DNA from: Culturomica sp.
GTDB lineage: Bacteria; Bacteroidota; Bacteroidia; Bacteroidales; Marinifilaceae
DNA length: 64,000 nucleotides
Assembly (NCBI GenBank): GCA_031271755.1
Contig: JAISVB010000067.1
Location: 1-64,000 of the forward strand
Direction: 5' to 3'
Shown: positions 1-64,000 of the stretch, in pieces
Layout: each line of letters begins with the position of its first letter
Numbering within the stretch: the stretch's first letter is position 1
Position numbers and translations under genes: made by a program
Notes under the pieces: model-generated
Database searches by the model: none
What the model was told of the DNA's origin: nothing
Seen by the model: the letters and a program-made list of their open reading frames with translations, nothing else

Positions 1-2
1 TC

Positions 3-2063
3 GGTAAAAATGTGGCTTACGGGGTCAAAGCGACCGGCGAAAATCTCTCTTACAGATGGCAGCGTTGGACGGGAGCTTCCTGGATGGATCTATACAACTC
101 TTCTACAGATATTCCGGGCGTACTGGGTGCGCAAACGGACTCCCTGACGTTGACGGCTGTGCCGAGAAGTTGGGACAATACCCGTTTGAAATGCATAGTG
201 GAAAACCCGTGCGGTACGGTGGATACGACCTTTACGCTCTATGTGAAGGAGTGTTTCGATATCCTCGACATCGAGTGGGATATGTGCGAAGGCATCCGGC
301 CGGAGACCAATCCCGCCCGTCCGGTGGACGGCTGGTACTGTCCGGGAACGAAGATCTCGATCTGTGCCCGCCTGATCATGGACGAACCGGGTGTGGAACT
401 GGGTGAAGCCATCTATAAATGGACGGTGGACGGTTTGAGCACGACGGACGGCAAATGGGGCGAGATGACCTTTATCTCCTCCTCTTCCGTGTTGAGCTGG
501 GTTCCGCCGGCCGATTGGCAGGATAACATCACCGTAGCCCTTTGCGCTTACATCGACGGAGCCTGCGATACGGTATGCAAGAGCTACTTGCGCCTGAAAG
601 CCTCTCCGTTCCAGAAGGTGGATCTGACTCTGCACAATTCTGTGGAACCGGCGAACGGTTTCTGCGGAGGGGATACGATCCGGATCTGGGCGGATGAACA
701 GGGAACAGCCGGTCTGAACCCGACCTTCCGCTGGTACAACGATATTTTTGATATGCACACGGAGGTGTCGCCGACCAACGAACTGTTGACCAAGTTGGAC
801 GATAAAATGAAAGTGAGCGATATCCTGATGCGGATGGATCAGCAGGATACGTGGGTGAAAGTGATCATGACCCCTTCGCCGGAGGTTTGTACCGAACAGC
901 CTTTCTACGAAGAGAAAGTGTTCCTGAAGCTGAAACCGTCGGTTAACCCGAAATTGGAGATCTGGACGGAGGATACGCTGGCTTGTATCAACGACGAGAT
1001 CTATATGGAGGCCCGTTGGGAGAATGCCGGTGCAAATCCGACTTTCCAGTGGACCAGAAGCATCGGGTTCCCCTACTGGAATTTGGGTACGGACTACAAT
1101 ACGACGACGGTGCTGGATGACAAGGATGTGTGGATCAAGTGCGAACTCTTCCCGTCGAAAGAGGTGTGCTATGCCGGAGATCCGTTGGTGGATGTGGTTC
1201 GGATCACGGCGCTTACCAATCCGGAAGTGTTGATCTACGCCGATCTGGATCGCAAGGTGGCGGGAGACGAGATCCGGGTAGATTCGGATCTCTCCGGAAT
1301 GCCTGTGAAGAATCCGGATTACACATGGTTTATTAATAACCTGATGATGGTGGGCGAAGAGAGAGCCGAATTGATATCCAACATGTTCCGGCAAGGCGAT
1401 AAGATCCAGTTGGGAGTACGGGGCGGACAGATCTGCCAGAATATGGTGATGTCCAATATCCTGACGATCGACTACGACAATTCCAAACGCGATACGCTGG
1501 TGAATATCCACAAGGGAGAGCAGGTGCGTAACCTGGATATGTTCAAACCGGGCGATATGGCCAATGAGTTCTTTATCGCACCGAACGGATACACCGGATC
1601 CGGCAGGGTGTACATGAGCCTGGATGGTAAATTCAATTACATTCCGGACGCTGATTTCACCGGCATGGATAAAGTGACCTACATCGTAGTGAATAAGTAT
1701 ACGGGAGCTGTAGAGACCGGATACATTTACATCCAGGTATCGGGTACCGGAAAGCATCAGCTTCCGAATATCATTACGCCGAACGGTGACGGAATGAACG
1801 ACAAGTGGGTGCTGAATTTCCTGGAAGAGTATCCGGATCACATGGTGACGATATACAACCGGAACGGCAAAGTGGTGTTCCGGGCTCGGAATTACCAGCA
1901 TGACTGGGATGGAACCGGACAGGGGAACAGCGGTTATGTGACCTACTCGAACCTCCCGAACGGTATTTATACCTATGTGATCGATTTGGGGAATCGGGAG
2001 GTATTGAAAGGCTGGTTGGAAATACGGAAGGACATGAGCCGTGGCAGGTATTCAAGGTACTAA
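3..2063 (+). CDS. T9SS type B cargo protein, C-terminal part (gliding motility-associated C-terminal domain)
   Basis: The reading frame is open from the first base of the window, so this is the 3' part of a larger gene and its start lies upstream. The visible 686 residues hold several Ig/PKD-like modules with recurring W and paired Cys residues (about 1-480), then a cadherin-like or tandem-repeat module (about 497-580). It closes with a type B sorting domain that begins at NIITPNGDGMNDKW (about residue 588), continues through VTIYNRNGKVVF and ends in GWLEIRK. In this phylum that tail directs proteins through T9SS for surface display or release. The next gene is a PorP/SprF protein, the usual partner of type B cargo. 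The function of the displayed domains (adhesin or surface structural protein) is inferred. Confidence 0.88.
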   Translation, partial: GKNVAYGVKATGENLSYRWQRWTGASWMDLYNSSTDIPGVLGAQTDSLTLTAVPRSWDNTRLKCIVENPCGTVDTTFTLYVKECFDILDIEWDMCEGIRPETNPARPVDGWYCPGTKISICARLIMDEPGVELGEAIYKWTVDGLSTTDGKWGEMTFISSSSVLSWVPPADWQDNITVALCAYIDGACDTVCKSYLRLKASPFQKVDLTLHNSVEPANGFCGGDTIRIWADEQGTAGLNPTFRWYNDIFDMHTEVSPTNELLTKLDDKMKVSDILMRMDQQDTWVKVIMTPSPEVCTEQPFYEEKVFLKLKPSVNPKLEIWTEDTLACINDEIYMEARWENAGANPTFQWTRSIGFPYWNLGTDYNTTTVLDDKDVWIKCELFPSKEVCYAGDPLVDVVRITALTNPEVLIYADLDRKVAGDEIRVDSDLSGMPVKNPDYTWFINNLMMVGEERAELISNMFRQGDKIQLGVRGGQICQNMVMSNILTIDYDNSKRDTLVNIHKGEQVRNLDMFKPGDMANEFFIAPNGYTGSGRVYMSLDGKFNYIPDADFTGMDKVTYIVVNKYTGAVETGYIYIQVSGTGKHQLPNIITPNGDGMNDKWVLNFLEEYPDHMVTIYNRNGKVVFRARNYQHDWDGTGQGNSGYVTYSNLPNGIYTYVIDLGNREVLKGWLEIRKDMSRGRYSRY

Positions 2064-2195
2064 AAGAAAAGAATACAAAAACAGGAGCAGATCTCCCTGG
2101 AGGCTTTCGGGCTTTCAGGGGGATATTCCCGTATTAAAAGAGGAGGTTTAAGAGGCGATCACGAAGAGGTTAAAGGTGTATGTAAAAATCAGATA

Positions 2196-3155
2196 ATGAA
2201 GAAGATGAGGATTTTATTTGCAGGTTTGCTTGTAGGGATGACAGCGCTGAACGGATTTGCGCAGACCAATTTGATGCGTTTTACTGATTACAACATGGTG
2301 CAACCGGTGATCAATCCGGCCCGGATGGGAACAGCCAGCGGCGTAAATGGATTGTTGCTGTACCGTACCCGTTTTGAAAACTCGGACGTCTGGCCTTCGA
2401 CCGGGGTATTGAATCTCCATACGCTGATCGAAGAAAAAAATCTCGGCGGCGGCTTGAATCTCGTTTTTGACAAGTACGGGCCCTACCAAAAACTGCACGC
2501 TTATGTGGCCGGTACCTACCGGCTTCAGGTGAACGAGGGGAGGTATCTTTTTTTCGGGATACAGGCCGGGGTGAATTACGTGGGAATTGAGCCCGAATAC
2601 GTTTTGCACCACGAGGAAGAGACGATTTTTTCCGACAATTACAGCCAGCCCAACTTTGGCTTCGGGATGCATTACCAGGCTGAAAATTATTTTATAGGGC
2701 TTTCTATTCCGGAGTTCCGGTACAATACGATCAACGAGGAGGGGATAAAAGTGAGTTCGACCATGTCCGATATGTTGAAGATGTTCCTGTATGGGGGGTA
2801 TCGTTTCCGGTTGGCCGAAAACACAGACCTGGAACCTTATTCGTATTTGAGCTATTCGGGAGAAGAGGGGACAGATATTGATTTGGGGGCGCGATTGATC
2901 CACAAAAATAATTTCATTATCGGAGCACAGTACCGGACGGAGCAGGCTTTTGCAGCAATGGTCCGGGTGCGTTTGACGGAGGGCCTCTGGCTGGGATATG
3001 CTTTTGAAGGGAATAATTCGGATATCGACAATAGTTTCAACAGTGTGCAGGAGATCGGCCTGACGTTCCATTTCGGCGGCAGGAAGGCGCAGGGGAGCAG
3101 CCGGGCGTCGGAACAGGAGCAGTATGACGACATCAACTCCATCCGGTATTTTTGA
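2196..3155 (+). CDS. PorP/SprF family type IX secretion membrane protein
   Basis: A 319-residue protein with a signal peptide ending near FAQ (residue about 22), followed by a predicted outer-membrane beta-barrel. Family hallmarks are the early stretch on binding or placing INPARMGTASG and the C-terminal LGLTFHFGG-like strand. PorP/SprF proteins sit in the outer membrane and are thought to anchor or help surface-deposit type B T9SS cargo. The gene lies between such a cargo gene and a PorE-like gene, so it is probably the dedicated partner of that cargo. It is distinct from the second PorP at 45414-46367, which heads the T9SS core operon. The start codon ATG is supported by the signal peptide directly behind it. 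Confidence 0.9.
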   Translation: MKKMRILFAGLLVGMTALNGFAQTNLMRFTDYNMVQPVINPARMGTASGVNGLLLYRTRFENSDVWPSTGVLNLHTLIEEKNLGGGLNLVFDKYGPYQKLHAYVAGTYRLQVNEGRYLFFGIQAGVNYVGIEPEYVLHHEEETIFSDNYSQPNFGFGMHYQAENYFIGLSIPEFRYNTINEEGIKVSSTMSDMLKMFLYGGYRFRLAENTDLEPYSYLSYSGEEGTDIDLGARLIHKNNFIIGAQYRTEQAFAAMVRVRLTEGLWLGYAFEGNNSDIDNSFNSVQEIGLTFHFGGRKAQGSSRASEQEQYDDINSIRYF

Positions 3156-3192
3156 TCCCGGAACGTACGGGTTGGAAACAAATTAAGAGCGT

Positions 3193-5292
3193 ATGAAGAG
3201 ATGGAGCCTTTTCTTATTTTTACTGGTCACAACGACCGGATTGCTGGGACAGAGCCGGGCGGACAAGGCGTTTGACAGGGGGGATTATTTAGAGGCGTTA
3301 AAATTGTATACCAAAGAGTTGGAAAGCAATACGGCGGCCGATAAGGATCATGCAAGGGCCCGGGTCGCAAACTGCTATTTCCGGTTGAACGATGTTCTCA
3401 AGGCGGGACAGGCCTATGCCCGGATCGATGAAAATGTGCTGGGTGTGGAGGATATGCTGTTTTATGCGATTGCACAGCAACGGACAGGACAGTACGAGAA
3501 GGTGGAGAACATGCTGGATGTGATCGAGAGCATGGGGGGCGATCCGGCCATCGTGGAGTATCTCAGGGCTTCCTGTAATTTTGCGAAACAGGTGGCGAAG
3601 GAGCGGCCGGTCTATACGGCAGTGAAAACAGGGATGGATTTTAACGGGGTTTCTGCCGGGGCAACCTATTATAAGGGGAAAGGATTGGTGTTGGCCGCTC
3701 CCGATAACCGGGAAGGGGCGCCAAAGGACTCCCGCGGGTATCAATTTACCCGTTTGTACAATGCGGTGCTCAATTCGGACGGGCAGGGGGTGCGGAAGTT
3801 GCCTTTTGCGGAGGAGTTGATCGATGAGTACCACATCGGAGCAGTGGCTTTTACGCGGGATCTGAAACGGATCTACTACAACCGGGTGATAAAGAAAGAG
3901 GATGGGAACACTCTGATCAAGTTGATGACCGCGCAGGAAGGAGCGGACGGAAAATGGGAGAATATCGAGGAGTTGAATATCAATTCGGATGAGTATTCCT
4001 GTGCGCACCCTTCGCTGTACCGGGATTCCTTGCTCTTTTTTGCCTCCGATATGCCGGGCGGCCATGGCGGAAAAGATATTTACATGTGTCTGGTCAGGGG
4101 TGCTGAATGCGGAGAGGTGGTGAATCTCGGAGCGTCGATCAATACGGTAGAGGATGAGCAGTTCCCTTTTATGGACGAGGACGCGAGGTTGTTCTTTGCT
4201 TCCAGCGGACAGATCGGCTTGGGAGGGTTGGATGTGTTCGTGTCCCGGATGTTGCCGGGAGGGGAGTGGACGGCGCCGGAGAATATGGGACGGCCCATCA
4301 ACTCTTCGATGGATGATTTCGGGTTGGTTTTCCGGGATACGGATTGCACGGAAGGAGTTGTTTCTTCCAACCGGGGAGGCAGCGGCCGGGTGGATTACCT
4401 GTTCAGTATCCGGAAAGTACAGATCCGGGAGGCCGGGAATATGAATTCGTCCGATCTGGCTAAGAGGGGTTCGGCGGAACCTCCCCGGAGAACGGTTGTT
4501 CCCGAAAAGAGCCGGGTGGTGCAGCAACCTGTGAAGGAAGAGGAATTTGTTCAGACGGAGTCGGCGGACGGGGATTACCGCTATTCAATACAGATCGGAG
4601 CGTTCCGGAACCCGGTTCCCCGGGTCTATTTTGACAGGATGAAGGATGTAAAGGTCTATCTGGGGCGGGATAAGTTGTACCGCTATACGGTGGGCGAGTA
4701 TCCCGGCGAGCCCCGGAGCGAGTTGGGGAGCGTCCGGCGGGTGATCGGTGACGCCTTTGTGGTGAATGTGGAGCGCTATGTGGCGCAGCAGAAAATATTG
4801 AACGATATACGGGGAGATAAGATCTCGGACGAGGAGTTGTTGCTGATCCGCCTCCGGAACCAGGAGTTGCAGGAACAGGCGGCCCGCAGCAGGCGGCAGG
4901 ATCCGCCGCGGCAAACCAAGCGCTTTATAGAGAGGCCGGTGGATTCGGAGATGAGTATGTTGAACGCGGGGTATACGATTGTCTTGATGTCGGCGAACCG
5001 GGTGCTGGATCATTTCCAGTTCAAGGGGGTGAAGGAGGTGGATATTTACGAATTGGAAAATGGTTCCATCTGCTATTGCACCGGCTCTTACCGGAGTGTG
5101 CAGGAGGCGGAGCGTGATTTGAGTTACCTGCATCGTTTGGGTTTTACCCAGGCGTATGTTACCCGCTCCGATACCTATGGGCTTACCCGCAACCGGGAGA
5201 CGGCTGCCGGCCGGGAACCCGCCCGCGAGAATTTGGCGGATCAGGGTCCGGGAGCTGCCCTCAAAAGGCTTATCGGCAGAGGAAATTTTTAA
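3193..5292 (+). CDS. PorE-like periplasmic protein with TPR, PD40 and two SPOR-like domains
   Basis: A 699-residue protein. A signal peptide (residues 1-19, ending LLGQ) is followed by TPR-like helices (about 22-135) and PD40/WD40-like propeller repeats (about 150-410) with motifs such as LLFFASDMPGGHGGKDIYM and LFFASSGQIGLGGLDVFVS. A linker leads to a SPOR-like domain (about 457-540; YRYSIQIGAF, YRYTVGEY). A second, weaker SPOR-like segment follows (about 590-670; YTIVLMSANR). Known PorE proteins share the TPR and propeller layout but end in an OmpA-type peptidoglycan-binding domain. Here SPOR domains, which bind denuded glycan strands, appear to take that place. It follows PorP by 37 bases and probably belongs to the same transcription unit. 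A role linking T9SS parts to peptidoglycan is inferred. Confidence 0.78.
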   Translation: MKRWSLFLFLLVTTTGLLGQSRADKAFDRGDYLEALKLYTKELESNTAADKDHARARVANCYFRLNDVLKAGQAYARIDENVLGVEDMLFYAIAQQRTGQYEKVENMLDVIESMGGDPAIVEYLRASCNFAKQVAKERPVYTAVKTGMDFNGVSAGATYYKGKGLVLAAPDNREGAPKDSRGYQFTRLYNAVLNSDGQGVRKLPFAEELIDEYHIGAVAFTRDLKRIYYNRVIKKEDGNTLIKLMTAQEGADGKWENIEELNINSDEYSCAHPSLYRDSLLFFASDMPGGHGGKDIYMCLVRGAECGEVVNLGASINTVEDEQFPFMDEDARLFFASSGQIGLGGLDVFVSRMLPGGEWTAPENMGRPINSSMDDFGLVFRDTDCTEGVVSSNRGGSGRVDYLFSIRKVQIREAGNMNSSDLAKRGSAEPPRRTVVPEKSRVVQQPVKEEEFVQTESADGDYRYSIQIGAFRNPVPRVYFDRMKDVKVYLGRDKLYRYTVGEYPGEPRSELGSVRRVIGDAFVVNVERYVAQQKILNDIRGDKISDEELLLIRLRNQELQEQAARSRRQDPPRQTKRFIERPVDSEMSMLNAGYTIVLMSANRVLDHFQFKGVKEVDIYELENGSICYCTGSYRSVQEAERDLSYLHRLGFTQAYVTRSDTYGLTRNRETAAGREPARENLADQGPGAALKRLIGRGNF

Positions 5293-5315
5293 TACATGAA
5301 GTACTACACATGGTG

Positions 5316-5350
5316 ACCGTGCGATACAATCGCACGGTTCTTTGTTTTAG
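5316..5350 (+). terminator. Rho-independent terminator after the PorE-like gene
   Basis: A perfect 9-bp stem (ACCGTGCGA at 5316-5324 and TCGCACGGT at 5330-5338) with a 5-base loop is followed by a T-rich run. It lies 24 bases after the stop codon and separates the cargo/PorP/PorE unit from nadK. Confidence 0.75.
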
Positions 5351-5372
5351 ATGGAATTTAGTCGTACCTTTA
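5341..5372 (+). promoter_or_regulatory. Putative nadK promoter
   Basis: TTTG at 5341-5344 and TACCTTTA at 5365-5372 are 20 bases apart, close to the Bacteroidota consensus TTTG-N19-21-TAnnTTTG with one mismatch in the -7 box. The nadK start lies 22 bases downstream. The -33 box overlaps the T-run of the preceding terminator. Confidence 0.45.
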
Positions 5373-5394
5373 ACGGTCGAAACGGAGACAGAGC

Positions 5395-6288
5395 ATGGAG
5401 GAACGGTTGATCGCCATATACGGAAAGGGATTGGAGGAGGAAAGCGCCCCTTGGGTGGCTGCTATTCTGGAACGGCTCCGGAAGGCGGGGATCGATTTGG
5501 TGTGCGAGGAGGGGTTTGCAGAACGGTTGCGGTGTATCCTGCCGGAGCAGACTCTTTTTAAAGGAAGGTTTCACGCGGGAAATTTGGCGGATCACCGGCC
5601 GGAGTTGTTGTTGAGTATCGGAGGGGACGGGACGTTTTTGGATTCGGTGTTGTATGTCCGGGAGAGCCGGATCCCGGTGTTGGGATTGAATACCGGGCGG
5701 TTGGGATTTTTGGCGGCTGTCTCTTCCGCAGAGGCGGAGCGGGCGGTGCAGCAGATCATTGACCGGAAGTACGAGCGGCGGGAACGGCGGTTGATCCGGC
5801 TGAAAGCGGACGGACGGGATTTCCCGGATTTTAGCTACGGGTTGAACGAGGTGGGGATCCACAAAACGGAGAATTCTTCCATGTTGAAGATCCATGCGTA
5901 CATCGGGGAGATCTATCTGACGACCTATTGGGCGGACGGATTGGTGATTGCCACTCCGACCGGCTCTACGGCCTATTCGCTGAGCGGAGGCGGGCCGATC
6001 GTCAATCCGGAATGCCGCAATTTTATCCTGACGCCGGTGTGTCCGCACAACCTGGCGATGCGGTCGCTGGTGGTTCCGGATGACGTGACGATCCGCCTGA
6101 AGGTGGAGGGCCGGGCCGGGGAGTTTACGCTCAGCCTGGATTCCCGGATGCGGAAGATGAAGGATTCGACGGTGGTGGAGGTGACGGCCGGGGAGTTCGG
6201 GATAGAGGTGGCGCACCTGCCGGAATATAATTATTATGAAACCCTTCGGAATAAATTGGGGTGGGGAGAGGATAAGCGGAACAATTAA
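5395..6288 (+). CDS. nadK: NAD kinase
   Basis: A 297-residue cytoplasmic enzyme that phosphorylates NAD to NADP using ATP or polyphosphate. Diagnostic motifs are present in order: GGDGTFLDSV (about residues 76-85), the GRLGFLA strand, and TPTGSTAYSLSGGGPIV near residue 185, which forms the NAD-binding and catalytic site. Length matches the bacterial family. The ATG at 5395 is placed just behind a promoter-like element and a terminator, so the gene starts a new unit. The DUF6089 gene and uppS follow, an order common in Bacteroidales. Confidence 0.95.
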   Translation: MEERLIAIYGKGLEEESAPWVAAILERLRKAGIDLVCEEGFAERLRCILPEQTLFKGRFHAGNLADHRPELLLSIGGDGTFLDSVLYVRESRIPVLGLNTGRLGFLAAVSSAEAERAVQQIIDRKYERRERRLIRLKADGRDFPDFSYGLNEVGIHKTENSSMLKIHAYIGEIYLTTYWADGLVIATPTGSTAYSLSGGGPIVNPECRNFILTPVCPHNLAMRSLVVPDDVTIRLKVEGRAGEFTLSLDSRMRKMKDSTVVEVTAGEFGIEVAHLPEYNYYETLRNKLGWGEDKRNN

Positions 6289-6302
6289 AAATAAGATGTT
6301 TT

Positions 6303-6968
6303 GTGATTAGTAACCGTTTTTTCACTTTTTGGCTTTCTCTGTTCCCGCTATTGTTGCTATCTTTGAACGGTTTTAGCCAGCCGGGAGCCGAGATCGGGAT
6401 AATGGCCGGACAAGGGTATTACATCGGAGAATACAATCCGGCGTCGCATTTTAACAGTGCGAAAAATTACGGAAGTTTGTTGTACCGGTACAATTTGAAT
6501 GACCGTTTTGCTATCCGTTTGAATGTTGGGTTTTCCGAAATAGAAGTGACGGATGTGCGGTTGCCCGATGACAACGGGGCGTTGTTTGCTACCGGCTTTT
6601 CGACGACGATCCGGGATTTTTCCGCTGTGGCGGAGTTCAATTTCCGGAGTTTTATGGCGCCGAAGCACAAGCGTTCTTCTTTGCTGAGCCCGTATGTTTT
6701 TGTCGGGGTCGGCTATTTGGGCACGCATACGTATGGTGGAGCGAATATCCCTTTGGGGGCGGGAGTGAAGTTTAACATCTGGAAGTCCCTTTCGGGCGGG
6801 GTGGAGTGGAGCATGCGGAAGCTTTTTACGGACAGGTTGGATAATTTGGAGGATCCCTGGAAAACGGGCGAAACGAATTTTATTTACAACAAGGATACGT
6901 TTTTTGTGGCGGGAGTGACCCTGACCTACCGTTTCCCGATCGACCCGGTTTGTTGGGGGTACCGGTAG
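6303..6968 (+). CDS. DUF6089 family outer-membrane beta-barrel protein
   Basis: A 221-residue protein with a signal peptide ending near GFSQ (residue about 23) and alternating hydrophobic strands typical of an 8-stranded barrel. Motifs such as GQGYYIGEYNP and the C-terminal VAGVTLTYRFPIDP fit the DUF6089 family seen in Bacteroidales upstream of uppS and bamA. The start used here is GTG at 6303, because the ATG at 6296 is in another frame and stops after four codons. The function is unknown; its place between nadK and the BamA/Skp genes suggests an envelope role. Confidence 0.78.
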   Translation: MISNRFFTFWLSLFPLLLLSLNGFSQPGAEIGIMAGQGYYIGEYNPASHFNSAKNYGSLLYRYNLNDRFAIRLNVGFSEIEVTDVRLPDDNGALFATGFSTTIRDFSAVAEFNFRSFMAPKHKRSSLLSPYVFVGVGYLGTHTYGGANIPLGAGVKFNIWKSLSGGVEWSMRKLFTDRLDNLEDPWKTGETNFIYNKDTFFVAGVTLTYRFPIDPVCWGYR

Positions 6969-7036
6969 GAAGACCGTAAGACTGTAAGATAGTAAGACCG
7001 TAAGACCGTAAGATAGGAAGGCTGTAAGACCGTAAG
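6965..7036 (+). repeat. Tandem array of nine imperfect octamers (ACCGTAAG type)
   Basis: From 6973 eight units can be read without gaps: ACCGTAAG, ACTGTAAG, ATAGTAAG, ACCGTAAG, ACCGTAAG, ATAGGAAG, GCTGTAAG, ACCGTAAG. A ninth, GTAGGAAG (6965-6972), precedes them and contains the stop codon of the DUF6089 gene. The array fills nearly the whole gap before the uppS start codon at 7045. Confidence 0.85.
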
Positions 7037-7044
7037 ATGAAGTT

Positions 7045-7779
7045 ATGGATACCAAAAAAGAATCCGTGATGCCGAAGCACGTGGCCATTATTATGGACGG
7101 GAACGGGCGTTGGGCGAAGGAACGGGGAAAGGAACGGATCTACGGTCACCAGTATGGAGTGGAGGCGGTGCGGAATACGCTGAAGGCTGCGCAGGAGATC
7201 GGATTGGAGTATTTGACGCTGTATACCTTTTCGATAGAGAATTGGAACCGCCCCAAGGAGGAGGTGGATGCGCTGATGGAGTTGATGGTGGACGCCATTG
7301 TGCGGGAAACCGGAGACCTGATGCGGAACGGGGTGCGAGTCAAAATGATCGGAAATCAGGCGGATCTTCCGGAGAAGGTCGCTGTCCGCTTGAACGAATT
7401 GATCCGTCAAACGGAAAATAATCCGGGGGTGACGTTGGTATTGGCGCTCAGTTACGGGGCCCGTTGGGAGATATTGGAGGCAGCCCGCAGGCTGGCGGCG
7501 GATTTCCGGAACGGACGGTTGGCCGCTCCGGAGGAGTTTTCGGAGGAGTTGTTTTCGAACTACCTGTCCACCGCCGGGATCCCGGATCCGGATCTGCTGA
7601 TCCGGACCAGCGGAGAGCGCCGGTTGAGTAATTTTCTGTTGTGGCAGTGCGCTTATACAGAATTTTATTTTATTGATAAATTTTGGCCGGATTTCGGAAA
7701 AGATGATTTATATTTGGCGATTCATGATTTTCAGCAGCGGGAGAGGCGTTTCGGGAAGACGGGTGAACAGTTGAAGTGA
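7045..7779 (+). CDS. uppS: Isoprenyl transferase (undecaprenyl diphosphate synthase)
   Basis: A 244-residue cytoplasmic cis-prenyltransferase that condenses isopentenyl diphosphate units onto farnesyl diphosphate, giving the lipid carrier for peptidoglycan and surface glycans. The signature HVAIIMDGNGRWAKERG (about residues 12-28) carries the catalytic Asp, and the C-terminal block IRTSGERRLSNFLLWQ is complete. Translation may begin at the ATG used here or at the internal ATG eight codons later (MPKHVA), and the sequence does not decide. The leader is occupied by an octamer repeat array. bamA follows after 12 bases. Confidence 0.95.
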   Translation: MDTKKESVMPKHVAIIMDGNGRWAKERGKERIYGHQYGVEAVRNTLKAAQEIGLEYLTLYTFSIENWNRPKEEVDALMELMVDAIVRETGDLMRNGVRVKMIGNQADLPEKVAVRLNELIRQTENNPGVTLVLALSYGARWEILEAARRLAADFRNGRLAAPEEFSEELFSNYLSTAGIPDPDLLIRTSGERRLSNFLLWQCAYTEFYFIDKFWPDFGKDDLYLAIHDFQQRERRFGKTGEQLK

Positions 7780-7791
7780 TATATTTGATGT

Positions 7792-10344
7792 ATGATGAGC
7801 AGAGGAATAGTCCTGTATTGGGTGTTTTTTTTATTGTTGTTTTCCCGGACCATGGCTCAGACGGCTGATTCCGTCCGTGCACCCGAAGTGTATTACTCTG
7901 CCCCGAAGCTCTACGAGATCGGAGGGATCGAGGTGGCCGGAGTATCCGTCGAACAGTACGATCCCCAGACGCTGATCCAGCTTTCCGGCCTGGTGGTCGG
8001 GTCGGAGATCCGGATCCCGGGAGATGCCGTTTCGAAGGGGATCAAGCGTTTGTATGCGAACGGTCTTTTTTCCGATGTCGATATCCGGCTGGACCGGGTG
8101 ACGGATGGGAAAGCGTACCTGACGATCTATTTGCAGGAACGCCAGAAATTATCCCGGATCAATTACACCGGCTTGAAGAAAGCGGAGGAGGGAAAGATCA
8201 AGGAGCGGATCAATCCGCTTCCGGGCGCCCAGGTGACCGATCACATGGTGACCAATCTCCGGCACATTGTCGAGAAGTATTTGAAGGAGAAGGGGTTTTA
8301 CAATACGGATATCAAAGTGATCCGGCGGGATGACCCGGAAAAGGAGAACTTTGTGATCCTCGATGTGCAGGTGGAACGGCACAACAAGATCAAGATCGAC
8401 GAGATTGTATTGACCGGAAACAGCGAGGTAAAGACCGGAGTGTTGAAACGGGCCATGAAGAAGACCCGGGAGAAGAGTCTGGTGAACTTCTTAAAATCTT
8501 CCAAGTATATAGAGGAGAATTACGACAATGATAAGTACGAGATGCTCGAAAAGTACAACGAGAAAGGGTACCGGGATGCGGTGATCCTGTCGGACAGCGT
8601 CGTGCAGATCTCTCCCAAACGGGTGAAAATTTACGTAGATGTGGAGGAGGGGAACCGCTATTATTACAACAACATCAACTGGATCGGGAATACCATTTAT
8701 ACATCGGATCAATTGAATGCCCTGTTGAATATCCGGAAGGGGGATGTTTATAACAAGAAATACTTTTCGGACAGGCTGAACGGGGAGGAGGATGCCGTGG
8801 ATAAGCTCTATGTGAACAACGGGTATCTGTTTTTCCGGGCGATGCCTTTCGAGACGGTGGTCGGGACGGATTCGATCAATGTGGATATCCGGATCGTGGA
8901 AGGGCCCCAGGCCACCATCAACCGGGTGGTCATTACCGGGAATGACCGGACGCACGAGCACGTGGCCCGGCGGGAATTGTATGTGTATCCGGGAGAGTTG
9001 TTCAGCCGGGAGGATGTGATGCGCAGTTTGCGGGAGCTGGCGAACCTGGGTCATTTTGATCCGGAGCAGATCACTCCCGATATCCGGCCTGATCCGGAAG
9101 CGGGAACGGCGGACGTGATCTTTAAGGTGACGGAGAAGGCGAACGACCGGGTGGAACTCTCCGGAGGATGGGGAGCCGGGATGATCATCGGATCGCTGGG
9201 GCTTACCTTTACCAATTTTTCGATCCGGAACATTTTTAACTGGGAGACCTACCGGCCGTTGCCGCAGGGGGACGGGCAGACGCTTAGCCTGAAGGCGCAG
9301 ACCAACGGAAAATATTACACCTCTTTCAGCGCCTCTTTCCGGGAGCCTTGGTTGGGCGGGAAGAAGGCCAATTCGCTGAGTATCTCGACCTATTATTCCC
9401 GGCAAACGGGCTATTCGTCCAGTTACTACAATTCGTACTATGTCGGCAATCAACGGGACATGTACGACGACAGCCAGTTGATGACGACGTTCGGGGTGAG
9501 CGTCGGACTGGGACGCCGGGTGAAGTGGCCGGATGATTTTTTCACCATGTATACAGAGGTTTCTTACCAGCGGTATAACCTGAAGAATTGGCCCTATTAT
9601 ATTTTCAGCAACGGAAAGTCCAACAACCTGTCGTTTGCCCTGCAGATCCAGCGGAGTTCCATCGACAATCCGCTGTATACCCGGAAAGGGAGCGATTTTA
9701 CGGTCGGATTGACCGTTACGCCGCCCTATTCGCTTTTCGACGGATTGGATTACGACCGGAACAACCTCCGGGAGCGGGATCGCTACAACTGGATCGAGTT
9801 CCACAAGTGGAGGTTTAACGGAAAGATGTTCATGCCGCTGGATAAGAAGGAAAAACTGGTGCTGTACGCAGGGGTGCAATACGGCTACCTGGGGTATTAC
9901 AACCGGCACAAGCGTTCGCCTTTCGAGGGATTCGAGATGGGAGGGGACGGTATGTCCGGCTACAGCCTGTACGGCAGGGAGTATGTCGGTTTGAGAGGAT
10001 ACCAGAACGGTTCGCTGACCAATGCCGGTTCCAATTTTATAGCCCCGTCGGCTTCGGATGCCAGTTTGTATTCCAAATGGACGATGGAGATGCGCTATCC
10101 GATCTCGCTGGCGCAGTCGGCCACTATTTACGCGCTGGGTTTTTTGGAAGCGGGAAATTCGTGGTATGATCTGAAAGAGTTTGAGCCGTTCAATCTGTAT
10201 CGTTCCGCCGGCATCGGGTTGCGGGTATTCCTGCCGATGTTCGGTTTGCTGGGGATAGACTGGGGATATGGGTTCGACGAGGTGCCGGGACGTCCCGGCG
10301 CAGCAGGCGGACAGTTCCATTTTGTATTGGGACAGGAGTTTTAA
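7792..10344 (+). CDS. bamA: Outer-membrane protein assembly factor BamA
   Basis: An 850-residue Omp85 protein. A signal peptide ending in MAQ (about residue 23) is followed by five POTRA repeats (about 40-450) and a 16-stranded barrel (about 450-850), whose last residues HFVLGQEF form the typical terminal strand. The segment GFEMGGDGMSGYSLYGREYVGLRGYQNG includes the conserved barrel-lumen RGY-type loop (VGLRGY). The protein inserts beta-barrel proteins into the outer membrane. It sits in the conserved order uppS-bamA-skp-skp-murI, and the two chaperones that deliver its clients follow directly. Confidence 0.95.
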   Translation: MMSRGIVLYWVFFLLLFSRTMAQTADSVRAPEVYYSAPKLYEIGGIEVAGVSVEQYDPQTLIQLSGLVVGSEIRIPGDAVSKGIKRLYANGLFSDVDIRLDRVTDGKAYLTIYLQERQKLSRINYTGLKKAEEGKIKERINPLPGAQVTDHMVTNLRHIVEKYLKEKGFYNTDIKVIRRDDPEKENFVILDVQVERHNKIKIDEIVLTGNSEVKTGVLKRAMKKTREKSLVNFLKSSKYIEENYDNDKYEMLEKYNEKGYRDAVILSDSVVQISPKRVKIYVDVEEGNRYYYNNINWIGNTIYTSDQLNALLNIRKGDVYNKKYFSDRLNGEEDAVDKLYVNNGYLFFRAMPFETVVGTDSINVDIRIVEGPQATINRVVITGNDRTHEHVARRELYVYPGELFSREDVMRSLRELANLGHFDPEQITPDIRPDPEAGTADVIFKVTEKANDRVELSGGWGAGMIIGSLGLTFTNFSIRNIFNWETYRPLPQGDGQTLSLKAQTNGKYYTSFSASFREPWLGGKKANSLSISTYYSRQTGYSSSYYNSYYVGNQRDMYDDSQLMTTFGVSVGLGRRVKWPDDFFTMYTEVSYQRYNLKNWPYYIFSNGKSNNLSFALQIQRSSIDNPLYTRKGSDFTVGLTVTPPYSLFDGLDYDRNNLRERDRYNWIEFHKWRFNGKMFMPLDKKEKLVLYAGVQYGYLGYYNRHKRSPFEGFEMGGDGMSGYSLYGREYVGLRGYQNGSLTNAGSNFIAPSASDASLYSKWTMEMRYPISLAQSATIYALGFLEAGNSWYDLKEFEPFNLYRSAGIGLRVFLPMFGLLGIDWGYGFDEVPGRPGAAGGQFHFVLGQEF

Positions 10345-10362
10345 TAAAAAAGAAGTGTCGCT

Positions 10363-10908
10363 ATGGCCGGATGGAGAACAGGGATTATTTTCGTACTTTT
10401 GTGTATAACGGCTGGCTTTGTTCAGGGACAATCCCGGTATGCCTTTGTGAATATGGAGTTTATCCTGGAACACATCCCGGAGTATGCGAAAGCCCGGACG
10501 GAATTGGACGAATATTCGAAAAAATTACAAACGGCTGTGGATGAATTGTATTTGGAGATCGGTGAGTTACAAAGCAAATACAATTCGGAGAAGGTGTTTT
10601 TGACACCCAACCTGAGGGAGCAGCGGGAGAAAGAGATTGCCGGAAAGGAAAATAAGGCACGGTTATTGCAACAACAGTATTTCGGACCGGAGGGGCTGCT
10701 GTTCCAGAAACGGGAAGAGTTGATAAAACCGATCCAGGAAGAGGTATTGGAGGTGATTCAGGATGTGGCGAAGGAGGGAAATTTCGGGTATATCGTGGAT
10801 GTTTCGGCGGACAATTCGACGGTCTATTACGACCCGAAGCTGGACAGGAGTAAAAATGTATTGAGAAAGTTGGGCTACTCGACTGCGGATGCAGTGGATG
10901 CGGAGTAG
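10363..10908 (+). CDS. OmpH/Skp family periplasmic chaperone, first copy
   Basis: A 181-residue protein with a signal peptide ending in VQG (about residue 22), then RYAFVNMEFILEHIPEY and a long charged coiled-coil (about 40-130), and a closing beta segment. This is the Skp trimer layout, with helical arms that hold unfolded barrel proteins on their way to BamA. It lies 18 bases after bamA and 45 bases before a second copy. The two copies have clearly diverged, so separate clients or a mixed trimer are possible. This one lacks a DxxxI start motif identical to the second copy. Confidence 0.88.
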   Translation: MAGWRTGIIFVLLCITAGFVQGQSRYAFVNMEFILEHIPEYAKARTELDEYSKKLQTAVDELYLEIGELQSKYNSEKVFLTPNLREQREKEIAGKENKARLLQQQYFGPEGLLFQKREELIKPIQEEVLEVIQDVAKEGNFGYIVDVSADNSTVYYDPKLDRSKNVLRKLGYSTADAVDAE

Positions 10909-10953
10909 GGAGTGGCCGGACGAACAATAGAATATCAATTAAAATCGAATAGT

Positions 10954-11472
10954 ATGAAAATTTCAATGAAATGGTTGTTGTTGGCGGTTTTTTTCGTTGC
11001 GGCAACAAGTGTATCGGCGCAAAGTCCTGTTAAATTAGGGCATATCGAGTCTTCAAAACTGATGCAGGCGATGCCGGAGTTGGCAGAGGTGCAGAAAACG
11101 CTTCAGGCGAAGCAGGAGGAGATGCAGAAGGAGAGTACCAACCTGCGGGATCAGTATTCGAAGCTGGTAGCGGATTACAGCCAGAACTCCAAGAATTATT
11201 CCGATATTGTCCGTGCATCCAAGGAACAGGAGATCCAGCAACTCGGAGAGCGTATCGGACAGTTTGAAGATTTGGCGAGGCAGGAGTTTGAGAGGGTGCA
11301 GCAAGAGCTGGTCCAGCCGGTGATGGAAAAAGCTACCCAGGCCATCAAGGATGTGGCAAAGGAGCACGGTTTTTCATACGTTTTTGATATGAGCGGCGGT
11401 TCGATCCTCTATGCGGCGGAAAATACGGAAGATATTCTGCCTTTGGTGATGAAGAAACTGAATATTCAATAA
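10954..11472 (+). CDS. OmpH/Skp family periplasmic chaperone, second copy
   Basis: A 172-residue protein starting at ATG 10954. An in-frame GTG upstream at 10912 would add 14 residues ahead of a clear signal peptide (MKISMKWLLLAVFFVAATSVSAQ), so it was not used. The mature part begins VKLGHIESSKLMQAMPE and runs into a coiled-coil rich in Q, E and K (about residues 45-125), followed by DVAKEHGFSYVFD, the usual Skp head motif. The role is chaperoning of outer-membrane proteins together with the preceding copy and BamA. murI follows after 11 bases. Confidence 0.9.
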   Translation: MKISMKWLLLAVFFVAATSVSAQSPVKLGHIESSKLMQAMPELAEVQKTLQAKQEEMQKESTNLRDQYSKLVADYSQNSKNYSDIVRASKEQEIQQLGERIGQFEDLARQEFERVQQELVQPVMEKATQAIKDVAKEHGFSYVFDMSGGSILYAAENTEDILPLVMKKLNIQ

Positions 11473-11483
11473 GTTACACGGCC

Positions 11484-12305
11484 GTGTTTCCCATCGGTGT
11501 TTTTGACTCCGGTTACGGCGGCCTTACGGTTCTGAAGGAATTTGTCCGGGTGTTGCCTGAGTATGATTTTGTCTACTTGGGCGATAATGCCCGGACTCCT
11601 TATGGAACCCGTTCTTTTGATGTGGTGTACCGCTATACGAAGGAGGCGGTACACGCTCTTTTCGAGCTGGGATGCCCGTTGGTGATCCTGGCGTGCAATA
11701 CGGCTTCGGCAAAGGCTTTGCGGAGCATCCAGCAACGGGATCTTCCCTTGTCGGATCCCGGAAGGCGGGTGTTGGGGGTGATACGCCCCAGCGTGGAGGC
11801 GATCGGGAAGCTTTCGGCAAACCGGCATGTCGGGATCCTGGCTACGGCCGGAACGGTGGCTTCCGGTTCCTATCCGTTGGAAATAGAAAAACTGTACGGT
11901 CTCGGGAATTACACCGTCACCCAGGTAGCTTGCCCGCTTTGGGTGCCTTTGGTGGAGAGCAATGAGTTGACCGGGCCGGGGGTGGAGTATTTTGTCCGGA
12001 AATACGTGGACGGGCTTTTTGAGCAGGATCCGCAGATCGATACGGTGATCCTGGGATGTACCCACTATCCGTTGCTGGCGCCGCAGATCGCCAGGTTTCT
12101 GCCTGTCGGGGTGCAGTTGGTGGAGCAGGGGGCTATTGTGGCCGGCAGCCTGAAGGAGTACCTCTCCCGCCACGCGGAGATGGATGCTGTGCTGGGCAAG
12201 AGCGGCCGGCATACTTTTCTGACAACCGAAAATGCCGGGCAATTCGCCCAAATGGCCTCTCTTTTTATGGATGCTCCGGTTTCTGTCCGGCAAATCTCTT
12301 TGTAA
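11484..12305 (+). CDS. murI: Glutamate racemase
   Basis: A 273-residue cytoplasmic enzyme that interconverts L- and D-glutamate for peptidoglycan. The N-terminal motif IGVFDSGYGGLTVL carries the Asp/Ser pocket. The two catalytic cysteines sit in ACNTASA (about residue 72) and GCTHYP (about residue 193). The start is a GTG at 11484, chosen because the conserved N-terminus begins four residues later and no ATG is available. It is the last gene of the uppS-bamA-skp-skp-murI row. Confidence 0.93.
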   Translation: MFPIGVFDSGYGGLTVLKEFVRVLPEYDFVYLGDNARTPYGTRSFDVVYRYTKEAVHALFELGCPLVILACNTASAKALRSIQQRDLPLSDPGRRVLGVIRPSVEAIGKLSANRHVGILATAGTVASGSYPLEIEKLYGLGNYTVTQVACPLWVPLVESNELTGPGVEYFVRKYVDGLFEQDPQIDTVILGCTHYPLLAPQIARFLPVGVQLVEQGAIVAGSLKEYLSRHAEMDAVLGKSGRHTFLTTENAGQFAQMASLFMDAPVSVRQISL

Positions 12306-12317
12306 TTGTTTTTTCCG

Positions 12318-12325
12318 TACATTTG
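12318..12325 (+). promoter_or_regulatory. -7 box upstream of relA/spoT
   Basis: TACATTTG matches TAnnTTTG and lies 54 bases before the chosen relA/spoT start. A TTTG at 12299-12302 is only 15 bases upstream, shorter than the usual 19-21, so this is a weak call. Confidence 0.3.
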
Positions 12326-12378
12326 TGTATTGGTTTTATCGCGCGAAGATTCGTGCGAGGGCTGCAATTTTGACGAAA

Positions 12379-14577
12379 ATGACAGAAGAGGAATCGGTAC
12401 AGAGTGCATTTGACGAGTTGATGAGCGTGTTGCGGCCGGGGACTACAGAGGAGAACCGGCAGTTGATCGTGCGCGCTTTTGAGTTTGCTAAGGAGGCTCA
12501 CAAAGGTACCATCCGGCGGTCGGGCGAGCCCTATATTTTGCATCCGATCGCCGTCGCCCGGATCGCCGCGAAGGAGATCGGGCTGGGAACGAAGTCCGTG
12601 ATCGCGGCTCTGTTGCACGATGTGGTGGAGGATACGGATTACACGGTGGAGGACATCGCCAATCTTTACGGACCAAAGATCGCCTCTTTGGTGGACGGCC
12701 TGACCAAGATCGGGGAGGTGATGGGGGCGGACACCAGCCGGCAGGCGGAAAGTTTCCGGAAGATGCTCCTGACCCTGGCGGATGATGTCCGGGTGATCCT
12801 GATCAAGATAGCCGACCGCCTGCACAACATGCGGACGCTCGCTTCGATGTCGCTGCACAAGCAGGTGAAGATTGCCGGGGAAACGCTCTATATTTATGCT
12901 CCGCTGGCGAACCGGCTGGGCTTGCATGCCATCAAGACGGAGCTGGAGGATCTGAGCTTGAAATACGAACACCCGGACGAATACCAGGTGATCCACGAAA
13001 AGATAACGACGTACAGCCGGGAGTATTCCGATCTGTTGGAACGTTTTGTCGGCCCGATCCGGGAGAATCTGGATGCAAACGGCTATGTCTATACGATGAC
13101 GGCCCGCACCAAGAGTGTCTATTCGGTCTGGATGAAGATGCAGAAGCAGAATGTGACGATTGACGGGATCTATGATTTGCTGGCGGTGCGGATTGTGTTC
13201 GATCCGAAACCGGAGCAACCCGAAAAGTGGCAATGCTGGAATATCTATTCGCTGATCACAGACCTGTACCGGCCGAAACCGGAGCGGATCCGGGACTGGA
13301 TCAGCACTCCCAAGGCGAACGGGTATGAGGCGCTGCACCTGACGGTGATGGGGCCTGCCGGACAGTGGTTCGAGGTGCAGATCCGTTCCAAGCGGATGGA
13401 CGAGATCGCGGAGCGGGGATTGGCTGCCCATTGGAAGTACAAGGGAGAAGGCGCAGGAGGAAGCCAGGAGTTGGACAGGTGGTTGGACGGTGTGAAGGAG
13501 GCGCTGGCCAATCAGGAGAGCGGCGCTCTGGAGTTTTTGGACGAGTTTAAACTGAATCTGTTCGACAAGGAGATCCGGGTGTTTACGCCCAAAGGGCACA
13601 TGAAGACGTTGCCCAAAGAGTCCTCTGTGCTGGATTTTGCGTACGAGATACATACGGAGATCGGGAATACCTGTATCGGCGGGAAGGTGAATCACAAATT
13701 GGTTCCGATGAGCCACCGGTTGAAAAGCGGGGATCAGGTGGAGGTGTTGACCAGCGATAAGCAGACGCCTCAAAAGGAGTGGCTGGAATGGGTGGTGACC
13801 GCTAAAGCGAAGTCGCACATTCAGGATGTTTTCCGGAAAGATTACAAGGAGGCGCTCCGGGAGGGGATCGAGATTTTCGAGGGGATTGTCCGGGAGTTGA
13901 AATTGCCTCCGAATTCCGAACCGCTTCGGAAGGTATTGGAGCACTTCCGGTGGACCAACAAGGATGATCTGTATGCGGCTCTGGGCCGGAAAAATCTGAG
14001 CCGGGAGGAGGTGATCCGGGAGTTGAAGAAGCGGCAGGAGAATAAGTTTATGAAGTTCTGGACGCTCCGGTTTTTGTGGAACGACAACAAGGATACGAAA
14101 AAAGGTAAAGGGGAGAGGCCGCCGGCAGACGAAGCGGAGGCGGAAGCCGCCGGGGCTGAGATCGTGGTGGCTCCCTGTTGCAATCCCATTCCGGGAGACG
14201 ATGTGGTCGGGATCAGTATGGGCGGAAAAGTGACGGTGCACAAGCGGAAATGTCCCGAAGCGATCCGTTTGATGTCCAGTTACGGGGATAAGATCGTGCC
14301 GGTGGAGTGGGTGAAGGAGCAGGTGATCTCTTTTCCCGCTACGTTGCGGATGTCCGGCATTGACCGGGTCGGGATGGTCAGCGATGTAACGACGGTGATT
14401 TCCAAAGAGAACGGAGTGAATATGCGGACGGTGCATTTTGAAACGAAAGCGGGGGTTTGGGAGGGCTCCGTACAGGTCTATGTGCGGAATACCGGCGACT
14501 TGAACCGGTTGATGGAGAATATCCGGGCATTGCCCGGTGTCAGGGAGGTGGTTCGGTTGGAAACGGCTGACAGTTAG
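12379..14577 (+). CDS. Bifunctional (p)ppGpp synthetase/hydrolase, RelA/SpoT family
   Basis: A 732-residue protein that makes and degrades the alarmone (p)ppGpp. In order: HD hydrolase domain with HDVVEDT (about residue 79) and IKIADRLHNMRTL, synthetase domain with YEALHLTV and the RTKSVYS region, TGS domain (EIRVFTPKGHMKTLP), and a C-terminal ACT domain from about residue 655. The intact HD motif suggests both activities. The frame is open further upstream into murI, but the ATG at 12379 (MTEEESVQSAF) lies just after a -7 box and gives the usual family length. The stop codon directly abuts the ATG of the Fur-family gene, so the two are probably co-transcribed. Confidence 0.93.
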   Translation: MTEEESVQSAFDELMSVLRPGTTEENRQLIVRAFEFAKEAHKGTIRRSGEPYILHPIAVARIAAKEIGLGTKSVIAALLHDVVEDTDYTVEDIANLYGPKIASLVDGLTKIGEVMGADTSRQAESFRKMLLTLADDVRVILIKIADRLHNMRTLASMSLHKQVKIAGETLYIYAPLANRLGLHAIKTELEDLSLKYEHPDEYQVIHEKITTYSREYSDLLERFVGPIRENLDANGYVYTMTARTKSVYSVWMKMQKQNVTIDGIYDLLAVRIVFDPKPEQPEKWQCWNIYSLITDLYRPKPERIRDWISTPKANGYEALHLTVMGPAGQWFEVQIRSKRMDEIAERGLAAHWKYKGEGAGGSQELDRWLDGVKEALANQESGALEFLDEFKLNLFDKEIRVFTPKGHMKTLPKESSVLDFAYEIHTEIGNTCIGGKVNHKLVPMSHRLKSGDQVEVLTSDKQTPQKEWLEWVVTAKAKSHIQDVFRKDYKEALREGIEIFEGIVRELKLPPNSEPLRKVLEHFRWTNKDDLYAALGRKNLSREEVIRELKKRQENKFMKFWTLRFLWNDNKDTKKGKGERPPADEAEAEAAGAEIVVAPCCNPIPGDDVVGISMGGKVTVHKRKCPEAIRLMSSYGDKIVPVEWVKEQVISFPATLRMSGIDRVGMVSDVTTVISKENGVNMRTVHFETKAGVWEGSVQVYVRNTGDLNRLMENIRALPGVREVVRLETADS

Positions 14578-15045
14578 ATGGAAAAGAGTTTAAAAGCGGC
14601 CAAAGAGTTGTTTACCGGTTACCTGTGCGGTCACAACTTGCGAAGGACTGCGGAACGCTATGCCGTACTGGAGGAGGTGTATGCCTGCGGAGGGCACGTG
14701 GAGGCGGAAACGCTTTTTCAGGAGTTGAATAAAAGGTACCGGGTAAGCCGGGCGACAGTGTATAATACGCTGGAATTGTTGCTGGAGTGCGGGGTGATCC
14801 TCCGTCACCGGCTCGAAACAGGGCCGGCTCAGTATGAGAGGGCCTGTCATGTGCAGTCGCACGGACATTTGGTGTGTACGGTCTGCGGAAAGGTAGAGGA
14901 GTTCACGGACAACCGCCTGAACGATCTGGCCGCCGATGCGGGAGAGGCGTTTCGGTTTGCGGTGGAACACCGGAATCTGTATCTGTACGGGAAGTGTAAA
15001 CGTTGTCAATTAAAATCCGCCCCAACGGGTAAGAAATCTGTTTAA
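14578..15045 (+). CDS. Fur family transcriptional regulator
   Basis: A 155-residue metal-dependent repressor. The winged-helix recognition helix is at SRATVYNTLELLLECG (about residues 57-72). Two CxxC pairs, CTVC (about residue 100) and CKRC (near 140), form the structural zinc site, with HGHLVC as the HxH-containing metal-sensing loop. Whether it senses iron, zinc or peroxide cannot be told from sequence. It starts on the base after the relA/spoT stop codon, which suggests translational coupling. Confidence 0.9.
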   Translation: MEKSLKAAKELFTGYLCGHNLRRTAERYAVLEEVYACGGHVEAETLFQELNKRYRVSRATVYNTLELLLECGVILRHRLETGPAQYERACHVQSHGHLVCTVCGKVEEFTDNRLNDLAADAGEAFRFAVEHRNLYLYGKCKRCQLKSAPTGKKSV

Positions 15046-15050
15046 AATAG

Positions 15051-15058
15051 TAATTTTG
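15051..15058 (+). promoter_or_regulatory. -7 box upstream of purA
   Basis: TAATTTTG fits TAnnTTTG and lies 26 bases before the purA ATG. No good TTTG box is seen at the right distance, so confidence is low. Confidence 0.3.
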
Positions 15059-15084
15059 TCTGTTTGTTTTGAAAAAATAAGAAT

Positions 15085-16350
15085 ATGAAGGTCGATGTGT
15101 TACTTGGATTGCAATGGGGGGATGAAGGCAAGGGAAAAGTGGTGGATGTCCTGACGCCGGGATATGATCTGGTTACCCGTTTTCAGGGTGGCCCGAATGC
15201 GGGGCATACGCTGGAATTCAACGGGGAGAAGTATGTACTCCGGTCTATTCCTTCCGGTATTTTCCAGGGAGGAAAAATGAATATCATCGGGAACGGAGTG
15301 GTGTTGGATCCGCTGCTTTTTAAACAGGAGGCAGAGAGTTTACTGGCGAGCGGATACGATATCCGCCCCCGGCTCTGCATTTCCAGAAAGGCGCATCTGA
15401 TCCTGCCTACGCACCGGATGCTGGATGCCGCGAACGAGGCGGCGAAGGGAGAGGGGAAGATCGGCACGACGGGAAAGGGGATCGGCCCTACCTATACGGA
15501 TAAGGTGAGCCGGAACGGTTTGCGGGTGGGGGATATCCTGACGAATTTTGAGGAGCGTTACCGGGCGGCGAAGGCCCGGCACGAAGCGCTGCTGAAAGCA
15601 TTGAATTATACGTACGATGTGACGGAGCTGGAGAAGGAGTGGATGGAGGCGGTGGAGTATCTGAAGCAGTTCCGGTTGATCAACAGCGAATATGCCATCA
15701 ACGGCTATTTGACGGAAGGCAAACGGGTGTTGGCGGAAGGGGCGCAGGGCACGATGCTGGATGTGGATTTCGGTTCCTATCCTTTTGTGACCTCTTCTAC
15801 GACGACCTGCGCCGGGGCCTGTACGGGACTGGGCGTGGCCCCGAACCGGATCGGAGAGGTGTTCGGGATTTTCAAGGCGTATTGCACCCGGGTGGGAAGC
15901 GGCCCTTTCCCGACGGAGTTGTTCGATGAAACAGGCAAGTTGATGTCCGAACGGGGGCACGAGTTCGGTTCGGTGACCGGACGGGCAAGGCGTTGCGGCT
16001 GGTTGGACCTGGTGGGATTGAAGTATGCGGTGATGATCAACGGTGTGACGCAGTTGATCATGATGAAGAGCGATGTGCTGGATACGCTGGAAACGATCCG
16101 GGTGTGTACGGAGTACCGGATCGACGGAGAGCTGACCGGGGAGTTCCCCTATGAATCGACCGCTGCCATTGAACCGGTGTACGAAGAGTTCCCGGGCTGG
16201 ATGACCGATATGACCGGCATGACCTCGGAGAACGAATTTCCGGAGGAGTACAATGCCTATCTCTCTTTCATCGAGGAGTATACCGGCGTTCCGATCAAGA
16301 TCGTTTCTGTCGGTCCCGACCGGGAGCAGACCATCGTGCGGGAAGAGTAA
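15085..16350 (+). CDS. purA: Adenylosuccinate synthetase
   Basis: A 421-residue cytoplasmic enzyme that joins IMP and aspartate using GTP, the first step from IMP to AMP. The N-terminal P-loop GLQWGDEGKGKVVD (about residues 8-21), FQGGPNAGHT, GTTGKGIGPTYTDK and the C-terminal GPDREQTI are all present. Length matches the family. It runs convergent with metG, and the two stop codons are only 6 bases apart, with no separate terminator visible between them. Confidence 0.96.
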   Translation: MKVDVLLGLQWGDEGKGKVVDVLTPGYDLVTRFQGGPNAGHTLEFNGEKYVLRSIPSGIFQGGKMNIIGNGVVLDPLLFKQEAESLLASGYDIRPRLCISRKAHLILPTHRMLDAANEAAKGEGKIGTTGKGIGPTYTDKVSRNGLRVGDILTNFEERYRAAKARHEALLKALNYTYDVTELEKEWMEAVEYLKQFRLINSEYAINGYLTEGKRVLAEGAQGTMLDVDFGSYPFVTSSTTTCAGACTGLGVAPNRIGEVFGIFKAYCTRVGSGPFPTELFDETGKLMSERGHEFGSVTGRARRCGWLDLVGLKYAVMINGVTQLIMMKSDVLDTLETIRVCTEYRIDGELTGEFPYESTAAIEPVYEEFPGWMTDMTGMTSENEFPEEYNAYLSFIEEYTGVPIKIVSVGPDREQTIVREE

Positions 16351-16356
16351 CCCCCG

Positions 16357-18387
16357 CTACCGGATCTCCGAGCCGGGTTTTACGGTTTTTTCGGGGGAGA
16401 CGAATGTGAGGGTGCCGTCGGGTTCCGCCGCCATCAGGATCATCCCCTGCGATTCGATGCCTTTCAATGTTTTCGGCTCTAAGTTTACCAAGATGCTGAC
16501 CTGTTTCCCGATCACCTCTTCCGGAGTGTAGTACTCCGCGATGCCGGAAACTACTGTCCGTTTGTCGATGCCGGTGTCGATGGTCAGTTTCATCAGTTTT
16601 TTGGTTTTGGCGACATTTTCCGCCGCTGTGATCGTTCCGGCGCGGATGTCCATTTTCTGGAACTCTTCGAAGCCGATGTTTGATTTGGCGGGAGTTACCG
16701 GTTTCGTTGCCGACTCGTTCGCTTTTTTGGTTGCCAGCAGTTTATCCGTTTGCCGCTGGATCTCTTCGTCCTCTATTTTTTCAAACAGCAGGCCGGATTC
16801 GTTGATCCGGTGCCCGGCAGGCAGGACGGCGTCGCCCATCCGGCTCCACGCCAACGGCTCCATGTTCAGGAACTCCCGCAGGCGGGCGGCGCTGAACGGC
16901 ATAAAAGGCTCTGTCAGGGCTGTCAGGTCGGCCGCGATCTGCAGGCAGATGTTCAGGATGGTTTTTACCCGCTCTTCGTCCGTTTTGATCAGTTTCCACG
17001 GTTCCGTGTCGGCTAAGTATTTGTTTCCGAGGCGGGCTAAGTTCATGCACTCTTTCAGGGCTTCCCGGAAATGAAAGGTTTCGATGTTTTTCTCTACCCG
17101 TCCGATGATCTCCGGGATCTCCGCCAACACCTCCCGGTCGTATGCGGTCAATGCTCCCCGCTCCGGGACCACTCCTCCGAAATGCTTGTGGGTCAGTACA
17201 AGGGTGCGGTTCACGAAGTTCCCGTAAATGGCGACTAATTCGCTGTTGTTGCGGGTTTGGAAATCCTTCCAGGTAAAGTCGTTGTCTTTCGTTTCGGGCG
17301 CATTGGCCGTCAGTACGTACCGCAGCACGTCCTGCTTCCCTTTGAACTCTTCCAGGTATTCGTGCAGCCACACCGCCCAGTTGCGGGAGGTGGAGATCTT
17401 ATCCCCTTCCAGGTTCAGAAATTCGTTGGCCGGCACGTTATCGGGCAGGATGTAGGATCCTTCGGCCTTCAGCATGGCCGGAAAGATGATGCAATGAAAG
17501 ACAATGTTGTCTTTTCCGATGAAATGGATCAGGCGGGTCCCCTGGTCTTTCCAATATTTTTCCCACTCCGGGGTGAGCTCTTTGGTGGCGGAGATGTAGC
17601 CGATGGGGGCGTCAAACCACACGTACAGCACTTTTCCTTTCGCTTCGTCCAACGGCACCGGAACGCCCCAATCCAGGTCGCGGGTCACCGCCCGGGGTTG
17701 CAATCCGCTGTCCAACCAGGACTTGCACTGCCCGTATACATTGCTTTTCCACTCTTTGTGCTCCTCCAGGATCCACTCTTTCAGCCACCCTTCGTATTGA
17801 TCCAGCGGCAGGTACCAGTGTTTGGTTTCTTTTAACTGGGGGGTGTTGCCGGTGATGGCCGAGACCGGGTGGATCAGATCCGTAGCGTTCAGGCTGGTGC
17901 CGCACGCTTCGCACTGGTCGCCGTAAGCTTTTTCGTTGCCGCAATGCGGACACTTTCCGGTGATGTATCGGTCGGCCAGGAATTGGCCGGCTTTTTCGTC
18001 GTAAAATTGGAGGGAGGTTTTTTCGATGAACTTCCCTTCGTCGTACAGTTTCCTGAAAAAGCCGGAAGCCAGTTCGTGATGGGTGGCCGAACTGGTGCGG
18101 GAGTAGATATCGAACGAGATGCCGAAGGCTTTGAACGACTCCTTGATCATTTCGTGGTACCGGTCGACAATATCCTGCGGAGTGACCCCCTCTTTCTGCG
18201 CCTTGATGGTGATGGGGACGCCGTGCTCGTCGGAACCGCCGATGAAGAGGACGTCGGCCCCTTTCGCCCGCAGGTATCTCACGTATATGTCCGCAGGCAC
18301 GTATACTCCTGCCAGGTGTCCGATGTGTACCGGGCCGTTCGCATACGGCAGGGCCGTTGTTACTAAGCTTCTTTTGAAATGGTTCAT
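16357..18387 (-). CDS. metG: Methionyl-tRNA synthetase
   Basis: A 676-residue enzyme that charges tRNA-Met. It has the class I signature PVHIGHLAG (about residue 20), a zinc knuckle [18 protein letters not shown], the KMSKS-equivalent [10 protein letters not shown], and a C-terminal EMAP/tRNA-binding domain (about residues 565-676; [11 protein letters not shown]) that makes it a dimer-type enzyme. The start ATG is supported by the conserved [14 protein letters not shown] that follows. The upstream side faces the MNT/HEPN cassette, and a minus-strand TACTTTTG box lies at 18416-18423. Confidence 0.96.
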
Positions 18388-18415
18388 ACTGTGATCAGGT
18401 CAAAAACGAATCGTG

Positions 18416-18423
18416 CAAAAGTA
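18416..18423 (-). promoter_or_regulatory. -7 box upstream of metG
   Basis: On the minus strand this reads TACTTTTG, matching TAnnTTTG, 28 bases before the metG start. No clear -33 box is visible at the usual spacing. Confidence 0.3.
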
Positions 18424-18454
18424 CAAAATTTAGCCGGAATCCCTCCGCCGGAAG

Positions 18455-18479
18455 GGGAAAAAACGCTATCTTCGCAAGG
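18455..18479 (+). repeat. 25-bp direct repeat, left copy (carries a TATCTTCG -7 box)
   Basis: The 25 bases begin GGGAAAAAACG and end CTATCTTCGCAAGG. The same 25 bases recur without mismatch at 19150-19174. The copy contains TATCTTCG (18467-18474), a variant of the -7 box, and ends 21 bases before the MNT gene, so it may carry that gene's promoter. Confidence 0.85.
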
Positions 18480-18500
18480 TAGAACGAAAACGCAAAGGAT

Positions 18501-18818
18501 ATGAACCGTATCGTGACAGACAGAATCCCGGCGCTGGTGGAACTTTGCAAGAAATACCGCGTGATGCGGATGTATCTCTTCGGATCGGCTGCAAGGGGGG
18601 ATTTTGACGAAGATAAAAGCGATATCGACTTGCTGATCTCTTTTAGCAGTGATGTGACGCTGGAAGAGTATGCCGACAACTATTTCGACCTGATGTTTGA
18701 ACTGGATGAACTTTTTGGGTGCGAGGTTGATTTGGTAACGGAAAAATCGCTTAAAAACCCCTACCTGATCAGCAGTATCGATGAAGATAAACAATTGATC
18801 TATGAAGCAGCAGCATAA
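18501..18818 (+). CDS. mntA: MNT-type nucleotidyltransferase, antitoxin of HEPN/MNT pair (first copy)
   Basis: A 105-residue minimal nucleotidyltransferase. The active-site block LFGSAARGDFDEDKSDIDLL (about residues 26-45) has the GS...DxD pattern that binds nucleotide and metal. In characterised HEPN/MNT pairs the MNT protein silences the HEPN RNase by adding AMP to a Tyr of its RX4HXY motif. The HEPN gene overlaps its 3' end by 17 bases. A second copy at 22846-23160 is about 70% identical by eye. The cassette lies inside a pair of 25-bp direct repeats. Confidence 0.88.
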   Translation: MNRIVTDRIPALVELCKKYRVMRMYLFGSAARGDFDEDKSDIDLLISFSSDVTLEEYADNYFDLMFELDELFGCEVDLVTEKSLKNPYLISSIDEDKQLIYEAAA

Positions 18819-19140
18819 CATCCTCAAATGTTTGGTCGACATTCGCACAAGCATTGATGCCATTGAGGAATACCTCGGTTTGCATCGTGATTTTAATATC
18901 TATCTGAAAAACAGGATGTTGCGTAGTGCTATTGAGCGTGAATTGTCGATCATTGGCGAAGCTATGAATAGAATTAACCAGCTTGATCCGCATTACCCCA
19001 TCCTGAACACCCGGAAAATTATCGCTCTGCGTAATCGCGTTGTGCATGCTTACGATGGTCTTGACAATGAAACCATTTGGAGTGTCCTTGTCAACCACTT
19101 ACCCAAGCTTAAAGAGGATGTGGCAAAATTGCTCGGATAA
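18802..19140 (+). CDS. hepT: HEPN domain protein (DUF86), toxin of HEPN/MNT pair (first copy)
   Basis: A 112-residue all-helical protein. The motif RNRVVHAYDG (about residues 75-84) is an intact RX4HXY, the RNase active site that also holds the Tyr modified by the partner. Together with the overlapping MNT gene this makes a complete toxin-antitoxin pair, acting in the cytoplasm on RNA if it follows the known family. Helices around RELSIIGEAMNRI match DUF86. The base composition is more A+T-rich than neighbouring housekeeping genes, in keeping with acquisition. The gene ends 10 bases before the right copy of the 25-bp repeat. Confidence 0.88.
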   Translation: MKQQHNILKCLVDIRTSIDAIEEYLGLHRDFNIYLKNRMLRSAIERELSIIGEAMNRINQLDPHYPILNTRKIIALRNRVVHAYDGLDNETIWSVLVNHLPKLKEDVAKLLG

Positions 19141-19149
19141 TTCAGTTCC

Positions 19150-19174
19150 GGGAAAAAACGCTATCTTCGCAAGG
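19150..19174 (+). repeat. 25-bp direct repeat, right copy
   Basis: Perfect copy of 18455-18479, placed 10 bases after the HEPN stop codon and 22 bases before the ldcA start. Its TATCTTCG box (19163-19170) is at a plausible promoter distance from ldcA. Confidence 0.85.
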
Positions 19175-19196
19175 AATTTGGAACAAATGATCGCTC

Positions 19197-20087
19197 ATGA
19201 TACGTCCTTCTTATTTGCAATCCGGAGATAAAGTCGCCCTGGTTTCCCCGGCCGGCATTGTAGCCGCCGCTCAGTTGCAGCATGCCGAAGAGGTGCTGCG
19301 TTCCTGGGGATTGGAACCGGTGCGGGGACGGCACGCCTTGGCGCAGTTCGGTTATTTTGCCGGGACCGATGCCGAACGGGCGGAGGATCTGCAGGGGGCT
19401 TTGGACAGCGAGGAGATCCGGGCGATTTTCTGTACACGGGGCGGATACGGGTGTTTGCGCATCGTCGAAAAGCTGGATTACTCTACTTTCCAGGGAAATC
19501 CCAAATGGCTGATCGGGTTCAGCGACATCACCGTGTTGCACACCAAACTGACTTCGCTGGGCATTGAAAGCCTGCACGGGCCGATGCCCAAAAGTTTTGA
19601 AAAGACCACCGGGGAGGCGATGGAACAGCTCCGGCGCTTTCTGTTCGGGGAGGTCACCTCTTACCGGGTTCCCCCGCACCCGCTGAACCGGGAGGGAACG
19701 GTCCGTTCCGACCTGACGGGAGGGAATTTGAGCCTGCTGCATTGCATCCGTTCTTCGGTGATCGAATACCGGCAAAAAGGGGCGATCCTTTTTATCGAGG
19801 ATGTGGGGGAGAACCTGTACGCCATCGACCGGATGATGCTGAGTTTCAAGCTGACCGGCCGGTTGGACGATTTGCAGGGATTGATCGTGGGCGGATTCAG
19901 CGACATGTGCGCAGGAAATTTTGGAAAGACGGCGGAAGAGATCATCCGGGAAGCGGTGGATGAGTATGATTATCCCCTCTGCTTCGGATTCCCGGCCGGC
20001 CACATTCCCGGAAATTACCCGCTGATCCTGGGCTCTTCGATCGAGCTTTCCATTGAACAGGAGGGGTGTGAGATCACTTTTTTCTAA
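19197..20087 (+). CDS. ldcA: LD-carboxypeptidase, S66 family
   Basis: A 296-residue serine peptidase that removes the terminal D-Ala from murein tetrapeptides during recycling. The N-terminal GDKVALVSPAGIV, the nucleophile block KWLIGFSDITVLH (about residues 103-115; Ser in GFSD) and the C-terminal His in GFPAGHIPGNYP fit the S66 triad. No signal peptide is seen, so it is cytoplasmic. The ATG at 19187 is out of frame, so 19197 is used. gldH, trmB and mnmA follow on the same strand with short gaps. Confidence 0.9.
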   Translation: MIRPSYLQSGDKVALVSPAGIVAAAQLQHAEEVLRSWGLEPVRGRHALAQFGYFAGTDAERAEDLQGALDSEEIRAIFCTRGGYGCLRIVEKLDYSTFQGNPKWLIGFSDITVLHTKLTSLGIESLHGPMPKSFEKTTGEAMEQLRRFLFGEVTSYRVPPHPLNREGTVRSDLTGGNLSLLHCIRSSVIEYRQKGAILFIEDVGENLYAIDRMMLSFKLTGRLDDLQGLIVGGFSDMCAGNFGKTAEEIIREAVDEYDYPLCFGFPAGHIPGNYPLILGSSIELSIEQEGCEITFF

Positions 20088-20126
20088 CCGCTCCGTACGA
20101 ATAATTAAATATACTTCGAAAATACC

Positions 20127-20582
20127 ATGAAGCAAATTGTCTTGTGCTTTTCTCTTCTCCTGGCGCTGCTCTCCTGCAAGGAGGAAGCCGTTTACGAGTC
20201 GTTTGAAAGTTTGGAAGGTGAGGAGTGGCAGGTCGGTCATCCTGTCCTGTTCGTTGCCGAAATTCCCGAAAAGGGCGATTACGATATCTCCTTGGGTATC
20301 CGTCATACGACCGATTACGAAATGGCGAACCTCTGGTGCTTTCTCCGGGTGGCCGATACGGTCGGCAATCTGTGGAAGGACTCTGTGGATATCCGGTTGG
20401 CAGAGCCGGACGGGAGGTGGGTCGGCGACGGCCACAGCCTGAAAACGCTGGAGTATCCTTTGACCACCCTTCCGATGCCTGTGGAAGCAGGGAAGTATAC
20501 TTTTACCGTAGTGCAGGGGATGCGAACCCAGGCGCTGAAAGGGATCAAGGATGTCGGATTGGTCATCAGAAGAAGGAAGTAG
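20127..20582 (+). CDS. gldH: Gliding motility lipoprotein GldH
   Basis: A 151-residue lipoprotein with lipobox LLSC at about residues 14-17. The mature part contains DYDISLGIRHTTDYEMANLW, DTVGNLWKDSVDI and a C-terminal GIKDVGLVIRR, the GldH pattern. GldH is required for gliding in Flavobacterium and is kept in many non-gliding Bacteroidota, where its role is unclear. Here it is away from the gldKLMN operon, between ldcA and trmB, and probably co-transcribed with them. Confidence 0.88.
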   Translation: MKQIVLCFSLLLALLSCKEEAVYESFESLEGEEWQVGHPVLFVAEIPEKGDYDISLGIRHTTDYEMANLWCFLRVADTVGNLWKDSVDIRLAEPDGRWVGDGHSLKTLEYPLTTLPMPVEAGKYTFTVVQGMRTQALKGIKDVGLVIRRRK

Positions 20583-20597
20583 CAGCGTTACGCAGGT

Positions 20598-21353
20598 ATG
20601 GGGAAAAATAAGTTGGCCAAATTTGCGGAGATGGAGTTGTTGGATAATGTCTTTCAGCCCCGGAACGAGGAGATTTTCAGAAAAGAGTATCGCTTGAAAG
20701 GGAGGTGGCACGAATCCGTTTTCGGCAACCGGAATCCGCTGGTACTGGAGATCGGATGCGGCAAGGGGGAGTACTCCGTGGGATTGGGACGGCTTTTTCC
20801 GGAGAAGAATTTTATCGGGATCGATATCAAAGGGGCGCGGATGTGGCACGGCGCAACGGCTGCTAAGGAACAGCATCTGTTCAATGTGGCTTTTGTCCGG
20901 ATGCACGCCGAGATGTTGGAGAGCGTATTTGCGCCGGGAGAGGTCAGCGAGATTTGGATCACGTTCCCCGATCCGCAAATGGCGAAAGCCCGCAAAAGGC
21001 TGACCGGCACCCGTTTTCTCTCCCTGTACAGGCGGATGCTTCAAGCGGAAGGTCTTGTCCGCTTAAAGACGGACAGCCCGTTCCTGTACACCTACACGGC
21101 GGAGCTTGTCCGCCTGAACGGTCTGGCCGTTGAAGCGCAGACCGATGATTTGTATGGTTCCGGCTTGGAAGAGCGTATTTTGGGCATTAAAACGTTTTAC
21201 GAGCAACAGTGGCTGGGCAGGGGAAAGACGATCAAATACATCGCCTTCCGGCTCTCCGGCCGGGAGCCTTTGCTGGAACCGGAGGTGAAGATCGAAAAGG
21301 ACGATTATCACAGCGAGGCCCGTTATATGGGGCGAAACCACACACAGGAATAG
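20598..21353 (+). CDS. trmB: tRNA (guanine-N7-)-methyltransferase
   Basis: A 251-residue SAM-dependent enzyme that makes m7G46 in tRNA. The SAM site is LEIGCGKGEYSVGLGRLFPE (about residues 50-69), followed by FIGIDIKGARMW and the TrmB-specific ITFPDPQ (about residues 116-122). The typical length is a little shorter, and the excess is at the N-terminus. It starts 15 bases after gldH and stops 2 bases before the chosen mnmA start. Confidence 0.92.
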   Translation: MGKNKLAKFAEMELLDNVFQPRNEEIFRKEYRLKGRWHESVFGNRNPLVLEIGCGKGEYSVGLGRLFPEKNFIGIDIKGARMWHGATAAKEQHLFNVAFVRMHAEMLESVFAPGEVSEIWITFPDPQMAKARKRLTGTRFLSLYRRMLQAEGLVRLKTDSPFLYTYTAELVRLNGLAVEAQTDDLYGSGLEERILGIKTFYEQQWLGRGKTIKYIAFRLSGREPLLEPEVKIEKDDYHSEARYMGRNHTQE

Positions 21354-21355
21354 AG

Positions 21356-22468
21356 ATGGGCGGGAACAGGATGGGAAAGCGCGTACTGATGACCATGAGC
21401 GGCGGGATCGACAGCTCGGTGGCTGCTTTGCTGTTGCAGCAACAGGGGTATGAGTTGGTGGGGGTCACCTACCGGACGTTCGATGCCATTTCCGGCGCCT
21501 GTATGGAGAAAGAGCGGGGATGTTGCAGTGTCGATTCCATTTTTGAGGCGAAGCGGATGGCGGAAAGCTTGGGGTTCGAGCACCACATTCTGGACATCCG
21601 GCAGGAGTTCTCGGACACCGTGATCCGCAATTTTATCGACGAATACCTGCACGGCCGTACGCCGAATCCGTGTGTGGTCTGCAATTCCGTTATCAAGTGG
21701 GGGCGGTTGATCGAAACGGCCGATCAATTCGGGTGCGATTGGATTGCTACCGGCCATTACGCCCGCATCGGCCGGCAGGAGGGGCGTTATTTTCTGCGCA
21801 AGGGAAAAGACGGAAGCAAGGATCAGACCTATTTTTTGTGGATGCTGACCCAGGAGAATTTAGCCCGTACGCTCTTCCCTTTAGGGGAATTGACCAAGCC
21901 GGAAGTCCGTGCCCTGGCTGCCGCTCACGGTTACGAAGCCCTGTCTAAGAAAAAAGAGAGCCAGGAGATCTGTTTTATTCCCGGCAACGATTACCGCACC
22001 TTTTTGGCCGGCCGGATCCCCGATTTCCGCGAGCGGTTCGGCCCCGGCCGGTTCGTCGATACCTCCGGTAAATACCTGGGGGAACACCGGGGTTTTCCTC
22101 ATTACACCATCGGCCAGCGGAAAGGACTGGGCATTGCGCTGGGGCAGCCGGTGTTTGTTGTTTCCATCGATGCCGGGAACAACGAAGTGACGCTCGGCAC
22201 CAAAGAGGAGCTGCTCAGCGCAGAACTCTCCGTGCGCTCCGTCAACCGGATGAAGTACCGGGAGATTCCGGAGGGGCTGGAAGTTTCCGCCAAGATCCGT
22301 TACCGGAACGCCGGTCTTCCGGCCTCCCTTTATCCGGATTCCCATAGCCCCCACCAGGAGCGCCTCTGCGTCCGTTTCCACACGCCCGCCGAATCCGTCA
22401 CTCCCGGCCAAAGCGCCGTTTTCTACGAGGGGGACGACCTCATCGGCGGCGGCATCATCGAAGGGTGA
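21356..22468 (+). CDS. mnmA: tRNA-specific 2-thiouridylase MnmA
   Basis: A 370-residue enzyme that thiolates U34 of tRNA-Lys, -Glu and -Gln. It has the ATP pyrophosphatase loop MSGGIDSSVAALLL, the catalytic Cys in GRTPNPCVVCN, GKDGSKDQTYFLW, and the second Cys in ESQEICFIPG. Start ATG 21356 is preceded by AGGAA at a good distance. ATG 21371 (MGKRV) is a possible alternative, and the open frame further upstream inside trmB is not used. A second MNT/HEPN cassette on the other strand lies just downstream. Confidence 0.94.
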   Translation: MGGNRMGKRVLMTMSGGIDSSVAALLLQQQGYELVGVTYRTFDAISGACMEKERGCCSVDSIFEAKRMAESLGFEHHILDIRQEFSDTVIRNFIDEYLHGRTPNPCVVCNSVIKWGRLIETADQFGCDWIATGHYARIGRQEGRYFLRKGKDGSKDQTYFLWMLTQENLARTLFPLGELTKPEVRALAAAHGYEALSKKKESQEICFIPGNDYRTFLAGRIPDFRERFGPGRFVDTSGKYLGEHRGFPHYTIGQRKGLGIALGQPVFVVSIDAGNNEVTLGTKEELLSAELSVRSVNRMKYREIPEGLEVSAKIRYRNAGLPASLYPDSHSPHQERLCVRFHTPAESVTPGQSAVFYEGDDLIGGGIIEG

Positions 22469-22505
22469 CAGTACGTTTTTTAACGCATATGCAACTGGGA
22501 CATGT

Positions 22506-22859
22506 TTATTGTTCGCCGAGCAGTCTGTCAACTTCGGCTTTGAGCAGAGGCAGGTGATTTGTTACAATGCCCCAAATGACGGTGTCATTCACGTTGTCGT
22601 AGGCGTGTATGACCCAGTTACGCAGATCGATGATTTTGCGGGCGTTACTGATCTCGAACGCAGGAGAGGTTTTAAGAATACGGTTTGTGGCCTCGCCGAT
22701 GATTTCCAGTTCGCGTTCCACACTTCGGCGGAGAGATTTCTTTTGCTTGTAGAGGTTGAAGTCGCGTAGTTCGCCCATTTGTTCCGTCAAATAGCTCTCG
22801 ATGGAGTTGATGCTTGTACGGATGTCTACCAGACACTTCGGGATGTCATGCCGCTCCAT
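22506..22859 (-). CDS. hepT: HEPN domain protein (DUF86), toxin of HEPN/MNT pair (second copy)
   Basis: A 117-residue helical protein related to the first HEPN copy (about half identical by eye). The RX4HXY motif is intact as RNWVIHAYDN (about residues 80-89), so the RNase site and the Tyr for adenylylation are both kept. It overlaps the 3' end of its MNT partner by 14 bases, the same arrangement as the first cassette but on the other strand. The larger N-terminal insert TEQMGEL distinguishes it from the first copy. Confidence 0.88.
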   Translation of the reverse strand: MERHDIPKCLVDIRTSINSIESYLTEQMGELRDFNLYKQKKSLRRSVERELEIIGEATNRILKTSPAFEISNARKIIDLRNWVIHAYDNVNDTVIWGIVTNHLPLLKAEVDRLLGEQ

Positions 22860-23160
22860 AGATCAATTGTTTTGTGCGTTCAACGCTCGCGATAAGATAG
22901 GGATTTGAGAGTGTTTCTTCCGCCACCAAATCAACATTTCTGCCGAACAAATCGTCAAGTGCGTAGTGCAGATCGAAATAGTTGTCGGTGTACTCTGCAA
23001 TCGTTAGCTCGGGACTGAATGAGAACAGCAGATCGATGTCGCTTTTCTTTTCGTCGAACTTGTCTGTGGCCGCCGAACCGAACAGGTACATCCGCACCAC
23101 GCGATACTTTTTGCAAAGTTCCACCAACTGCGGGATTCTGTCTGTCACGATGCTGTTCAT
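22846..23160 (-). CDS. mntA: MNT-type nucleotidyltransferase, antitoxin of HEPN/MNT pair (second copy)
   Basis: A 104-residue protein with active-site block LFGSAATDKFDEKKSDIDLL (GS...DxD). The first 90 bases are close to those of the first MNT gene, and the proteins share about 70% of residues by eye. Specificity positions between GS and DxD differ (RGDFDED versus TDKFDEK), which could prevent cross-talk. Its promoter is the best-formed of the two cassettes. Confidence 0.88.
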   Translation of the reverse strand: MNSIVTDRIPQLVELCKKYRVVRMYLFGSAATDKFDEKKSDIDLLFSFSPELTIAEYTDNYFDLHYALDDLFGRNVDLVAEETLSNPYLIASVERTKQLIYGAA

Positions 23161-23186
23161 AGCCTTGTGTGCATTGATCTTTAACG

Positions 23187-23217
23187 CGAAGATAGTGAAT
23201 AATTATGAAGAAGCAAA
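23187..23217 (-). promoter_or_regulatory. Promoter of the second MNT/HEPN cassette
   Basis: On the minus strand TTTG (23214-23217) and TATCTTCG (23187-23194) are 19 bases apart, the consensus spacing. The -7 box and neighbours CTATCTTCGC are identical to those inside the 25-bp repeat upstream of the first cassette. The MNT start is 26 bases downstream. Confidence 0.55.
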
Positions 23218-23218
23218 A

Positions 23219-25789
23219 TTACCGCACATGCCGCGTTTTGATCCGGTCGGGAGCGACGGGGGCGAGGCACTCGATCTCGTAGGTTTTGCCGGGAAGGAGG
23301 TCGAGGAAGTTGTCGCCGAATGCGGAGGTTCCCGACTCTTCGGTGTAGAACATAACGTTGCAGGCCAATTGTTGAGCGGTGACTTGCAGCCACTGTTTCC
23401 CGTTGCGGTCGATGCTCCGGATGCGAATGCCGGGATTTTCCGGCAATCGCAGATTTTTGTGTTCGGTGAAGTACACGGTTTGTTCGTCCAACACGGTTTT
23501 TCCCTCCTGCATCCGGATGACGGCCACTGCCTCTTCGGCCGGTAACCCTTCCAACAATGCGTTGATCTCCCACGCCGTTATCTTTTCCGATACGTTAGCA
23601 GAGGCCCGGAACGAGCCTTCCCGGCTCCGGAGCACCCGGCCGGCGAAATCCCGGATCTCCACGCGGTAGGTGACAGGCAGGGTGCGCCGGTGGTCGTTGA
23701 CACTCCACAATTCCAATTGGTTCCCGGCGAAGCGGGGAACAAAGATAAAGGGTTTGCAGGCTTCCCGGACGGCGTACCAGGCGGCTTTCCGGTTTTGATA
23801 ACAGTCTATGACAGACCAACTGGCGGCCGGCCAGCAATCGTTCAGTTGCCACAGCAGGGAACCCATGCAGTACGGCATGTTCCGGCGGTGCGCCTGCATG
23901 GCCGTTTTCATGCCGCGGGCTTGCAGCACCTGCCCCATGTAAATGAACTGTTCAAAATCGTCCGGCACCTTGTAGTACCACCCCATGTACTCCCGGATAA
24001 GGCCGTTGCCGATGTAGCTGCGCTGGTGGTGCTTCATCACCTCCGATTCGATGCTGTAATCCTCCGGGAGGGTGAATTTCCGGATAGCGCCCATCTCCGG
24101 AAAGGATTGGAAACCGTATTCGGAGATAAACCGGCCGATGTTCTTTTCAAAATCCTCGAACCGGTGTTTTTCGAACCAGACGCCCCAGTAGTGGTTGTCG
24201 CCGCTCGTGGCCGGCCGGAGTTCGTGTGCGTCCACCTCCGGCCCGGACATGGGGGAGGAGGGCCAGTAGTCGTCCCCGTCGGTGTACCGGGATACCAGTT
24301 CCGGCAGCAGTTCGTGGGCCAGCGCTACGTAAGCATCGGAGATTTGTTGCTGTTCCGCTTCGCTGTACCGTTTTTTCCACCCCCAGCGCGCCCACGCCAC
24401 ATCCACTTCGTTGTTTCCGCACCACAGCGCCAGGGAGGGGTGGTTGCGCAGCCGGATGATGTTGTCGATGGCTTCTGCTTTCACGTTTTCTAAAAACTCC
24501 GGATTTCCGGGGTACATGGCGCAGGCGAATGCAAAATCCTGCCACACCAGGATGCCGTACCGGTCGCACAATTCGAAAAAGTAATCGTCTTCGTAAATGC
24601 CGCCGCCCCAAACCCGGATCATGTTCATGTGGGCTTCTGCAGCGCTTTGCACCATCTTTTCGTACCCCGCCCGGCCCATCCGCGGCAGGAATACGTCGCC
24701 CGGAATGGAGTTGGCTCCTTTGGCGAAGACGGGCGCTCCGTTCAGTTCAAAGCGGAAGGTTTCTCCCTTCCCCTCTTTTTCGCGCACCAATTTCAACGAG
24801 CGGATGCCGGTGGTTTGCCGGTACGAAGCAATGACCTCCCGGCCTCTCCGCAGGCGAATGTCGAACCGGTACAGGTGCGGCGCACCCAACCCGTTGCTCC
24901 ACCACAACCGGGGATTCCGGATGGAGAAGGGGAGATTGATCCGGTTGGTGCCGGCAGTGGCCGGGAATTTCGCGGTGGCCAACAGTTTGTTCTCCGACAG
25001 GAGGTCTACCTCCACCTCTCCCGCATTTTCGGTACGAAAACTTACCTCGGCTTCCAGCCGTGCTATTTGTTTGGTCACCTCCGGCTGGCGGATAAAAACA
25101 TCCTCTACCCGGGTGTCGTTCCAGGCTTCCAGGGTTATCGGGCGCCAGATACCGGACGGTACCAGCCGGGGTCCCCAATCCCAGCCGAAGTGGTAGGGCG
25201 CTTTCCGCATGTAGACGCTGACCCGCACTTTCCCCATGCCGCCGTATTGGCTGTAGTCGTTGTCCGCCGGGATGGCCAAGCCGTACGCTTCCAGTTGTTC
25301 GAGGCCTTTAGCGATGGGGGAGTAGAAGCGGACGTTCAAGGTGTTAACGCCCGGTTTAAGTTTTCCTTTGACGTCGATTTTCCAGGTGCGGAACATGTTG
25401 TCGGCGGAGGCGATCTTTTCACCGTTCAGAAAGACGTCCGCCCAGGTGTCGAGGCCATAAAATACCAACTGTTGCCGCTCGCACTCCGGGATCTCCCCTT
25501 CCGCGTAAAATTCGGTTTGGTACTCCCAGTTTATTTTGTCGATCCACTGTACCTCCTGTTCGTTCATCCGGTAGAAGGGGTCTTCAATGATCCCGTTGTC
25601 CAGCAGGTCGGTGTGCACGGTTCCCGGTACGGTGGCCGGCAGCCATTTGCCGATGTTGTATTGGCGGAACTGCCATCCGCTCTCAATTTTTTGTACGTGT
25701 ATCGAAGGAGCCTCTGCGGCGGTCGCAACGGAAAAAGCCGTACCCAGCCACGCAGAGAGGCTGAATATACAAAACAGTTGGTGTATCAT
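23219..25789 (-). CDS. Beta-mannosidase, glycoside hydrolase family 2
   Basis: An 856-residue secreted enzyme with a signal peptide (about residues 1-24). An N-terminal jelly-roll (GWQFRQYNIGKWLPATVPGTVHTDLL) is followed by Ig-like domains and a TIM barrel. The acid/base Glu is in LALWCGNNEVDVAW and the likely nucleophile Glu in FISEYGFQSFPE. FHFGWDWGPRLVPSGIWRP-like residues (about 198-215) are characteristic of beta-mannosidases within GH2. It would release mannose from the non-reducing ends of mannosides in the periplasm. No SusC/SusD pair is adjacent, so it is not part of a visible polysaccharide locus. Confidence 0.92.
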   Translation of the reverse strand: MIHQLFCIFSLSAWLGTAFSVATAAEAPSIHVQKIESGWQFRQYNIGKWLPATVPGTVHTDLLDNGIIEDPFYRMNEQEVQWIDKINWEYQTEFYAEGEIPECERQQLVFYGLDTWADVFLNGEKIASADNMFRTWKIDVKGKLKPGVNTLNVRFYSPIAKGLEQLEAYGLAIPADNDYSQYGGMGKVRVSVYMRKAPYHFGWDWGPRLVPSGIWRPITLEAWNDTRVEDVFIRQPEVTKQIARLEAEVSFRTENAGEVEVDLLSENKLLATAKFPATAGTNRINLPFSIRNPRLWWSNGLGAPHLYRFDIRLRRGREVIASYRQTTGIRSLKLVREKEGKGETFRFELNGAPVFAKGANSIPGDVFLPRMGRAGYEKMVQSAAEAHMNMIRVWGGGIYEDDYFFELCDRYGILVWQDFAFACAMYPGNPEFLENVKAEAIDNIIRLRNHPSLALWCGNNEVDVAWARWGWKKRYSEAEQQQISDAYVALAHELLPELVSRYTDGDDYWPSSPMSGPEVDAHELRPATSGDNHYWGVWFEKHRFEDFEKNIGRFISEYGFQSFPEMGAIRKFTLPEDYSIESEVMKHHQRSYIGNGLIREYMGWYYKVPDDFEQFIYMGQVLQARGMKTAMQAHRRNMPYCMGSLLWQLNDCWPAASWSVIDCYQNRKAAWYAVREACKPFIFVPRFAGNQLELWSVNDHRRTLPVTYRVEIRDFAGRVLRSREGSFRASANVSEKITAWEINALLEGLPAEEAVAVIRMQEGKTVLDEQTVYFTEHKNLRLPENPGIRIRSIDRNGKQWLQVTAQQLACNVMFYTEESGTSAFGDNFLDLLPGKTYEIECLAPVAPDRIKTRHVR

Positions 25790-25851
25790 GACATTTTGTG
25801 TAAAGAAATCGTTCTAAAATCCCCTGCAAGGTAAGAAAAAAAACAAAATCC

Positions 25852-26064
25852 GACATGCTTTAGAGGCATGTCTGTTATTCATGAGCAAAACTCATTGAAA
25901 AACTACAATATTTTCGACAAAAATAACTAAAATTTTAAAATTCAGCCCATTTATGAGTTTTTTTTACAAGGCCAAGAGTATGTGCACCAAAAACACCGTC
26001 CGAAGCCAGGGCGGAACAAAGCGAAAAAAATTTCGAGCGATTCTTCTGCATACATGCCTCTAAA
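25852..26064. repeat. 13-bp inverted repeats flanking an A+T-rich intergenic region
   Basis: TTTAGAGGCATGT (25859-25871) and its exact reverse complement ACATGCCTCTAAA (26052-26064) are separated by 180 bases. The left arm is also part of a short palindrome (GACATGC at 25852-25858, GCATGTC at 25866-25872). The region is the 301-base gap between the divergent beta-mannosidase and lipoprotein genes. It contains TATTTTCG on the plus strand near 25909 and TATTTTTG on the minus strand (25918-25925), both resembling -7 boxes. No gene is supported here. Confidence 0.6.
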
Positions 26065-26090
26065 ACAAGTATTTTTTAAACCAATTTCAC

Positions 26091-27467
26091 ATGAAACAAT
26101 TTTTCACGACCACACTGTTGTGTATCTCCGCATTTTTTGCGATGACACTTACTTCCTGTTCATCTTCGGATAACGATGGCCCTGTAAACCATACGGTTAC
26201 CTTTCACTCAAATGGAGGCTCGGCTGTCGAAGCTCAAACCGTAGAAGACGGCGGCTATGCCACCGAACCGCTTTCTCCCTCCAAATCGGGCAGTGCATTC
26301 GACGGTTGGTACACCGACAACACCGATTTTCTGCAGGCATTCGATTTCGGCACCCCGATAACGGCTGCTACCGATCTTTACGCCAAGTGGAGCGCCATTA
26401 CCCTGGCCGCGTTGCAGGCGCTGGTGGTTGAAGCGCAGGCGATCAACCTCGACAACTACACAAGCGCATCGCAAGAGGGATTTGAAAGCGCTCTGCAGGC
26501 AGCCATATTAGTGCTTGAAGCGGACGCTCCCGCGCAGGCGCAAATTACCACAGCTTACAACGCACTGGCGACTGCCCTGAGTGCGTTGGTGCCGGTTCCC
26601 CACAGGCCGGTTGCTTCCGTTGCCTTTTATCCCGCTCCAATAGAGGATGTCATTAAGCTTACTCCCGGCACTCCCTTTAACCTATACGCCTATGCGTTAG
26701 ACGCCGACGGTGAACATGCTACCAACAGCGCTGTCATCTTTGAGATCAGTCTGCCCGCCTGGATGAAAGACACCACTGTTTCCGCCAACAGCTTCCAAGG
26801 TTCCATCAGCGAAACGGCTCCCGCCAATGCCACGGTTGTGCTGAAGGCCAAATCAGCGGAAACCCCTTCCAAATTCACCACAGTAACCATACAGGTGGTT
26901 ACTGCCGAGGCGCTGAAAGCGCAGTTTATAGCAGTTGTTGATGCTTTGCCTGCCCCTGCCGGCATCACTTACGAACACGGCACTTCCCTGGAGGCGGCCT
27001 TGAACCTGTACAATATGCTCTCGTACGATGAACGCGCGGAAAGCAATGTCGCTGCCGCCTATTCCAAATTGCAGGCATGTTTCATGGCCTTGGAAGATCT
27101 GCCGCTAAGATTTAAATACACCTTTTCCGGCAATATTGCCACCGTCACCCCCATGAAGTACGATGGAACCCTCGATGAGGACGAGAGTATTACCATGACG
27201 TATGAGAAGAACGGCAATTTCCCCTGCGGCACCTATACCATAAATAGTTGGGAGGAGTGGGACAATAATGAGTATGCGCAGCAGAGATTGGTGTTAAACA
27301 ACGGCGGAACCGTTGAAATGTTTATAAGATTCTCTACAAACGCGCAAGGTACCAATCCTTCCCAATGGCAAGCCGGCGGCATCGGTACCTACACCAATCA
27401 GGGTACGCAGAGCGCTGCCGGAGGTATCCTCACGCTGGACTTTGATGACAACAGCGGCAACGGATAA
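26091..27467 (+). CDS. Lipoprotein with Listeria-Bacteroides repeat and FIVAR-like domain
   Basis: A 458-residue protein with a lipoprotein signal (lipobox LTSC near residue 22) followed by a low-complexity SSSDNDG linker. Residues about 32-100 form an InlB B-type (Listeria-Bacteroides) repeat with HTVTFHSNGGSAVEAQTVEDG, FDGWYTDN and ending TDLYAKW. Residues about 102-165 form a helical FIVAR-like module, with a second similar helical module near 272-340. The C-terminal 110 residues are unassigned. It is likely anchored to the outer membrane and exposed. Adhesion or surface binding is a guess. It pairs with the following barrel gene. Confidence 0.75.
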   Translation: MKQFFTTTLLCISAFFAMTLTSCSSSDNDGPVNHTVTFHSNGGSAVEAQTVEDGGYATEPLSPSKSGSAFDGWYTDNTDFLQAFDFGTPITAATDLYAKWSAITLAALQALVVEAQAINLDNYTSASQEGFESALQAAILVLEADAPAQAQITTAYNALATALSALVPVPHRPVASVAFYPAPIEDVIKLTPGTPFNLYAYALDADGEHATNSAVIFEISLPAWMKDTTVSANSFQGSISETAPANATVVLKAKSAETPSKFTTVTIQVVTAEALKAQFIAVVDALPAPAGITYEHGTSLEAALNLYNMLSYDERAESNVAAAYSKLQACFMALEDLPLRFKYTFSGNIATVTPMKYDGTLDEDESITMTYEKNGNFPCGTYTINSWEEWDNNEYAQQRLVLNNGGTVEMFIRFSTNAQGTNPSQWQAGGIGTYTNQGTQSAAGGILTLDFDDNSGNG

Positions 27468-27479
27468 ATGAACAATTAT

Positions 27480-27532
27480 GCCTGAACCGCATGTCTGAAT
27501 TAAGGACACATTACAAGGTTTGTGGTTCAGGC
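27480..27532 (+). other. Inverted repeat between the lipoprotein and barrel genes
   Basis: GCCTGAACCGCA (27480-27491) pairs with TGTGGTTCAGGC (27521-27532) over 12 positions with one G-U pair and a 29-base loop. It is not followed by a T-run, so it is not a standard terminator. It could be an mRNA hairpin that sets the relative expression of the two genes. Confidence 0.4.
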
Positions 27533-27560
27533 CGGTATAAACAATAAAATCTGAATGATC

Positions 27561-28220
27561 ATGAAAAAAATTCTATTGATTGCAGTGATGGCTGCCATAG
27601 CGTGCGGAACATATGCACAGAAAGTTACATGGGGCGTACGCGGCGGGCTAAACCTTCCCAAGGTCGCTTTTGACACCGAAGGCGAAGCGCCGGATTACAA
27701 GGCTAAAACGGGCTTTCACCTGGGCGTGGTGGCCGATTTGGAAATAACCGGATCGTTTTACCTCCAACCGGGGCTTTACCTTACCACCAAAGGGGCTCAA
27801 CTGGAAGAATCAGAAGGTCAGGCCAGCTATGAACAAAAGGTCAACCTGAGTTATTTGCAGGTGCCTGTTCTGGCTTCTTATCGCTTTGATTTGGGCGACG
27901 ACCTCAAACTACACCTGAATGCAGGGCCATACTTAGCCTATGGCGTCGGCGGTAAAATAAAAGAGGAGACCAAATGGCAAGGAGGAAGCGAAGAGAATAA
28001 GTACGATGCTTTCGGAACCTCCGGCGAAGATACGGAAAAAGGGGGCTTGAAAAGGTTTGATGCCGGGCTCTCTTTGGGCGCCGGAGTCAGTATCGGCAAA
28101 ATTTACGCCGGTCTGAATTACGATTTGGGTTTGTCCAACCTGGCCGAAGAAAAAGAGTGGGGAAACGAGACCAAGATCAAAAACCGGAGTTTCAACATCA
28201 GCGTTGGGTACAATTTCTGA
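27561..28220 (+). CDS. Porin-family outer-membrane beta-barrel protein
   Basis: A 219-residue protein with signal peptide MKKILLIAVMAAIACGTYAQ and the PorT/OMP-beta-barrel start KVTWGVRGGLNLPKVAF. Alternating strands end with SFNISVGYNF, the closing aromatic residue typical of outer-membrane barrels. An ATG two codons upstream (27555) is possible, but MKK is the better start. The role is unknown. It lies 93 bases downstream of a lipoprotein gene and is closed by a strong terminator, so the two may form a unit. Confidence 0.82.
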   Translation: MKKILLIAVMAAIACGTYAQKVTWGVRGGLNLPKVAFDTEGEAPDYKAKTGFHLGVVADLEITGSFYLQPGLYLTTKGAQLEESEGQASYEQKVNLSYLQVPVLASYRFDLGDDLKLHLNAGPYLAYGVGGKIKEETKWQGGSEENKYDAFGTSGEDTEKGGLKRFDAGLSLGAGVSIGKIYAGLNYDLGLSNLAEEKEWGNETKIKNRSFNISVGYNF

Positions 28221-28314
28221 TAAATACTAAAAAGATCCGGAGCAACAGTCAACAGTCGCTACTTTGCGCCCTGTGTCCGCGCGGAGCAGCCACGCTTCCG
28301 GAAATCTATGCATC

Positions 28315-28350
28315 ACAGAGTCCCGGCCTTTTGCTGGGACTCTGTTTTTT
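28315..28350 (+). terminator. Rho-independent terminator after the barrel gene
   Basis: A perfect 10-bp stem (ACAGAGTCCC at 28315-28324, GGGACTCTGT at 28336-28345) with an 11-base loop is followed by six T residues. Confidence 0.85.
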
Positions 28351-28419
28351 ACTGCTTCTGTTTCTCTTTTACTTTTCATAGTTTTGGCAATAGAATGTAA
28401 ATTTTAAATTGTTAGGGCT

Positions 28420-29424
28420 GTGTTAAACGTAAAATTGAAGGATGACTTTGTATCCGATATCAGAAACATCATTATTTCGTCGCGCAGTGCCGCGATACGG
28501 AGTGTGGATTTTGAGCGCGTGCGTATGTACTGGAAACTCGGAGAGCGGATTGTGGTTGAAGAGCAACAAGGGAAAGAGCGGGCAGAGTATGCCACATATC
28601 TGCTACAACATCTTGCGGTCAGTATCAAGGCTGAGTTTGGCAATGGATTTTCGGTGCGTACCTTGGAACAGTGCAGACAATTTTATCGAACCTATCCAAT
28701 TACGAACGCGCTGCGTTCGCAATTCAACTGGTACCAGTATCGTCTTCTTTTACAGATAGATGATAAAGATAAACGAGAATATTACGAATATGAAACGTTA
28801 AATAATAATTGGACGGGGCGAGAGTTGGAACGGCAGATAAATTCAGAGCTTTATGAACGCTTGTTGTTGAGTAACGACAAAAAAGCAGTACTTGAGGTGG
28901 CCCGTCGGGAACGTCTCCCCGAATCGCCAGCAGAGATCATCAAAGATCCGATGGTATTGGATTTTCTTGGACTGAAACGGGACGCTGCTTATTATGAAAA
29001 GAATTTAGAAACTGCATTAATTGATCATTTGCAGGCATTTTTATTGGAACTTGGAAACGGTTTTTCCTTTGTTTCCAGGCAGAAGCGGATACTCTTGGAA
29101 GACGATGAGTTTTTTGTTGATCTTGTATTTTATAACAGATTGCTGCGCTGTTTTGTGATTATCGAACTCAAAACGCACAAAATCACTCAGGAAGATATTG
29201 GCCGTCTGCAAATGTATGTAAATTATTATGACCGTAACGAGAAGATTTCTGATGAAAATCCTACTATTGGCATTCTGCTTTGTACAGAAAAGAACAATAC
29301 ATTGGTAAAGTATACCCTACCAGAAAATAACAATACTATTCTGGCGAGCAAATACCAACTCTATTTGCCTACAGAGCAGCAACTCACGGAGCAGTTAAGG
29401 GTGCAGTGGAGGAAATTACAGTGA
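28420..29424 (+). CDS. PDDEXK nuclease domain protein, YhcG/DUF1016 family
   Basis: A 334-residue protein. The N-terminal DUF1016 helical part (about residues 10-160; YWKLGERIVVEEQQGKERAEY, LEQCRQFYRTYP) is followed by a C-terminal PD-(D/E)xK-like nuclease fold. Its core is DDEFFVDLVFYNRLLRCFVIIELKTHK, with the Asp and the E-L-K catalytic pattern. YhcG-type proteins are found on mobile and defence islands, and their physiological role is not settled. The start is GTG at 28420, since no ATG is available ahead of the conserved part. The gene is A+T-rich compared with its neighbours and stands alone behind a terminator. Its stop overlaps the convergent DUF4922 gene by 9 bases. Confidence 0.85.
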   Translation: MLNVKLKDDFVSDIRNIIISSRSAAIRSVDFERVRMYWKLGERIVVEEQQGKERAEYATYLLQHLAVSIKAEFGNGFSVRTLEQCRQFYRTYPITNALRSQFNWYQYRLLLQIDDKDKREYYEYETLNNNWTGRELERQINSELYERLLLSNDKKAVLEVARRERLPESPAEIIKDPMVLDFLGLKRDAAYYEKNLETALIDHLQAFLLELGNGFSFVSRQKRILLEDDEFFVDLVFYNRLLRCFVIIELKTHKITQEDIGRLQMYVNYYDRNEKISDENPTIGILLCTEKNNTLVKYTLPENNNTILASKYQLYLPTEQQLTEQLRVQWRKLQ

Positions 29425-30336
29425 CATTTCGGAGCACAGCCCCTCCCACTCCTGGTCGCCGACAGTGAGTTGGGCGAACAGTTCGGAGAGCAATGCCAGG
29501 TCTAACCGCTCGAAATCCTCCCGCCGGGGGGTCACCAGCAGCCCTCCGAAGTCAACGCTGCCGGGACTGAACAGGATCTGTTCCGCCCCCTCTGCGTAAA
29601 ACTGCCGCGGGCGGAGCTGTTTCCGGGGAAAGACGGCTGCTGTCCAATATCCGTTCCGCCTCCACACGATGAGGTTCAGCATGGGTTCCGGATCGGACGG
29701 AATGAAGCGGCCGAGCGTTTCCAACAGGGAATCAAACAGGGAAACCAACCACGTTTTCTCCCCGGAATGCAGGAAAAGCACCTTCCGGAGGTAGTCCGGC
29801 AAGGTGCCGATCCGTCCGTGCCGGTCGTCGGCCAGCGTTTGCATGCGGTCGGCCTCTTCCTCCACCGGTAACACCCCTCCGGGAGCCAACTGGAAATGAA
29901 AGTGGTCGGGAGCCGAAGCGCCGCTGTTGGGGCCGTTGTAAAAAACCGTGCAGGCGGGGTATTTGGCGGCAATGTCCAGCATATCCCCGAACCGGCCGGC
30001 AATGCGCTGCGGTTGGTGCGTAGCGGTCGGTACCGTGAAGTGCCGTTCAAAAATGGGATAAGGGTTGACATAGATGCGGTACTCCGGGCTGTATACGATC
30101 CCCCTTTGCCCCTCCGGCAGGTTGGCCGGGCAGAGGAAACAGGGGCGGGCGGCAATGATGGCCGGGTCGGTGGGGGCCGCCGTGGAGCGGATCCGTTCCG
30201 GGTTGAATTGCAACACGAACCGTCCGCCGGGAAAGGTGACGGTTTTATAAGCGACAGCCGAAACTCCCCGATAGTGGCGGGCGGCTAAGGGAAACGTTTG
30301 GAGTTGTTCCCGGAATAAGCGTTCAATGTCCTGCAT
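29416..30336 (-). CDS. DUF4922 family protein with HIT-like nucleotidyltransferase fold
   Basis: A 306-residue cytoplasmic protein of a family common in Bacteroidales. CFLCPANLPEGQRG and the SAPDHFHFQLAPGG block (about residues 138-151), with its HxHxQ pattern, indicate the HIT/GalT-like superfamily, in which the central His carries the nucleotide. Relatives include sugar-nucleotide phosphorylases, but the substrate here is unknown. It is downstream of recX and prmC on the same strand, 12 bases after recX, and probably co-transcribed with them. Confidence 0.75.
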   Translation of the reverse strand: MQDIERLFREQLQTFPLAARHYRGVSAVAYKTVTFPGGRFVLQFNPERIRSTAAPTDPAIIAARPCFLCPANLPEGQRGIVYSPEYRIYVNPYPIFERHFTVPTATHQPQRIAGRFGDMLDIAAKYPACTVFYNGPNSGASAPDHFHFQLAPGGVLPVEEEADRMQTLADDRHGRIGTLPDYLRKVLFLHSGEKTWLVSLFDSLLETLGRFIPSDPEPMLNLIVWRRNGYWTAAVFPRKQLRPRQFYAEGAEQILFSPGSVDFGGLLVTPRREDFERLDLALLSELFAQLTVGDQEWEGLCSEMSL

Positions 30337-30348
30337 GGGAATGGGTAT

Positions 30349-30828
30349 TTAGGTGTCTGCAAGTTTCCGGAGGCAACGGCGGATGGTGTCGTAATCGAAA
30401 CCGCGGGAGAGTGCGAACCGGATCAACCGGGCTTGTATGCCGGGAGAGTTTAAAGGATTGTCCGGGTTCCGCAGGCTTTCCCGCTTTTTTTTCAGCAGGT
30501 AGATACACGTGTCGTCGTACGCTTCTTCGACCAATCCGGACAAAGCTTCCCGGATCGCCTCTTCCGGCACCTCCCGCTGCCGCAACGCCTGTGCGATTTT
30601 CTGCTTTCCCCATTTGCCGAACCGGAATTTGTCGCAAGCAAAAGCATTGGCAAAACGGGTGTGGTTCAGGAAGTTGTTCCGGAAAAGCCAGTCGAGGATC
30701 TGTTCCGTTTCCCGGCCGTCGACGCCCCATTTCTCCAACTTGGTACGAATATCTTTGGCGCAGCACTCTTTTTTGCTGCACGCGGCGGCGGCAAGGGCTT
30801 GTGCCTTTTTTGGATCTTTAGCTTCCAT
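30349..30828 (-). CDS. recX: Regulatory protein RecX
   Basis: A 159-residue helical protein that modulates RecA filaments. It shows the three-helix repeats of the family: CAKDIRTKLEKWGVD, ILDWLFRNNFLNHTRFANAFACDKF and KIAQALRQREVPEEAI. The ATG at 30828 gives the usual length and lies within the last codons of prmC (11-base overlap), a coupled arrangement. The longer open frame upstream runs inside prmC and is not used. recA is not in the window. Confidence 0.88.
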   Translation of the reverse strand: MEAKDPKKAQALAAAACSKKECCAKDIRTKLEKWGVDGRETEQILDWLFRNNFLNHTRFANAFACDKFRFGKWGKQKIAQALRQREVPEEAIREALSGLVEEAYDDTCIYLLKKKRESLRNPDNPLNSPGIQARLIRFALSRGFDYDTIRRCLRKLADT

Positions 30829-31687
30829 ACGGGAGATCGGTTTGTTCGGCCCGGATAAACCGGGGTTTTCCAAAAAGGTCTTTGCGCCCGGTAACAGCCG
30901 CATAACCGGCCTCTTGCAGCAGACGGACGGTTTCCGCTTCCAGCGCTTCGTTGATCTCCACAAACAGCAACCCTCCCGGAGTAAGGCGGGTGCGCCCGAA
31001 CCGGGCAATGGCCCGGTAAAACAACAACGGGTCGCTATCGGGAACGAAAAGCGCCTGTTCCGGTTCGTACGCCACGACCCTCCGGGCCATTTGCGCCTTT
31101 TCGAACTCCCGCACGTAAGGAGGATTGCTGATGATCAGGTCGTACGGACCGTCCCATCCGGCAGCACCCGCCAGAATGTCCCCCGCTCCGAAAAAAACCT
31201 CCGCTTTGTTCCGGGCGGCGTTCTCTTTTGCCACGGCCAGGGCTTCGGGCGAAATATCCATGCCGCACACCGAAGCGCCCGGCGTCCGTTTGGCGATGGC
31301 GACGGCGATGCAGCCGCTGCCTGTCCCGATGTCTAAGATGCGCATACCGGGACGTACCGACTCCCCGGCCCACCGCACCAACTCCTCGGTCTCCGGACGG
31401 GGGATCAGGGTCGATTCGTCGACGCGAAACCGCAACCCCGCAAATTCCGTCTCCCCGATGATGTATTGCACCGGCCTCCCCTGTTTCAACTCCTCCACGA
31501 CGGCGTAAAATTTATTTACGAAGCTTTCCGGCAAACAGGTGTATTTTTTGAGATGTATCTCTATATTTGTGTATTGGAAAATGTCGGAGAAGATCAACCG
31601 GCAAATGCTGCGTACCTCTTCTTCGGGATATGTATCCTTTAATTCGTTTATTGCGTATTGGGTAGTGGTGAAAATGGAACTGTTCAT
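30818..31687 (-). CDS. prmC: Peptide chain release factor N5-glutamine methyltransferase
   Basis: A 289-residue SAM-dependent enzyme that methylates the Gln of the GGQ motif of release factors. RILDIGTGSGCIAVAIAKRTPG (SAM binding, about residues 117-138) and the substrate motif ISNPPYVREFE (about residues 185-195) are intact. The N-terminal helical domain matches the family. It is the first gene of a prmC-recX-DUF4922 unit. A TATTTTCG box lies on the minus strand at 31692-31699, very close to the start, so the real promoter is uncertain. Confidence 0.93.
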   Translation of the reverse strand: MNSSIFTTTQYAINELKDTYPEEEVRSICRLIFSDIFQYTNIEIHLKKYTCLPESFVNKFYAVVEELKQGRPVQYIIGETEFAGLRFRVDESTLIPRPETEELVRWAGESVRPGMRILDIGTGSGCIAVAIAKRTPGASVCGMDISPEALAVAKENAARNKAEVFFGAGDILAGAAGWDGPYDLIISNPPYVREFEKAQMARRVVAYEPEQALFVPDSDPLLFYRAIARFGRTRLTPGGLLFVEINEALEAETVRLLQEAGYAAVTGRKDLFGKPRFIRAEQTDLPYGS

Positions 31688-31750
31688 AGGGCGAAAATAG
31701 TGAAAGTTTGTTGAGACACATGCTGTTTTAAAAGAAAAAAACGCGGATTC

Positions 31751-33205
31751 ATGGACTGGTTGGCGATCCTCCTATATGCTTTGATGCTGTTGTACCTCGG
31801 AACCATCCTGACGGCCGCTTACAACATCATCCTGGAAAATCGGAATCCGGTCAAGACAGTTGCCTGGGTGGTGGTGATCCTGTTGTTGCCGCTGATCGGT
31901 TTTCTTTTCTTTCTCTATTTCGGGGTGAATTACCGGAAAAACAAGATGTTCTCTATGAAAGAGCTGGGGGACGTTAAGTGGTTGCAGTACATGAGCGAGG
32001 ACCAGAAGCAACGGCTGCGAAAGTCCGAGATATTGAAGCGGGAAGAGCAGAAAGAGTGGCAAAAACTGATGACCTTGTTGCTGAACAACAGCAAGGCGCT
32101 GCTGACCCGTTACAACAAAGTGGAGATATTGAACGACGGAAAAGAGACCTTTCCGGCTATTTTCAACGCTATTGCCAAAGCTAAAAAATTCATCCACCTG
32201 GAGTATTACATTGTGGAGAAGGGAGAGCTTGCCTCCCGGTTGAAAGAGCTGTTGACGGCGAAAGCGCGGGCGGGAGTAGAGGTGCGTTTTATTTACGACG
32301 ACGTCGGTTGCTGGTCGCTTTCGAAACAATACATCCGGGAGATGCGGGAAGCCGGGGTGCAGATGGTACCTTTTTTGCCGGTGATCTTTCAGCGTTTGGC
32401 GGACAAAGCCAATTACCGGAATCACCGGAAGATCGTAGTGATAGACGGGGAGGTCGGGTTTGTAGGCGGATTGAATTTTGCAGACCGCTACCTGAACGGG
32501 ATCCCGAAGATCGGTTGTTGGCGCGATACGCATCTCTGCGTGCGGGGCGAGGTGGTGACCTCCCTGAATACGGTGTTCGGGATCGACTGGTATTTTGTCC
32601 GGCAGGAGCTGTTGTTGAACAGAGAGGAGTATCTCCCGCACAAAGAGGAGGACGGAAATACATTGATCCAGACGGTGGCTTCGGGCCCCGACAGCGATTG
32701 GTCTTCCATCCAGCAGGCCTACTTTACCCTGATCAATATGGCGAAGAAATATGTCTTTATCTCCACGCCCTATTTTATGCCGGGGGAGACGACGGTCAAC
32801 TGCCTCAAAGCAGCGGCGATGGGCGGGGTGGATGTGCGGCTGATGTTGCCGCACAATTCGGATTCGTTCCTGACGCGCTGGTGTTCCTGTTCCTATGTGG
32901 AGGAGCTGCTGGAGGCGGGCGTGAAGGTATATTGGTACCAGCGGGGATTGAACCACAGCAAGGTGATCGTGGTAGACGGCATTGTGGCCAGCGTGGGAAC
33001 GGCCAACATGGACATGCGGAGTTTTGAAGAGAATTTTGAAGTGAACCTGATTTTGTACGACCGATCCGTGTCGAAAAATTTGGCTTCGTTTTTTATGGAG
33101 GATTTGAAAAACAGCCGGGAGGAGAGCCTCAAGCATTGGAAGTTCCGCCCCAAACGGCAACGGATCAAGGAGTCGTTGGCCCGGTTGTTCGCTCCCCTGC
33201 TTTGA
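31751..33205 (+). CDS. cls: Cardiolipin synthase
   Basis: A 484-residue inner-membrane enzyme that makes cardiolipin from phosphatidylglycerol. Two N-terminal transmembrane segments (about residues 3-25 and 35-57) are followed by two phospholipase D domains. The HKD motifs read HRKIVVIDGEVGFVGG (about residue 220) and HSKVIVVDGIVASVGTANMDMRSFEENFE (about residue 400). Length matches bacterial Cls. The upstream gap to divergent prmC is 63 bases. Confidence 0.93.
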   Translation: MDWLAILLYALMLLYLGTILTAAYNIILENRNPVKTVAWVVVILLLPLIGFLFFLYFGVNYRKNKMFSMKELGDVKWLQYMSEDQKQRLRKSEILKREEQKEWQKLMTLLLNNSKALLTRYNKVEILNDGKETFPAIFNAIAKAKKFIHLEYYIVEKGELASRLKELLTAKARAGVEVRFIYDDVGCWSLSKQYIREMREAGVQMVPFLPVIFQRLADKANYRNHRKIVVIDGEVGFVGGLNFADRYLNGIPKIGCWRDTHLCVRGEVVTSLNTVFGIDWYFVRQELLLNREEYLPHKEEDGNTLIQTVASGPDSDWSSIQQAYFTLINMAKKYVFISTPYFMPGETTVNCLKAAAMGGVDVRLMLPHNSDSFLTRWCSCSYVEELLEAGVKVYWYQRGLNHSKVIVVDGIVASVGTANMDMRSFEENFEVNLILYDRSVSKNLASFFMEDLKNSREESLKHWKFRPKRQRIKESLARLFAPLL

Positions 33206-33237
33206 TGGTAAGGTGTGTAAACTAAAATGATAGGTGT

Positions 33238-35616
33238 ATGGAAGTTTGTATCGATAGCCGTGCGGTGGTCTCTCCGGGGAATACCCTCTTTTTTGCTTTG
33301 AAGGGAAAGAACCACAACGGGCATGATTATGTGCGGGAGTTGTATGAAAAAGGTGTTCGTTCGTTCGTGATCAGCGAAAACCGGGAGGAGTTCGCCGCCT
33401 TGACGGAGGCGAAATTGTTCCGGGTAGAGCAGGTATTGGATGCTTTGCAGAGTTATGCGCGGGCGCACCGGGAGAAGATGAAGGCGGAGGTGATCGCAGT
33501 GACCGGAAGCAACGGAAAAACTATTGTGAAAGAGTGGCTTTACCAGTTGTTGGCCGATGATTTTTCCGTTTACCGGAGTCCCCGGAGTTACAATTCGCAG
33601 GTCGGCGTACCATTATCGTTGTGCGGCATCGAGGAGTCGACCGAAGTGGCAGTCATCGAAGCCGGGATCTCCCGGAAAGGGGAGATGGTGCGGTTGGAAA
33701 ATATGATCCGCCCCGATACCGGTATTTTTACCCACCTCGGGGATGCTCACGGGGAGAATTTTTCTTCTCTCCGGGAGAAATTGGAGGAGAAGGCGATCCT
33801 GTTCCGCTACTGTTCGACAGTCATTGGGCGGGAGGGGCAAGCCATGGATTACATCGCTTCGACGGTCGATAAAAAAGCCCGGATCGTCCGTTGGGGCGAA
33901 AGCGAAAAAGCCGGTGTCCGTACCCGGGTGCGGGCCGGGAGCGAAAACAGCCGGGAGGTGGAGGTCGTTTACGGAACGGAGCGGTTTACGCTGCATCTTC
34001 CTTTTGGCGATGAGGCTTCGTACGAAAATTGCATGAATGCGGTCTGTGTGCTGTTGCTGAAGGGGATACCGCCGAAGCAGATAGCGGAGAAGGTTTCCTG
34101 GTTGCAACCGATCGCTATGCGGATGGAGATCAAAGAGGGGGTCAACCGCTCTGTGTTGGTAAACGACTACTACAATTCGGACATTGTCTCTTTCCGCGCG
34201 GCTTTGGCGGTGCAGGGAATGCAGGATAAGTCCAAGAGCAGAACCGTCATCCTGTCGGATGTGCTCGATACGGGGATGGAGCCCGATGCATTGTACCGGG
34301 AAGTGGCGGAGCGGTTGGAAGAGGCGGGTGTAACGCTCTTTATCGGCATCGGGGAGGAGTTGCGCAGTCGCCGGGAGTATTTCCGGATGACCGCCCGTTT
34401 TTATCCCGATACGGAGAGTTTTTTGCGCCAGGAAAGCCGGAGCAGTTTCAGCGACCAGGTGATCCTGATCAAAGGCGCCCGCCGGTTCCGGTTTGAGTAC
34501 ATCGCCGGCTTTTTGCAGAAACAGACCCACAACACCGTATTGGAGGTCAGTATGGATGCGATGGTCTCCAATCTGAATTACTTCCGTTCGCTGTTGCCGG
34601 AGCATACGAAACTGGCGGTGATGGTGAAGGCTTTTTCGTACGGGTCGGGAGCCGGAGAGGTGGCTTCCCTGTTGCAGTACCACGGCGTGAATTACCTGAT
34701 GGTGGCTTTTGCGGACGAAGGGATCGCACTCCGGGCGGAGGGGATCACCCTGCCGGTCGCTGTGATGAATCCGCAGCCGGATTCGTTCGACAGCATGATA
34801 GAGTTTAACCTGGAACCGGAGATCTATTCGCCGGAGCTTTTGACGGCTTTCGACCGGGCGTTGGTGCGGCACGGGCAGGAGAAGTACCCCGTGCACATCA
34901 AATTGAACACCGGCATGAACCGGGCCGGGTTGGATCCCGGAGATACGGCGTTCCTGCGGGAGTTCTTTTCGGTCAAAAGACGGGTGGAGGTGAAGTCGCT
35001 CTTTTCGCATTTGGCCGGAAGCGACGAGGGGCGGTTGGATGAATTTACCCGCCTGCAATATAAAAAATTCCGGGAGATGGCCGACGAGATACAGGCGTTC
35101 CTGCCGAACAGGGCGCTTTTACACATCCTCAATTCCGCCGGGATCGAACGCTTTCCGGAATACAGTTGCGACATGGTCCGGCTGGGAGTGGGGTTGCACG
35201 GCATCAGTGCCGTCGGAGCGGTTTTGGAACCGGTGGCCGCTTTTAAAACATACATCGAATCTGTCCGGGAAGTGAAAAAAGGAGAAACGGTCGGGTACGG
35301 AAGGCGTGGCGTGGCGGAACGGGACTCCCGGATCGCGGTGGTGCCGGTGGGGTACGCCGACGGATTGAACCGCCGCTTGGGAAACGGTGTCGGGGAGATG
35401 TGGGTGAAAGGGAGCCGGGTGCCGGTGATCGGTACGGTCTGCATGGATACCTGCATGCTGGACATAACGGATACACAGGCGGAAACCGGAGATGAGGTCG
35501 AGATCTTCGGCAAACACATTCCGGTCACGGAACTGGCCCAAAAGTTAGGCACCATCCCTTACGAAATATTGACCGGAGTATCCCACCGGGTAAAACGGGT
35601 CTATTACAAAGAGTAA
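33238..35616 (+). CDS. Bifunctional MurF-alanine racemase
   Basis: A 792-residue fusion found in Bacteroidota. Residues about 1-430 form the Mur ligase MurF, which adds D-Ala-D-Ala to the UDP-MurNAc-tripeptide, with the ATP loop VTGSNGKTIVKEWL (near residue 90). Residues about 435-792 form a PLP alanine racemase. The PLP-binding lysine is K464 in VMVKAFSYGSG, and the substrate-binding GYGRRG block and VPVGYADGLNRRL are present. The fusion places D-Ala production and its use in one polypeptide. The only departure from the common MurF loop is Ile after GKT instead of Thr, as in many relatives. Confidence 0.95.
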   Translation: MEVCIDSRAVVSPGNTLFFALKGKNHNGHDYVRELYEKGVRSFVISENREEFAALTEAKLFRVEQVLDALQSYARAHREKMKAEVIAVTGSNGKTIVKEWLYQLLADDFSVYRSPRSYNSQVGVPLSLCGIEESTEVAVIEAGISRKGEMVRLENMIRPDTGIFTHLGDAHGENFSSLREKLEEKAILFRYCSTVIGREGQAMDYIASTVDKKARIVRWGESEKAGVRTRVRAGSENSREVEVVYGTERFTLHLPFGDEASYENCMNAVCVLLLKGIPPKQIAEKVSWLQPIAMRMEIKEGVNRSVLVNDYYNSDIVSFRAALAVQGMQDKSKSRTVILSDVLDTGMEPDALYREVAERLEEAGVTLFIGIGEELRSRREYFRMTARFYPDTESFLRQESRSSFSDQVILIKGARRFRFEYIAGFLQKQTHNTVLEVSMDAMVSNLNYFRSLLPEHTKLAVMVKAFSYGSGAGEVASLLQYHGVNYLMVAFADEGIALRAEGITLPVAVMNPQPDSFDSMIEFNLEPEIYSPELLTAFDRALVRHGQEKYPVHIKLNTGMNRAGLDPGDTAFLREFFSVKRRVEVKSLFSHLAGSDEGRLDEFTRLQYKKFREMADEIQAFLPNRALLHILNSAGIERFPEYSCDMVRLGVGLHGISAVGAVLEPVAAFKTYIESVREVKKGETVGYGRRGVAERDSRIAVVPVGYADGLNRRLGNGVGEMWVKGSRVPVIGTVCMDTCMLDITDTQAETGDEVEIFGKHIPVTELAQKLGTIPYEILTGVSHRVKRVYYKE

Positions 35617-35635
35617 ATTTGAACAGCCTCTTTTC

Positions 35636-37024
35636 CTATTCCAGTTTTTTCAGGTCTTCCAGGATATCCTCCAATATCTGAGGCTTGCTGACAATTTTGT
35701 GCTCGGCGTCTACTAAAAACATCATGGGGGTGGCGTACAGGTTAAAGTTCGCCGCCGTTTCGCTTTCAAAGCCGCCCGGAATGTAGGTATTGGTCCAGGG
35801 CATCGGAGAGATCCTCGACAGTTTTTTCCACTCCTCCCGGTCCTGGTCGATCGAAACGGTTACCAATTTGACCCCGTGGGCATCCAAAAGTCCCTCTTTC
35901 ACTAAAGCGGGCAGCTCTTCGACGATCAGTTTCCAGCAGTGCGGGCATCCGGTTTGCCAGAAGATGATCAATACATACGGCGAGAGGTCTGCATACAGGT
36001 TGTAGGCGACGTTGGCCGTGTCGATGGAAAAAAAGTCCGGGATCTCTCCGCCGATGAGCATGTTCTGCGCTTCTTCCAACCGCCGTTTGGTCAGCTCCAG
36101 CGGCCCCTCGCACTGTTCCAGGTAGTTTTTTGAGATGTAATTCAACGCCTCTTCGTATTTCCACGCTTCCAGACCGGTGATGATGAAATTCAGCAACTGG
36201 TTGCGTATCCGGTCGTTTTCGCTGATGCGCCCGATCAGATCGTCGAGGTGTTTCATCAGTTCTGCTTCGCTTTCCCGGGGGGATCGCTGTTGCATAGCAA
36301 AGTAGCTCAAATACTGGTACAGTTTATTGGTGTAGGCGGAGGTGTACAGCAGGGTGGTGTCCGTGAAGCGGATCGCATCGAAGAAGTGTCCCTTGAAGAG
36401 CGAATCGCGCTGGGCGGGCGAAACATCCCCGCCGCTGAAAGGCATTTTCAGGGTTTGGATGATGCGGGCGGCCAGCATCTCTTTATTGGCTTGGTAGATG
36501 CTGTCGATCAAGGAGTTCCTGTTTTTCTGAAACGCTTGAAAATAGGAGGAAACTGTTTGGTACAGGTCGTCCCGGTCGGGGTATTGCCCGATAAATTGTT
36601 CCAAAAGCCCCAATTTCTGAACGATCCGGGTGTCTTGCCGGATGTAGTCATAAAACAGTTGGTTCTCTTTGGACCGGATGACGTTCAGAGTCGCTAAGGG
36701 ATTGGTGAAATCCAGTTCGACCTCGATATCCTCCCGGTTGAAAAAGAGTTCGATAGCAGTCGGTTGCGAATTCCGGGCGTAGGGCGAGATACCGAGCAGG
36801 GCTTGTATATTGCCGGGAGGCAGGGTTTCCGGCACCCGGAACAGGAGCTCCTCGCCGGTTATGGCCGGAAGGCTGTCGATGATGAAAAAATCCCCGTTGA
36901 ACACTTGCAACAGCTTGGGCTTGCTTCCTTCGGGAAGATTCTTGACATGTATTTTCACTTCGTAATCTTTGCCCGTGCAAAAAAGCGGCAACAGGAGCAA
37001 TAAAGAGAGGATCCGGAACATCAT
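35636..37024 (-). CDS. Thioredoxin-fold periplasmic protein (TlpA-like, DUF5106 type)
   Basis: A 462-residue protein with a signal peptide or lipoprotein-like start (MMFRILSLLLLLPLFCTGK). A beta-rich N-terminal domain (about residues 22-115) and a helical linker (about 120-320) precede a C-terminal thioredoxin-fold domain with redox motif QTGCPHCWK (about residue 358). The LFC before TGK resembles a lipobox but has a non-typical position, so lipidation is uncertain. It probably acts in periplasmic thiol exchange. The stop codon is 20 bases from that of the convergent murF-alr gene. Confidence 0.78.
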   Translation of the reverse strand: MMFRILSLLLLLPLFCTGKDYEVKIHVKNLPEGSKPKLLQVFNGDFFIIDSLPAITGEELLFRVPETLPPGNIQALLGISPYARNSQPTAIELFFNREDIEVELDFTNPLATLNVIRSKENQLFYDYIRQDTRIVQKLGLLEQFIGQYPDRDDLYQTVSSYFQAFQKNRNSLIDSIYQANKEMLAARIIQTLKMPFSGGDVSPAQRDSLFKGHFFDAIRFTDTTLLYTSAYTNKLYQYLSYFAMQQRSPRESEAELMKHLDDLIGRISENDRIRNQLLNFIITGLEAWKYEEALNYISKNYLEQCEGPLELTKRRLEEAQNMLIGGEIPDFFSIDTANVAYNLYADLSPYVLIIFWQTGCPHCWKLIVEELPALVKEGLLDAHGVKLVTVSIDQDREEWKKLSRISPMPWTNTYIPGGFESETAANFNLYATPMMFLVDAEHKIVSKPQILEDILEDLKKLE

Positions 37025-37048
37025 ATCGCTTTGTTTAGCGGAGAGCCG

Positions 37049-37969
37049 TCAGGCTATCCAGTTAGTAATATTTTGAACAACAATTTTGATCCGTTCGGCG
37101 AACGCTTCCCGGGTGGCATACCCCAAATGGGGAAGCATCAACAGGTTGGGCGCCCCGAACAGGATATCGCCGGGAGACAGGGGCGGTTCCCGGTCGTACA
37201 CATCGACGGCGGCGCCGGCGATCCTGCCCTCTGTCAACGCCTGGCAGAGGGCTTCTTTGTTGACGACAGGCCCCCGGGCGGTATTGATCAGAATGGCATG
37301 CGGTTGCATCAGGGAGAACTCCCGGCTGTCGATAAAATTCTCCGTATCCGGCGTCAGCGGCAGGTGAACGGAGAGAATATCCGCCTCCCGGCAAAGCGTC
37401 TCCTTGTCTACCGAGGTGACCTGTTCCAGCGTCCGGGGCGTCCGGTTGTACCCGATCACCCGGCAACCGAATGCCGACGCCAGCGTAGCCACCTGCCGGC
37501 CGATCCGGCCCAAGCCGATGATGCCGACCGTTTTCCCGCGCAGTTCCGAACCGGTAAAGTTATTCCGGCTGCCGTACATGCGGGTGATGGTGTTTCCGTT
37601 GGCAATTTGCCGGTACACATCCAACATCATGCCGATGGCCAGTTCCGCTACGGCGTGGGTAGAGTACCCGGCAGCGTTGCAAACGGTTATACCCCTTGCT
37701 CTGCAGGCTTCCAGATCGATATGATCCAGGCCGGTAAAGGCGACGGAGATCATTTTCAGCCGGGGGCAGGCATCAAAAAAACTTTTTCGCAACGGAATGT
37801 TGCTCAGTACGATGGCATCGGCCTCCCGGGATCTTTCGATCAGCACCGGCTCCTCCTCCCTTCTGTCGGCGTAAAAAGTAAACGTATGACCTTTTTCCTG
37901 CAACGGTTTGCACAGGGACCGGATCACACATTCGCATACGCCGAGAGGTTCTAAGAATACAATGTGCAT
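37049..37969 (-). CDS. D-isomer specific 2-hydroxyacid dehydrogenase
   Basis: A 306-residue NAD(P)-dependent dehydrogenase. The nucleotide-binding motif GIIGLGRIGRQVATLASAFG (about residues 146-165) is followed by the substrate Arg in INTARGPVVN, the Glu in DREPP and the His in MLPHLGYAT, the full catalytic set. The substrate cannot be named; 2-ketoacids or glycerate-like compounds are likely. ATG 37969 (MHIVFLEPLG) is used because a longer frame would begin inside the divergent promoter region. Confidence 0.87.
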   Translation of the reverse strand: MHIVFLEPLGVCECVIRSLCKPLQEKGHTFTFYADRREEEPVLIERSREADAIVLSNIPLRKSFFDACPRLKMISVAFTGLDHIDLEACRARGITVCNAAGYSTHAVAELAIGMMLDVYRQIANGNTITRMYGSRNNFTGSELRGKTVGIIGLGRIGRQVATLASAFGCRVIGYNRTPRTLEQVTSVDKETLCREADILSVHLPLTPDTENFIDSREFSLMQPHAILINTARGPVVNKEALCQALTEGRIAGAAVDVYDREPPLSPGDILFGAPNLLMLPHLGYATREAFAERIKIVVQNITNWIA

Positions 37970-37979
37970 GACAATTGTG

Positions 37980-38014
37980 TTTGCAGACAAAGTTAGCGAC
38001 TTTTTGTATCTTTG
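37980..38014 (+). promoter_or_regulatory. Promoter of mfd-coaX
   Basis: TATCTTTG at 38007-38014 is a consensus -7 box, with TTTG at 37980-37983, spaced 23 bases, slightly long. The promoter interleaves with that of the divergent dehydrogenase. A transcript from here would begin near 38020, which rules out the mfd start at 38012. Confidence 0.55.
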
Positions 38015-38018
38015 CAAA
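37988..38018 (-). promoter_or_regulatory. Promoter of the 2-hydroxyacid dehydrogenase gene
   Basis: On the minus strand TTTG (38015-38018) and TAACTTTG (37988-37995) are exactly 19 bases apart, a full consensus match. The start codon is 18 bases beyond the -7 box. The -33 box immediately follows the mfd -7 box on the opposite strand. Confidence 0.65.
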
Positions 38019-38038
38019 GAGAATATCAAAGGACGATT

Positions 38039-41000
38039 TTGGAGATAAAAGAGTTACTATCGAAATACCGGGATTCTCCGGTGATCCGGAAATTGACGGA
38101 GCGGTTGCAGGGAGAGGGAAAATACCGGTTAATGAACAATGCGGGGTCGGTGACGGCTGTTTTGGTGAGCGCCATGATTCGGGCGCGTCCCGGTTTCCGG
38201 GTGGTGGTGTTGAATGACCGGGAAGAGGCGGCTTATTTTTACAACGATGTGCTGGCCTTTGTTCCGGAGGAACAGGTAGCCTTTCTGCCCTCTTCGTACC
38301 GCCGCTACCTCACGCCGGATGAAAAAGACAACGACTCCGTGCTGGTGCGGACGGAAGTCCTGAAAAATCTGGCCAACGGCAGGACAAAGGTGCTGGTAAC
38401 CTATCCGGAAGCATTGGCGGAGCGGGTGGTCGGAAAGAGCGTGCTGGAAAAAATGTCCATGACGGTGCGGAAAGGCGATGCGTTGTCCCTCTCTTTTCTG
38501 GAAGATCTTTTGACGCAGTATGATTTTGTCCGGAGCGATTTTGTTTTTGAACCGGGACAGTTCGCCGTGCGGGGCAGTTTGGTGGATGTTTACTCGTATG
38601 CAGAGGAGCGGCCTGTGCGCATCGATTTTTTCGGTGACGAAGTGGAGTCGGTTCGCTTTTTTGACGTAGAAACCCAGTTGTCCGAGCAACCGGTGGAGGA
38701 AACGACGATCGTCCCGGATTTGAGCAACAATCCCTCCGGACAGGCCCGGGCATCCCTGTTCGAATACTTTCCGGAGAAGCCGGTGTGGTGGATCCGGAAC
38801 GGCCTGTTTATGTACGACCATTTGCAGGCGTTGACGGCGGAAACGGAGCCCGGTCTTTTGACGGGGACGGAGGAGCTGTTCGGTTTTATGGAGCGGTGCA
38901 GCGTGGTGGAGTGGGGGCCGGATATGTATTTCCGGGGAACCCTGATCAATGCCGAGTGTGAAGCGCAGCCGGCGGTGAACAAGCAGTTCGACCTGTTGGC
39001 CGATCTGTTGCAGCAACGGCAGGCAGACGGGTATCAGATCTGCATCTGTTCGGTGAACAGCCGCCAGATCGATCGCCTGCGGGATATCTTTTCGGACAAA
39101 GGTTTCCGGATCGACTTTACGTATGTGGAAGGGGTGATCCACGAGGGTTTTTCCGACCGGCAATTGAAACTGTGCGTTTATACGGAGCACCAGCTTTTTG
39201 ACCGTTACCACAAATACCGCTTGCAGACCACTCGCATCCGCAAAGGACGGGAGTCCATCACGGTCAGCGAGTTGCAGAATCTGCATCCGGGCGATTACGT
39301 GGTGCATGTGGATCACGGTATCGGCCGTTTCGGCGGTTTGGTAAAGATAAACAACAACGGCAAGGAGCAGGAGGCGATCCGGCTGGTCTACAAAAACAAC
39401 TCGGAACTCTATGTCAGCCTGCACGCCTTGCACAAAATCTCCAAGTACAAGGGGAAAGACGGCGAACCGCCGGTGGTGAACCGGTTGGGAGGAAGCACCT
39501 GGAACCGCCTGAAACAGAAGACCAAATCCCGTGTCAAGGACATTGCCCGGGAGTTGATCGCCCTCTACGCCAAGCGTAAGGAGGAGCGGGCGTTTGCATT
39601 CAGCAAGGACAGTTATCTGCAGGAGGAGATGGAGGCCTCTTTTGTATACGAGGAGACTCCGGATCAGATGAAAGCGATCGAGGCGGTGAAGGAGGACATG
39701 GAGCGGGCGGAGGTGATGGATCGTCTGATCTGCGGGGATGTCGGTTTTGGGAAAACGGAGGTGGCGATGCGGGCGGCATTCAAGGCCGTGGCGGACAGCA
39801 AGCAGGTGGCAGTGTTGGTCCCGACTACCGTATTGGCTTACCAGCACTACAACACCTTCGTGAAACGCATGGAAGGATTGCCCTGCCGCATTGAATACGT
39901 CAGCCGGATGAAACGAAGTTCGGACATCAAACGGGTGCTGCAAGAGTTGGCGGCAGGGAAAGTGGACATCGTGATCGGCACCCATCGGTTGATCGGCAAA
40001 GATGTGATATTCAAAGACCTGGGATTGCTGATCATCGACGAAGAACAAAAGTTCGGGGTCGGTGCGAAAGAGAAGTTGAAACAATTGAAACTGAATGTGG
40101 ATACGATGACCATGACAGCCACTCCGATTCCCCGCACCCTGCAATTTTCCCTGATGGGCGCCCGGGACATGTCGATCATCCGAACGCCGCCTTCGAATCG
40201 GTATCCGATCGTTACCGAATTGCACCGTTTCGACGAAAAACTGATCCGAGAAGCGGTGCTTTACGAGATGGAGCGGAACGGGCAGGTTTTTTTTATCCAC
40301 AACCGCATCGATACCATCCGGGACGTTCAGACCATGCTTCACCGGTTGATACCGGAGGTAAAAAGTTGCGTGGTGCACGGGCAGATGTCCGGAGATGAGT
40401 TGGAACAGACGATGCACGACTTTATCCGGGGGGATCACGATGTCCTGATCGCCACGACCATTGTGGAGTCCGGGTTGGATATCCCCAATGCCAATACCAT
40501 CATTATCAACCAGGCGCAGAATTACGGGCTGAGCGATCTGCACCAGTTGCGGGGCCGGGTGGGCCGTTCGAACCGGAAAGCGTTCTGTTACCTGATGACT
40601 CCCTCTTTGGACTTGATGAATCCGGACGCCCGGAGGCGTTTGAAGGCCATCGAGGATTTCAGCGGTTTGGGGAGCGGCTTTAACATTGCCATGCAGGACC
40701 TGGATATCCGGGGAGCGGGAAATGTGTTGGGGGCGGAGCAGTCCGGCTTTATTTCGGAGATCGGATACGAAACCTATCAGCGTATCCTCAACGAAGCGTT
40801 GCTGGAGTTGCGGGACGAGGAGTTCCCGGATTTGCAGACCGGGGGGACGGAGCGGCAGCGGGGGTATGTGACGGATTGTGTGGTGGACTCCGATTTTGAG
40901 GTGCTGATCCCGGAAGAGTACGTGGAGAACGTCAGTGAACGGATCCGGTTGTACCGGGAGTTGGACAACATCTCCGAAGAGGAAGAGTTGGATCTGTTTG

Positions 41001-41347
41001 CCGGAAAGATGAAAGACCGTTTCGGGCAACTCCCGCCGCAGGTACTGAATTTGCTGGAGATCGTGCGAATCCGGAGGAAAAGCATGGAGCTGGGAATTGA
41101 ACGCCTGTCGGCGAAAAACGGCCGGATGACGATGTTTTTTATCAGTGATCCCGCCTCCTCCTTCTACAAATCCACCCTGTTTACCGATCTGCTGCAATTT
41201 GTCCGGCAGCAGCCGTTGCCTTGCCGGCTCAGCGAACACAATCAAAAACTTTCGCTTTCATTTACCGGTGTGGAGAGTGTGGAAACGATGTCCCGTTATG
41301 TGGGGAAAATGCACAAAATCCTGATCGCGCATGAACCTGTTAGTTGA
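38039..41347 (+). CDS. mfd: Transcription-repair coupling factor
   Basis: A 1102-residue DNA translocase that removes RNA polymerase stalled at lesions and recruits UvrA. The N-terminal UvrB-like part is followed by the RNA polymerase-interacting domain (HPGDYVVHVDHGIGRFGGL) and the helicase core with Walker A GDVGFGKTEVAMRAAFKA, DEEQKFGV and TATPIPRTLQFS. The C-terminal domain completes the usual architecture. The start chosen is TTG 38039, five bases after AAAGGA. An upstream in-frame TTG at 38012 lies inside the promoter and before the expected transcription start. The 3' end overlaps coaX by 17 bases. Confidence 0.92.
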   Translation: MEIKELLSKYRDSPVIRKLTERLQGEGKYRLMNNAGSVTAVLVSAMIRARPGFRVVVLNDREEAAYFYNDVLAFVPEEQVAFLPSSYRRYLTPDEKDNDSVLVRTEVLKNLANGRTKVLVTYPEALAERVVGKSVLEKMSMTVRKGDALSLSFLEDLLTQYDFVRSDFVFEPGQFAVRGSLVDVYSYAEERPVRIDFFGDEVESVRFFDVETQLSEQPVEETTIVPDLSNNPSGQARASLFEYFPEKPVWWIRNGLFMYDHLQALTAETEPGLLTGTEELFGFMERCSVVEWGPDMYFRGTLINAECEAQPAVNKQFDLLADLLQQRQADGYQICICSVNSRQIDRLRDIFSDKGFRIDFTYVEGVIHEGFSDRQLKLCVYTEHQLFDRYHKYRLQTTRIRKGRESITVSELQNLHPGDYVVHVDHGIGRFGGLVKINNNGKEQEAIRLVYKNNSELYVSLHALHKISKYKGKDGEPPVVNRLGGSTWNRLKQKTKSRVKDIARELIALYAKRKEERAFAFSKDSYLQEEMEASFVYEETPDQMKAIEAVKEDMERAEVMDRLICGDVGFGKTEVAMRAAFKAVADSKQVAVLVPTTVLAYQHYNTFVKRMEGLPCRIEYVSRMKRSSDIKRVLQELAAGKVDIVIGTHRLIGKDVIFKDLGLLIIDEEQKFGVGAKEKLKQLKLNVDTMTMTATPIPRTLQFSLMGARDMSIIRTPPSNRYPIVTELHRFDEKLIREAVLYEMERNGQVFFIHNRIDTIRDVQTMLHRLIPEVKSCVVHGQMSGDELEQTMHDFIRGDHDVLIATTIVESGLDIPNANTIIINQAQNYGLSDLHQLRGRVGRSNRKAFCYLMTPSLDLMNPDARRRLKAIEDFSGLGSGFNIAMQDLDIRGAGNVLGAEQSGFISEIGYETYQRILNEALLELRDEEFPDLQTGGTERQRGYVTDCVVDSDFEVLIPEEYVENVSERIRLYRELDNISEEEELDLFAGKMKDRFGQLPPQVLNLLEIVRIRRKSMELGIERLSAKNGRMTMFFISDPASSFYKSTLFTDLLQFVRQQPLPCRLSEHNQKLSLSFTGVESVETMSRYVGKMHKILIAHEPVS

Positions 41348-42059
41348 TGTGGGGAACACCCGTTTAAAATATGCATTTGTCCGGAAAAACGGAGAGATGC
41401 AGGTCGGTTTTCAACTATCGGCGTTGCTCCCGGCGTTGCAGGCGGCGTACCAGGAGCAGGGGGCGGTGGATGTTTTCCTGGCGGGAAGCGGAAGCATTCC
41501 GGAGGAGTTGCGGGATCTGCTCAGACCCTTTGCCGGTTTTTGGTTGGAGCGTACGCCCGGCATGCGGTATCCGGTGGAGATTGCGTACGAACCGGCCGGC
41601 ACGTTGGGGATCGACCGGATCGCCGCCTGTGTCGGCGCCCGCGAACTCTTCCCCGGAAAAGAGCTGTTGGTAATCGACACCGGTACGGCCGTTACCTATA
41701 ACTTTTTGACGGCCGGCGGCGTTTTAAAAGGAGGGGATATCTCTCCCGGTGTTTCGCTCCGTTTTCGGGCGCTGCACGACTACACCGATAAGTTGCCGCT
41801 GTTGCAGCCGGAGCCTGTTTGGGGGAGATGCGGGGGCGGCACCGGGGAGGCGATCCGGAACGGTGTGATGAATGGCATGCTTTTTGAAATGGAACGGTAT
41901 ATAGCGGAATTTCAGCAAGATCACCCGCAGAACGAAGTGGTGCTGACAGGAGGCAACAGTGTGTATTTCGAAGGGAGGCTTCCGGTGTATGTTCGATTTT
42001 GTAAAGAGTTGGTTTTTATTGGTTTACAGACGATATTGGAGTTTTATAAAAAAATGTAA
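41331..42059 (+). CDS. coaX: Type III pantothenate kinase
   Basis: A 242-residue enzyme that phosphorylates pantothenate, the first step of coenzyme A synthesis. The ATP-binding DVGNTRLKYAFV (about residues 6-17), LGIDRIAACVGA and DTGTAVTYNFL motifs, and GDISPGVSLRFRALHDYTDKLP, are those of the CoaX family. Its ATG lies within the last codons of mfd, so translation is likely coupled. Confidence 0.93.
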   Translation: MNLLVDVGNTRLKYAFVRKNGEMQVGFQLSALLPALQAAYQEQGAVDVFLAGSGSIPEELRDLLRPFAGFWLERTPGMRYPVEIAYEPAGTLGIDRIAACVGARELFPGKELLVIDTGTAVTYNFLTAGGVLKGGDISPGVSLRFRALHDYTDKLPLLQPEPVWGRCGGGTGEAIRNGVMNGMLFEMERYIAEFQQDHPQNEVVLTGGNSVYFEGRLPVYVRFCKELVFIGLQTILEFYKKM

Positions 42060-42078
42060 TGGAATATAAAATGCAGCT

Positions 42079-42113
42079 TTTGCACGGATTTTTAAAAAAT
42101 AGTCCTAATTTTG
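42079..42113 (+). promoter_or_regulatory. Promoter of the TPR-lptC unit
   Basis: TTTG (42079-42082) and TAATTTTG (42106-42113) are 23 bases apart, slightly longer than usual. The TPR gene starts about 80 bases downstream, so the leader is fairly long and otherwise featureless. Confidence 0.4.
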
Positions 42114-42192
42114 CACAAGACACTTTCAAAATGAGGATCTGAACCTGTTTTTCGGTTGAGAAGTGTAATTAATTGAAATTATAAAAATTCAA

Positions 42193-43524
42193 ATGTATAT
42201 GAAACGAGTGGTAATGTTGATTTTGGGTTTTACCGGGCTGTATGGAACAGTAGTGGCTCAGAGTGTGGAATCCAGATATGGGGTGGACAGTGTTCAGACG
42301 ATCCAGAATGCTTCGATTTACACCGAATTTGTCAAACAGAAAAATTATACGGATGCGTTGCCGGCTTGGAGGTATGTGTTTACAAACGCTCCGGCTTTTC
42401 AGTTGTTGACCTATACCAGGGGGGAAGAGATCATGACGGACCTGCTCCAGAAAACCCAGAATCCGGCTTACCTGGATACGCTGATGATGGTCTATGACCA
42501 GTGGATCAAATATTTTGGGGATCACCAGACCTTGGGAAAAGGATTTGCGTTGGGCAAAAAGGGATACAATCTGTACCGTTTTAAGGGAGGGGAAAACATA
42601 GAGGCGGCGAAGGAGGCGTATCGTCATTTGAGCGATTCCTATGATCACTTGAGATACAAAGCGGCTCCTCCGGTTGTGATGGCTACCATGGTGGCTGCCG
42701 ACAGATTGCTGAAAGAGGGGATCATCACCAAAGATGAATACATCGGATTGTACATAAAATTCTCCGACTATGTAGAGAAAAATCCGTTAAAAGCAACAAG
42801 ACCGGAACCTCTTGCAGAGGTTAAAAGCCAGATCGATGCGTTGTTTTTCAATGCGGGTGTCGCCGATTGCGAAGCATTGGTGAATTTTATGACCCAAAAA
42901 TTTGAAAGCAGCGGGGACGACATGGAGGTGCTGAAAGAGATCGCCCGTGTCCTCCGCCGGGGCGAATGCACCGATGCTCCCCTGTATGCGCAGGTGGCGG
43001 AACGGCTTTACCAAAGTGAGCCGACAGCAGAGTCCGCTTACAATTTGGCCATGCTGTTCCTGAGACGGCAGGAGTTTGACAAGACGGAAGGGTATTTAAA
43101 AGAAGCGATCGAAAAAAGTACGGACGACGAAGCGAAAGTCGACTATTACCTCCGGATGGCGCAGATCAAGAACGGCAAGCAACAGTACCAAGAGGCCCGG
43201 CGTTTCGCATTGGAGGCGTTGAAGATCAACCCGGATGCGGGTGAGGCATACATCCTGATCGGCAATGCGTATGCGGCGTACAGCAAAAACTACGGATCGG
43301 ACGATTTCGACCACAAGATGGTCTTCTGGGTAGCTGTCGATAAGTTTCAGAAAGCCAAGCAGGTGGATCCCTCAGTTTCGGAAAAAGCCAACCAGTTGAT
43401 CAACACCTATTCCCCGCATTTCCCCAGTAAGGACGAAGCCTTTTTCCGGGATATCCATGCAGGGAGCGCCGTCAAGGTCGGCGACTGGATCAACGAAACA
43501 ACGACGGCTCGTTTCAGAGAGTAG
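42193..43524 (+). CDS. Tetratricopeptide-repeat periplasmic protein
   Basis: A 443-residue protein with a signal peptide ending in VVAQ (about residue 22). TPR-like helical repeats lie at about residues 28-110 and 270-370 (AYNLAMLFLRRQEFDKTEGYLKEAI, QEARRFALEALKINPDAGEAYILIGNAY). The family is conserved in Bacteroidales and usually precedes lptC and a CorC-like gene. It is probably a periplasmic scaffold, and no enzymatic motif is seen. An internal ATG (42199, MKRVV) is an equally good start. Confidence 0.8.
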   Translation: MYMKRVVMLILGFTGLYGTVVAQSVESRYGVDSVQTIQNASIYTEFVKQKNYTDALPAWRYVFTNAPAFQLLTYTRGEEIMTDLLQKTQNPAYLDTLMMVYDQWIKYFGDHQTLGKGFALGKKGYNLYRFKGGENIEAAKEAYRHLSDSYDHLRYKAAPPVVMATMVAADRLLKEGIITKDEYIGLYIKFSDYVEKNPLKATRPEPLAEVKSQIDALFFNAGVADCEALVNFMTQKFESSGDDMEVLKEIARVLRRGECTDAPLYAQVAERLYQSEPTAESAYNLAMLFLRRQEFDKTEGYLKEAIEKSTDDEAKVDYYLRMAQIKNGKQQYQEARRFALEALKINPDAGEAYILIGNAYAAYSKNYGSDDFDHKMVFWVAVDKFQKAKQVDPSVSEKANQLINTYSPHFPSKDEAFFRDIHAGSAVKVGDWINETTTARFRE

Positions 43525-43531
43525 ACAACGC

Positions 43532-44098
43532 ATGGCTTTCGGGTCAAAAATAGGATTGGGCAAAGGCATTATCACTCTGTTGGGAGTGATAATGCTTTTC
43601 GCATGTAAAAACGATCTGAATAAGGTAAAATCGCTGACGGAGCAGTCGGAATTGCACGAAATGGAGGGTGAGGAACTGGTGTTGATCTATTCGGACTCCG
43701 CCCGGATCAAGTACAAGATACTTACTCCGCTGTATTATAAGGTGCACACCGAAACGGAACAATACGACGAATTTCCCCGCGGGATCCATGTTGTTACCTA
43801 TGATACGGCCGGGAATGTGGTGGCCGATATCCGGTCTAAATATGCCAAGGAACTGAAAGAGGAGAAACTTTGGGAGGCCAGGAACCAGGTTGTCGTCACC
43901 AATGCCGACGGAACAAAATTGGAGACGGAGCTGATGTATTGGGACATGGCCAACCGGCGGATCTATTCCGACCGGTACAGCCGTTTGACGGCGCAGGGCA
44001 ATATTCTGGAGAGCAGCGACGGTTTCGAATCGGATGACAAACTGGAACGGCCTGTATTTAAGAATATTACGGACGGCCGCGTAGAAGTAGAATTATAG
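43532..44098 (+). CDS. lptC: LPS export ABC transporter periplasmic protein LptC
   Basis: A 188-residue protein with an N-terminal hydrophobic segment that ends in a lipobox-like LFAC (about residues 21-24). The mature beta-jellyroll includes ELVLIYSDSARIKYKILTP, FPRGIHVVTYDTAGNVVADIRSKYA and WDMANRRIYSDRYSRLTAQGNILESSDGFESDDK, the LptC pattern. It would receive LPS from LptBFG and pass it to LptA. The start ATG 43532 gives a clean signal; an open frame from 43457 overlaps the TPR gene and is not used. A CorC-like gene follows after 4 bases. Confidence 0.87.
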   Translation: MAFGSKIGLGKGIITLLGVIMLFACKNDLNKVKSLTEQSELHEMEGEELVLIYSDSARIKYKILTPLYYKVHTETEQYDEFPRGIHVVTYDTAGNVVADIRSKYAKELKEEKLWEARNQVVVTNADGTKLETELMYWDMANRRIYSDRYSRLTAQGNILESSDGFESDDKLERPVFKNITDGRVEVEL

Positions 44099-44102
44099 CC
44101 CC

Positions 44103-45353
44103 ATGTCAGCAGGTACGGTCATTCTCATTTGTCTGTTGCTATCCGCGTTTTTTTCGGGTATGGAGATTGCGTTTGTCGCTTCGAACAAACTGCGGATGGA
44201 GATCGACAAAAACAACCGGAGCCTGCCGCAGGCGCTGGTCGACATCTTCACCTCGAATCCCGGGATGTACATCACGACCATGCTGGTGGGAAACAACGTG
44301 GTGATGGTGATCTACGGTACTTTTATGAAGGAGCACCTGAAATCCCCGCTCGAATTTATGCACCTCTCCTTCGGAATGGAGTTGTTGATGGAGACGCTGA
44401 TCTCTACCCTGATCATTCTTTTCTTTGCAGAGTTTCTTCCCAAAGCGTTTTTCCGGCTGCGTCCCAATGCATTGCTGAAATTATTCGCCGTGCCGGTCTT
44501 TCTGTTTTACCTGCTCTTTTTTCCGGTTACCTGGTTTTCGGTGTGGCTGGGAGGAGGGATCCTCCGGATCTTTACCGGGAAAAAGATCGGGGAGAACGAG
44601 CAGGATCGGGCTTTCGGAAAGCTTGACCTGAACAATCTGGTCGGAGAGGGGGAACGGTCGAAAGAACAACAGGAGGAGGAGCACGAGATCAAGTTGTTCC
44701 GGAATGCCCTGGATTTTTCCGACATCAAGCTCCGGGAGTGCATTGTCCCCCGGCCGGACCTGGTCGCCCTGCCGATAGATGCCGGTCTGGACGAGCTGAT
44801 CGCCCTTTTTGTCAGAACCGGATTGTCCCGGATCCTGATTTTCCGGGAAAACATCGACAACATCATCGGGTATGTACACTCTTCGTCGCTTTTTAGCAAC
44901 CCGGAGGATATTTCCAGGGTATTGAGCAAAGTGCTGATCGTGCCGGAAACCATGTCGGCTTCCCGCCTGTTGAACCTTTTTATCAAGCAGCAACGAAGCA
45001 TTGCCGTAGTGGTGGATGAGTTCGGCGTGACGGCCGGTATAGCCACCATCGAGGATATTATGGAAGAGATTTTCGGGGAAATTGAGGACGAGCACGACCG
45101 TACCCGTTTGACGGAGACGGTGGTTTCCGACAACGAATACATCTTTTCCGGTCGTCTGGAGGTCGATTACCTGAATGAAAAATACGGACTGAAATTGGAG
45201 GAGAACGAGGAGTATGAAACCCTGGCCGGGTACATCCTCCATTACAACGAAAACATTCCGGAAGAGGGTGAAAAGATCTTTCTGAATGAATATATGTTTG
45301 AAATTTTGTGTGTTAAAAATGCACGAATTGAAGAAATTAGGCTGGTTCTTTGA
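44103..45353 (+). CDS. Hemolysin family/CorC-HlyC type membrane protein (CNNM-like, GldE-related)
   Basis: A 416-residue inner-membrane protein. Three to four transmembrane helices of the DUF21 domain (about residues 5-160) are followed by a CBS pair (about 205-320; VPRPDLVALP, IAVVVDEFGVTAGIATIEDIMEEIFG) and a C-terminal CorC_HlyC domain (about 340-415). Such proteins are linked to metal ion transport, chiefly magnesium, and one paralog in gliding bacteria is GldE. The adjacent lptC and T9SS genes make either reading possible. The start lies 4 bases after the lptC stop. Confidence 0.88.
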   Translation: MSAGTVILICLLLSAFFSGMEIAFVASNKLRMEIDKNNRSLPQALVDIFTSNPGMYITTMLVGNNVVMVIYGTFMKEHLKSPLEFMHLSFGMELLMETLISTLIILFFAEFLPKAFFRLRPNALLKLFAVPVFLFYLLFFPVTWFSVWLGGGILRIFTGKKIGENEQDRAFGKLDLNNLVGEGERSKEQQEEEHEIKLFRNALDFSDIKLRECIVPRPDLVALPIDAGLDELIALFVRTGLSRILIFRENIDNIIGYVHSSSLFSNPEDISRVLSKVLIVPETMSASRLLNLFIKQQRSIAVVVDEFGVTAGIATIEDIMEEIFGEIEDEHDRTRLTETVVSDNEYIFSGRLEVDYLNEKYGLKLEENEEYETLAGYILHYNENIPEEGEKIFLNEYMFEILCVKNARIEEIRLVL

Positions 45354-45363
45354 TTTTTTTGTT

Positions 45364-45371
45364 TAGCTTTG
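45364..45371 (+). promoter_or_regulatory. -7 box upstream of the T9SS operon
   Basis: TAGCTTTG matches TAnnTTTG and lies 42 bases before the porP start. No TTTG at 19-21 bases is seen, only less similar candidates, so the promoter is incomplete. Confidence 0.35.
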
Positions 45372-45413
45372 CAGAAATTTTAAGGTTGGTTTTGGTTATT
45401 TTGTCATTTTTAC

Positions 45414-46367
45414 ATGCGAATTGATAAAGCCGGATTGATGAGAATGGTCTTGTGCGCGGTTGCTTTAACAGCGATGGGGCATTCGATGAAAGCTCAACAG
45501 GATCCGCAGTTTAGCCAGAACATGTACAATCACATGAATGTGAATCCTGCTTTTGCCGGAGAACGGGGCGGTTGGGTGGTTTCCGGGGCATACCGGAATC
45601 AATGGCAGCGTATGCCGGATGCACCGGAAACGTATGTGATAAATGTGGATGTGCCTTTGACACTGGGTGGAGCGGAAGGAGGGGCAGGTTTGAATATTAT
45701 GACGGACCGGTTGGGTATGCAAACAAATTTGCATTTGATGATGAATTATGCATATAAGAGGAGATATGATTTCGGGGTGTTGAGTGCGGGGGTAAAATTG
45801 GGAATAGTGAACTCCCGGATCGAAGGCGAATTGAAGCCGCCGACAGAGGAGAACGATCCGGCATTGTCTCAGGGGAACCTGGATCTTTCCAAGATAATGT
45901 TTGATGCGGGGATCGGTCTTTTTTTATCCGGGGACCGTTATTATACGGGATTGGCGCTTTCCCACCTCACCTGTCCGGAGATGACGATCGGGCAGACGGG
46001 ACGTTTTTTTTGGAACCGTCATCTGTATGCAACGGGAGGATATACATTTCCGTTGACACCCAAGGTGGATGTGCAACCCTCCTTTTTTGTGAAGAGTGAT
46101 TTTATCAGTTTACAGGCGAGCGGGAACGCCCATTTTGTATACGATAAGAAATATTGGGCGGGGATCTCCTACCGGTACGAAGAGGCATTGATTTTTATGG
46201 GAGGGATCGAATTGAAGGAGGGATTGTTGCTGGGATACAGTTATGATTGGAACGTCAGCAATGTCGGACAATATACCGGAGGGTCGCACGAAGTGACCTT
46301 CTCGTACTGTTTCGGTCTGAAGCTGGACAAAAGAGAAAAGATATACAAGAGTGTCAGATTTTTGTAA
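45414..46367 (+). CDS. porP: PorP/SprF family protein of the T9SS operon
   Basis: A 317-residue outer-membrane barrel protein with a signal peptide ending near MKAQ (about residue 25). The family motif QDPQFSQNMYNHMNVNPAFAGERGGWVVSGAYRNQWQRM is at about residues 27-65. In Porphyromonas PorP is needed for type IX secretion and works with PorK-PorN. It heads the row porP-gldK-gldL-gldM-gldN, with only 11 bases to gldK. It is a paralog of the PorP/SprF protein at 2196-3155, sharing the N-terminal motif. Confidence 0.92.
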   Translation: MRIDKAGLMRMVLCAVALTAMGHSMKAQQDPQFSQNMYNHMNVNPAFAGERGGWVVSGAYRNQWQRMPDAPETYVINVDVPLTLGGAEGGAGLNIMTDRLGMQTNLHLMMNYAYKRRYDFGVLSAGVKLGIVNSRIEGELKPPTEENDPALSQGNLDLSKIMFDAGIGLFLSGDRYYTGLALSHLTCPEMTIGQTGRFFWNRHLYATGGYTFPLTPKVDVQPSFFVKSDFISLQASGNAHFVYDKKYWAGISYRYEEALIFMGGIELKEGLLLGYSYDWNVSNVGQYTGGSHEVTFSYCFGLKLDKREKIYKSVRFL

Positions 46368-46378
46368 ATACAAATAGT

Positions 46379-47698
46379 ATGCGGATCAAGTGGTTAGTTT
46401 TTTTCTTTATGGCGGCAACAGTTGTTGCCTGTTCTCTTGACAACGGTGGTGGAGAATTGATCGGAACCCGCAGTGTAAAGAAATGGTTTGAACCCCGGCC
46501 TTACGGCATGGTGCTTATTCCGACCGGTAGTCTGAACATCGGGCAGAACGACGAAGACATGGCCTGGTCGATGGCTGCTTCTCAAAGAACCATAACGTTG
46601 CCCGCCTTCTGGATGGACGAAACGGAGATCACCAACGACGAGTACCGCCAGTTTGTTTACTATGTAATCGACTCCGTAAAAAGGCAGCGTTTGGCGGACG
46701 AAGGGTACGATGAGTTCCTCGTACGCGACCGGCAGGGGAACGTGCTGGAGCCTCCCCGGTTGGACTGGAGGGCGCGGATCGATCTGCGCAGGAACGAAGA
46801 ATACAAAGAGATCCTGGACGGACTGAACTATTCGGGCGAGGACCGGATACAGGATAACGAGTTGGATGTGCGCCGGTTGATTTACAACTACAGTTGGTAC
46901 GATTTCACCCAGGCCGCATTGAACGACTCCTATTACGACCCCAAAGCCGGAACCTATACGGGCGGGACGGTGGTAAATGCATTGGGAGAGAGAGAGGCAG
47001 TTAAAGGCAGGGCTTCTTTTATCATGCGCAGAGAGGTGCCGATTTATCCGGATACCTTGTGCTGGCTCAAAGATTTTACGTTTGCTTTCAATGACCCTTA
47101 TGTGTACGGCTATTTCTCGCACGTGAGTTATGATGACTATCCGGTTGTCGGAGTGAATTGGCACCAGGCGCACGCTTTTTGCCATTGGCGGACACAATTT
47201 TTTTTAAACGCTTCCGAAAACCGCGTGCAGAGTTGGCGATTGCCGTCCGAGTCCGAATGGGAATATGCGGCGCGGGGTGGATTGACCGGGGCTGATTATC
47301 CGTGGGGAAGTTACTATACCCGAAACAAAAAGGGATGCTTTATGGCCAATTTTAAACCGATGCGCGGAAACTACATCGGGGACGGTGGAGCCATAACGGT
47401 TCGTGTCGGGACATACGAACCGAACGGATACGGTTTGTATGATATGGCCGGAAATGTAGCCGAGTGGACAGGAGATACCTACGATGAGTCCGCTTACCAG
47501 GTTACGCACGACATGAGTCCCTATTACCAGTACATCAGCAAGGAGAGCGACAACCGGATTTTCAAGCGGAAAACCGTTCGGGGCGGTTCCTGGAAGGATG
47601 CAGCGTTTTACCTGCAAAACGGCGTACGCTCGTACGAATTCCAGGATTCCTGCCGGAGTTTTGTGGGGTTCAGAACTGTCCGGACAGTCATGCAGTAA
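46379..47698 (+). CDS. gldK: T9SS lipoprotein GldK/PorK
   Basis: A 439-residue outer-membrane lipoprotein with lipobox VVAC (about residues 15-18). The bulk is a formylglycine-generating-enzyme-like fold: YGMVLIPTGSLNIGQND, FWMDETEITNDEYRQFV, RLPSESEWEYAARGG and VRGGSWKD, where the enzymatic cysteines are not expected in GldK. With GldN it forms the ring complex of the T9SS under the outer membrane. ATG 46379 is used because the lipoprotein signal starts there. The longer open frame overlaps porP. Confidence 0.94.
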   Translation: MRIKWLVFFFMAATVVACSLDNGGGELIGTRSVKKWFEPRPYGMVLIPTGSLNIGQNDEDMAWSMAASQRTITLPAFWMDETEITNDEYRQFVYYVIDSVKRQRLADEGYDEFLVRDRQGNVLEPPRLDWRARIDLRRNEEYKEILDGLNYSGEDRIQDNELDVRRLIYNYSWYDFTQAALNDSYYDPKAGTYTGGTVVNALGEREAVKGRASFIMRREVPIYPDTLCWLKDFTFAFNDPYVYGYFSHVSYDDYPVVGVNWHQAHAFCHWRTQFFLNASENRVQSWRLPSESEWEYAARGGLTGADYPWGSYYTRNKKGCFMANFKPMRGNYIGDGGAITVRVGTYEPNGYGLYDMAGNVAEWTGDTYDESAYQVTHDMSPYYQYISKESDNRIFKRKTVRGGSWKDAAFYLQNGVRSYEFQDSCRSFVGFRTVRTVMQ

Positions 47699-47722
47699 AA
47701 TAGTTAAAATTCATAGGAATAT

Positions 47723-48670
47723 ATGGCAAAATTTTTTCAAACAAAGGCTTATCAAACCGTCATCGGTTATGTGTACGGATGGGGTGCGAGTGCGGTGATT
47801 GTCGGTGCATTGTTCAAGATCATGCACTTTCCCGGGGCAGGGGCCGTTCTGACGGTCGGGATGTTGGTGGAAGCGTTGATCTTTTTCGTATCGGCTTTTG
47901 AGCCTTCCCCGGAACATTACGATTGGGCGCGGGTTTTCCCCGAACTCTCCGGTCATGGAGAGCAGCCTGCTGCGGCCAGGCAAAGGCATGGCGCCGGAAC
48001 GGCCGGGCATTCCCAGGGCGCGTCCGGGACTGCCGGTTTGGACGAAGCGGATGTTTCCAGGTTGAAAGAGGGGATCTCCAAATTTGTAAAATCGGCGGAC
48101 TCCTTTGCGGAGGCCTCCGTGAACGTGCCGGATTTTACCCGGAAGGTCAATAACGCCGCCGCCTCTTTCGAACGGTTGGGCGAGAAGGGAGAAAAGGCCG
48201 GTGAATTGCTGGAAAATTCGATCGGCAGCTTCACCGACGGTTATAACGAACTCAACCGGATCCTGAAAGATTCTTCCGGACAGTTGACGAGTCAGATCAA
48301 AGCCAATTGCGAAAAGCTGGCTGCCACCATGGGAACCTCCTCCGATGGGTTCGGAGCGTTGAATAAGATCATGGAAGAGCAATTGCTGCAGGTAAAGGCG
48401 CAGGCGGAAAACTATACGCAACAGATCGCCGGTGTCAATAAAAACATCAGCGCTTTGAATGCACTGTACGAATTGCAGGTGAACGAAACCAAAGATTGCC
48501 TGGAATCTTTCCGGGGAATGCAAAGCGACATGGGAGAGATGCTGGAAAATGTTTCCCTGAGTTTGGACAGTACAAAACTCTTTAAGCAGGAAGCGCAGCA
48601 ATTGGCGAACAGCGTATCTTCGCTGAATGCGGTGTACGGCAATATGCTCAGTGTGATAGATAATAATTAA
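47723..48670 (+). CDS. gldL: T9SS motor protein GldL/PorL
   Basis: A 315-residue inner-membrane protein with two transmembrane helices in the first 60 residues (TVIGYVYGWGASAVIVGALFKIMHF and GAVLTVGMLVEALIFFVSAFEP). The conserved Glu in the second helix (MLVEALIFF) is the proton-path residue of the GldLM motor. The rest is a long cytoplasmic coiled-coil-like segment (about residues 100-310). Together with GldM it converts proton-motive force to rotation that drives secretion or gliding. Confidence 0.94.
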   Translation: MAKFFQTKAYQTVIGYVYGWGASAVIVGALFKIMHFPGAGAVLTVGMLVEALIFFVSAFEPSPEHYDWARVFPELSGHGEQPAAARQRHGAGTAGHSQGASGTAGLDEADVSRLKEGISKFVKSADSFAEASVNVPDFTRKVNNAAASFERLGEKGEKAGELLENSIGSFTDGYNELNRILKDSSGQLTSQIKANCEKLAATMGTSSDGFGALNKIMEEQLLQVKAQAENYTQQIAGVNKNISALNALYELQVNETKDCLESFRGMQSDMGEMLENVSLSLDSTKLFKQEAQQLANSVSSLNAVYGNMLSVIDNN

Positions 48671-48685
48671 AAGCAGAGAGTATAG

Positions 48686-50227
48686 ATGGGAGCGAAGAAT
48701 TGTCCCGAAACCCCGAGGCAAAAGATGATCGGCATGATGTATCTTGTGCTGACCGCTATGCTGGCGTTGAATGTATCGGCCGACGTGCTGGAAGCATTCA
48801 CGAAAGTGCAGCAGGGGTTATCGTCCACAATATCCAATTTGACTAAAAAAAATGCGGAAACTTACAACGCAATTGAGATGGCGTACGACTTGAATGCCAC
48901 CAAGATGAAGGAGACCCGCACCAATACCATGCTGATCCGGGAGAAGACCCGGGATTTGTTTGAGTATATCGACAGCCTGAAGACAAAGATGGTGAAGATT
49001 GCCGACGGCCCGGCAGGAGATGTCCGGAACATCCAGGCCCGGGACAATCTGGATGTCGGCGGTCAGGTTATGCTGCAACAAAAAGAGGGAAAGGTATTGA
49101 AAGACAAATTGGATGATTTCCGGGAAACATTGTTGGGATTTATTGACGAAAGGGATACGGTTTTGCGCAATGCGGTGATCCAGAACCTGAATACGGATAG
49201 TCCGAAAACGACGAACCAATCGGGTCCGCAGACCTGGGAATCCGCCTATTTCGAATCGATCCCGCTGACAGGGGTTGTGACCATTCTGACCATGCTTCAG
49301 GCCAATGCCCTTTCCATGGAGTCGGATGTGGTGAATTACCTGTTCACTTCCATCGATGCGGAATCCTTTAAATTTAATAAACTGGAAGCCTTGGTGATAC
49401 CGGAGTCCAACTATGTACTGACCGGCGATCAGTTCAAGGCGCGTATCATGCTGGCGGCGGTGGATACCACCCAGCAGCCGCAGGTGCTGGTGGGCGGACG
49501 TTCTATTCCCTACAGGGAGGACTATGCTTATTATACGGCAACCGCAACCAAACCGGGCGTGTACCCCCTGACGGGAGTGATCAATTTTATCACGCCTTCC
49601 GGCGCCACCCTGCCGCGTTCGTTTAAATACCAGTACGAGGTGGCGGATCCGGCGGTGGTGATCTCTCCGACCAAGATGAATGTGTTCTATGTCGGAGTGG
49701 ACAATCCGGTTTCACTGGCGGTGCCGGGCATGTCTTCGGATGCGATCCAGCCCGAGATCACCAACGGCGAGATACACAAGGGAAGCGACGGCACTTACAT
49801 TGTCCGGCCGAAAAGAGCGGGGCAGAACAGTGAAATAACCGTTTACGCCCAGATGAACGGACAGAAACGGAAGCTGCAAACGCAAACATTCCGGGTAAAA
49901 GATGTGCCCGATCCGGTGGCCAAGGTGGCAGACATGCGGGGGGGAACGATCAGACGGAACCTTTTACTGGCGGCAGGTCGTGTGGATGTAGTAATGGAAA
50001 ATTTCGATTTTGACCTGAAATTTACGGTGCAGGGTTTTAATGTATTGACAATTGTTGACGGATATTCTAACATTGCGGAATCGAGAAGCGGCGCTTATAC
50101 AGCCGAACAGACTAAAATGTTTCAGAATGCGAAACGGAACCAGGTTGTCATTTTTGAAGATATCATGGTAAAAGGGCCGGATGGGAGCCAGCGTAAGTTG
50201 CCCCCCATCTCGTTTAAAATTGAGTAA
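48686..50227 (+). CDS. gldM: T9SS motor shaft protein GldM/PorM
   Basis: A 513-residue protein with an N-terminal transmembrane helix (MIGMMYLVLTAMLALNVSADVLEAF, about residues 12-36). A helical periplasmic D1 domain (about 40-225) and three Ig-like domains (about 225-513) follow, as in known GldM structures. It spans the periplasm and links GldL with the GldKN ring. The transmembrane sequence and domain order are complete. Confidence 0.94.
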   Translation: MGAKNCPETPRQKMIGMMYLVLTAMLALNVSADVLEAFTKVQQGLSSTISNLTKKNAETYNAIEMAYDLNATKMKETRTNTMLIREKTRDLFEYIDSLKTKMVKIADGPAGDVRNIQARDNLDVGGQVMLQQKEGKVLKDKLDDFRETLLGFIDERDTVLRNAVIQNLNTDSPKTTNQSGPQTWESAYFESIPLTGVVTILTMLQANALSMESDVVNYLFTSIDAESFKFNKLEALVIPESNYVLTGDQFKARIMLAAVDTTQQPQVLVGGRSIPYREDYAYYTATATKPGVYPLTGVINFITPSGATLPRSFKYQYEVADPAVVISPTKMNVFYVGVDNPVSLAVPGMSSDAIQPEITNGEIHKGSDGTYIVRPKRAGQNSEITVYAQMNGQKRKLQTQTFRVKDVPDPVAKVADMRGGTIRRNLLLAAGRVDVVMENFDFDLKFTVQGFNVLTIVDGYSNIAESRSGAYTAEQTKMFQNAKRNQVVIFEDIMVKGPDGSQRKLPPISFKIE

Positions 50228-50245
50228 TATTTAAGTCAGATAAAG

Positions 50246-51085
50246 ATGGACAGGAGGATTTTGTTAATCGGGCTGCTTTTGGGAGCGGCATTATCGTTGA
50301 AAGCTCAAAATTCCAAAACATTTTATGATAACATCATAAAGAATCCGGATTACGAGTACAAGGCTCCTATTGCGCTGCCCAATGTGGACAGGGCGGATAT
50401 GGCGTACCTCAAGACCGTGGTGCGGGAGATAGTACTCAGAGAGAAGATGAATCTTCCGCTTTACTACCCGACTGTCCCGATGGACGGAAGAATGTCTTTG
50501 ATCGACCTGATGTTGTCGGGGATTGAAAAGTCGTTCAAAACGGCTTACGAAGACGACGAATTGTCGATCCCGGTAACGATCGAGCAGATCATGAAGAAAT
50601 TCGACGCCGATGCCGATACAATGACCAGACGAAACCCGGAAACCGGCGAATTGGAAAAAGTGGTTGTCGAAGCGGAAGTCCGTACGGACGAAGTAAAACG
50701 GGTGTTAGTCAAAGAAGTTTGGTTCATCAATCGAAGAACCACCCGGCTTGATTTCCGGATCATCGCCCTCTGTCCGGTGCGGGAGTATACCAAACCAAAC
50801 AGTTACGAAGGTATCATGAAGAGCCGTCTGTTCTGGATCGATTACGGTGAATTCCGGGATATTTTTTCCAAACAGAAGGTGTTCAATTTTGAGAACGATG
50901 CCGGACGCCTGAGTGTGGACGATATCTTTTTGAAGCGTTTTTTCACCTCCCGGATCATACAGGAATCGAATGTATACGATAACCGGATTATCGGCAGTTA
51001 CGCCGCGGGTATGGATGCCATCTTGGAGTCCGACCGGATCAAGGACGAAATATTTGACAAGGAACAGAATCTTTGGGAATATTGA
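50246..51085 (+). CDS. gldN: T9SS ring protein GldN/PorN
   Basis: A 279-residue periplasmic protein with a signal peptide ending in LKAQ (about residue 21). The mature region has SYIL-type blocks including YPTVPMDGRMSLIDLMLSGIEKSF, EVWFINRRTTRLDFRIIALCPVREY and RLFWIDYGEFRDIFSKQKVFNFENDAGRLSVDDIF, the GldN pattern. It forms the ring with GldK. It is the last gene of the operon, followed by a strong hairpin. Confidence 0.94.
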   Translation: MDRRILLIGLLLGAALSLKAQNSKTFYDNIIKNPDYEYKAPIALPNVDRADMAYLKTVVREIVLREKMNLPLYYPTVPMDGRMSLIDLMLSGIEKSFKTAYEDDELSIPVTIEQIMKKFDADADTMTRRNPETGELEKVVVEAEVRTDEVKRVLVKEVWFINRRTTRLDFRIIALCPVREYTKPNSYEGIMKSRLFWIDYGEFRDIFSKQKVFNFENDAGRLSVDDIFLKRFFTSRIIQESNVYDNRIIGSYAAGMDAILESDRIKDEIFDKEQNLWEY

Positions 51086-51100
51086 TATAAGCCCCCCGAA

Positions 51101-51136
51101 AAACAGAAAAGCGTCCGGAAGGACGCTTTTCTGTTT
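51101..51136. terminator. Bidirectional terminator between gldN and mannose-1-phosphate guanylyltransferase
   Basis: A perfect 16-bp stem (AAACAGAAAAGCGTCC at 51101-51116 and its complement at 51121-51136) with a GGAA tetraloop has A-rich and T-rich flanks on its two sides, so it can serve both converging genes. The stop codon of the minus-strand gene overlaps the right arm. Confidence 0.88.
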
Positions 51137-52199
51137 ATGATAAATGCCTGAGTTGATTCTCGAAGTGCTTTACCTGCTCCTCGTCTTTCCGGTGGCAGAT
51201 CATCAGGTACTCTCCGTGCTCCACAATGATCAGATCTTCCACCCCCTGTATGACCGCCTGTTTGTTTTGAGGCAGGTGTACGATGCAATTCCGGCTCTCC
51301 TTCAACAATACGTTCGAAGAGTTAACGGAATTGTTCTCGCCGTCCTTTTCCCGAAGCAGGTGAAAGGTGTGCCAGGTGCCGACGTCCGACCATCCGAATT
51401 CTCCTTTCAGCACATAGACGTTGGAAGATTTTTCCATGATCCCGAAATCAATGGAGAGGTGAGGGCACTGTCCGTAGATGCTGTTAATAAACTCCTGTTC
51501 TCCGGGGGTATTCAGTTGGGGAGCCGTTTCAAAAAGGAGGTAAAGGTCGTACAGGTGTTTTTTCAGCTCCGCCAGAATATCCCGGGCTTGCCAGATAAAG
51601 ATACCGGCATTCCAGAAAAAATCGCCCGATTCGATAAATTTGGCAGCCAGCGCCATGTCCGGTTTTTCCGTAAACGTTTTTACCGGGCGGATCTTATCCG
51701 CCCCCTTGGACGATCTGGACTGTATGTACCCGTATTGCGTTTCCGGACGGGTCGGGACAATGCCGACCGTGAGCAGTTTTCCCTGTTCCCTGACGAACCG
51801 GATGCCGGTTTCCAGATCTTTCAGGTATGCCTCTTCGCGGGTGATGTAGTGGTCGGAGGGGATCGTTACCAAGATCGCCTCCGGGTTGATGGCGTGTATT
51901 TTGGAGGCGGAATAGGCGACACAGGCGGCTGTGTTCCGGCGCAGCGGTTCCAGCAACAAGTTGCCGCCCGGCAGTTCCGGCAGTTGGTTCCGGGCGATCT
52001 CTTCGTATTCGTAGCCGGTCATCACAAAAATGTGTTCCCGGTCGAAAAGGCGGTTGGCCCGTTCGTAGGTCTGCCGGAGAAAAGATTTACCGGTATGGAA
52101 CACATCGGAAAATTGTTTGGGATGTTCTTTGCTGCTTAAAGGCCAGAACCGGTTGCCGACTCCTCCGGCCAAAATGACGCAATATGTATCGGAGTTCAT
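51135..52199 (-). CDS. Mannose-1-phosphate guanylyltransferase
   Basis: A 354-residue enzyme that makes GDP-mannose from mannose-1-phosphate and GTP. The nucleotide-binding signature VILAGGVGNRFWPLSSKEHPKQF (about residues 8-30), the TFTEKPD block, and FFWNAGIFIWQ (about residues 194-204) match the ManC-type family without the C-terminal isomerase domain. GDP-mannose feeds surface glycans. The minus-strand box TACTTTCG at 52246-52253 is a weak promoter candidate. Confidence 0.9.
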   Translation of the reverse strand: MNSDTYCVILAGGVGNRFWPLSSKEHPKQFSDVFHTGKSFLRQTYERANRLFDREHIFVMTGYEYEEIARNQLPELPGGNLLLEPLRRNTAACVAYSASKIHAINPEAILVTIPSDHYITREEAYLKDLETGIRFVREQGKLLTVGIVPTRPETQYGYIQSRSSKGADKIRPVKTFTEKPDMALAAKFIESGDFFWNAGIFIWQARDILAELKKHLYDLYLLFETAPQLNTPGEQEFINSIYGQCPHLSIDFGIMEKSSNVYVLKGEFGWSDVGTWHTFHLLREKDGENNSVNSSNVLLKESRNCIVHLPQNKQAVIQGVEDLIIVEHGEYLMICHRKDEEQVKHFENQLRHLS

Positions 52200-52342
52200 G
52201 TTTTACTAAAATCTGTGGTTTGTCGGGGGTATCGCTTATTGTCAACGAAAGTAGCAATAAATCCCCGAATATTTCGTATTTTTACCCGGAATTTCGGTAA
52301 ATCCGGAAATAACACGGATGCAAACCCTACGTAAAAACCGGT

Positions 52343-53080
52343 ATGAATTTTTTGTACAGACTGGGAGCCTATTTACTGTTTCTGCGGAGGGCCTTTGCCA
52401 AACCGGTGAAAAGAAAGGTCTATACGGCCGAATTGGTGGCCGAGTTTGAAAAATTAGGGTTCAACTCCATCATTCTGGTAGTGATCATCTCTTTTTTTAT
52501 CGGGGCTGTGTTGACTTTGCAGACGGCCTACAACATGTCCAGTCCGTTGCTGCCCCGCTACCTGATCGGTTACCTGACCCGGGAAACGCTTCTGTTGGAA
52601 TTTTCATCCACCATTGTCAGCCTCATCCTGGCCGGAAAGATCGGCAGCAACATTGCTTCCGAGATCGGCACGATGAAGATCACGGAACAGATCGAGGCTT
52701 TGGAGGCCATGGGGGTCAATTCCGTCTCTTATCTGGTAGGCCCCAAGATCATAGCCGCCTTAGTGATGAATCCCGTTCTCTATATATTCAGCGTATTCAT
52801 CGGTATTCTGGGCGGCCTTTTTTCCGGGTTGCTGAGCGGCGTCGTGAATTTTGAAGATTTTATTTTCGGGCTTCATTTCTCTTTCAACTCCTACTACGTA
52901 ACCTATTCGATCATTAAAACCCTCTTTTTTGCGGTCATTTTTACCTCCATTCCGGCTTTTTACGGATACAACGTACAGGGCGGAGCTTTGGAGGTCGGGA
53001 GAGCCAGTACGAAATCGGTGGTGGAAAGCAGCATTACCATCCTGACGGCCAATTTAATACTAACACAAATTTTGTTGTAA
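52343..53080 (+). CDS. mlaE: MlaE-family ABC transporter permease
   Basis: A 245-residue inner-membrane protein with about five transmembrane helices. The family core is LLLEFSSTIVSLILAGKIGSNIASEIGTMKITEQIEALEAMGVNS (about residues 82-126), which holds the GKIG and EIGTM motifs, followed by PAFYGYNVQGGALEVGRASTKSVV. MlaE permeases act in phospholipid transport between the membranes. The ATP-binding gene follows with a one-base stop/start overlap (TAATG). The gene symbol is by family; no MlaD or MlaC is seen in the window. Confidence 0.9.
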   Translation: MNFLYRLGAYLLFLRRAFAKPVKRKVYTAELVAEFEKLGFNSIILVVIISFFIGAVLTLQTAYNMSSPLLPRYLIGYLTRETLLLEFSSTIVSLILAGKIGSNIASEIGTMKITEQIEALEAMGVNSVSYLVGPKIIAALVMNPVLYIFSVFIGILGGLFSGLLSGVVNFEDFIFGLHFSFNSYYVTYSIIKTLFFAVIFTSIPAFYGYNVQGGALEVGRASTKSVVESSITILTANLILTQILL

Positions 53081-53832
53081 TGATCCGGGTAGAGGGATTA
53101 TATAAATCATTCGAAGAGAAGTCGGTCCTGTTTGATATAAATGCGACCTTCAGAGCCGGTCAGGTGAACATGATCATCGGAAAGAGCGGATCCGGAAAAA
53201 CCGTATTGTTGAAATCCCTGATCGGTTTGCACACGGTGGATCAGGGGCATATCTATTACGGGGACCGGGATATAACCGCTATGGGGAACCGGCAATTGCG
53301 AAAAGTCCGGGAAGAGATCGGCGTGGTATTCCAGGGAGGGGCTTTGTTTGACTCCCTGACGGTTTTAGAGAATGTGCTGTTCCCGCTGAATCTTTATACC
53401 GGGTTTTCCGAAGCGGAAAAAATAGAACGGGCAAGAGCTTGCCTGCAACGGGTAGACCTGCCGGATGCCGATCACTTTTACCCGGCTGAGATCAGCGGGG
53501 GGATGAAGAAGCGGGTGGCCATCGCCCGGGCGATCGTCATGGATCCGAAATACCTTTTCTGCGACGAGCCGAACTCCGGGCTGGATCCCCTGACCTCTAT
53601 CCTGATCGATAACCTGATCAAAGAGATCACGCACGAATACAAAATGACAACGATCGTTAATACGCACGATATGAATTCGGTTTTCGAAATAGGCGAAGAG
53701 ATTATTTTTATCCACGAAGGACGGAAAGAGTGGGGTGGGACGAAAGAGAATGTCGCCCATACGGACAACGCGTATTTGAATGAATTTATTTTCTCTTCCG
53801 CTCTCTATAAAAAGATAAAGAAGTATTTATGA
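53080..53832 (+). CDS. mlaF: MlaF-type ABC transporter ATP-binding protein
   Basis: A 250-residue ATPase. Walker A is GKSGSGKTVLLK (about residues 34-45), the Q-loop is in VVFQGGALFDSLTV, the ABC signature is SGGMKKRVAIARAI and Walker B is YLFCDEPNSGLDP. It powers the MlaE permease encoded just upstream. Its 3' end overlaps the DUF4296 gene by four bases (ATGA), so a tight operon mlaE-mlaF-DUF4296 and a small gene is likely. Confidence 0.93.
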   Translation: MIRVEGLYKSFEEKSVLFDINATFRAGQVNMIIGKSGSGKTVLLKSLIGLHTVDQGHIYYGDRDITAMGNRQLRKVREEIGVVFQGGALFDSLTVLENVLFPLNLYTGFSEAEKIERARACLQRVDLPDADHFYPAEISGGMKKRVAIARAIVMDPKYLFCDEPNSGLDPLTSILIDNLIKEITHEYKMTTIVNTHDMNSVFEIGEEIIFIHEGRKEWGGTKENVAHTDNAYLNEFIFSSALYKKIKKYL

Positions 53833-54662
53833 TACCGGGCAGATATTTGTTCATACTGATTTTACTGTTGACTTTCGGTTGCAAGCGTTCCGGGGTATCA
53901 TTGAACGAACAGCAATTTACGAATTTGCTGATCGACATACACGTATTGGACGGAACACTTGCGACCGGCATGCTCCACGGATCGAATTCGGAGCTCAGGA
54001 ATTACGAATATTACAACGCAGTGTTTGCCAGGTACGGCATCGACCGGGCGGATTTTGATTCCTGCATGCGTTATTACTCCGCCCGGACGGCGCAATTCTC
54101 CAAAATGTACGACCGGATCGTCGACAGCCTGAGTAAGCGGCTGACACAGGAGGATCGGGTTTTGAACGAATTGAGGGTGAACGACTCCATCAACTATTTT
54201 CCGCGGCTCGACACCATTGTTTTGGACACGGTCGATCCGGTGCAGGTGTTTGTCATAGACAGCATTGTTCCGGGAGAGTACCGCTTCTCCGTATCCATTC
54301 AATTCGATACCCTGGATATGGGCAAAGAGAACCGGATCACGGCCTGGTTTTTGTCGGAAGACGGAGCCGATACGTTGAAAGTGAGAAAGGTCAAAGTCTA
54401 TTCGGATACCCTGGTGCGGAAGTACTCCTGGACACAGTATGCAGATTCGCTGTATACCCGGTTGGAGATCCGGATACCCGACTGCGACAATGCCGCCCAG
54501 TTGAAAAAACAGAAAAAACGGAGAGGGCGGATCTGGGGGGCTGCGTTGACCCGGCCTTACATCTCCCGGAAGACGGAGGAGCGGTTAAAGGGTATCCTGC
54601 AACGAACCCGGCAGTCGGGCGGATCGCTGGAACGAACCCGACAGGAAATTCTCCGGAAATGA
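53829..54662 (+). CDS. DUF4296 lipoprotein
   Basis: A 277-residue lipoprotein with lipobox TFGC (about residues 15-18). The N-terminal DUF4296 helical region (LNEQQFTNLLIDIHVLDGTLATGM, RYGIDRADFDSCMRYYSA, about residues 25-95) is complete, followed by a beta-rich C-terminal part and a basic tail rich in K/R. The function is unknown. Its coupling to mlaF by a 4-base overlap suggests envelope lipid homeostasis, an inference. The next ORF overlaps its end by 4 bases. Confidence 0.8.
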   Translation: MIPGRYLFILILLLTFGCKRSGVSLNEQQFTNLLIDIHVLDGTLATGMLHGSNSELRNYEYYNAVFARYGIDRADFDSCMRYYSARTAQFSKMYDRIVDSLSKRLTQEDRVLNELRVNDSINYFPRLDTIVLDTVDPVQVFVIDSIVPGEYRFSVSIQFDTLDMGKENRITAWFLSEDGADTLKVRKVKVYSDTLVRKYSWTQYADSLYTRLEIRIPDCDNAAQLKKQKKRRGRIWGAALTRPYISRKTEERLKGILQRTRQSGGSLERTRQEILRK

Positions 54663-54991
54663 GAAAAGTCGGGGCACACTACATCTATCTGCCGGGATTT
54701 CCGCTGGTAAAGAATGGTTACGCCGTTCTGAACGGCCCGGTTGTAACGGACGTGGTGGAAACCGGCGGCATTGTCCGGGAACTGCCGGCGCTGGAGTTTT
54801 ACGGAGGGATGCTGGTCGCTTCGGAATTGGCCGGGAAAGAGGGTTCCTTTGCAGCGGGAGAACCGTTACTTCCCCGCATGGATGCGCTTTACAAAGCCCT
54901 GCATGCCACCACGAACGGTTTGGCGATCCTGGAAGGAGCCGACCTGCAAACCCTGACTGGGCGTCCCGGCATGAAAATAAGATTCTTGTAA
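54659..54991 (+). CDS. Small protein resembling amidohydrolase ends without the barrel
   Basis: A 110-residue protein. The first 53 residues (KVGAHYIYLPGFPLVKNGY, VVETGGIVRELPALEFYGGMLV) resemble the N-terminal beta-sandwich of Bacteroidales amidohydrolases that normally lie beside DUF4296. The end (ALHATTNGLAILEGADLQTLTGRPGMK) resembles their C-terminal segment. The metal-binding NxHxH region and the whole TIM barrel expected between them are absent. It is read as a contracted gene that cannot be a hydrolase, but it is open and coupled (ATGA) to DUF4296. The relationship rests on recall of the family and would need a profile search. Confidence 0.5.
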   Translation: MRKVGAHYIYLPGFPLVKNGYAVLNGPVVTDVVETGGIVRELPALEFYGGMLVASELAGKEGSFAAGEPLLPRMDALYKALHATTNGLAILEGADLQTLTGRPGMKIRFL

Positions 54992-55203
54992 ATACAGAAG
55001 CCTCTTTTGGCTTCCGAAAACAGCGGGCTTTATTCGGTGCATACACACTCACGCCGGTGCCCGACGGATCCGGCATCATCGTCAAACGCACGCTCCTGCT
55101 GCATTCCGGACAGTACGTTCCGGAAGAATATGCCGATTTTAAGGCCTTTATCGAGGCGGTCGCGGAAGCCGATCGTGCCGGAATTGTCCTGAAAATAAAT
55201 TGA
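54991..55203 (+). pseudogene. Remnant of the C-terminus of a DUF3857 transglutaminase-like protein
   Basis: In the 339-base gap before gpmI, one frame encodes about 70 residues. The most telling stretches are ASFGFRKQRALFGAYTL, GIIVKRTLLLHSGQYVPEEY and DFKAFIEAVAEADRAGIVLK, followed by TGA at 55201-55203. The final pattern resembles the end of Bacteroidales DUF3857 proteins, which carry Y-P-E-E-Y and F-x-x-F-I-E blocks just before the stop. The rest of the expected protein (several hundred residues) is missing and there is no suitable start codon, so this is treated as a fragment. The frame stays open upstream through the preceding small gene, which may be chance. Confidence 0.5.
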
Positions 55204-55206
55204 GGG

Positions 55207-55237
55207 TCTGAAATTTACGGGAAATTGTTTACCTTTG
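55207..55237 (+). promoter_or_regulatory. Putative gpmI promoter
   Basis: TACCTTTG (55230-55237) matches the -7 box, and TCTG (55207-55210), one mismatch from TTTG, lies 19 bases upstream. The ATG is 93 bases downstream, through an A-rich leader. Apart from this and the DUF3857 fragment, nothing else is seen in the 54992-55330 gap. Confidence 0.45.
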
Positions 55238-55330
55238 CCGTCGGAATTATGTAGACGGAGAATTTACCATAAAACAATAGTATACAATCAGTTATCAAAC
55301 AACTGATTCTAAAAATCGAAATAAAAACGT

Positions 55331-56854
55331 ATGAAGAAAGCGTTGTTGATGATATTGGACGGCTGGGGGATCGGCAGGGCCGACAGTTCCAATGTGATTT
55401 ACAGTACCCCGACCCCGTTTATCACTGGGTTGTTGGAGCGGTACCCCCATGCCAAACTGTTTACCAGCGGTGAAAGTGTGGGATTGCCCGAGGGGCAGAT
55501 GGGAAATTCGGAGGTCGGGCACCTGAACATCGGGGCCGGGCGGGTGGTGATGCAGGATCTGGTCAGGATCAATAAAGCCTGCCGCGAAAACACCTTGTCG
55601 CAAAATCCAGAGATCGTAAAGGCTTTTACTTACGCCAAAGAGCGCAACAAGCAGGTGCATTTTATGGGATTGGTTTCCGACGGAGGGGTGCACAGTTCGC
55701 TGGAACACTTGAAAAAATTGTGCGATATCTCCAAAGTATACAGCATTGAAAAGACCTTTATCCATTGCTTCATGGACGGAAGGGATACCGATCCCAAAAG
55801 CGGATTGGGCTTTATCCGCGACCTGAAGGCGCATTTGAATACTTCCGCCGGGCGGATCGCTTCCGTGGTGGGGCGTTTTTACGCCATGGACCGGGACAAC
55901 CGCTGGGAGCGGATCAAAGAGGCGTATGACCTGCTGGTGCACGGCAAAGGAGTGGAGGCCCAACAGGTGGAAGCGGCCATACAACAATCCTACAACGAAG
56001 GTGTCACCGATGAATTTATCAAACCGATCGTACACGTGACGCGCGACGGCAAGCCGGTGGCCGTGATAGAGCCGGAGGATGTGGTGATCTTTTTCAACTA
56101 CCGCAACGATCGCGCCAAGGAGTTGACCATTGCCTTGACCCAGAAGGATATGCCGGAATACGGGATGAAAACCTTGCCGCTCTATTACTGCACGATGACC
56201 CCGTACGATGCGACCTTTAAAGGGCTACACATCCTGTTTGACAAAGAAAATGTGGAAAATACACTGGGCGAAGTGGTGAGCCGGACCGGGTTGAAGCAAC
56301 TGCGGATTGCGGAAACGGAAAAGTACGCACACGTAACCTTCTTCTTTAACGGCGGGCGCGAAGCGCAATTCGAAGGCGAGGAGCGGATACTGGTGCCTTC
56401 CCCCAAAGTTACCACCTACGACCTGAAGCCGGAGATGTCGGCTCCGGAGGTGGCGGACCGGTTGGCGGAACAGTTGAATGCCCGGACAGCGGATTTTGTT
56501 TGCCTGAACTTTGCCAACGGAGACATGGTGGGGCATACGGGGGTTTACCCGGCTATCCGGAAAGCGGTGGAAACGGTAGACGCCTGTGTGGAAAAAGTGG
56601 TGACGGCAGCCCGGGCCAACGGATACGATGTGTTGATCATTGCCGACCACGGCAATGCGGATTATGCCGTGAACGAGGACGGTTCCCCCAATACGGCGCA
56701 CTCCCTGAATCCGGTACCCTGTATATGGGTGACGGACGAAAAGGGGAAAAAATTGCGGGACGGGGTGTTGGCGGATGTGGCGCCGACCCTGTTGCAGATC
56801 ATGGGTATTCCACAACCGGCGGACATGACCGGAAAAAGCCTGATAGAAGCGTAA
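55331..56854 (+). CDS. gpmI: 2,3-bisphosphoglycerate-independent phosphoglycerate mutase
   Basis: A 507-residue glycolytic enzyme that interconverts 3- and 2-phosphoglycerate. The metal site begins in MILDGWGIG, the phosphoserine nucleophile is in [15 protein letters not shown] (about residues 58-72), and the second metal site is in [21 protein letters not shown] (about residues 438-458). Length and order fit the family. Confidence 0.96.
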
Positions 56855-56867
56855 AGCGCAGCGGGGT

Positions 56868-57449
56868 ATGGTACAGATAGGGGAGGTGCTGGTCAGCTTT
56901 GATATTCTGGAGAAAAAATTTTGCTGCGACCTGGCGGCCTGCAAGGGGGCTTGTTGCATAGAGGGGGATTACGGCGCTCCGTTGGAGGAGGAGGAGATCG
57001 AAGCGCTCCGGCAGGAGTACGGACACATTACCGCCTACATGAAACCCGGCGGGATCCGCTCGGTGGAGGAGCAGGGACTGGCGGTCAAAGATTGCGACAA
57101 CGAATGGGGCACCCCGCTCATCGACGGAAAGGAGTGCGCTTTTACCATCGAAGAGAACGGAAACTGCTGGTGCGCCATCGAGAAAGCCTGGTCGGAGGGG
57201 AAAAGCCGTTTCCGGAAACCCATCTCCTGCCACCTCTATCCCATCCGGATCGCTCGTTACGTCAGTTTCGAGGCGTTGAATTACCACCAGTGGGACGTAT
57301 GCCGGGGAGCGCTCCTGAAAGGCCGGGAAGCCGGGATCCCGCTCTACCGTTTCCTGAAAGATGCGTTGGTTACCCGTTACGGGGAGGAGTGGTACGCCGA
57401 ATTGGAGGTGGCGGCTGCCGAATACGAAGCCGGGCGATTGGTGGAGTAG
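56868..57449 (+). CDS. DUF3109 family cysteine-rich protein
   Basis: A 193-residue protein of an uncharacterised family common in Bacteroidota. Conserved cysteines occur in FCCDLAACKGACC (about residues 18-30), CDNEW, GKECAFT, NCWCAIE, ISCHLYPI and WDVCRGA. They suggest a zinc or iron-sulfur site, comparable to YkgJ-like proteins. The 13-base gap after gpmI suggests co-transcription. The activity is unknown. Confidence 0.83.
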   Translation: MVQIGEVLVSFDILEKKFCCDLAACKGACCIEGDYGAPLEEEEIEALRQEYGHITAYMKPGGIRSVEEQGLAVKDCDNEWGTPLIDGKECAFTIEENGNCWCAIEKAWSEGKSRFRKPISCHLYPIRIARYVSFEALNYHQWDVCRGALLKGREAGIPLYRFLKDALVTRYGEEWYAELEVAAAEYEAGRLVE

Positions 57450-57499
57450 GGAGAAAGCGCCGGGAAGTGCCGATGAGGGTCAATATTTTGGGTAAAAAG

Positions 57500-57530
57500 T
57501 TGTCCGGAACGGAAAATGTGCCTATATTTG
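57500..57530 (+). promoter_or_regulatory. Promoter of tRNA-His
   Basis: TTG (57500-57502) and TATATTTG (57523-57530) are 20 bases apart, a good match to the Bacteroidota consensus, and end 19 bases before the tRNA gene. Confidence 0.6.
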
Positions 57531-57549
57531 CAGCGCTAAAAGCAAAACG

Positions 57550-57623
57550 GTAGATGTAGCTCAGTCGGTTAGAGCGTTGGAGTGTGGTTCCAGAGGTCGT
57601 CGGTTCGAGCCCGATCTTCTACC
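57550..57623 (+). tRNA. tRNA-His (anticodon GTG)
   Basis: The fold is complete. The acceptor arm GTAGATG (57550-57556) pairs with CTTCTAC (57616-57622), the D-arm is GCTC...GAGC, and the anticodon arm TTGGA-loop-TCCAG has loop GTGTGGT, giving anticodon GTG. The T-arm GTCGG and CCGAT closes on TTCGAGC. G at 57549 can serve as G-1 and C at 57623 as position 73, both typical of tRNA-His. CCA is not encoded. One T-T mismatch is present in the acceptor stem at its sixth pair. Confidence 0.88.
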
Positions 57624-57642
57624 CCTCAGATTAAAACCACCG

Positions 57643-57672
57643 AATGCAGTCGATCCGTCGGCTGCATTTTTT
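57643..57672 (+). terminator. Terminator after tRNA-His
   Basis: AATGCAGTCGA (57643-57653) pairs with TCGGCTGCATT (57658-57668) over 11 positions with one G-U pair and a TCCG loop, followed by T residues. It lies 20 bases after the tRNA and just before the omega-amidase-like gene. Confidence 0.75.
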
Positions 57673-57684
57673 ATTGTAAACATC

Positions 57685-58473
57685 ATGCGGATCACATTGG
57701 TACAATCCTCTCTCTGTTGGGGAGATGTGGAAGGGAACTTGGCTGCTTTCGACCCCAAAATAACCCAAATAGCCGGCAGCGATCTGATCTTGTTGCCGGA
57801 GATGTTTGCTTCGGGCAGCATCCTGTTGAAAAATGAGGAGGGAGAAACCCGGCGGGAGATCGAAAGAACCGCGGCCTGCTACGAAAAGATCCGGGAACGG
57901 ATGGGGGAATGGGCGCGGCAGACGGGAGCGTTGGTCATCGGTTCGACCGTATATGGGAAGGGTGAAAAGTTTTACAACCGGATGATCGCTGCTTTCCCCG
58001 GCGGAACATACGGTTTTTACGATAAAAGGCACGGTTTCAGCATGGCCGGCGAAAACAGGTTTATTACCGCAGGCCAGCGGCAGACCGTGTTGGAATTCCG
58101 GGGAGTAAAGATCGCTCTTTTTATCTGTTACGACCTTCGTTTCCCGGTCTGGAGCCGGAATACCCAAGGGTACGATCTGGCTGTTTATGCAGCGAACTGG
58201 CCGGCTTCCCGCCGGGAGGCGTGGAACATTTTACTCCGGGCCCGGGCGGTGGAAAATCAGTGTTATGTGGCGGGGGTGAATTGCGTTGGCCGGGATCCCG
58301 GCGGGAATGTATACAGTGGGGATTCCGTATTGCTGAACGCTAAAGGAGAGATCGTTGTTGCCTGTCCGACAGAAGAAGAATCCCTTGTAACCGGAGAACT
58401 CTCCCCGGATGAACTGGACTCATTCCGGAAAAAATTCCCGGTATTGGCCGACCGGGATCATTTTCTGTTATAG
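57685..58473 (+). CDS. Nitrilase-family amidase (omega-amidase-like)
   Basis: A 262-residue carbon-nitrogen hydrolase. The Glu-Lys-Cys triad is visible in LLPEMFASG (about residue 39), YDKRHGF and ALFICYDLRFPVW. The C-terminal ASRREAWNILLRARAVENQCYVAGVN fits the YafV/omega-amidase group, which hydrolyses 2-oxoglutaramate and similar amides. The start ATG 57685 is used because the frame further upstream overlaps the tRNA and terminator. It lies only 12 bases behind the tRNA-His terminator, so its promoter is unclear. Confidence 0.87.
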   Translation: MRITLVQSSLCWGDVEGNLAAFDPKITQIAGSDLILLPEMFASGSILLKNEEGETRREIERTAACYEKIRERMGEWARQTGALVIGSTVYGKGEKFYNRMIAAFPGGTYGFYDKRHGFSMAGENRFITAGQRQTVLEFRGVKIALFICYDLRFPVWSRNTQGYDLAVYAANWPASRREAWNILLRARAVENQCYVAGVNCVGRDPGGNVYSGDSVLLNAKGEIVVACPTEEESLVTGELSPDELDSFRKKFPVLADRDHFLL

Positions 58474-58587
58474 GATGCTCCCCCTCCGCTTTGTTCCGCC
58501 CTCGCTTCGGCTTTCGCAAATCGACAAACCTTTGCTTGCCACCTTCTGGCAACGCATCTCCCTTTCGCGATCAAGTTCAATCACCTC

Positions 58588-59541
58588 CTAAAACACCTGT
58601 TTCAGGATGGTGCGGATGTTATCGGCTTTTCCCATGGTGTAGTAGTGGATGGCGGGCGCCCCTTTTTGCAGGAGTTCCCGGCTTTGGCGGATACACCACT
58701 CCGTGCCGGCCCGGTAGATCGATTCGTTGTCTTTGCAGGTTCGAAGCTCTTTCATCAACTCTTCCGGCAGGTCGATGCTGAATGCCCGGGGCAGCATTTC
58801 GATGTGTGTCCGGGTCGATATCGGTTTCAGACCGGGGATGATGGGCACGGTGATCCCCGCCGCCCGGCACCGGTCGACAAAGCTGAAAAACTTCCGGTTG
58901 TCGAAAAACATCTGGGTCACAATGTAAGCGGCGCCGGCGTCTACTTTTGTTTTCAGGTTGAGGATGTCGGTTTCGCGGTTGGGGGCTTCGAAATGTTTTT
59001 CGGGATACCCGGCCACGCCGATGCAGAAGTTGGTGGGTACCGCGCCGGTGATGTTTTCGTCTAAATAGAGGCCGCGATTCATGTTGCAGATCTGCTCCAC
59101 CAATTGGGAACTGTATTTGTGTCCGTCCGGTTCCGGCTGGAAGTACTTCTGGCCGGGAACGGCGTCCCCCCGGAGGGCTACGACGTTCTGGATGTCCAAA
59201 AAGTTCAGGTCGATCAGGTCGTTTTCCAATTTGTAGCGGGAAGCGCCCCCGCAGATCAGGTGGGGTACTACTTCTACCGGAAACCGCTTCATGATGGCGG
59301 CGGCAATGGCCACCGACCCCGGCCGTTTGTTCACGGTGATCTTTTCAAAAGTGCCGTCCGGTTTGGGCCGGTACTCCGTTTCGTCGCGGTGGCAGGTGAT
59401 GTTGATAAAAGGCGGTTCGAACTCCATCAGGGGCTGGATGGAGTTGTACAGTTTGGTGATGTCGCTCCCTTTGAGCGGGGGCACCAGTTCAAAAGAGGCG
59501 AAAGGAGCGGTTTCCCGGTTAAGAATATCGATGATTTTCAT
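58588..59541 (-). CDS. metF: Methylenetetrahydrofolate reductase
   Basis: A 317-residue enzyme that makes 5-methyltetrahydrofolate. PFASFELVPP (about residue 13), NITCHRDETEY, PHLICGGAS, NVVALRGDAV and the FAD/folate-site blocks AYIVTQMFFDN and PGLKPI are all present. It supplies MetH, encoded 19 bases upstream on the same strand. ATG 59541 gives a conserved N-terminus; an earlier frame start overlaps the metH 3' end. The 114-base gap to the omega-amidase gene holds no recognisable signal. Confidence 0.95.
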   Translation of the reverse strand: MKIIDILNRETAPFASFELVPPLKGSDITKLYNSIQPLMEFEPPFINITCHRDETEYRPKPDGTFEKITVNKRPGSVAIAAAIMKRFPVEVVPHLICGGASRYKLENDLIDLNFLDIQNVVALRGDAVPGQKYFQPEPDGHKYSSQLVEQICNMNRGLYLDENITGAVPTNFCIGVAGYPEKHFEAPNRETDILNLKTKVDAGAAYIVTQMFFDNRKFFSFVDRCRAAGITVPIIPGLKPISTRTHIEMLPRAFSIDLPEELMKELRTCKDNESIYRAGTEWCIRQSRELLQKGAPAIHYYTMGKADNIRTILKQVF

Positions 59542-59560
59542 GTACTTACAAATAGATGAT

Positions 59561-62500
59561 TTACAAATAGGGGGATAACAATCGTTCGCCTTCTTCCTCG
59601 GTGATATCCCGCTTCCGGCAGTAACCGGCAAATTGCTCCCGGTCAATCCGGCCGATGCTGAAATAGCGGGCGTCCGGGTGGGCGATCAACAGGCCGCACA
59701 AGCTGGTAACAGGGGTCATGGCATACGAAGCGGTCAGGCCGACTCCAATAAGATCGGGGGCGTCCAACAGCCGAAAAACCTCCTTTTTCAGGGAGTGATC
59801 CGGGCAGGAGGAGTAACCGAACGCCGGTCGGATCACCGGCAACCCTTCTCCCACCTGTTCCTGCATCCATTCGGCCAGCGCTTCCGTCAGGCGGGCGCAC
59901 AGGCTCTCCCGCAACAGATGATCAAAGTCGTGGCACCTGTCACACCGGTGTTTGTCCTCGACCTTGAGGCAAAACAGGCCGATGGTGCTGCGACCGCTTT
60001 CCGGCGCCACAAAATCGGCCAAAGAGAGAAAATCCGACCGCTCCTCCTGTTGGCGCAACATGGGGAAGCGTTCGCCGTTTTCCAGGATGATGTCGCCGTT
60101 TTCGCTGTGCGCTCCGAAAAACCGCACCACTAAGGAGGCTTCAAATTCGTTGCCGGCCACCACTTGTCCCAACAGTTCCAAAGCAGCTTGGTGGGTTTTG
60201 TCCGCCTCTTCGTTGGTATAGAGGATTTCCGGGTACTGCCCCTTGAATCCCCAGAAGTAACAGAAAGGTGTCCAGTCGATCCGGGCGGCCAGTTCCCCAA
60301 GGTCGACCTTTTTGGCGGTGAGGTTGTGCTCCCCGAAAACCTCCGGAAGCCGGTAGCTTTCCGGGGAAAACAGGGGCGCTCTCCGCACCGCTTCGGAGTA
60401 GGGGAGCAGTTCCCGGTGCGATTGCTCGTACCGGTCGCGGATCTCCGCCTGTTCCGCCTTGATCCGGCCGATGGTTTCGGAACCGTCCCGGAGCAGGTGT
60501 TTGATCAGGTTGGCTGTCCGGGAAGCATCGCCGCCGTGTATAACGCCATAATCGTACCGGGGAGCCAGCTTGACGGCCGTATGAACGCCCGAGGTAGTAG
60601 CGCCTCCCACGATCAGCGGCACCTGTAACTGCTCCCGCTGCAACAGTTCGCACAGCTTCTCCATCTCGCTCAGCGACGGGGTGATCAGCCCGCTGACGCC
60701 GATAAAATCCGCCCGCTGTTTTTTGCACTCCTCCACGATCCGTTCGTTCTCCACCATCACCCCGAGGTCGATCACCTCGATGTCGTTGCAGGTGAGGATG
60801 ATGTTAACAATATTCTTGCCGATGTCGTGCACATCCCCCCTGGCAGTCGCCATCACGATCCGGTGGCGGCTGCGGGCGCCCGTAGCAGCCTCGTTCCGTT
60901 TTTCAATCTCCGGTTGCAACAGGCCGACCGCCTCCTTCATGATCCGGGCCGATTTAACGACCTGGGGCAGGAACATCTTCCCTTCGCCGAAAAGCGTTCC
61001 GACCCGCTCCATCCCTTTCATCAGCGGCCCTTCGATGATCTCCACGGGGGAGGCATATGTGCGCAGGGCTTCGGCAATATCCTCCGGCAGGTACTCTTTG
61101 ATCCCTTTCGTCAGAGCGTACGCCAGGCGTTCCTCCAACGGCCGGTCGCGCCACTCTTCGTTCCGGACGGTTTTTCCGGCCGTTTTGTTGCCCTTGATCC
61201 GTTCCGCCAGTTCGATCAGCTTCTCCGTTGCTTCCGGATAGCGGTTCAGCACCACATCCTCCACCGTTTTCAGCAATTCCGGTTCGATTTCGTCGTACAC
61301 CTGCAACATGGCCGGATTGACGATCGCCATGTCCAAACCGGCGCGGATGGCGTGAAAGAGAAAGACGGAGTGCATCGCTTCGCGCACAGGGTTGTTGCCC
61401 CGGAAGGAGAAGGAGAGGTTGGAAATCCCGCCCGATGTGTGGCTGCCCGGCAGGTGCTCTTTGATCCATTGCACCGCCCGGATAAAATCCACGGCGTAAT
61501 TGTTGTGCTCCTCCAAGCCGGTGCCGATGGCCAGCACATTCACATCGAAGATGATATCGTGCGGATGGAATCCGGCTTTTTCCGTCAGCAACCGGTAAGC
61601 CCGCTCCGCGATGGCGGTTTTTCGTTCGCAGGTAACCGCCTGTCCCTCTTCGTCGAATGCCATGACCACCACCGCTGCTCCCAACTTCCGGATCTCGGCG
61701 GCTTTCCGCAGAAATTCCGCTTCCCCTTCCTTCAGGCTGATGGAGTTGACAATACACTTTCCCTGGGTGTTTTTCAAGCCTGCCAGCAGGGTTTCCCAGT
61801 CGGACGAATCGATCATCAGGGCTGACCGGGCAATATCCGGGTCGTTACTGATGTACCGGACAAAATGGGTCATCTCCTTGGCGCTGTTCAACATAGCGTC
61901 GTCCATGTTGATGTCGATGACGGAAGCCCCGTCCGCGATCTGTTTGCGGGCGACTCCGGCCGCCTCTTCGTAGGAGCCTGCGTGGATCAGCTTGGCAAAT
62001 GCAGCCGATCCGGCTACATTGGTACGCTCCCCGATGTTGGTAAAATTGTTCCGCTTAGTGTCGATGACTACGGTGTCCAATCCGCTGACGATCAGTGCTT
62101 CATCCGGTTTTTCCGGTGTGCGGGGTGCCATACCGGCCAGCGCATCCCGGATGGCCCGGATGTGCGCCGGGGTAGTGCCGCAACAGCCTCCGGCAATATT
62201 CAGTAACCCCTTTTCGGCCATGCTTTTCAGCAAAGCAGCAGTGGTTTCCGGTTTTTCGTCGTACTCCCCCATCTCGTTCGGCAGGCCGGCGTTGGGGTAA
62301 ATGCTCAGGGCGCAGGGCAAAAAAGCGGCGAGTTTCTCTGCAAAAGGCAGCAACTCCCGTGCTCCGAAAGAGCAGTTCAGCCCGAAACTGAGCAGCGGAT
62401 AGTGGGAGAGGGCGGTGTAGAGCGCCTCCATCGATTGCCCGGTCAGTGTCCGGCCGCTTTTGTCGTTGATGGTGGCGGAGAGCATAACCGGGAGTTCCGT

Positions 62501-63079
62501 GCCTCTCTCCTGTTGAACGCTTTCAATGGCGTAGAGGGCGGCTTTGGCGTTCAACCCGTCGAAAACCGTCTCCACCAACAACAGCTCCACCCCGCCGTCT
62601 ATCAGCCCCCGGACCTGTTCCGTGTAGGCGGTAACCAAACGGTCAAAATCCACCGGCCGAAACTCCGGGCGGTGCACATCGGGGGAGAGGGAGAGGGTTT
62701 TGGAGGTAGGGCCGATGCTGCCCGCCACCCAAACCTTTCTCCGGCTTGCGGCAGCGGCCTCCCGGGCAATACGCGCCCCGGCAGCGTTCATCCGGTACAC
62801 CTCTTCCCGGCAATCATACTCCTCCTGCGAAACGGCATTGGAATTAAACGTGTTGGTTTCAATAATATCCGCCCCCGCTTCAATGTAATCCGCGTGTATC
62901 CGGCGGATCACATCGGGGCGCGTCACATTCAGGATATCGTTGTTCCCTTTCAGGTTGACGCTGTGGGAGGCGAACTCCTCCCCGCGGAACGCCGCTTCGT
63001 CCAAGCCGTATTGCTGGATGGCGGTGCCCATCGCGCCGTCTAAAATGACTATTTTTTCTTGTAACAGTTGTTTCAACAT
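59561..63079 (-). CDS. metH: Cobalamin-dependent methionine synthase
   Basis: A 1172-residue modular enzyme that methylates homocysteine from 5-methyltetrahydrofolate through cobalamin. Modules in order: homocysteine/zinc domain ([33 protein letters not shown]), pterin domain ([18 protein letters not shown]), B12 cap and B12 domain ([19 protein letters not shown] with the cobalt-ligating His) and activation domain (about residues 850-1172; [11 protein letters not shown]). The start ATG 63079 is used over a TTG two codons upstream. It lies between metF and a UPF0280 gene in one operon-like row. Confidence 0.96.
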
Positions 63080-63091
63080 GGACAAGGCCGG

Positions 63092-63847
63092 TTATTGCGG
63101 ATTAAAAAATTTGAGTTCAAACTGCCCGACTACGCCCATTTTATCGTCCTTGATCAGGATGGCACCCAGGATCTCTTCGGTGTTTTTGATCCGTTCCAGC
63201 ACAGGTTGTATGTCTTCGGGCGTCCGGACAAAATTTGCAAAAGCGGTGGCGTAGCTGTCCGCCAACAGAACGTCTTTGCAGACGATCATCACCGCATCCG
63301 CCAATCCGAAACTGAGGGAAGGCCCCACGGTTCCGGAGGAGGTGCAAATCCCCAACGGTGTGCCGGAGGCGGGAATGTGCAGGCCGACTTTTTCGGAGAG
63401 CGGCGAAGCGCCTGCAAACACAGCCACATCCATCTCTTCCCGGATATCGGCATAAATGTCCCCTCCGTTTTCAACCACCGCCTCCCGGATCGGGAATTGC
63501 TGTTTCAGTGCCTGCGCTACGTGAAAGGAGACCGCTCCGGCCACCGCGCTCATCGGCCCGATCCGGGACTTTTGCGCAACGGCCGACATCTGCCGGAAAA
63601 TCTCCGGCGCCTCCTTTCCGGCATTGTAGGGCACCAGCGCCTCCGCATAACCGGGATCTTTTGCCAAATAAGCCTCCATCTCTTTCCGCAGCGCAATAAT
63701 GACCGAATCGCAGAAAGCAGGCATTTCCGGCCGGAACGAAGATTTGTCCACTCCGATCCAGAGGTCGGACTCCTTCTGTTTGACGACAAAGCCCCTCCAC
63801 CGGTCCTCCCGGAAGTGTTCCCGGTATCTCCTTACATTGTATTCCAT
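63092..63847 (-). CDS. UPF0280 family protein (COG2122)
   Basis: A 251-residue protein of a family related to ApbE-like folds. Blocks include IGPMSAVAGAVSFHVAQAL, VENGGDIYADI and LGICTSSGTVGPSLSFGLADAVMIV. In Methanosarcina a COG2122 protein is reported to assist sulfide assimilation into homocysteine. It begins 3 bases from a 4Fe-4S gene and ends 12 bases before metH. Translation is placed at ATG 63847 (MEYNVRRYRE); a few extra residues upstream lack support. The exact reaction is not known. Confidence 0.82.
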   Translation of the reverse strand: MEYNVRRYREHFREDRWRGFVVKQKESDLWIGVDKSSFRPEMPAFCDSVIIALRKEMEAYLAKDPGYAEALVPYNAGKEAPEIFRQMSAVAQKSRIGPMSAVAGAVSFHVAQALKQQFPIREAVVENGGDIYADIREEMDVAVFAGASPLSEKVGLHIPASGTPLGICTSSGTVGPSLSFGLADAVMIVCKDVLLADSYATAFANFVRTPEDIQPVLERIKNTEEILGAILIKDDKMGVVGQFELKFFNPQ

Positions 63848-63848
63848 A

Positions 63849-64000
63849 CTATTCGATGTTATCGGCAAACTCGATCCGGAACAGTTTCAGCGGGCACGAT
63901 TTCAGGCACAGCTTGCATACAATGCACTTCTCCGGATTGAAGTGCAGTTCCCAGTCGGGTTCGCCGATGGTCAACGCTTTGGCAAAGCAGGCGGAGGCGC
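63849..64000 (-). CDS. 4Fe-4S binding protein, C-terminal end (cut by window)
   Basis: Only the last 49 codons are in the window; the gene starts beyond its right edge. The tail has the ferredoxin motif CIVCKLCLKSCPLKLF before the stop codon TAG, preceded by SACFAKALTIGEPDW, which looks like the end of a first cluster. A dicluster ferredoxin domain at the C-terminus occurs on NIL/4Fe-4S and DUF39-type homocysteine-synthesis proteins. Placement next to UPF0280, metH and metF supports that reading. It could also be an unrelated ferredoxin-like protein. Confidence 0.7.
   Translation of the reverse strand, partial: ASACFAKALTIGEPDWELHFNPEKCIVCKLCLKSCPLKLFRIEFADNIE

Follow-up and report, generated by a model that had tools for sequence, protein, structure and literature searches.

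A ∼670-bp MNT/HEPN cassette that carries neither a transposase nor terminal inverted repeats has probably inserted into the promoter of ldcA in the 64-kb stretch of DNA analysed here (the window), duplicating 25 bp of its target. The data directly support an insertion and its polarity, an empty site with one copy in a sister species, the missing native promoter of the cassette and the family-wide enrichment of bracketing repeats. The finding bears on the question of how compact toxin–antitoxin modules spread from genome to genome when no transposase is linked to them, and the locus illustrates how a compact cassette gains a promoter while its neighbour retains one.

A 25-bp direct repeat around an MNT/HEPN cassette

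The 25-mer GGGAAAAAACGCTATCTTCGCAAGG is present in two identical copies in direct orientation on the + strand, at 18455–18479 and 19150–19174 (spacing 695), so that the perfect direct repeat described in the original prediction proved exact in position, number and orientation. With up to three mismatches allowed, these remained the sole matches across the 64-kb window, and 100 shuffled sequences gave none; likewise, the 21-bp core with up to two mismatches occurred only at the two known places in the whole 2.36-Mb genome. It had also been asked whether the 25-mer marks a mobile unit; the genome-wide search returned no further copies and none beside the other three MNT/HEPN cassettes of this genome. 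Because no further copy exists anywhere in the genome, we read the 25-mer as local target DNA rather than as the badge of a mobile unit. Both copies contain the box TATCTTCG (18467–18474 and 19162–19169), which, as anticipated, is close to the −7 element TAnnTTTG that together with TTTG at about −33 makes up the Bacteroidota promoter consensus (PMC7366714). By itself, TATCTTCG is mildly enriched in the window (6 matches versus 1.8 expected).

Between the two copies lie only an MNT and a HEPN open reading frame, which overlap by 17 bases. The first (18501–18818, + strand, 105 aa) encodes an MntA-like antitoxin with a nucleotidyltransferase fold (PF01909, E = 1.5e-18; PADLOC PDC-S09), and the second (18802–19140, + strand, 112 aa) a predicted HepT-like RNase toxin (PF01934, E = 3.9e-20); together, they are predicted to form an MntA/HepT-like toxin–antitoxin pair. 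The non-genic part of the inserted DNA comprises a leader of 21 bp before the MNT start codon (18480–18500, + strand), which matches the leaders of the paralogous cassettes at 10–13 of 26 positions, and a tail of 9 bp after the HEPN stop codon (19141–19149, + strand), read from the sequence; both are missing from the empty site of the sister species. The earlier statement that the repeat encloses exactly the two genes thus holds apart from 21 bp at the left end and 9 bp at the right. To the right follows ldcA (19197–20087, + strand; PF02016, PF17676), which encodes an LD-carboxypeptidase, a cell-wall enzyme, and owns the duplicated promoter, and to the left the divergent methionyl-tRNA synthetase gene metG (16357–18387, − strand; PF09334 and others). 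The G+C content of the cassette is 0.44, compared with 0.55 for metG and 0.57 for ldcA.

We detected no inverted repeats at or near either end of the insert, or in or near either 25-mer, and saw no transposase or integrase among the open reading frames at 14–24 kb (judged by eye). Lacking terminal inverted repeats, the insert does not match a transposon or miniature inverted-repeat element in this feature.

The empty site and the promoter of the cassette

The sister species G001, the sole other species of the genus that we found, has an LdcA protein that is 89% identical, and its metG and ldcA genes lie 126 bp apart with no cassette between them. Its junction reads ...CGTCGGAAGCGGAAAAAACGCTATCTTCGCAGGAAATTT... 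and holds one copy of the repeat, with 21 contiguous identical bases. When G001 was aligned to the window, the metG side ran unbroken into the left copy and the ldcA side began within the right copy, the two aligned segments overlapping in the repeat. The comparison of metG–ldcA junctions that the original prediction had proposed thereby bore out the insertion, as G001 provides the empty site with one copy. Nor did we find an MNT gene between metG and ldcA in any other genome of the family whose junction was read. In all 11 closest relatives read, each of them cassette-free, a single TAnnTT[TC]G box precedes ldcA (in 10 of them within 75 bp of the ldcA start), in line with the earlier proposal that promoter DNA was duplicated. 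Because the box is found upstream of ldcA in 11 of 11 cassette-free relatives, the −7 box is to be regarded as an ancestral feature of ldcA. Taken together, the single-copy empty site, the lack of the cassette elsewhere in the family, the ancestral box and the low G+C content indicate that the cassette was gained and that 25 bp of ldcA promoter DNA now flank it on both sides; this reading draws on one sister species, a draft genome and promoter activity read from sequence.

The opposite polarity, in which the cassette is ancestral and the relatives lost it cleanly by recombination between the 25-mers, is highly improbable: such a deletion leaves exactly one copy, as observed in G001, but every other junction read in the family is cassette-free, which would require many independent losses, and the G+C content of the cassette is low for this genome. 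An assembly error that created the repeat is scarcely credible. Although the genome is a draft in 75 contigs, 25 bp is shorter than the usual assembly word lengths, and both flanks match the collinear sister genome.

The genome contains three more MNT/HEPN pairs, one in the window (22506–23160, − strand) and one each on contigs C22 and C64. These three have a common native upstream region of canonical form, TTTG-N19-TA(T/C)CTTCG, and agree pairwise at 19–21 of 30 positions upstream of the box and at 17–20 of 26 in the leader. The 18501 cassette, compared with the upstream region of its paralogues, agrees at 7–8 of 30 positions, which is the background level, and TTTG at −33 is absent from the left copy, the right copy and the G001 empty site. 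As judged from these comparisons, the 18501 cassette has lost its own −33 region and is so placed after the ldcA promoter that the −7 boxes fall in register. The distance from the box to the ATG is 26 bases in all four cassettes of the genome, a post hoc match and hence weak evidence, and the native C64 box TATCTTCGCA matches that of ldcA along 10 bases without a difference. The absence of a native promoter and the unchanged distance from box to ATG would both fit a junction inside a shared −7 box. The left copy, located where the −7 box of the cassette itself would be, thus probably drives MNT/HEPN as a captured host promoter. The right copy, in front of ldcA, retains the −7 box together with some 12 bp on its upstream side. 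No terminator-like site was found on the + strand between HEPN and ldcA; since none separates the cassette from ldcA, read-through is possible, and transcription of ldcA may start from its 25-bp copy, continue from the cassette, or do both.

The second pair of the window (22506–23217 including its promoter, − strand) lies between mnmA and a glycoside-hydrolase-like gene, and its MNT is 71% identical to the first. It has a canonical promoter of its own, with TTTG at about 23214–23217 and TATCTTCG at 23187–23194, and the corresponding interval of G001 is occupied by an unrelated leucine-rich-repeat-like lipoprotein gene. We rejected the same type of insertion for this cassette, which has no bracketing repeat and for which the G001 interval holds that unrelated gene. 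On contig C22 (locus L120, G000:C22, positions 1–210), a short tandem array with a unit like GACGATCTAAAG directly follows HEPN near the contig end. The only close MNT copy of the sister species (locus L118, G001:C32, 3300–3850) is intact and followed by a truncated HEPN, so that in this pair the toxin looks broken and the antitoxin intact.

Bracketing repeats around other MNT/HEPN pairs

We surveyed MNT/HEPN pairs for the best ungapped direct repeat between their flanks. In a first set, 11 of 58 pairs scored at least 18, and 600 mismatched flank pairs reached no more than 14; among equally spaced intervals of the same loci, 4 of 715 scored at least 16. A second set, gathered later and across the order, gave 14 of 82 pairs versus 14 of 790 intervals. 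With gene-matched controls, repeats bracketed 27 of 140 pairs but only 10 of 292 genes neighbouring them (odds ratio 6.7, p = 1.4e-7), and 21 of 134 pairs versus 6 of 280 genes when loci with attC-like or dispersed repeats were left out. The repeats around the 27 bracketed cassettes are 20–143 bp long and form a mixed set, including integron attC-like repeats (L064/L065) and dispersed repeats (L063, L086 and L101/L112). In the two Flavobacterium loci L064 and L065, the pairs lie between ∼120-bp repeats that start with TAAC and end with GTTA, like attC sites, and L064 has additional copies of its repeat close by. The bracketing sequences elsewhere differ by locus and derive from the local neighbour; none is the 25-mer.

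Insertion with bracketing repeats therefore seems, from these flank comparisons, to be common for the MNT/HEPN family, and the survey suggests that about one in five MNT/HEPN cassettes keeps a trace of its arrival. Enrichment alone is no proof of insertion duplication, as repeat-rich places may attract, tolerate or simply hold more such cassettes. The survey also bears on the idea of a transposase supplied in trans that mobilized the cassette in the manner of a miniature element and left a 25-bp target duplication. This could account for the exact direct repeat at both ends and the single-copy empty site, but we consider it very unlikely given that the insert ends without inverted repeats, that repeat length varies widely among related cassettes, and that the paralogous cassettes have neither a bracketing repeat nor a common end sequence outside the promoter region.

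In four of the pairs, the left repeat comes within 30 bp of the MNT start codon: at 21 bp for the 25-bp repeat of the window, at 20 bp for a 26-bp repeat with a TATATTTG box (L219), at 16 bp for a 77-bp repeat (L209) that places a promoter, TTG-N20-TATTTTTG, before both MNT and the next gene, and at 28 bp for a 69-bp repeat, equivalent to the nuoF 3′ end, at L089 (2880–3760), a locus situated between nuoF and nuoG. The insert at L089 reaches just 28 and 2 bp past the two genes. There, the 69-bp copy of the nuoF 3′ end is found behind the cassette, and the last nuoF codons seem to have been replaced by cassette leader DNA. No relatives with a comparable junction were found for L122 (G416), where the neighbour gene belongs to a repeated gene family, or for L182 (G391), L209 (G399) and L219 (G225).

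A further site, downstream of purM in genus g3 of the same family (loci L249, L248, L247 and L250), is occupied differently in four species. G018 carries an MNT/HEPN pair here, bracketed by a repeat that takes in the final purM codons. In G082 this position is taken by a different MNT/HepT pair and in G079 by a Phd/YefM-YoeB pair, each again flanked by two copies of that repeat, and G080 has a single copy of the repeat and no cassette. Past the left copy, the sequence of both G018 and G079 has an ending that resembles that of a HEPN gene. Such HEPN-like remnants suggest, as far as sequence resemblance goes, former cassettes that were replaced or stacked. The window locus gives a clean occupied/empty pair, and purM, which offers a second such comparison, is a site where cassettes of different families succeeded one another. 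Repeats around toxin–antitoxin cassettes may later serve for cassette exchange, although allelic recombination between species would account for the purM pattern equally well.

As an alternative for the window locus, a circular or linear cassette already carrying a copy of an ldcA-like promoter could have entered by a single crossover, homologous or site-specific, with the 25-mer as attachment site or homology core. The purM site, where one repeat encloses three different toxin–antitoxin pairs, has the pattern that repeated docking at a shared core would produce. The end product of such a crossover would look identical to that of a target duplication. We nevertheless regard it as unlikely: the genome-wide search gave no third copy of the 25-mer, the other cassettes of the genome have a different promoter region, the bracketing repeats are locus-specific and derived from local neighbours, and no integrase was seen nearby (open reading frames at 14–24 kb, by eye).

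Mechanism and comparison with known systems

We infer expression from the two copies, and likewise the mechanism by which the cassette was inserted and its target duplicated. Our best guess is that cassette DNA entering the cell recombined illegitimately, short homology assisting at one end. The left end would pair with the TATCTTCGC box that both have in common, and the right one would join upstream of this box, so that the stretch between the two would be doubled. The outcome would be a target-duplicating insertion like those described for restriction–modification genes. PMC3031569 and PMC3874152 cite Nobusato (2000) and Furuta (2010) for that insertion with long target duplication. More generally, and only tentatively, the toxin–antitoxin cassettes of Bacteroidota, MNT/HEPN above all, could be transposase-free mobile units that make target duplications of 25 to >140 bp and often take over a host promoter or operon while the neighbour keeps a copy, the repeats then providing a docking place for swapping and stacking.

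Characterized HepT/MntA systems (HEPN/MNT, type VII) have the motifs RX4HXY in HEPN and GSX10DXD in MntA (PMC7641770). The cassette resembles them in that its PF01934 and PF01909 genes are adjacent in one operon and the HEPN translation (18802–19140) contains RX4HXY, as RNRVVHAY. It differs in gene order, with MNT before HEPN, in the MNT signature GSAARGDFDEDKSDID, which reads GSX11DXD and is one residue longer, and in that both proteins fall below the NCBIfam equivalog cut-offs of 60 bits (46.6 bits for MNT against NF047752 MntA_antitoxin and 39.4 bits for HEPN against NF047751 HepT_toxin). GSX11DXD is found in both MNTs of the window (18501–18818 and 22846–23160), and the paralogue on C64 has the ten-residue spacing.

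Toxin–antitoxin gene cassettes of integrons are similarly compact and bracketed by repeats, and the Flavobacterium loci L064/L065 have attC-like repeats. The window cassette, in contrast, does not match an integron gene cassette, as its repeat duplicates the local ldcA promoter sequence and no attC-like inverted arms were seen in or near either 25-mer.

In the literature searched, which covered a minority of subscription papers, we found no direct report of target duplication upon insertion of a toxin–antitoxin unit. Two papers describe, for restriction–modification genes, insertion with long, variable target duplications of ∼100 bp and without a linked mobile element (PMC3031569, PMC3874152). 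The original prediction had taken the length of the 25-bp repeat as an argument against target duplication and for recombination between promoter copies, an argument that does not hold, given that those papers report long, variable duplications as the mark of such insertions; the two descriptions may refer to one event. Compared with what is described there, the cassette of the window is likewise a small addictive unit without a linked mobile element, with direct repeats made of the local target and a single-copy empty site. The repeats of the bracketed family members, a mixed set, may vary in length in a comparable way. The window cassette differs in that the genes are MNT/HEPN, the duplication is 25 bp rather than ∼100 bp, and the promoter is split between the cassette and its neighbour. 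The insertion signature of restriction–modification genes is thereby extended to the MNT/HEPN family.
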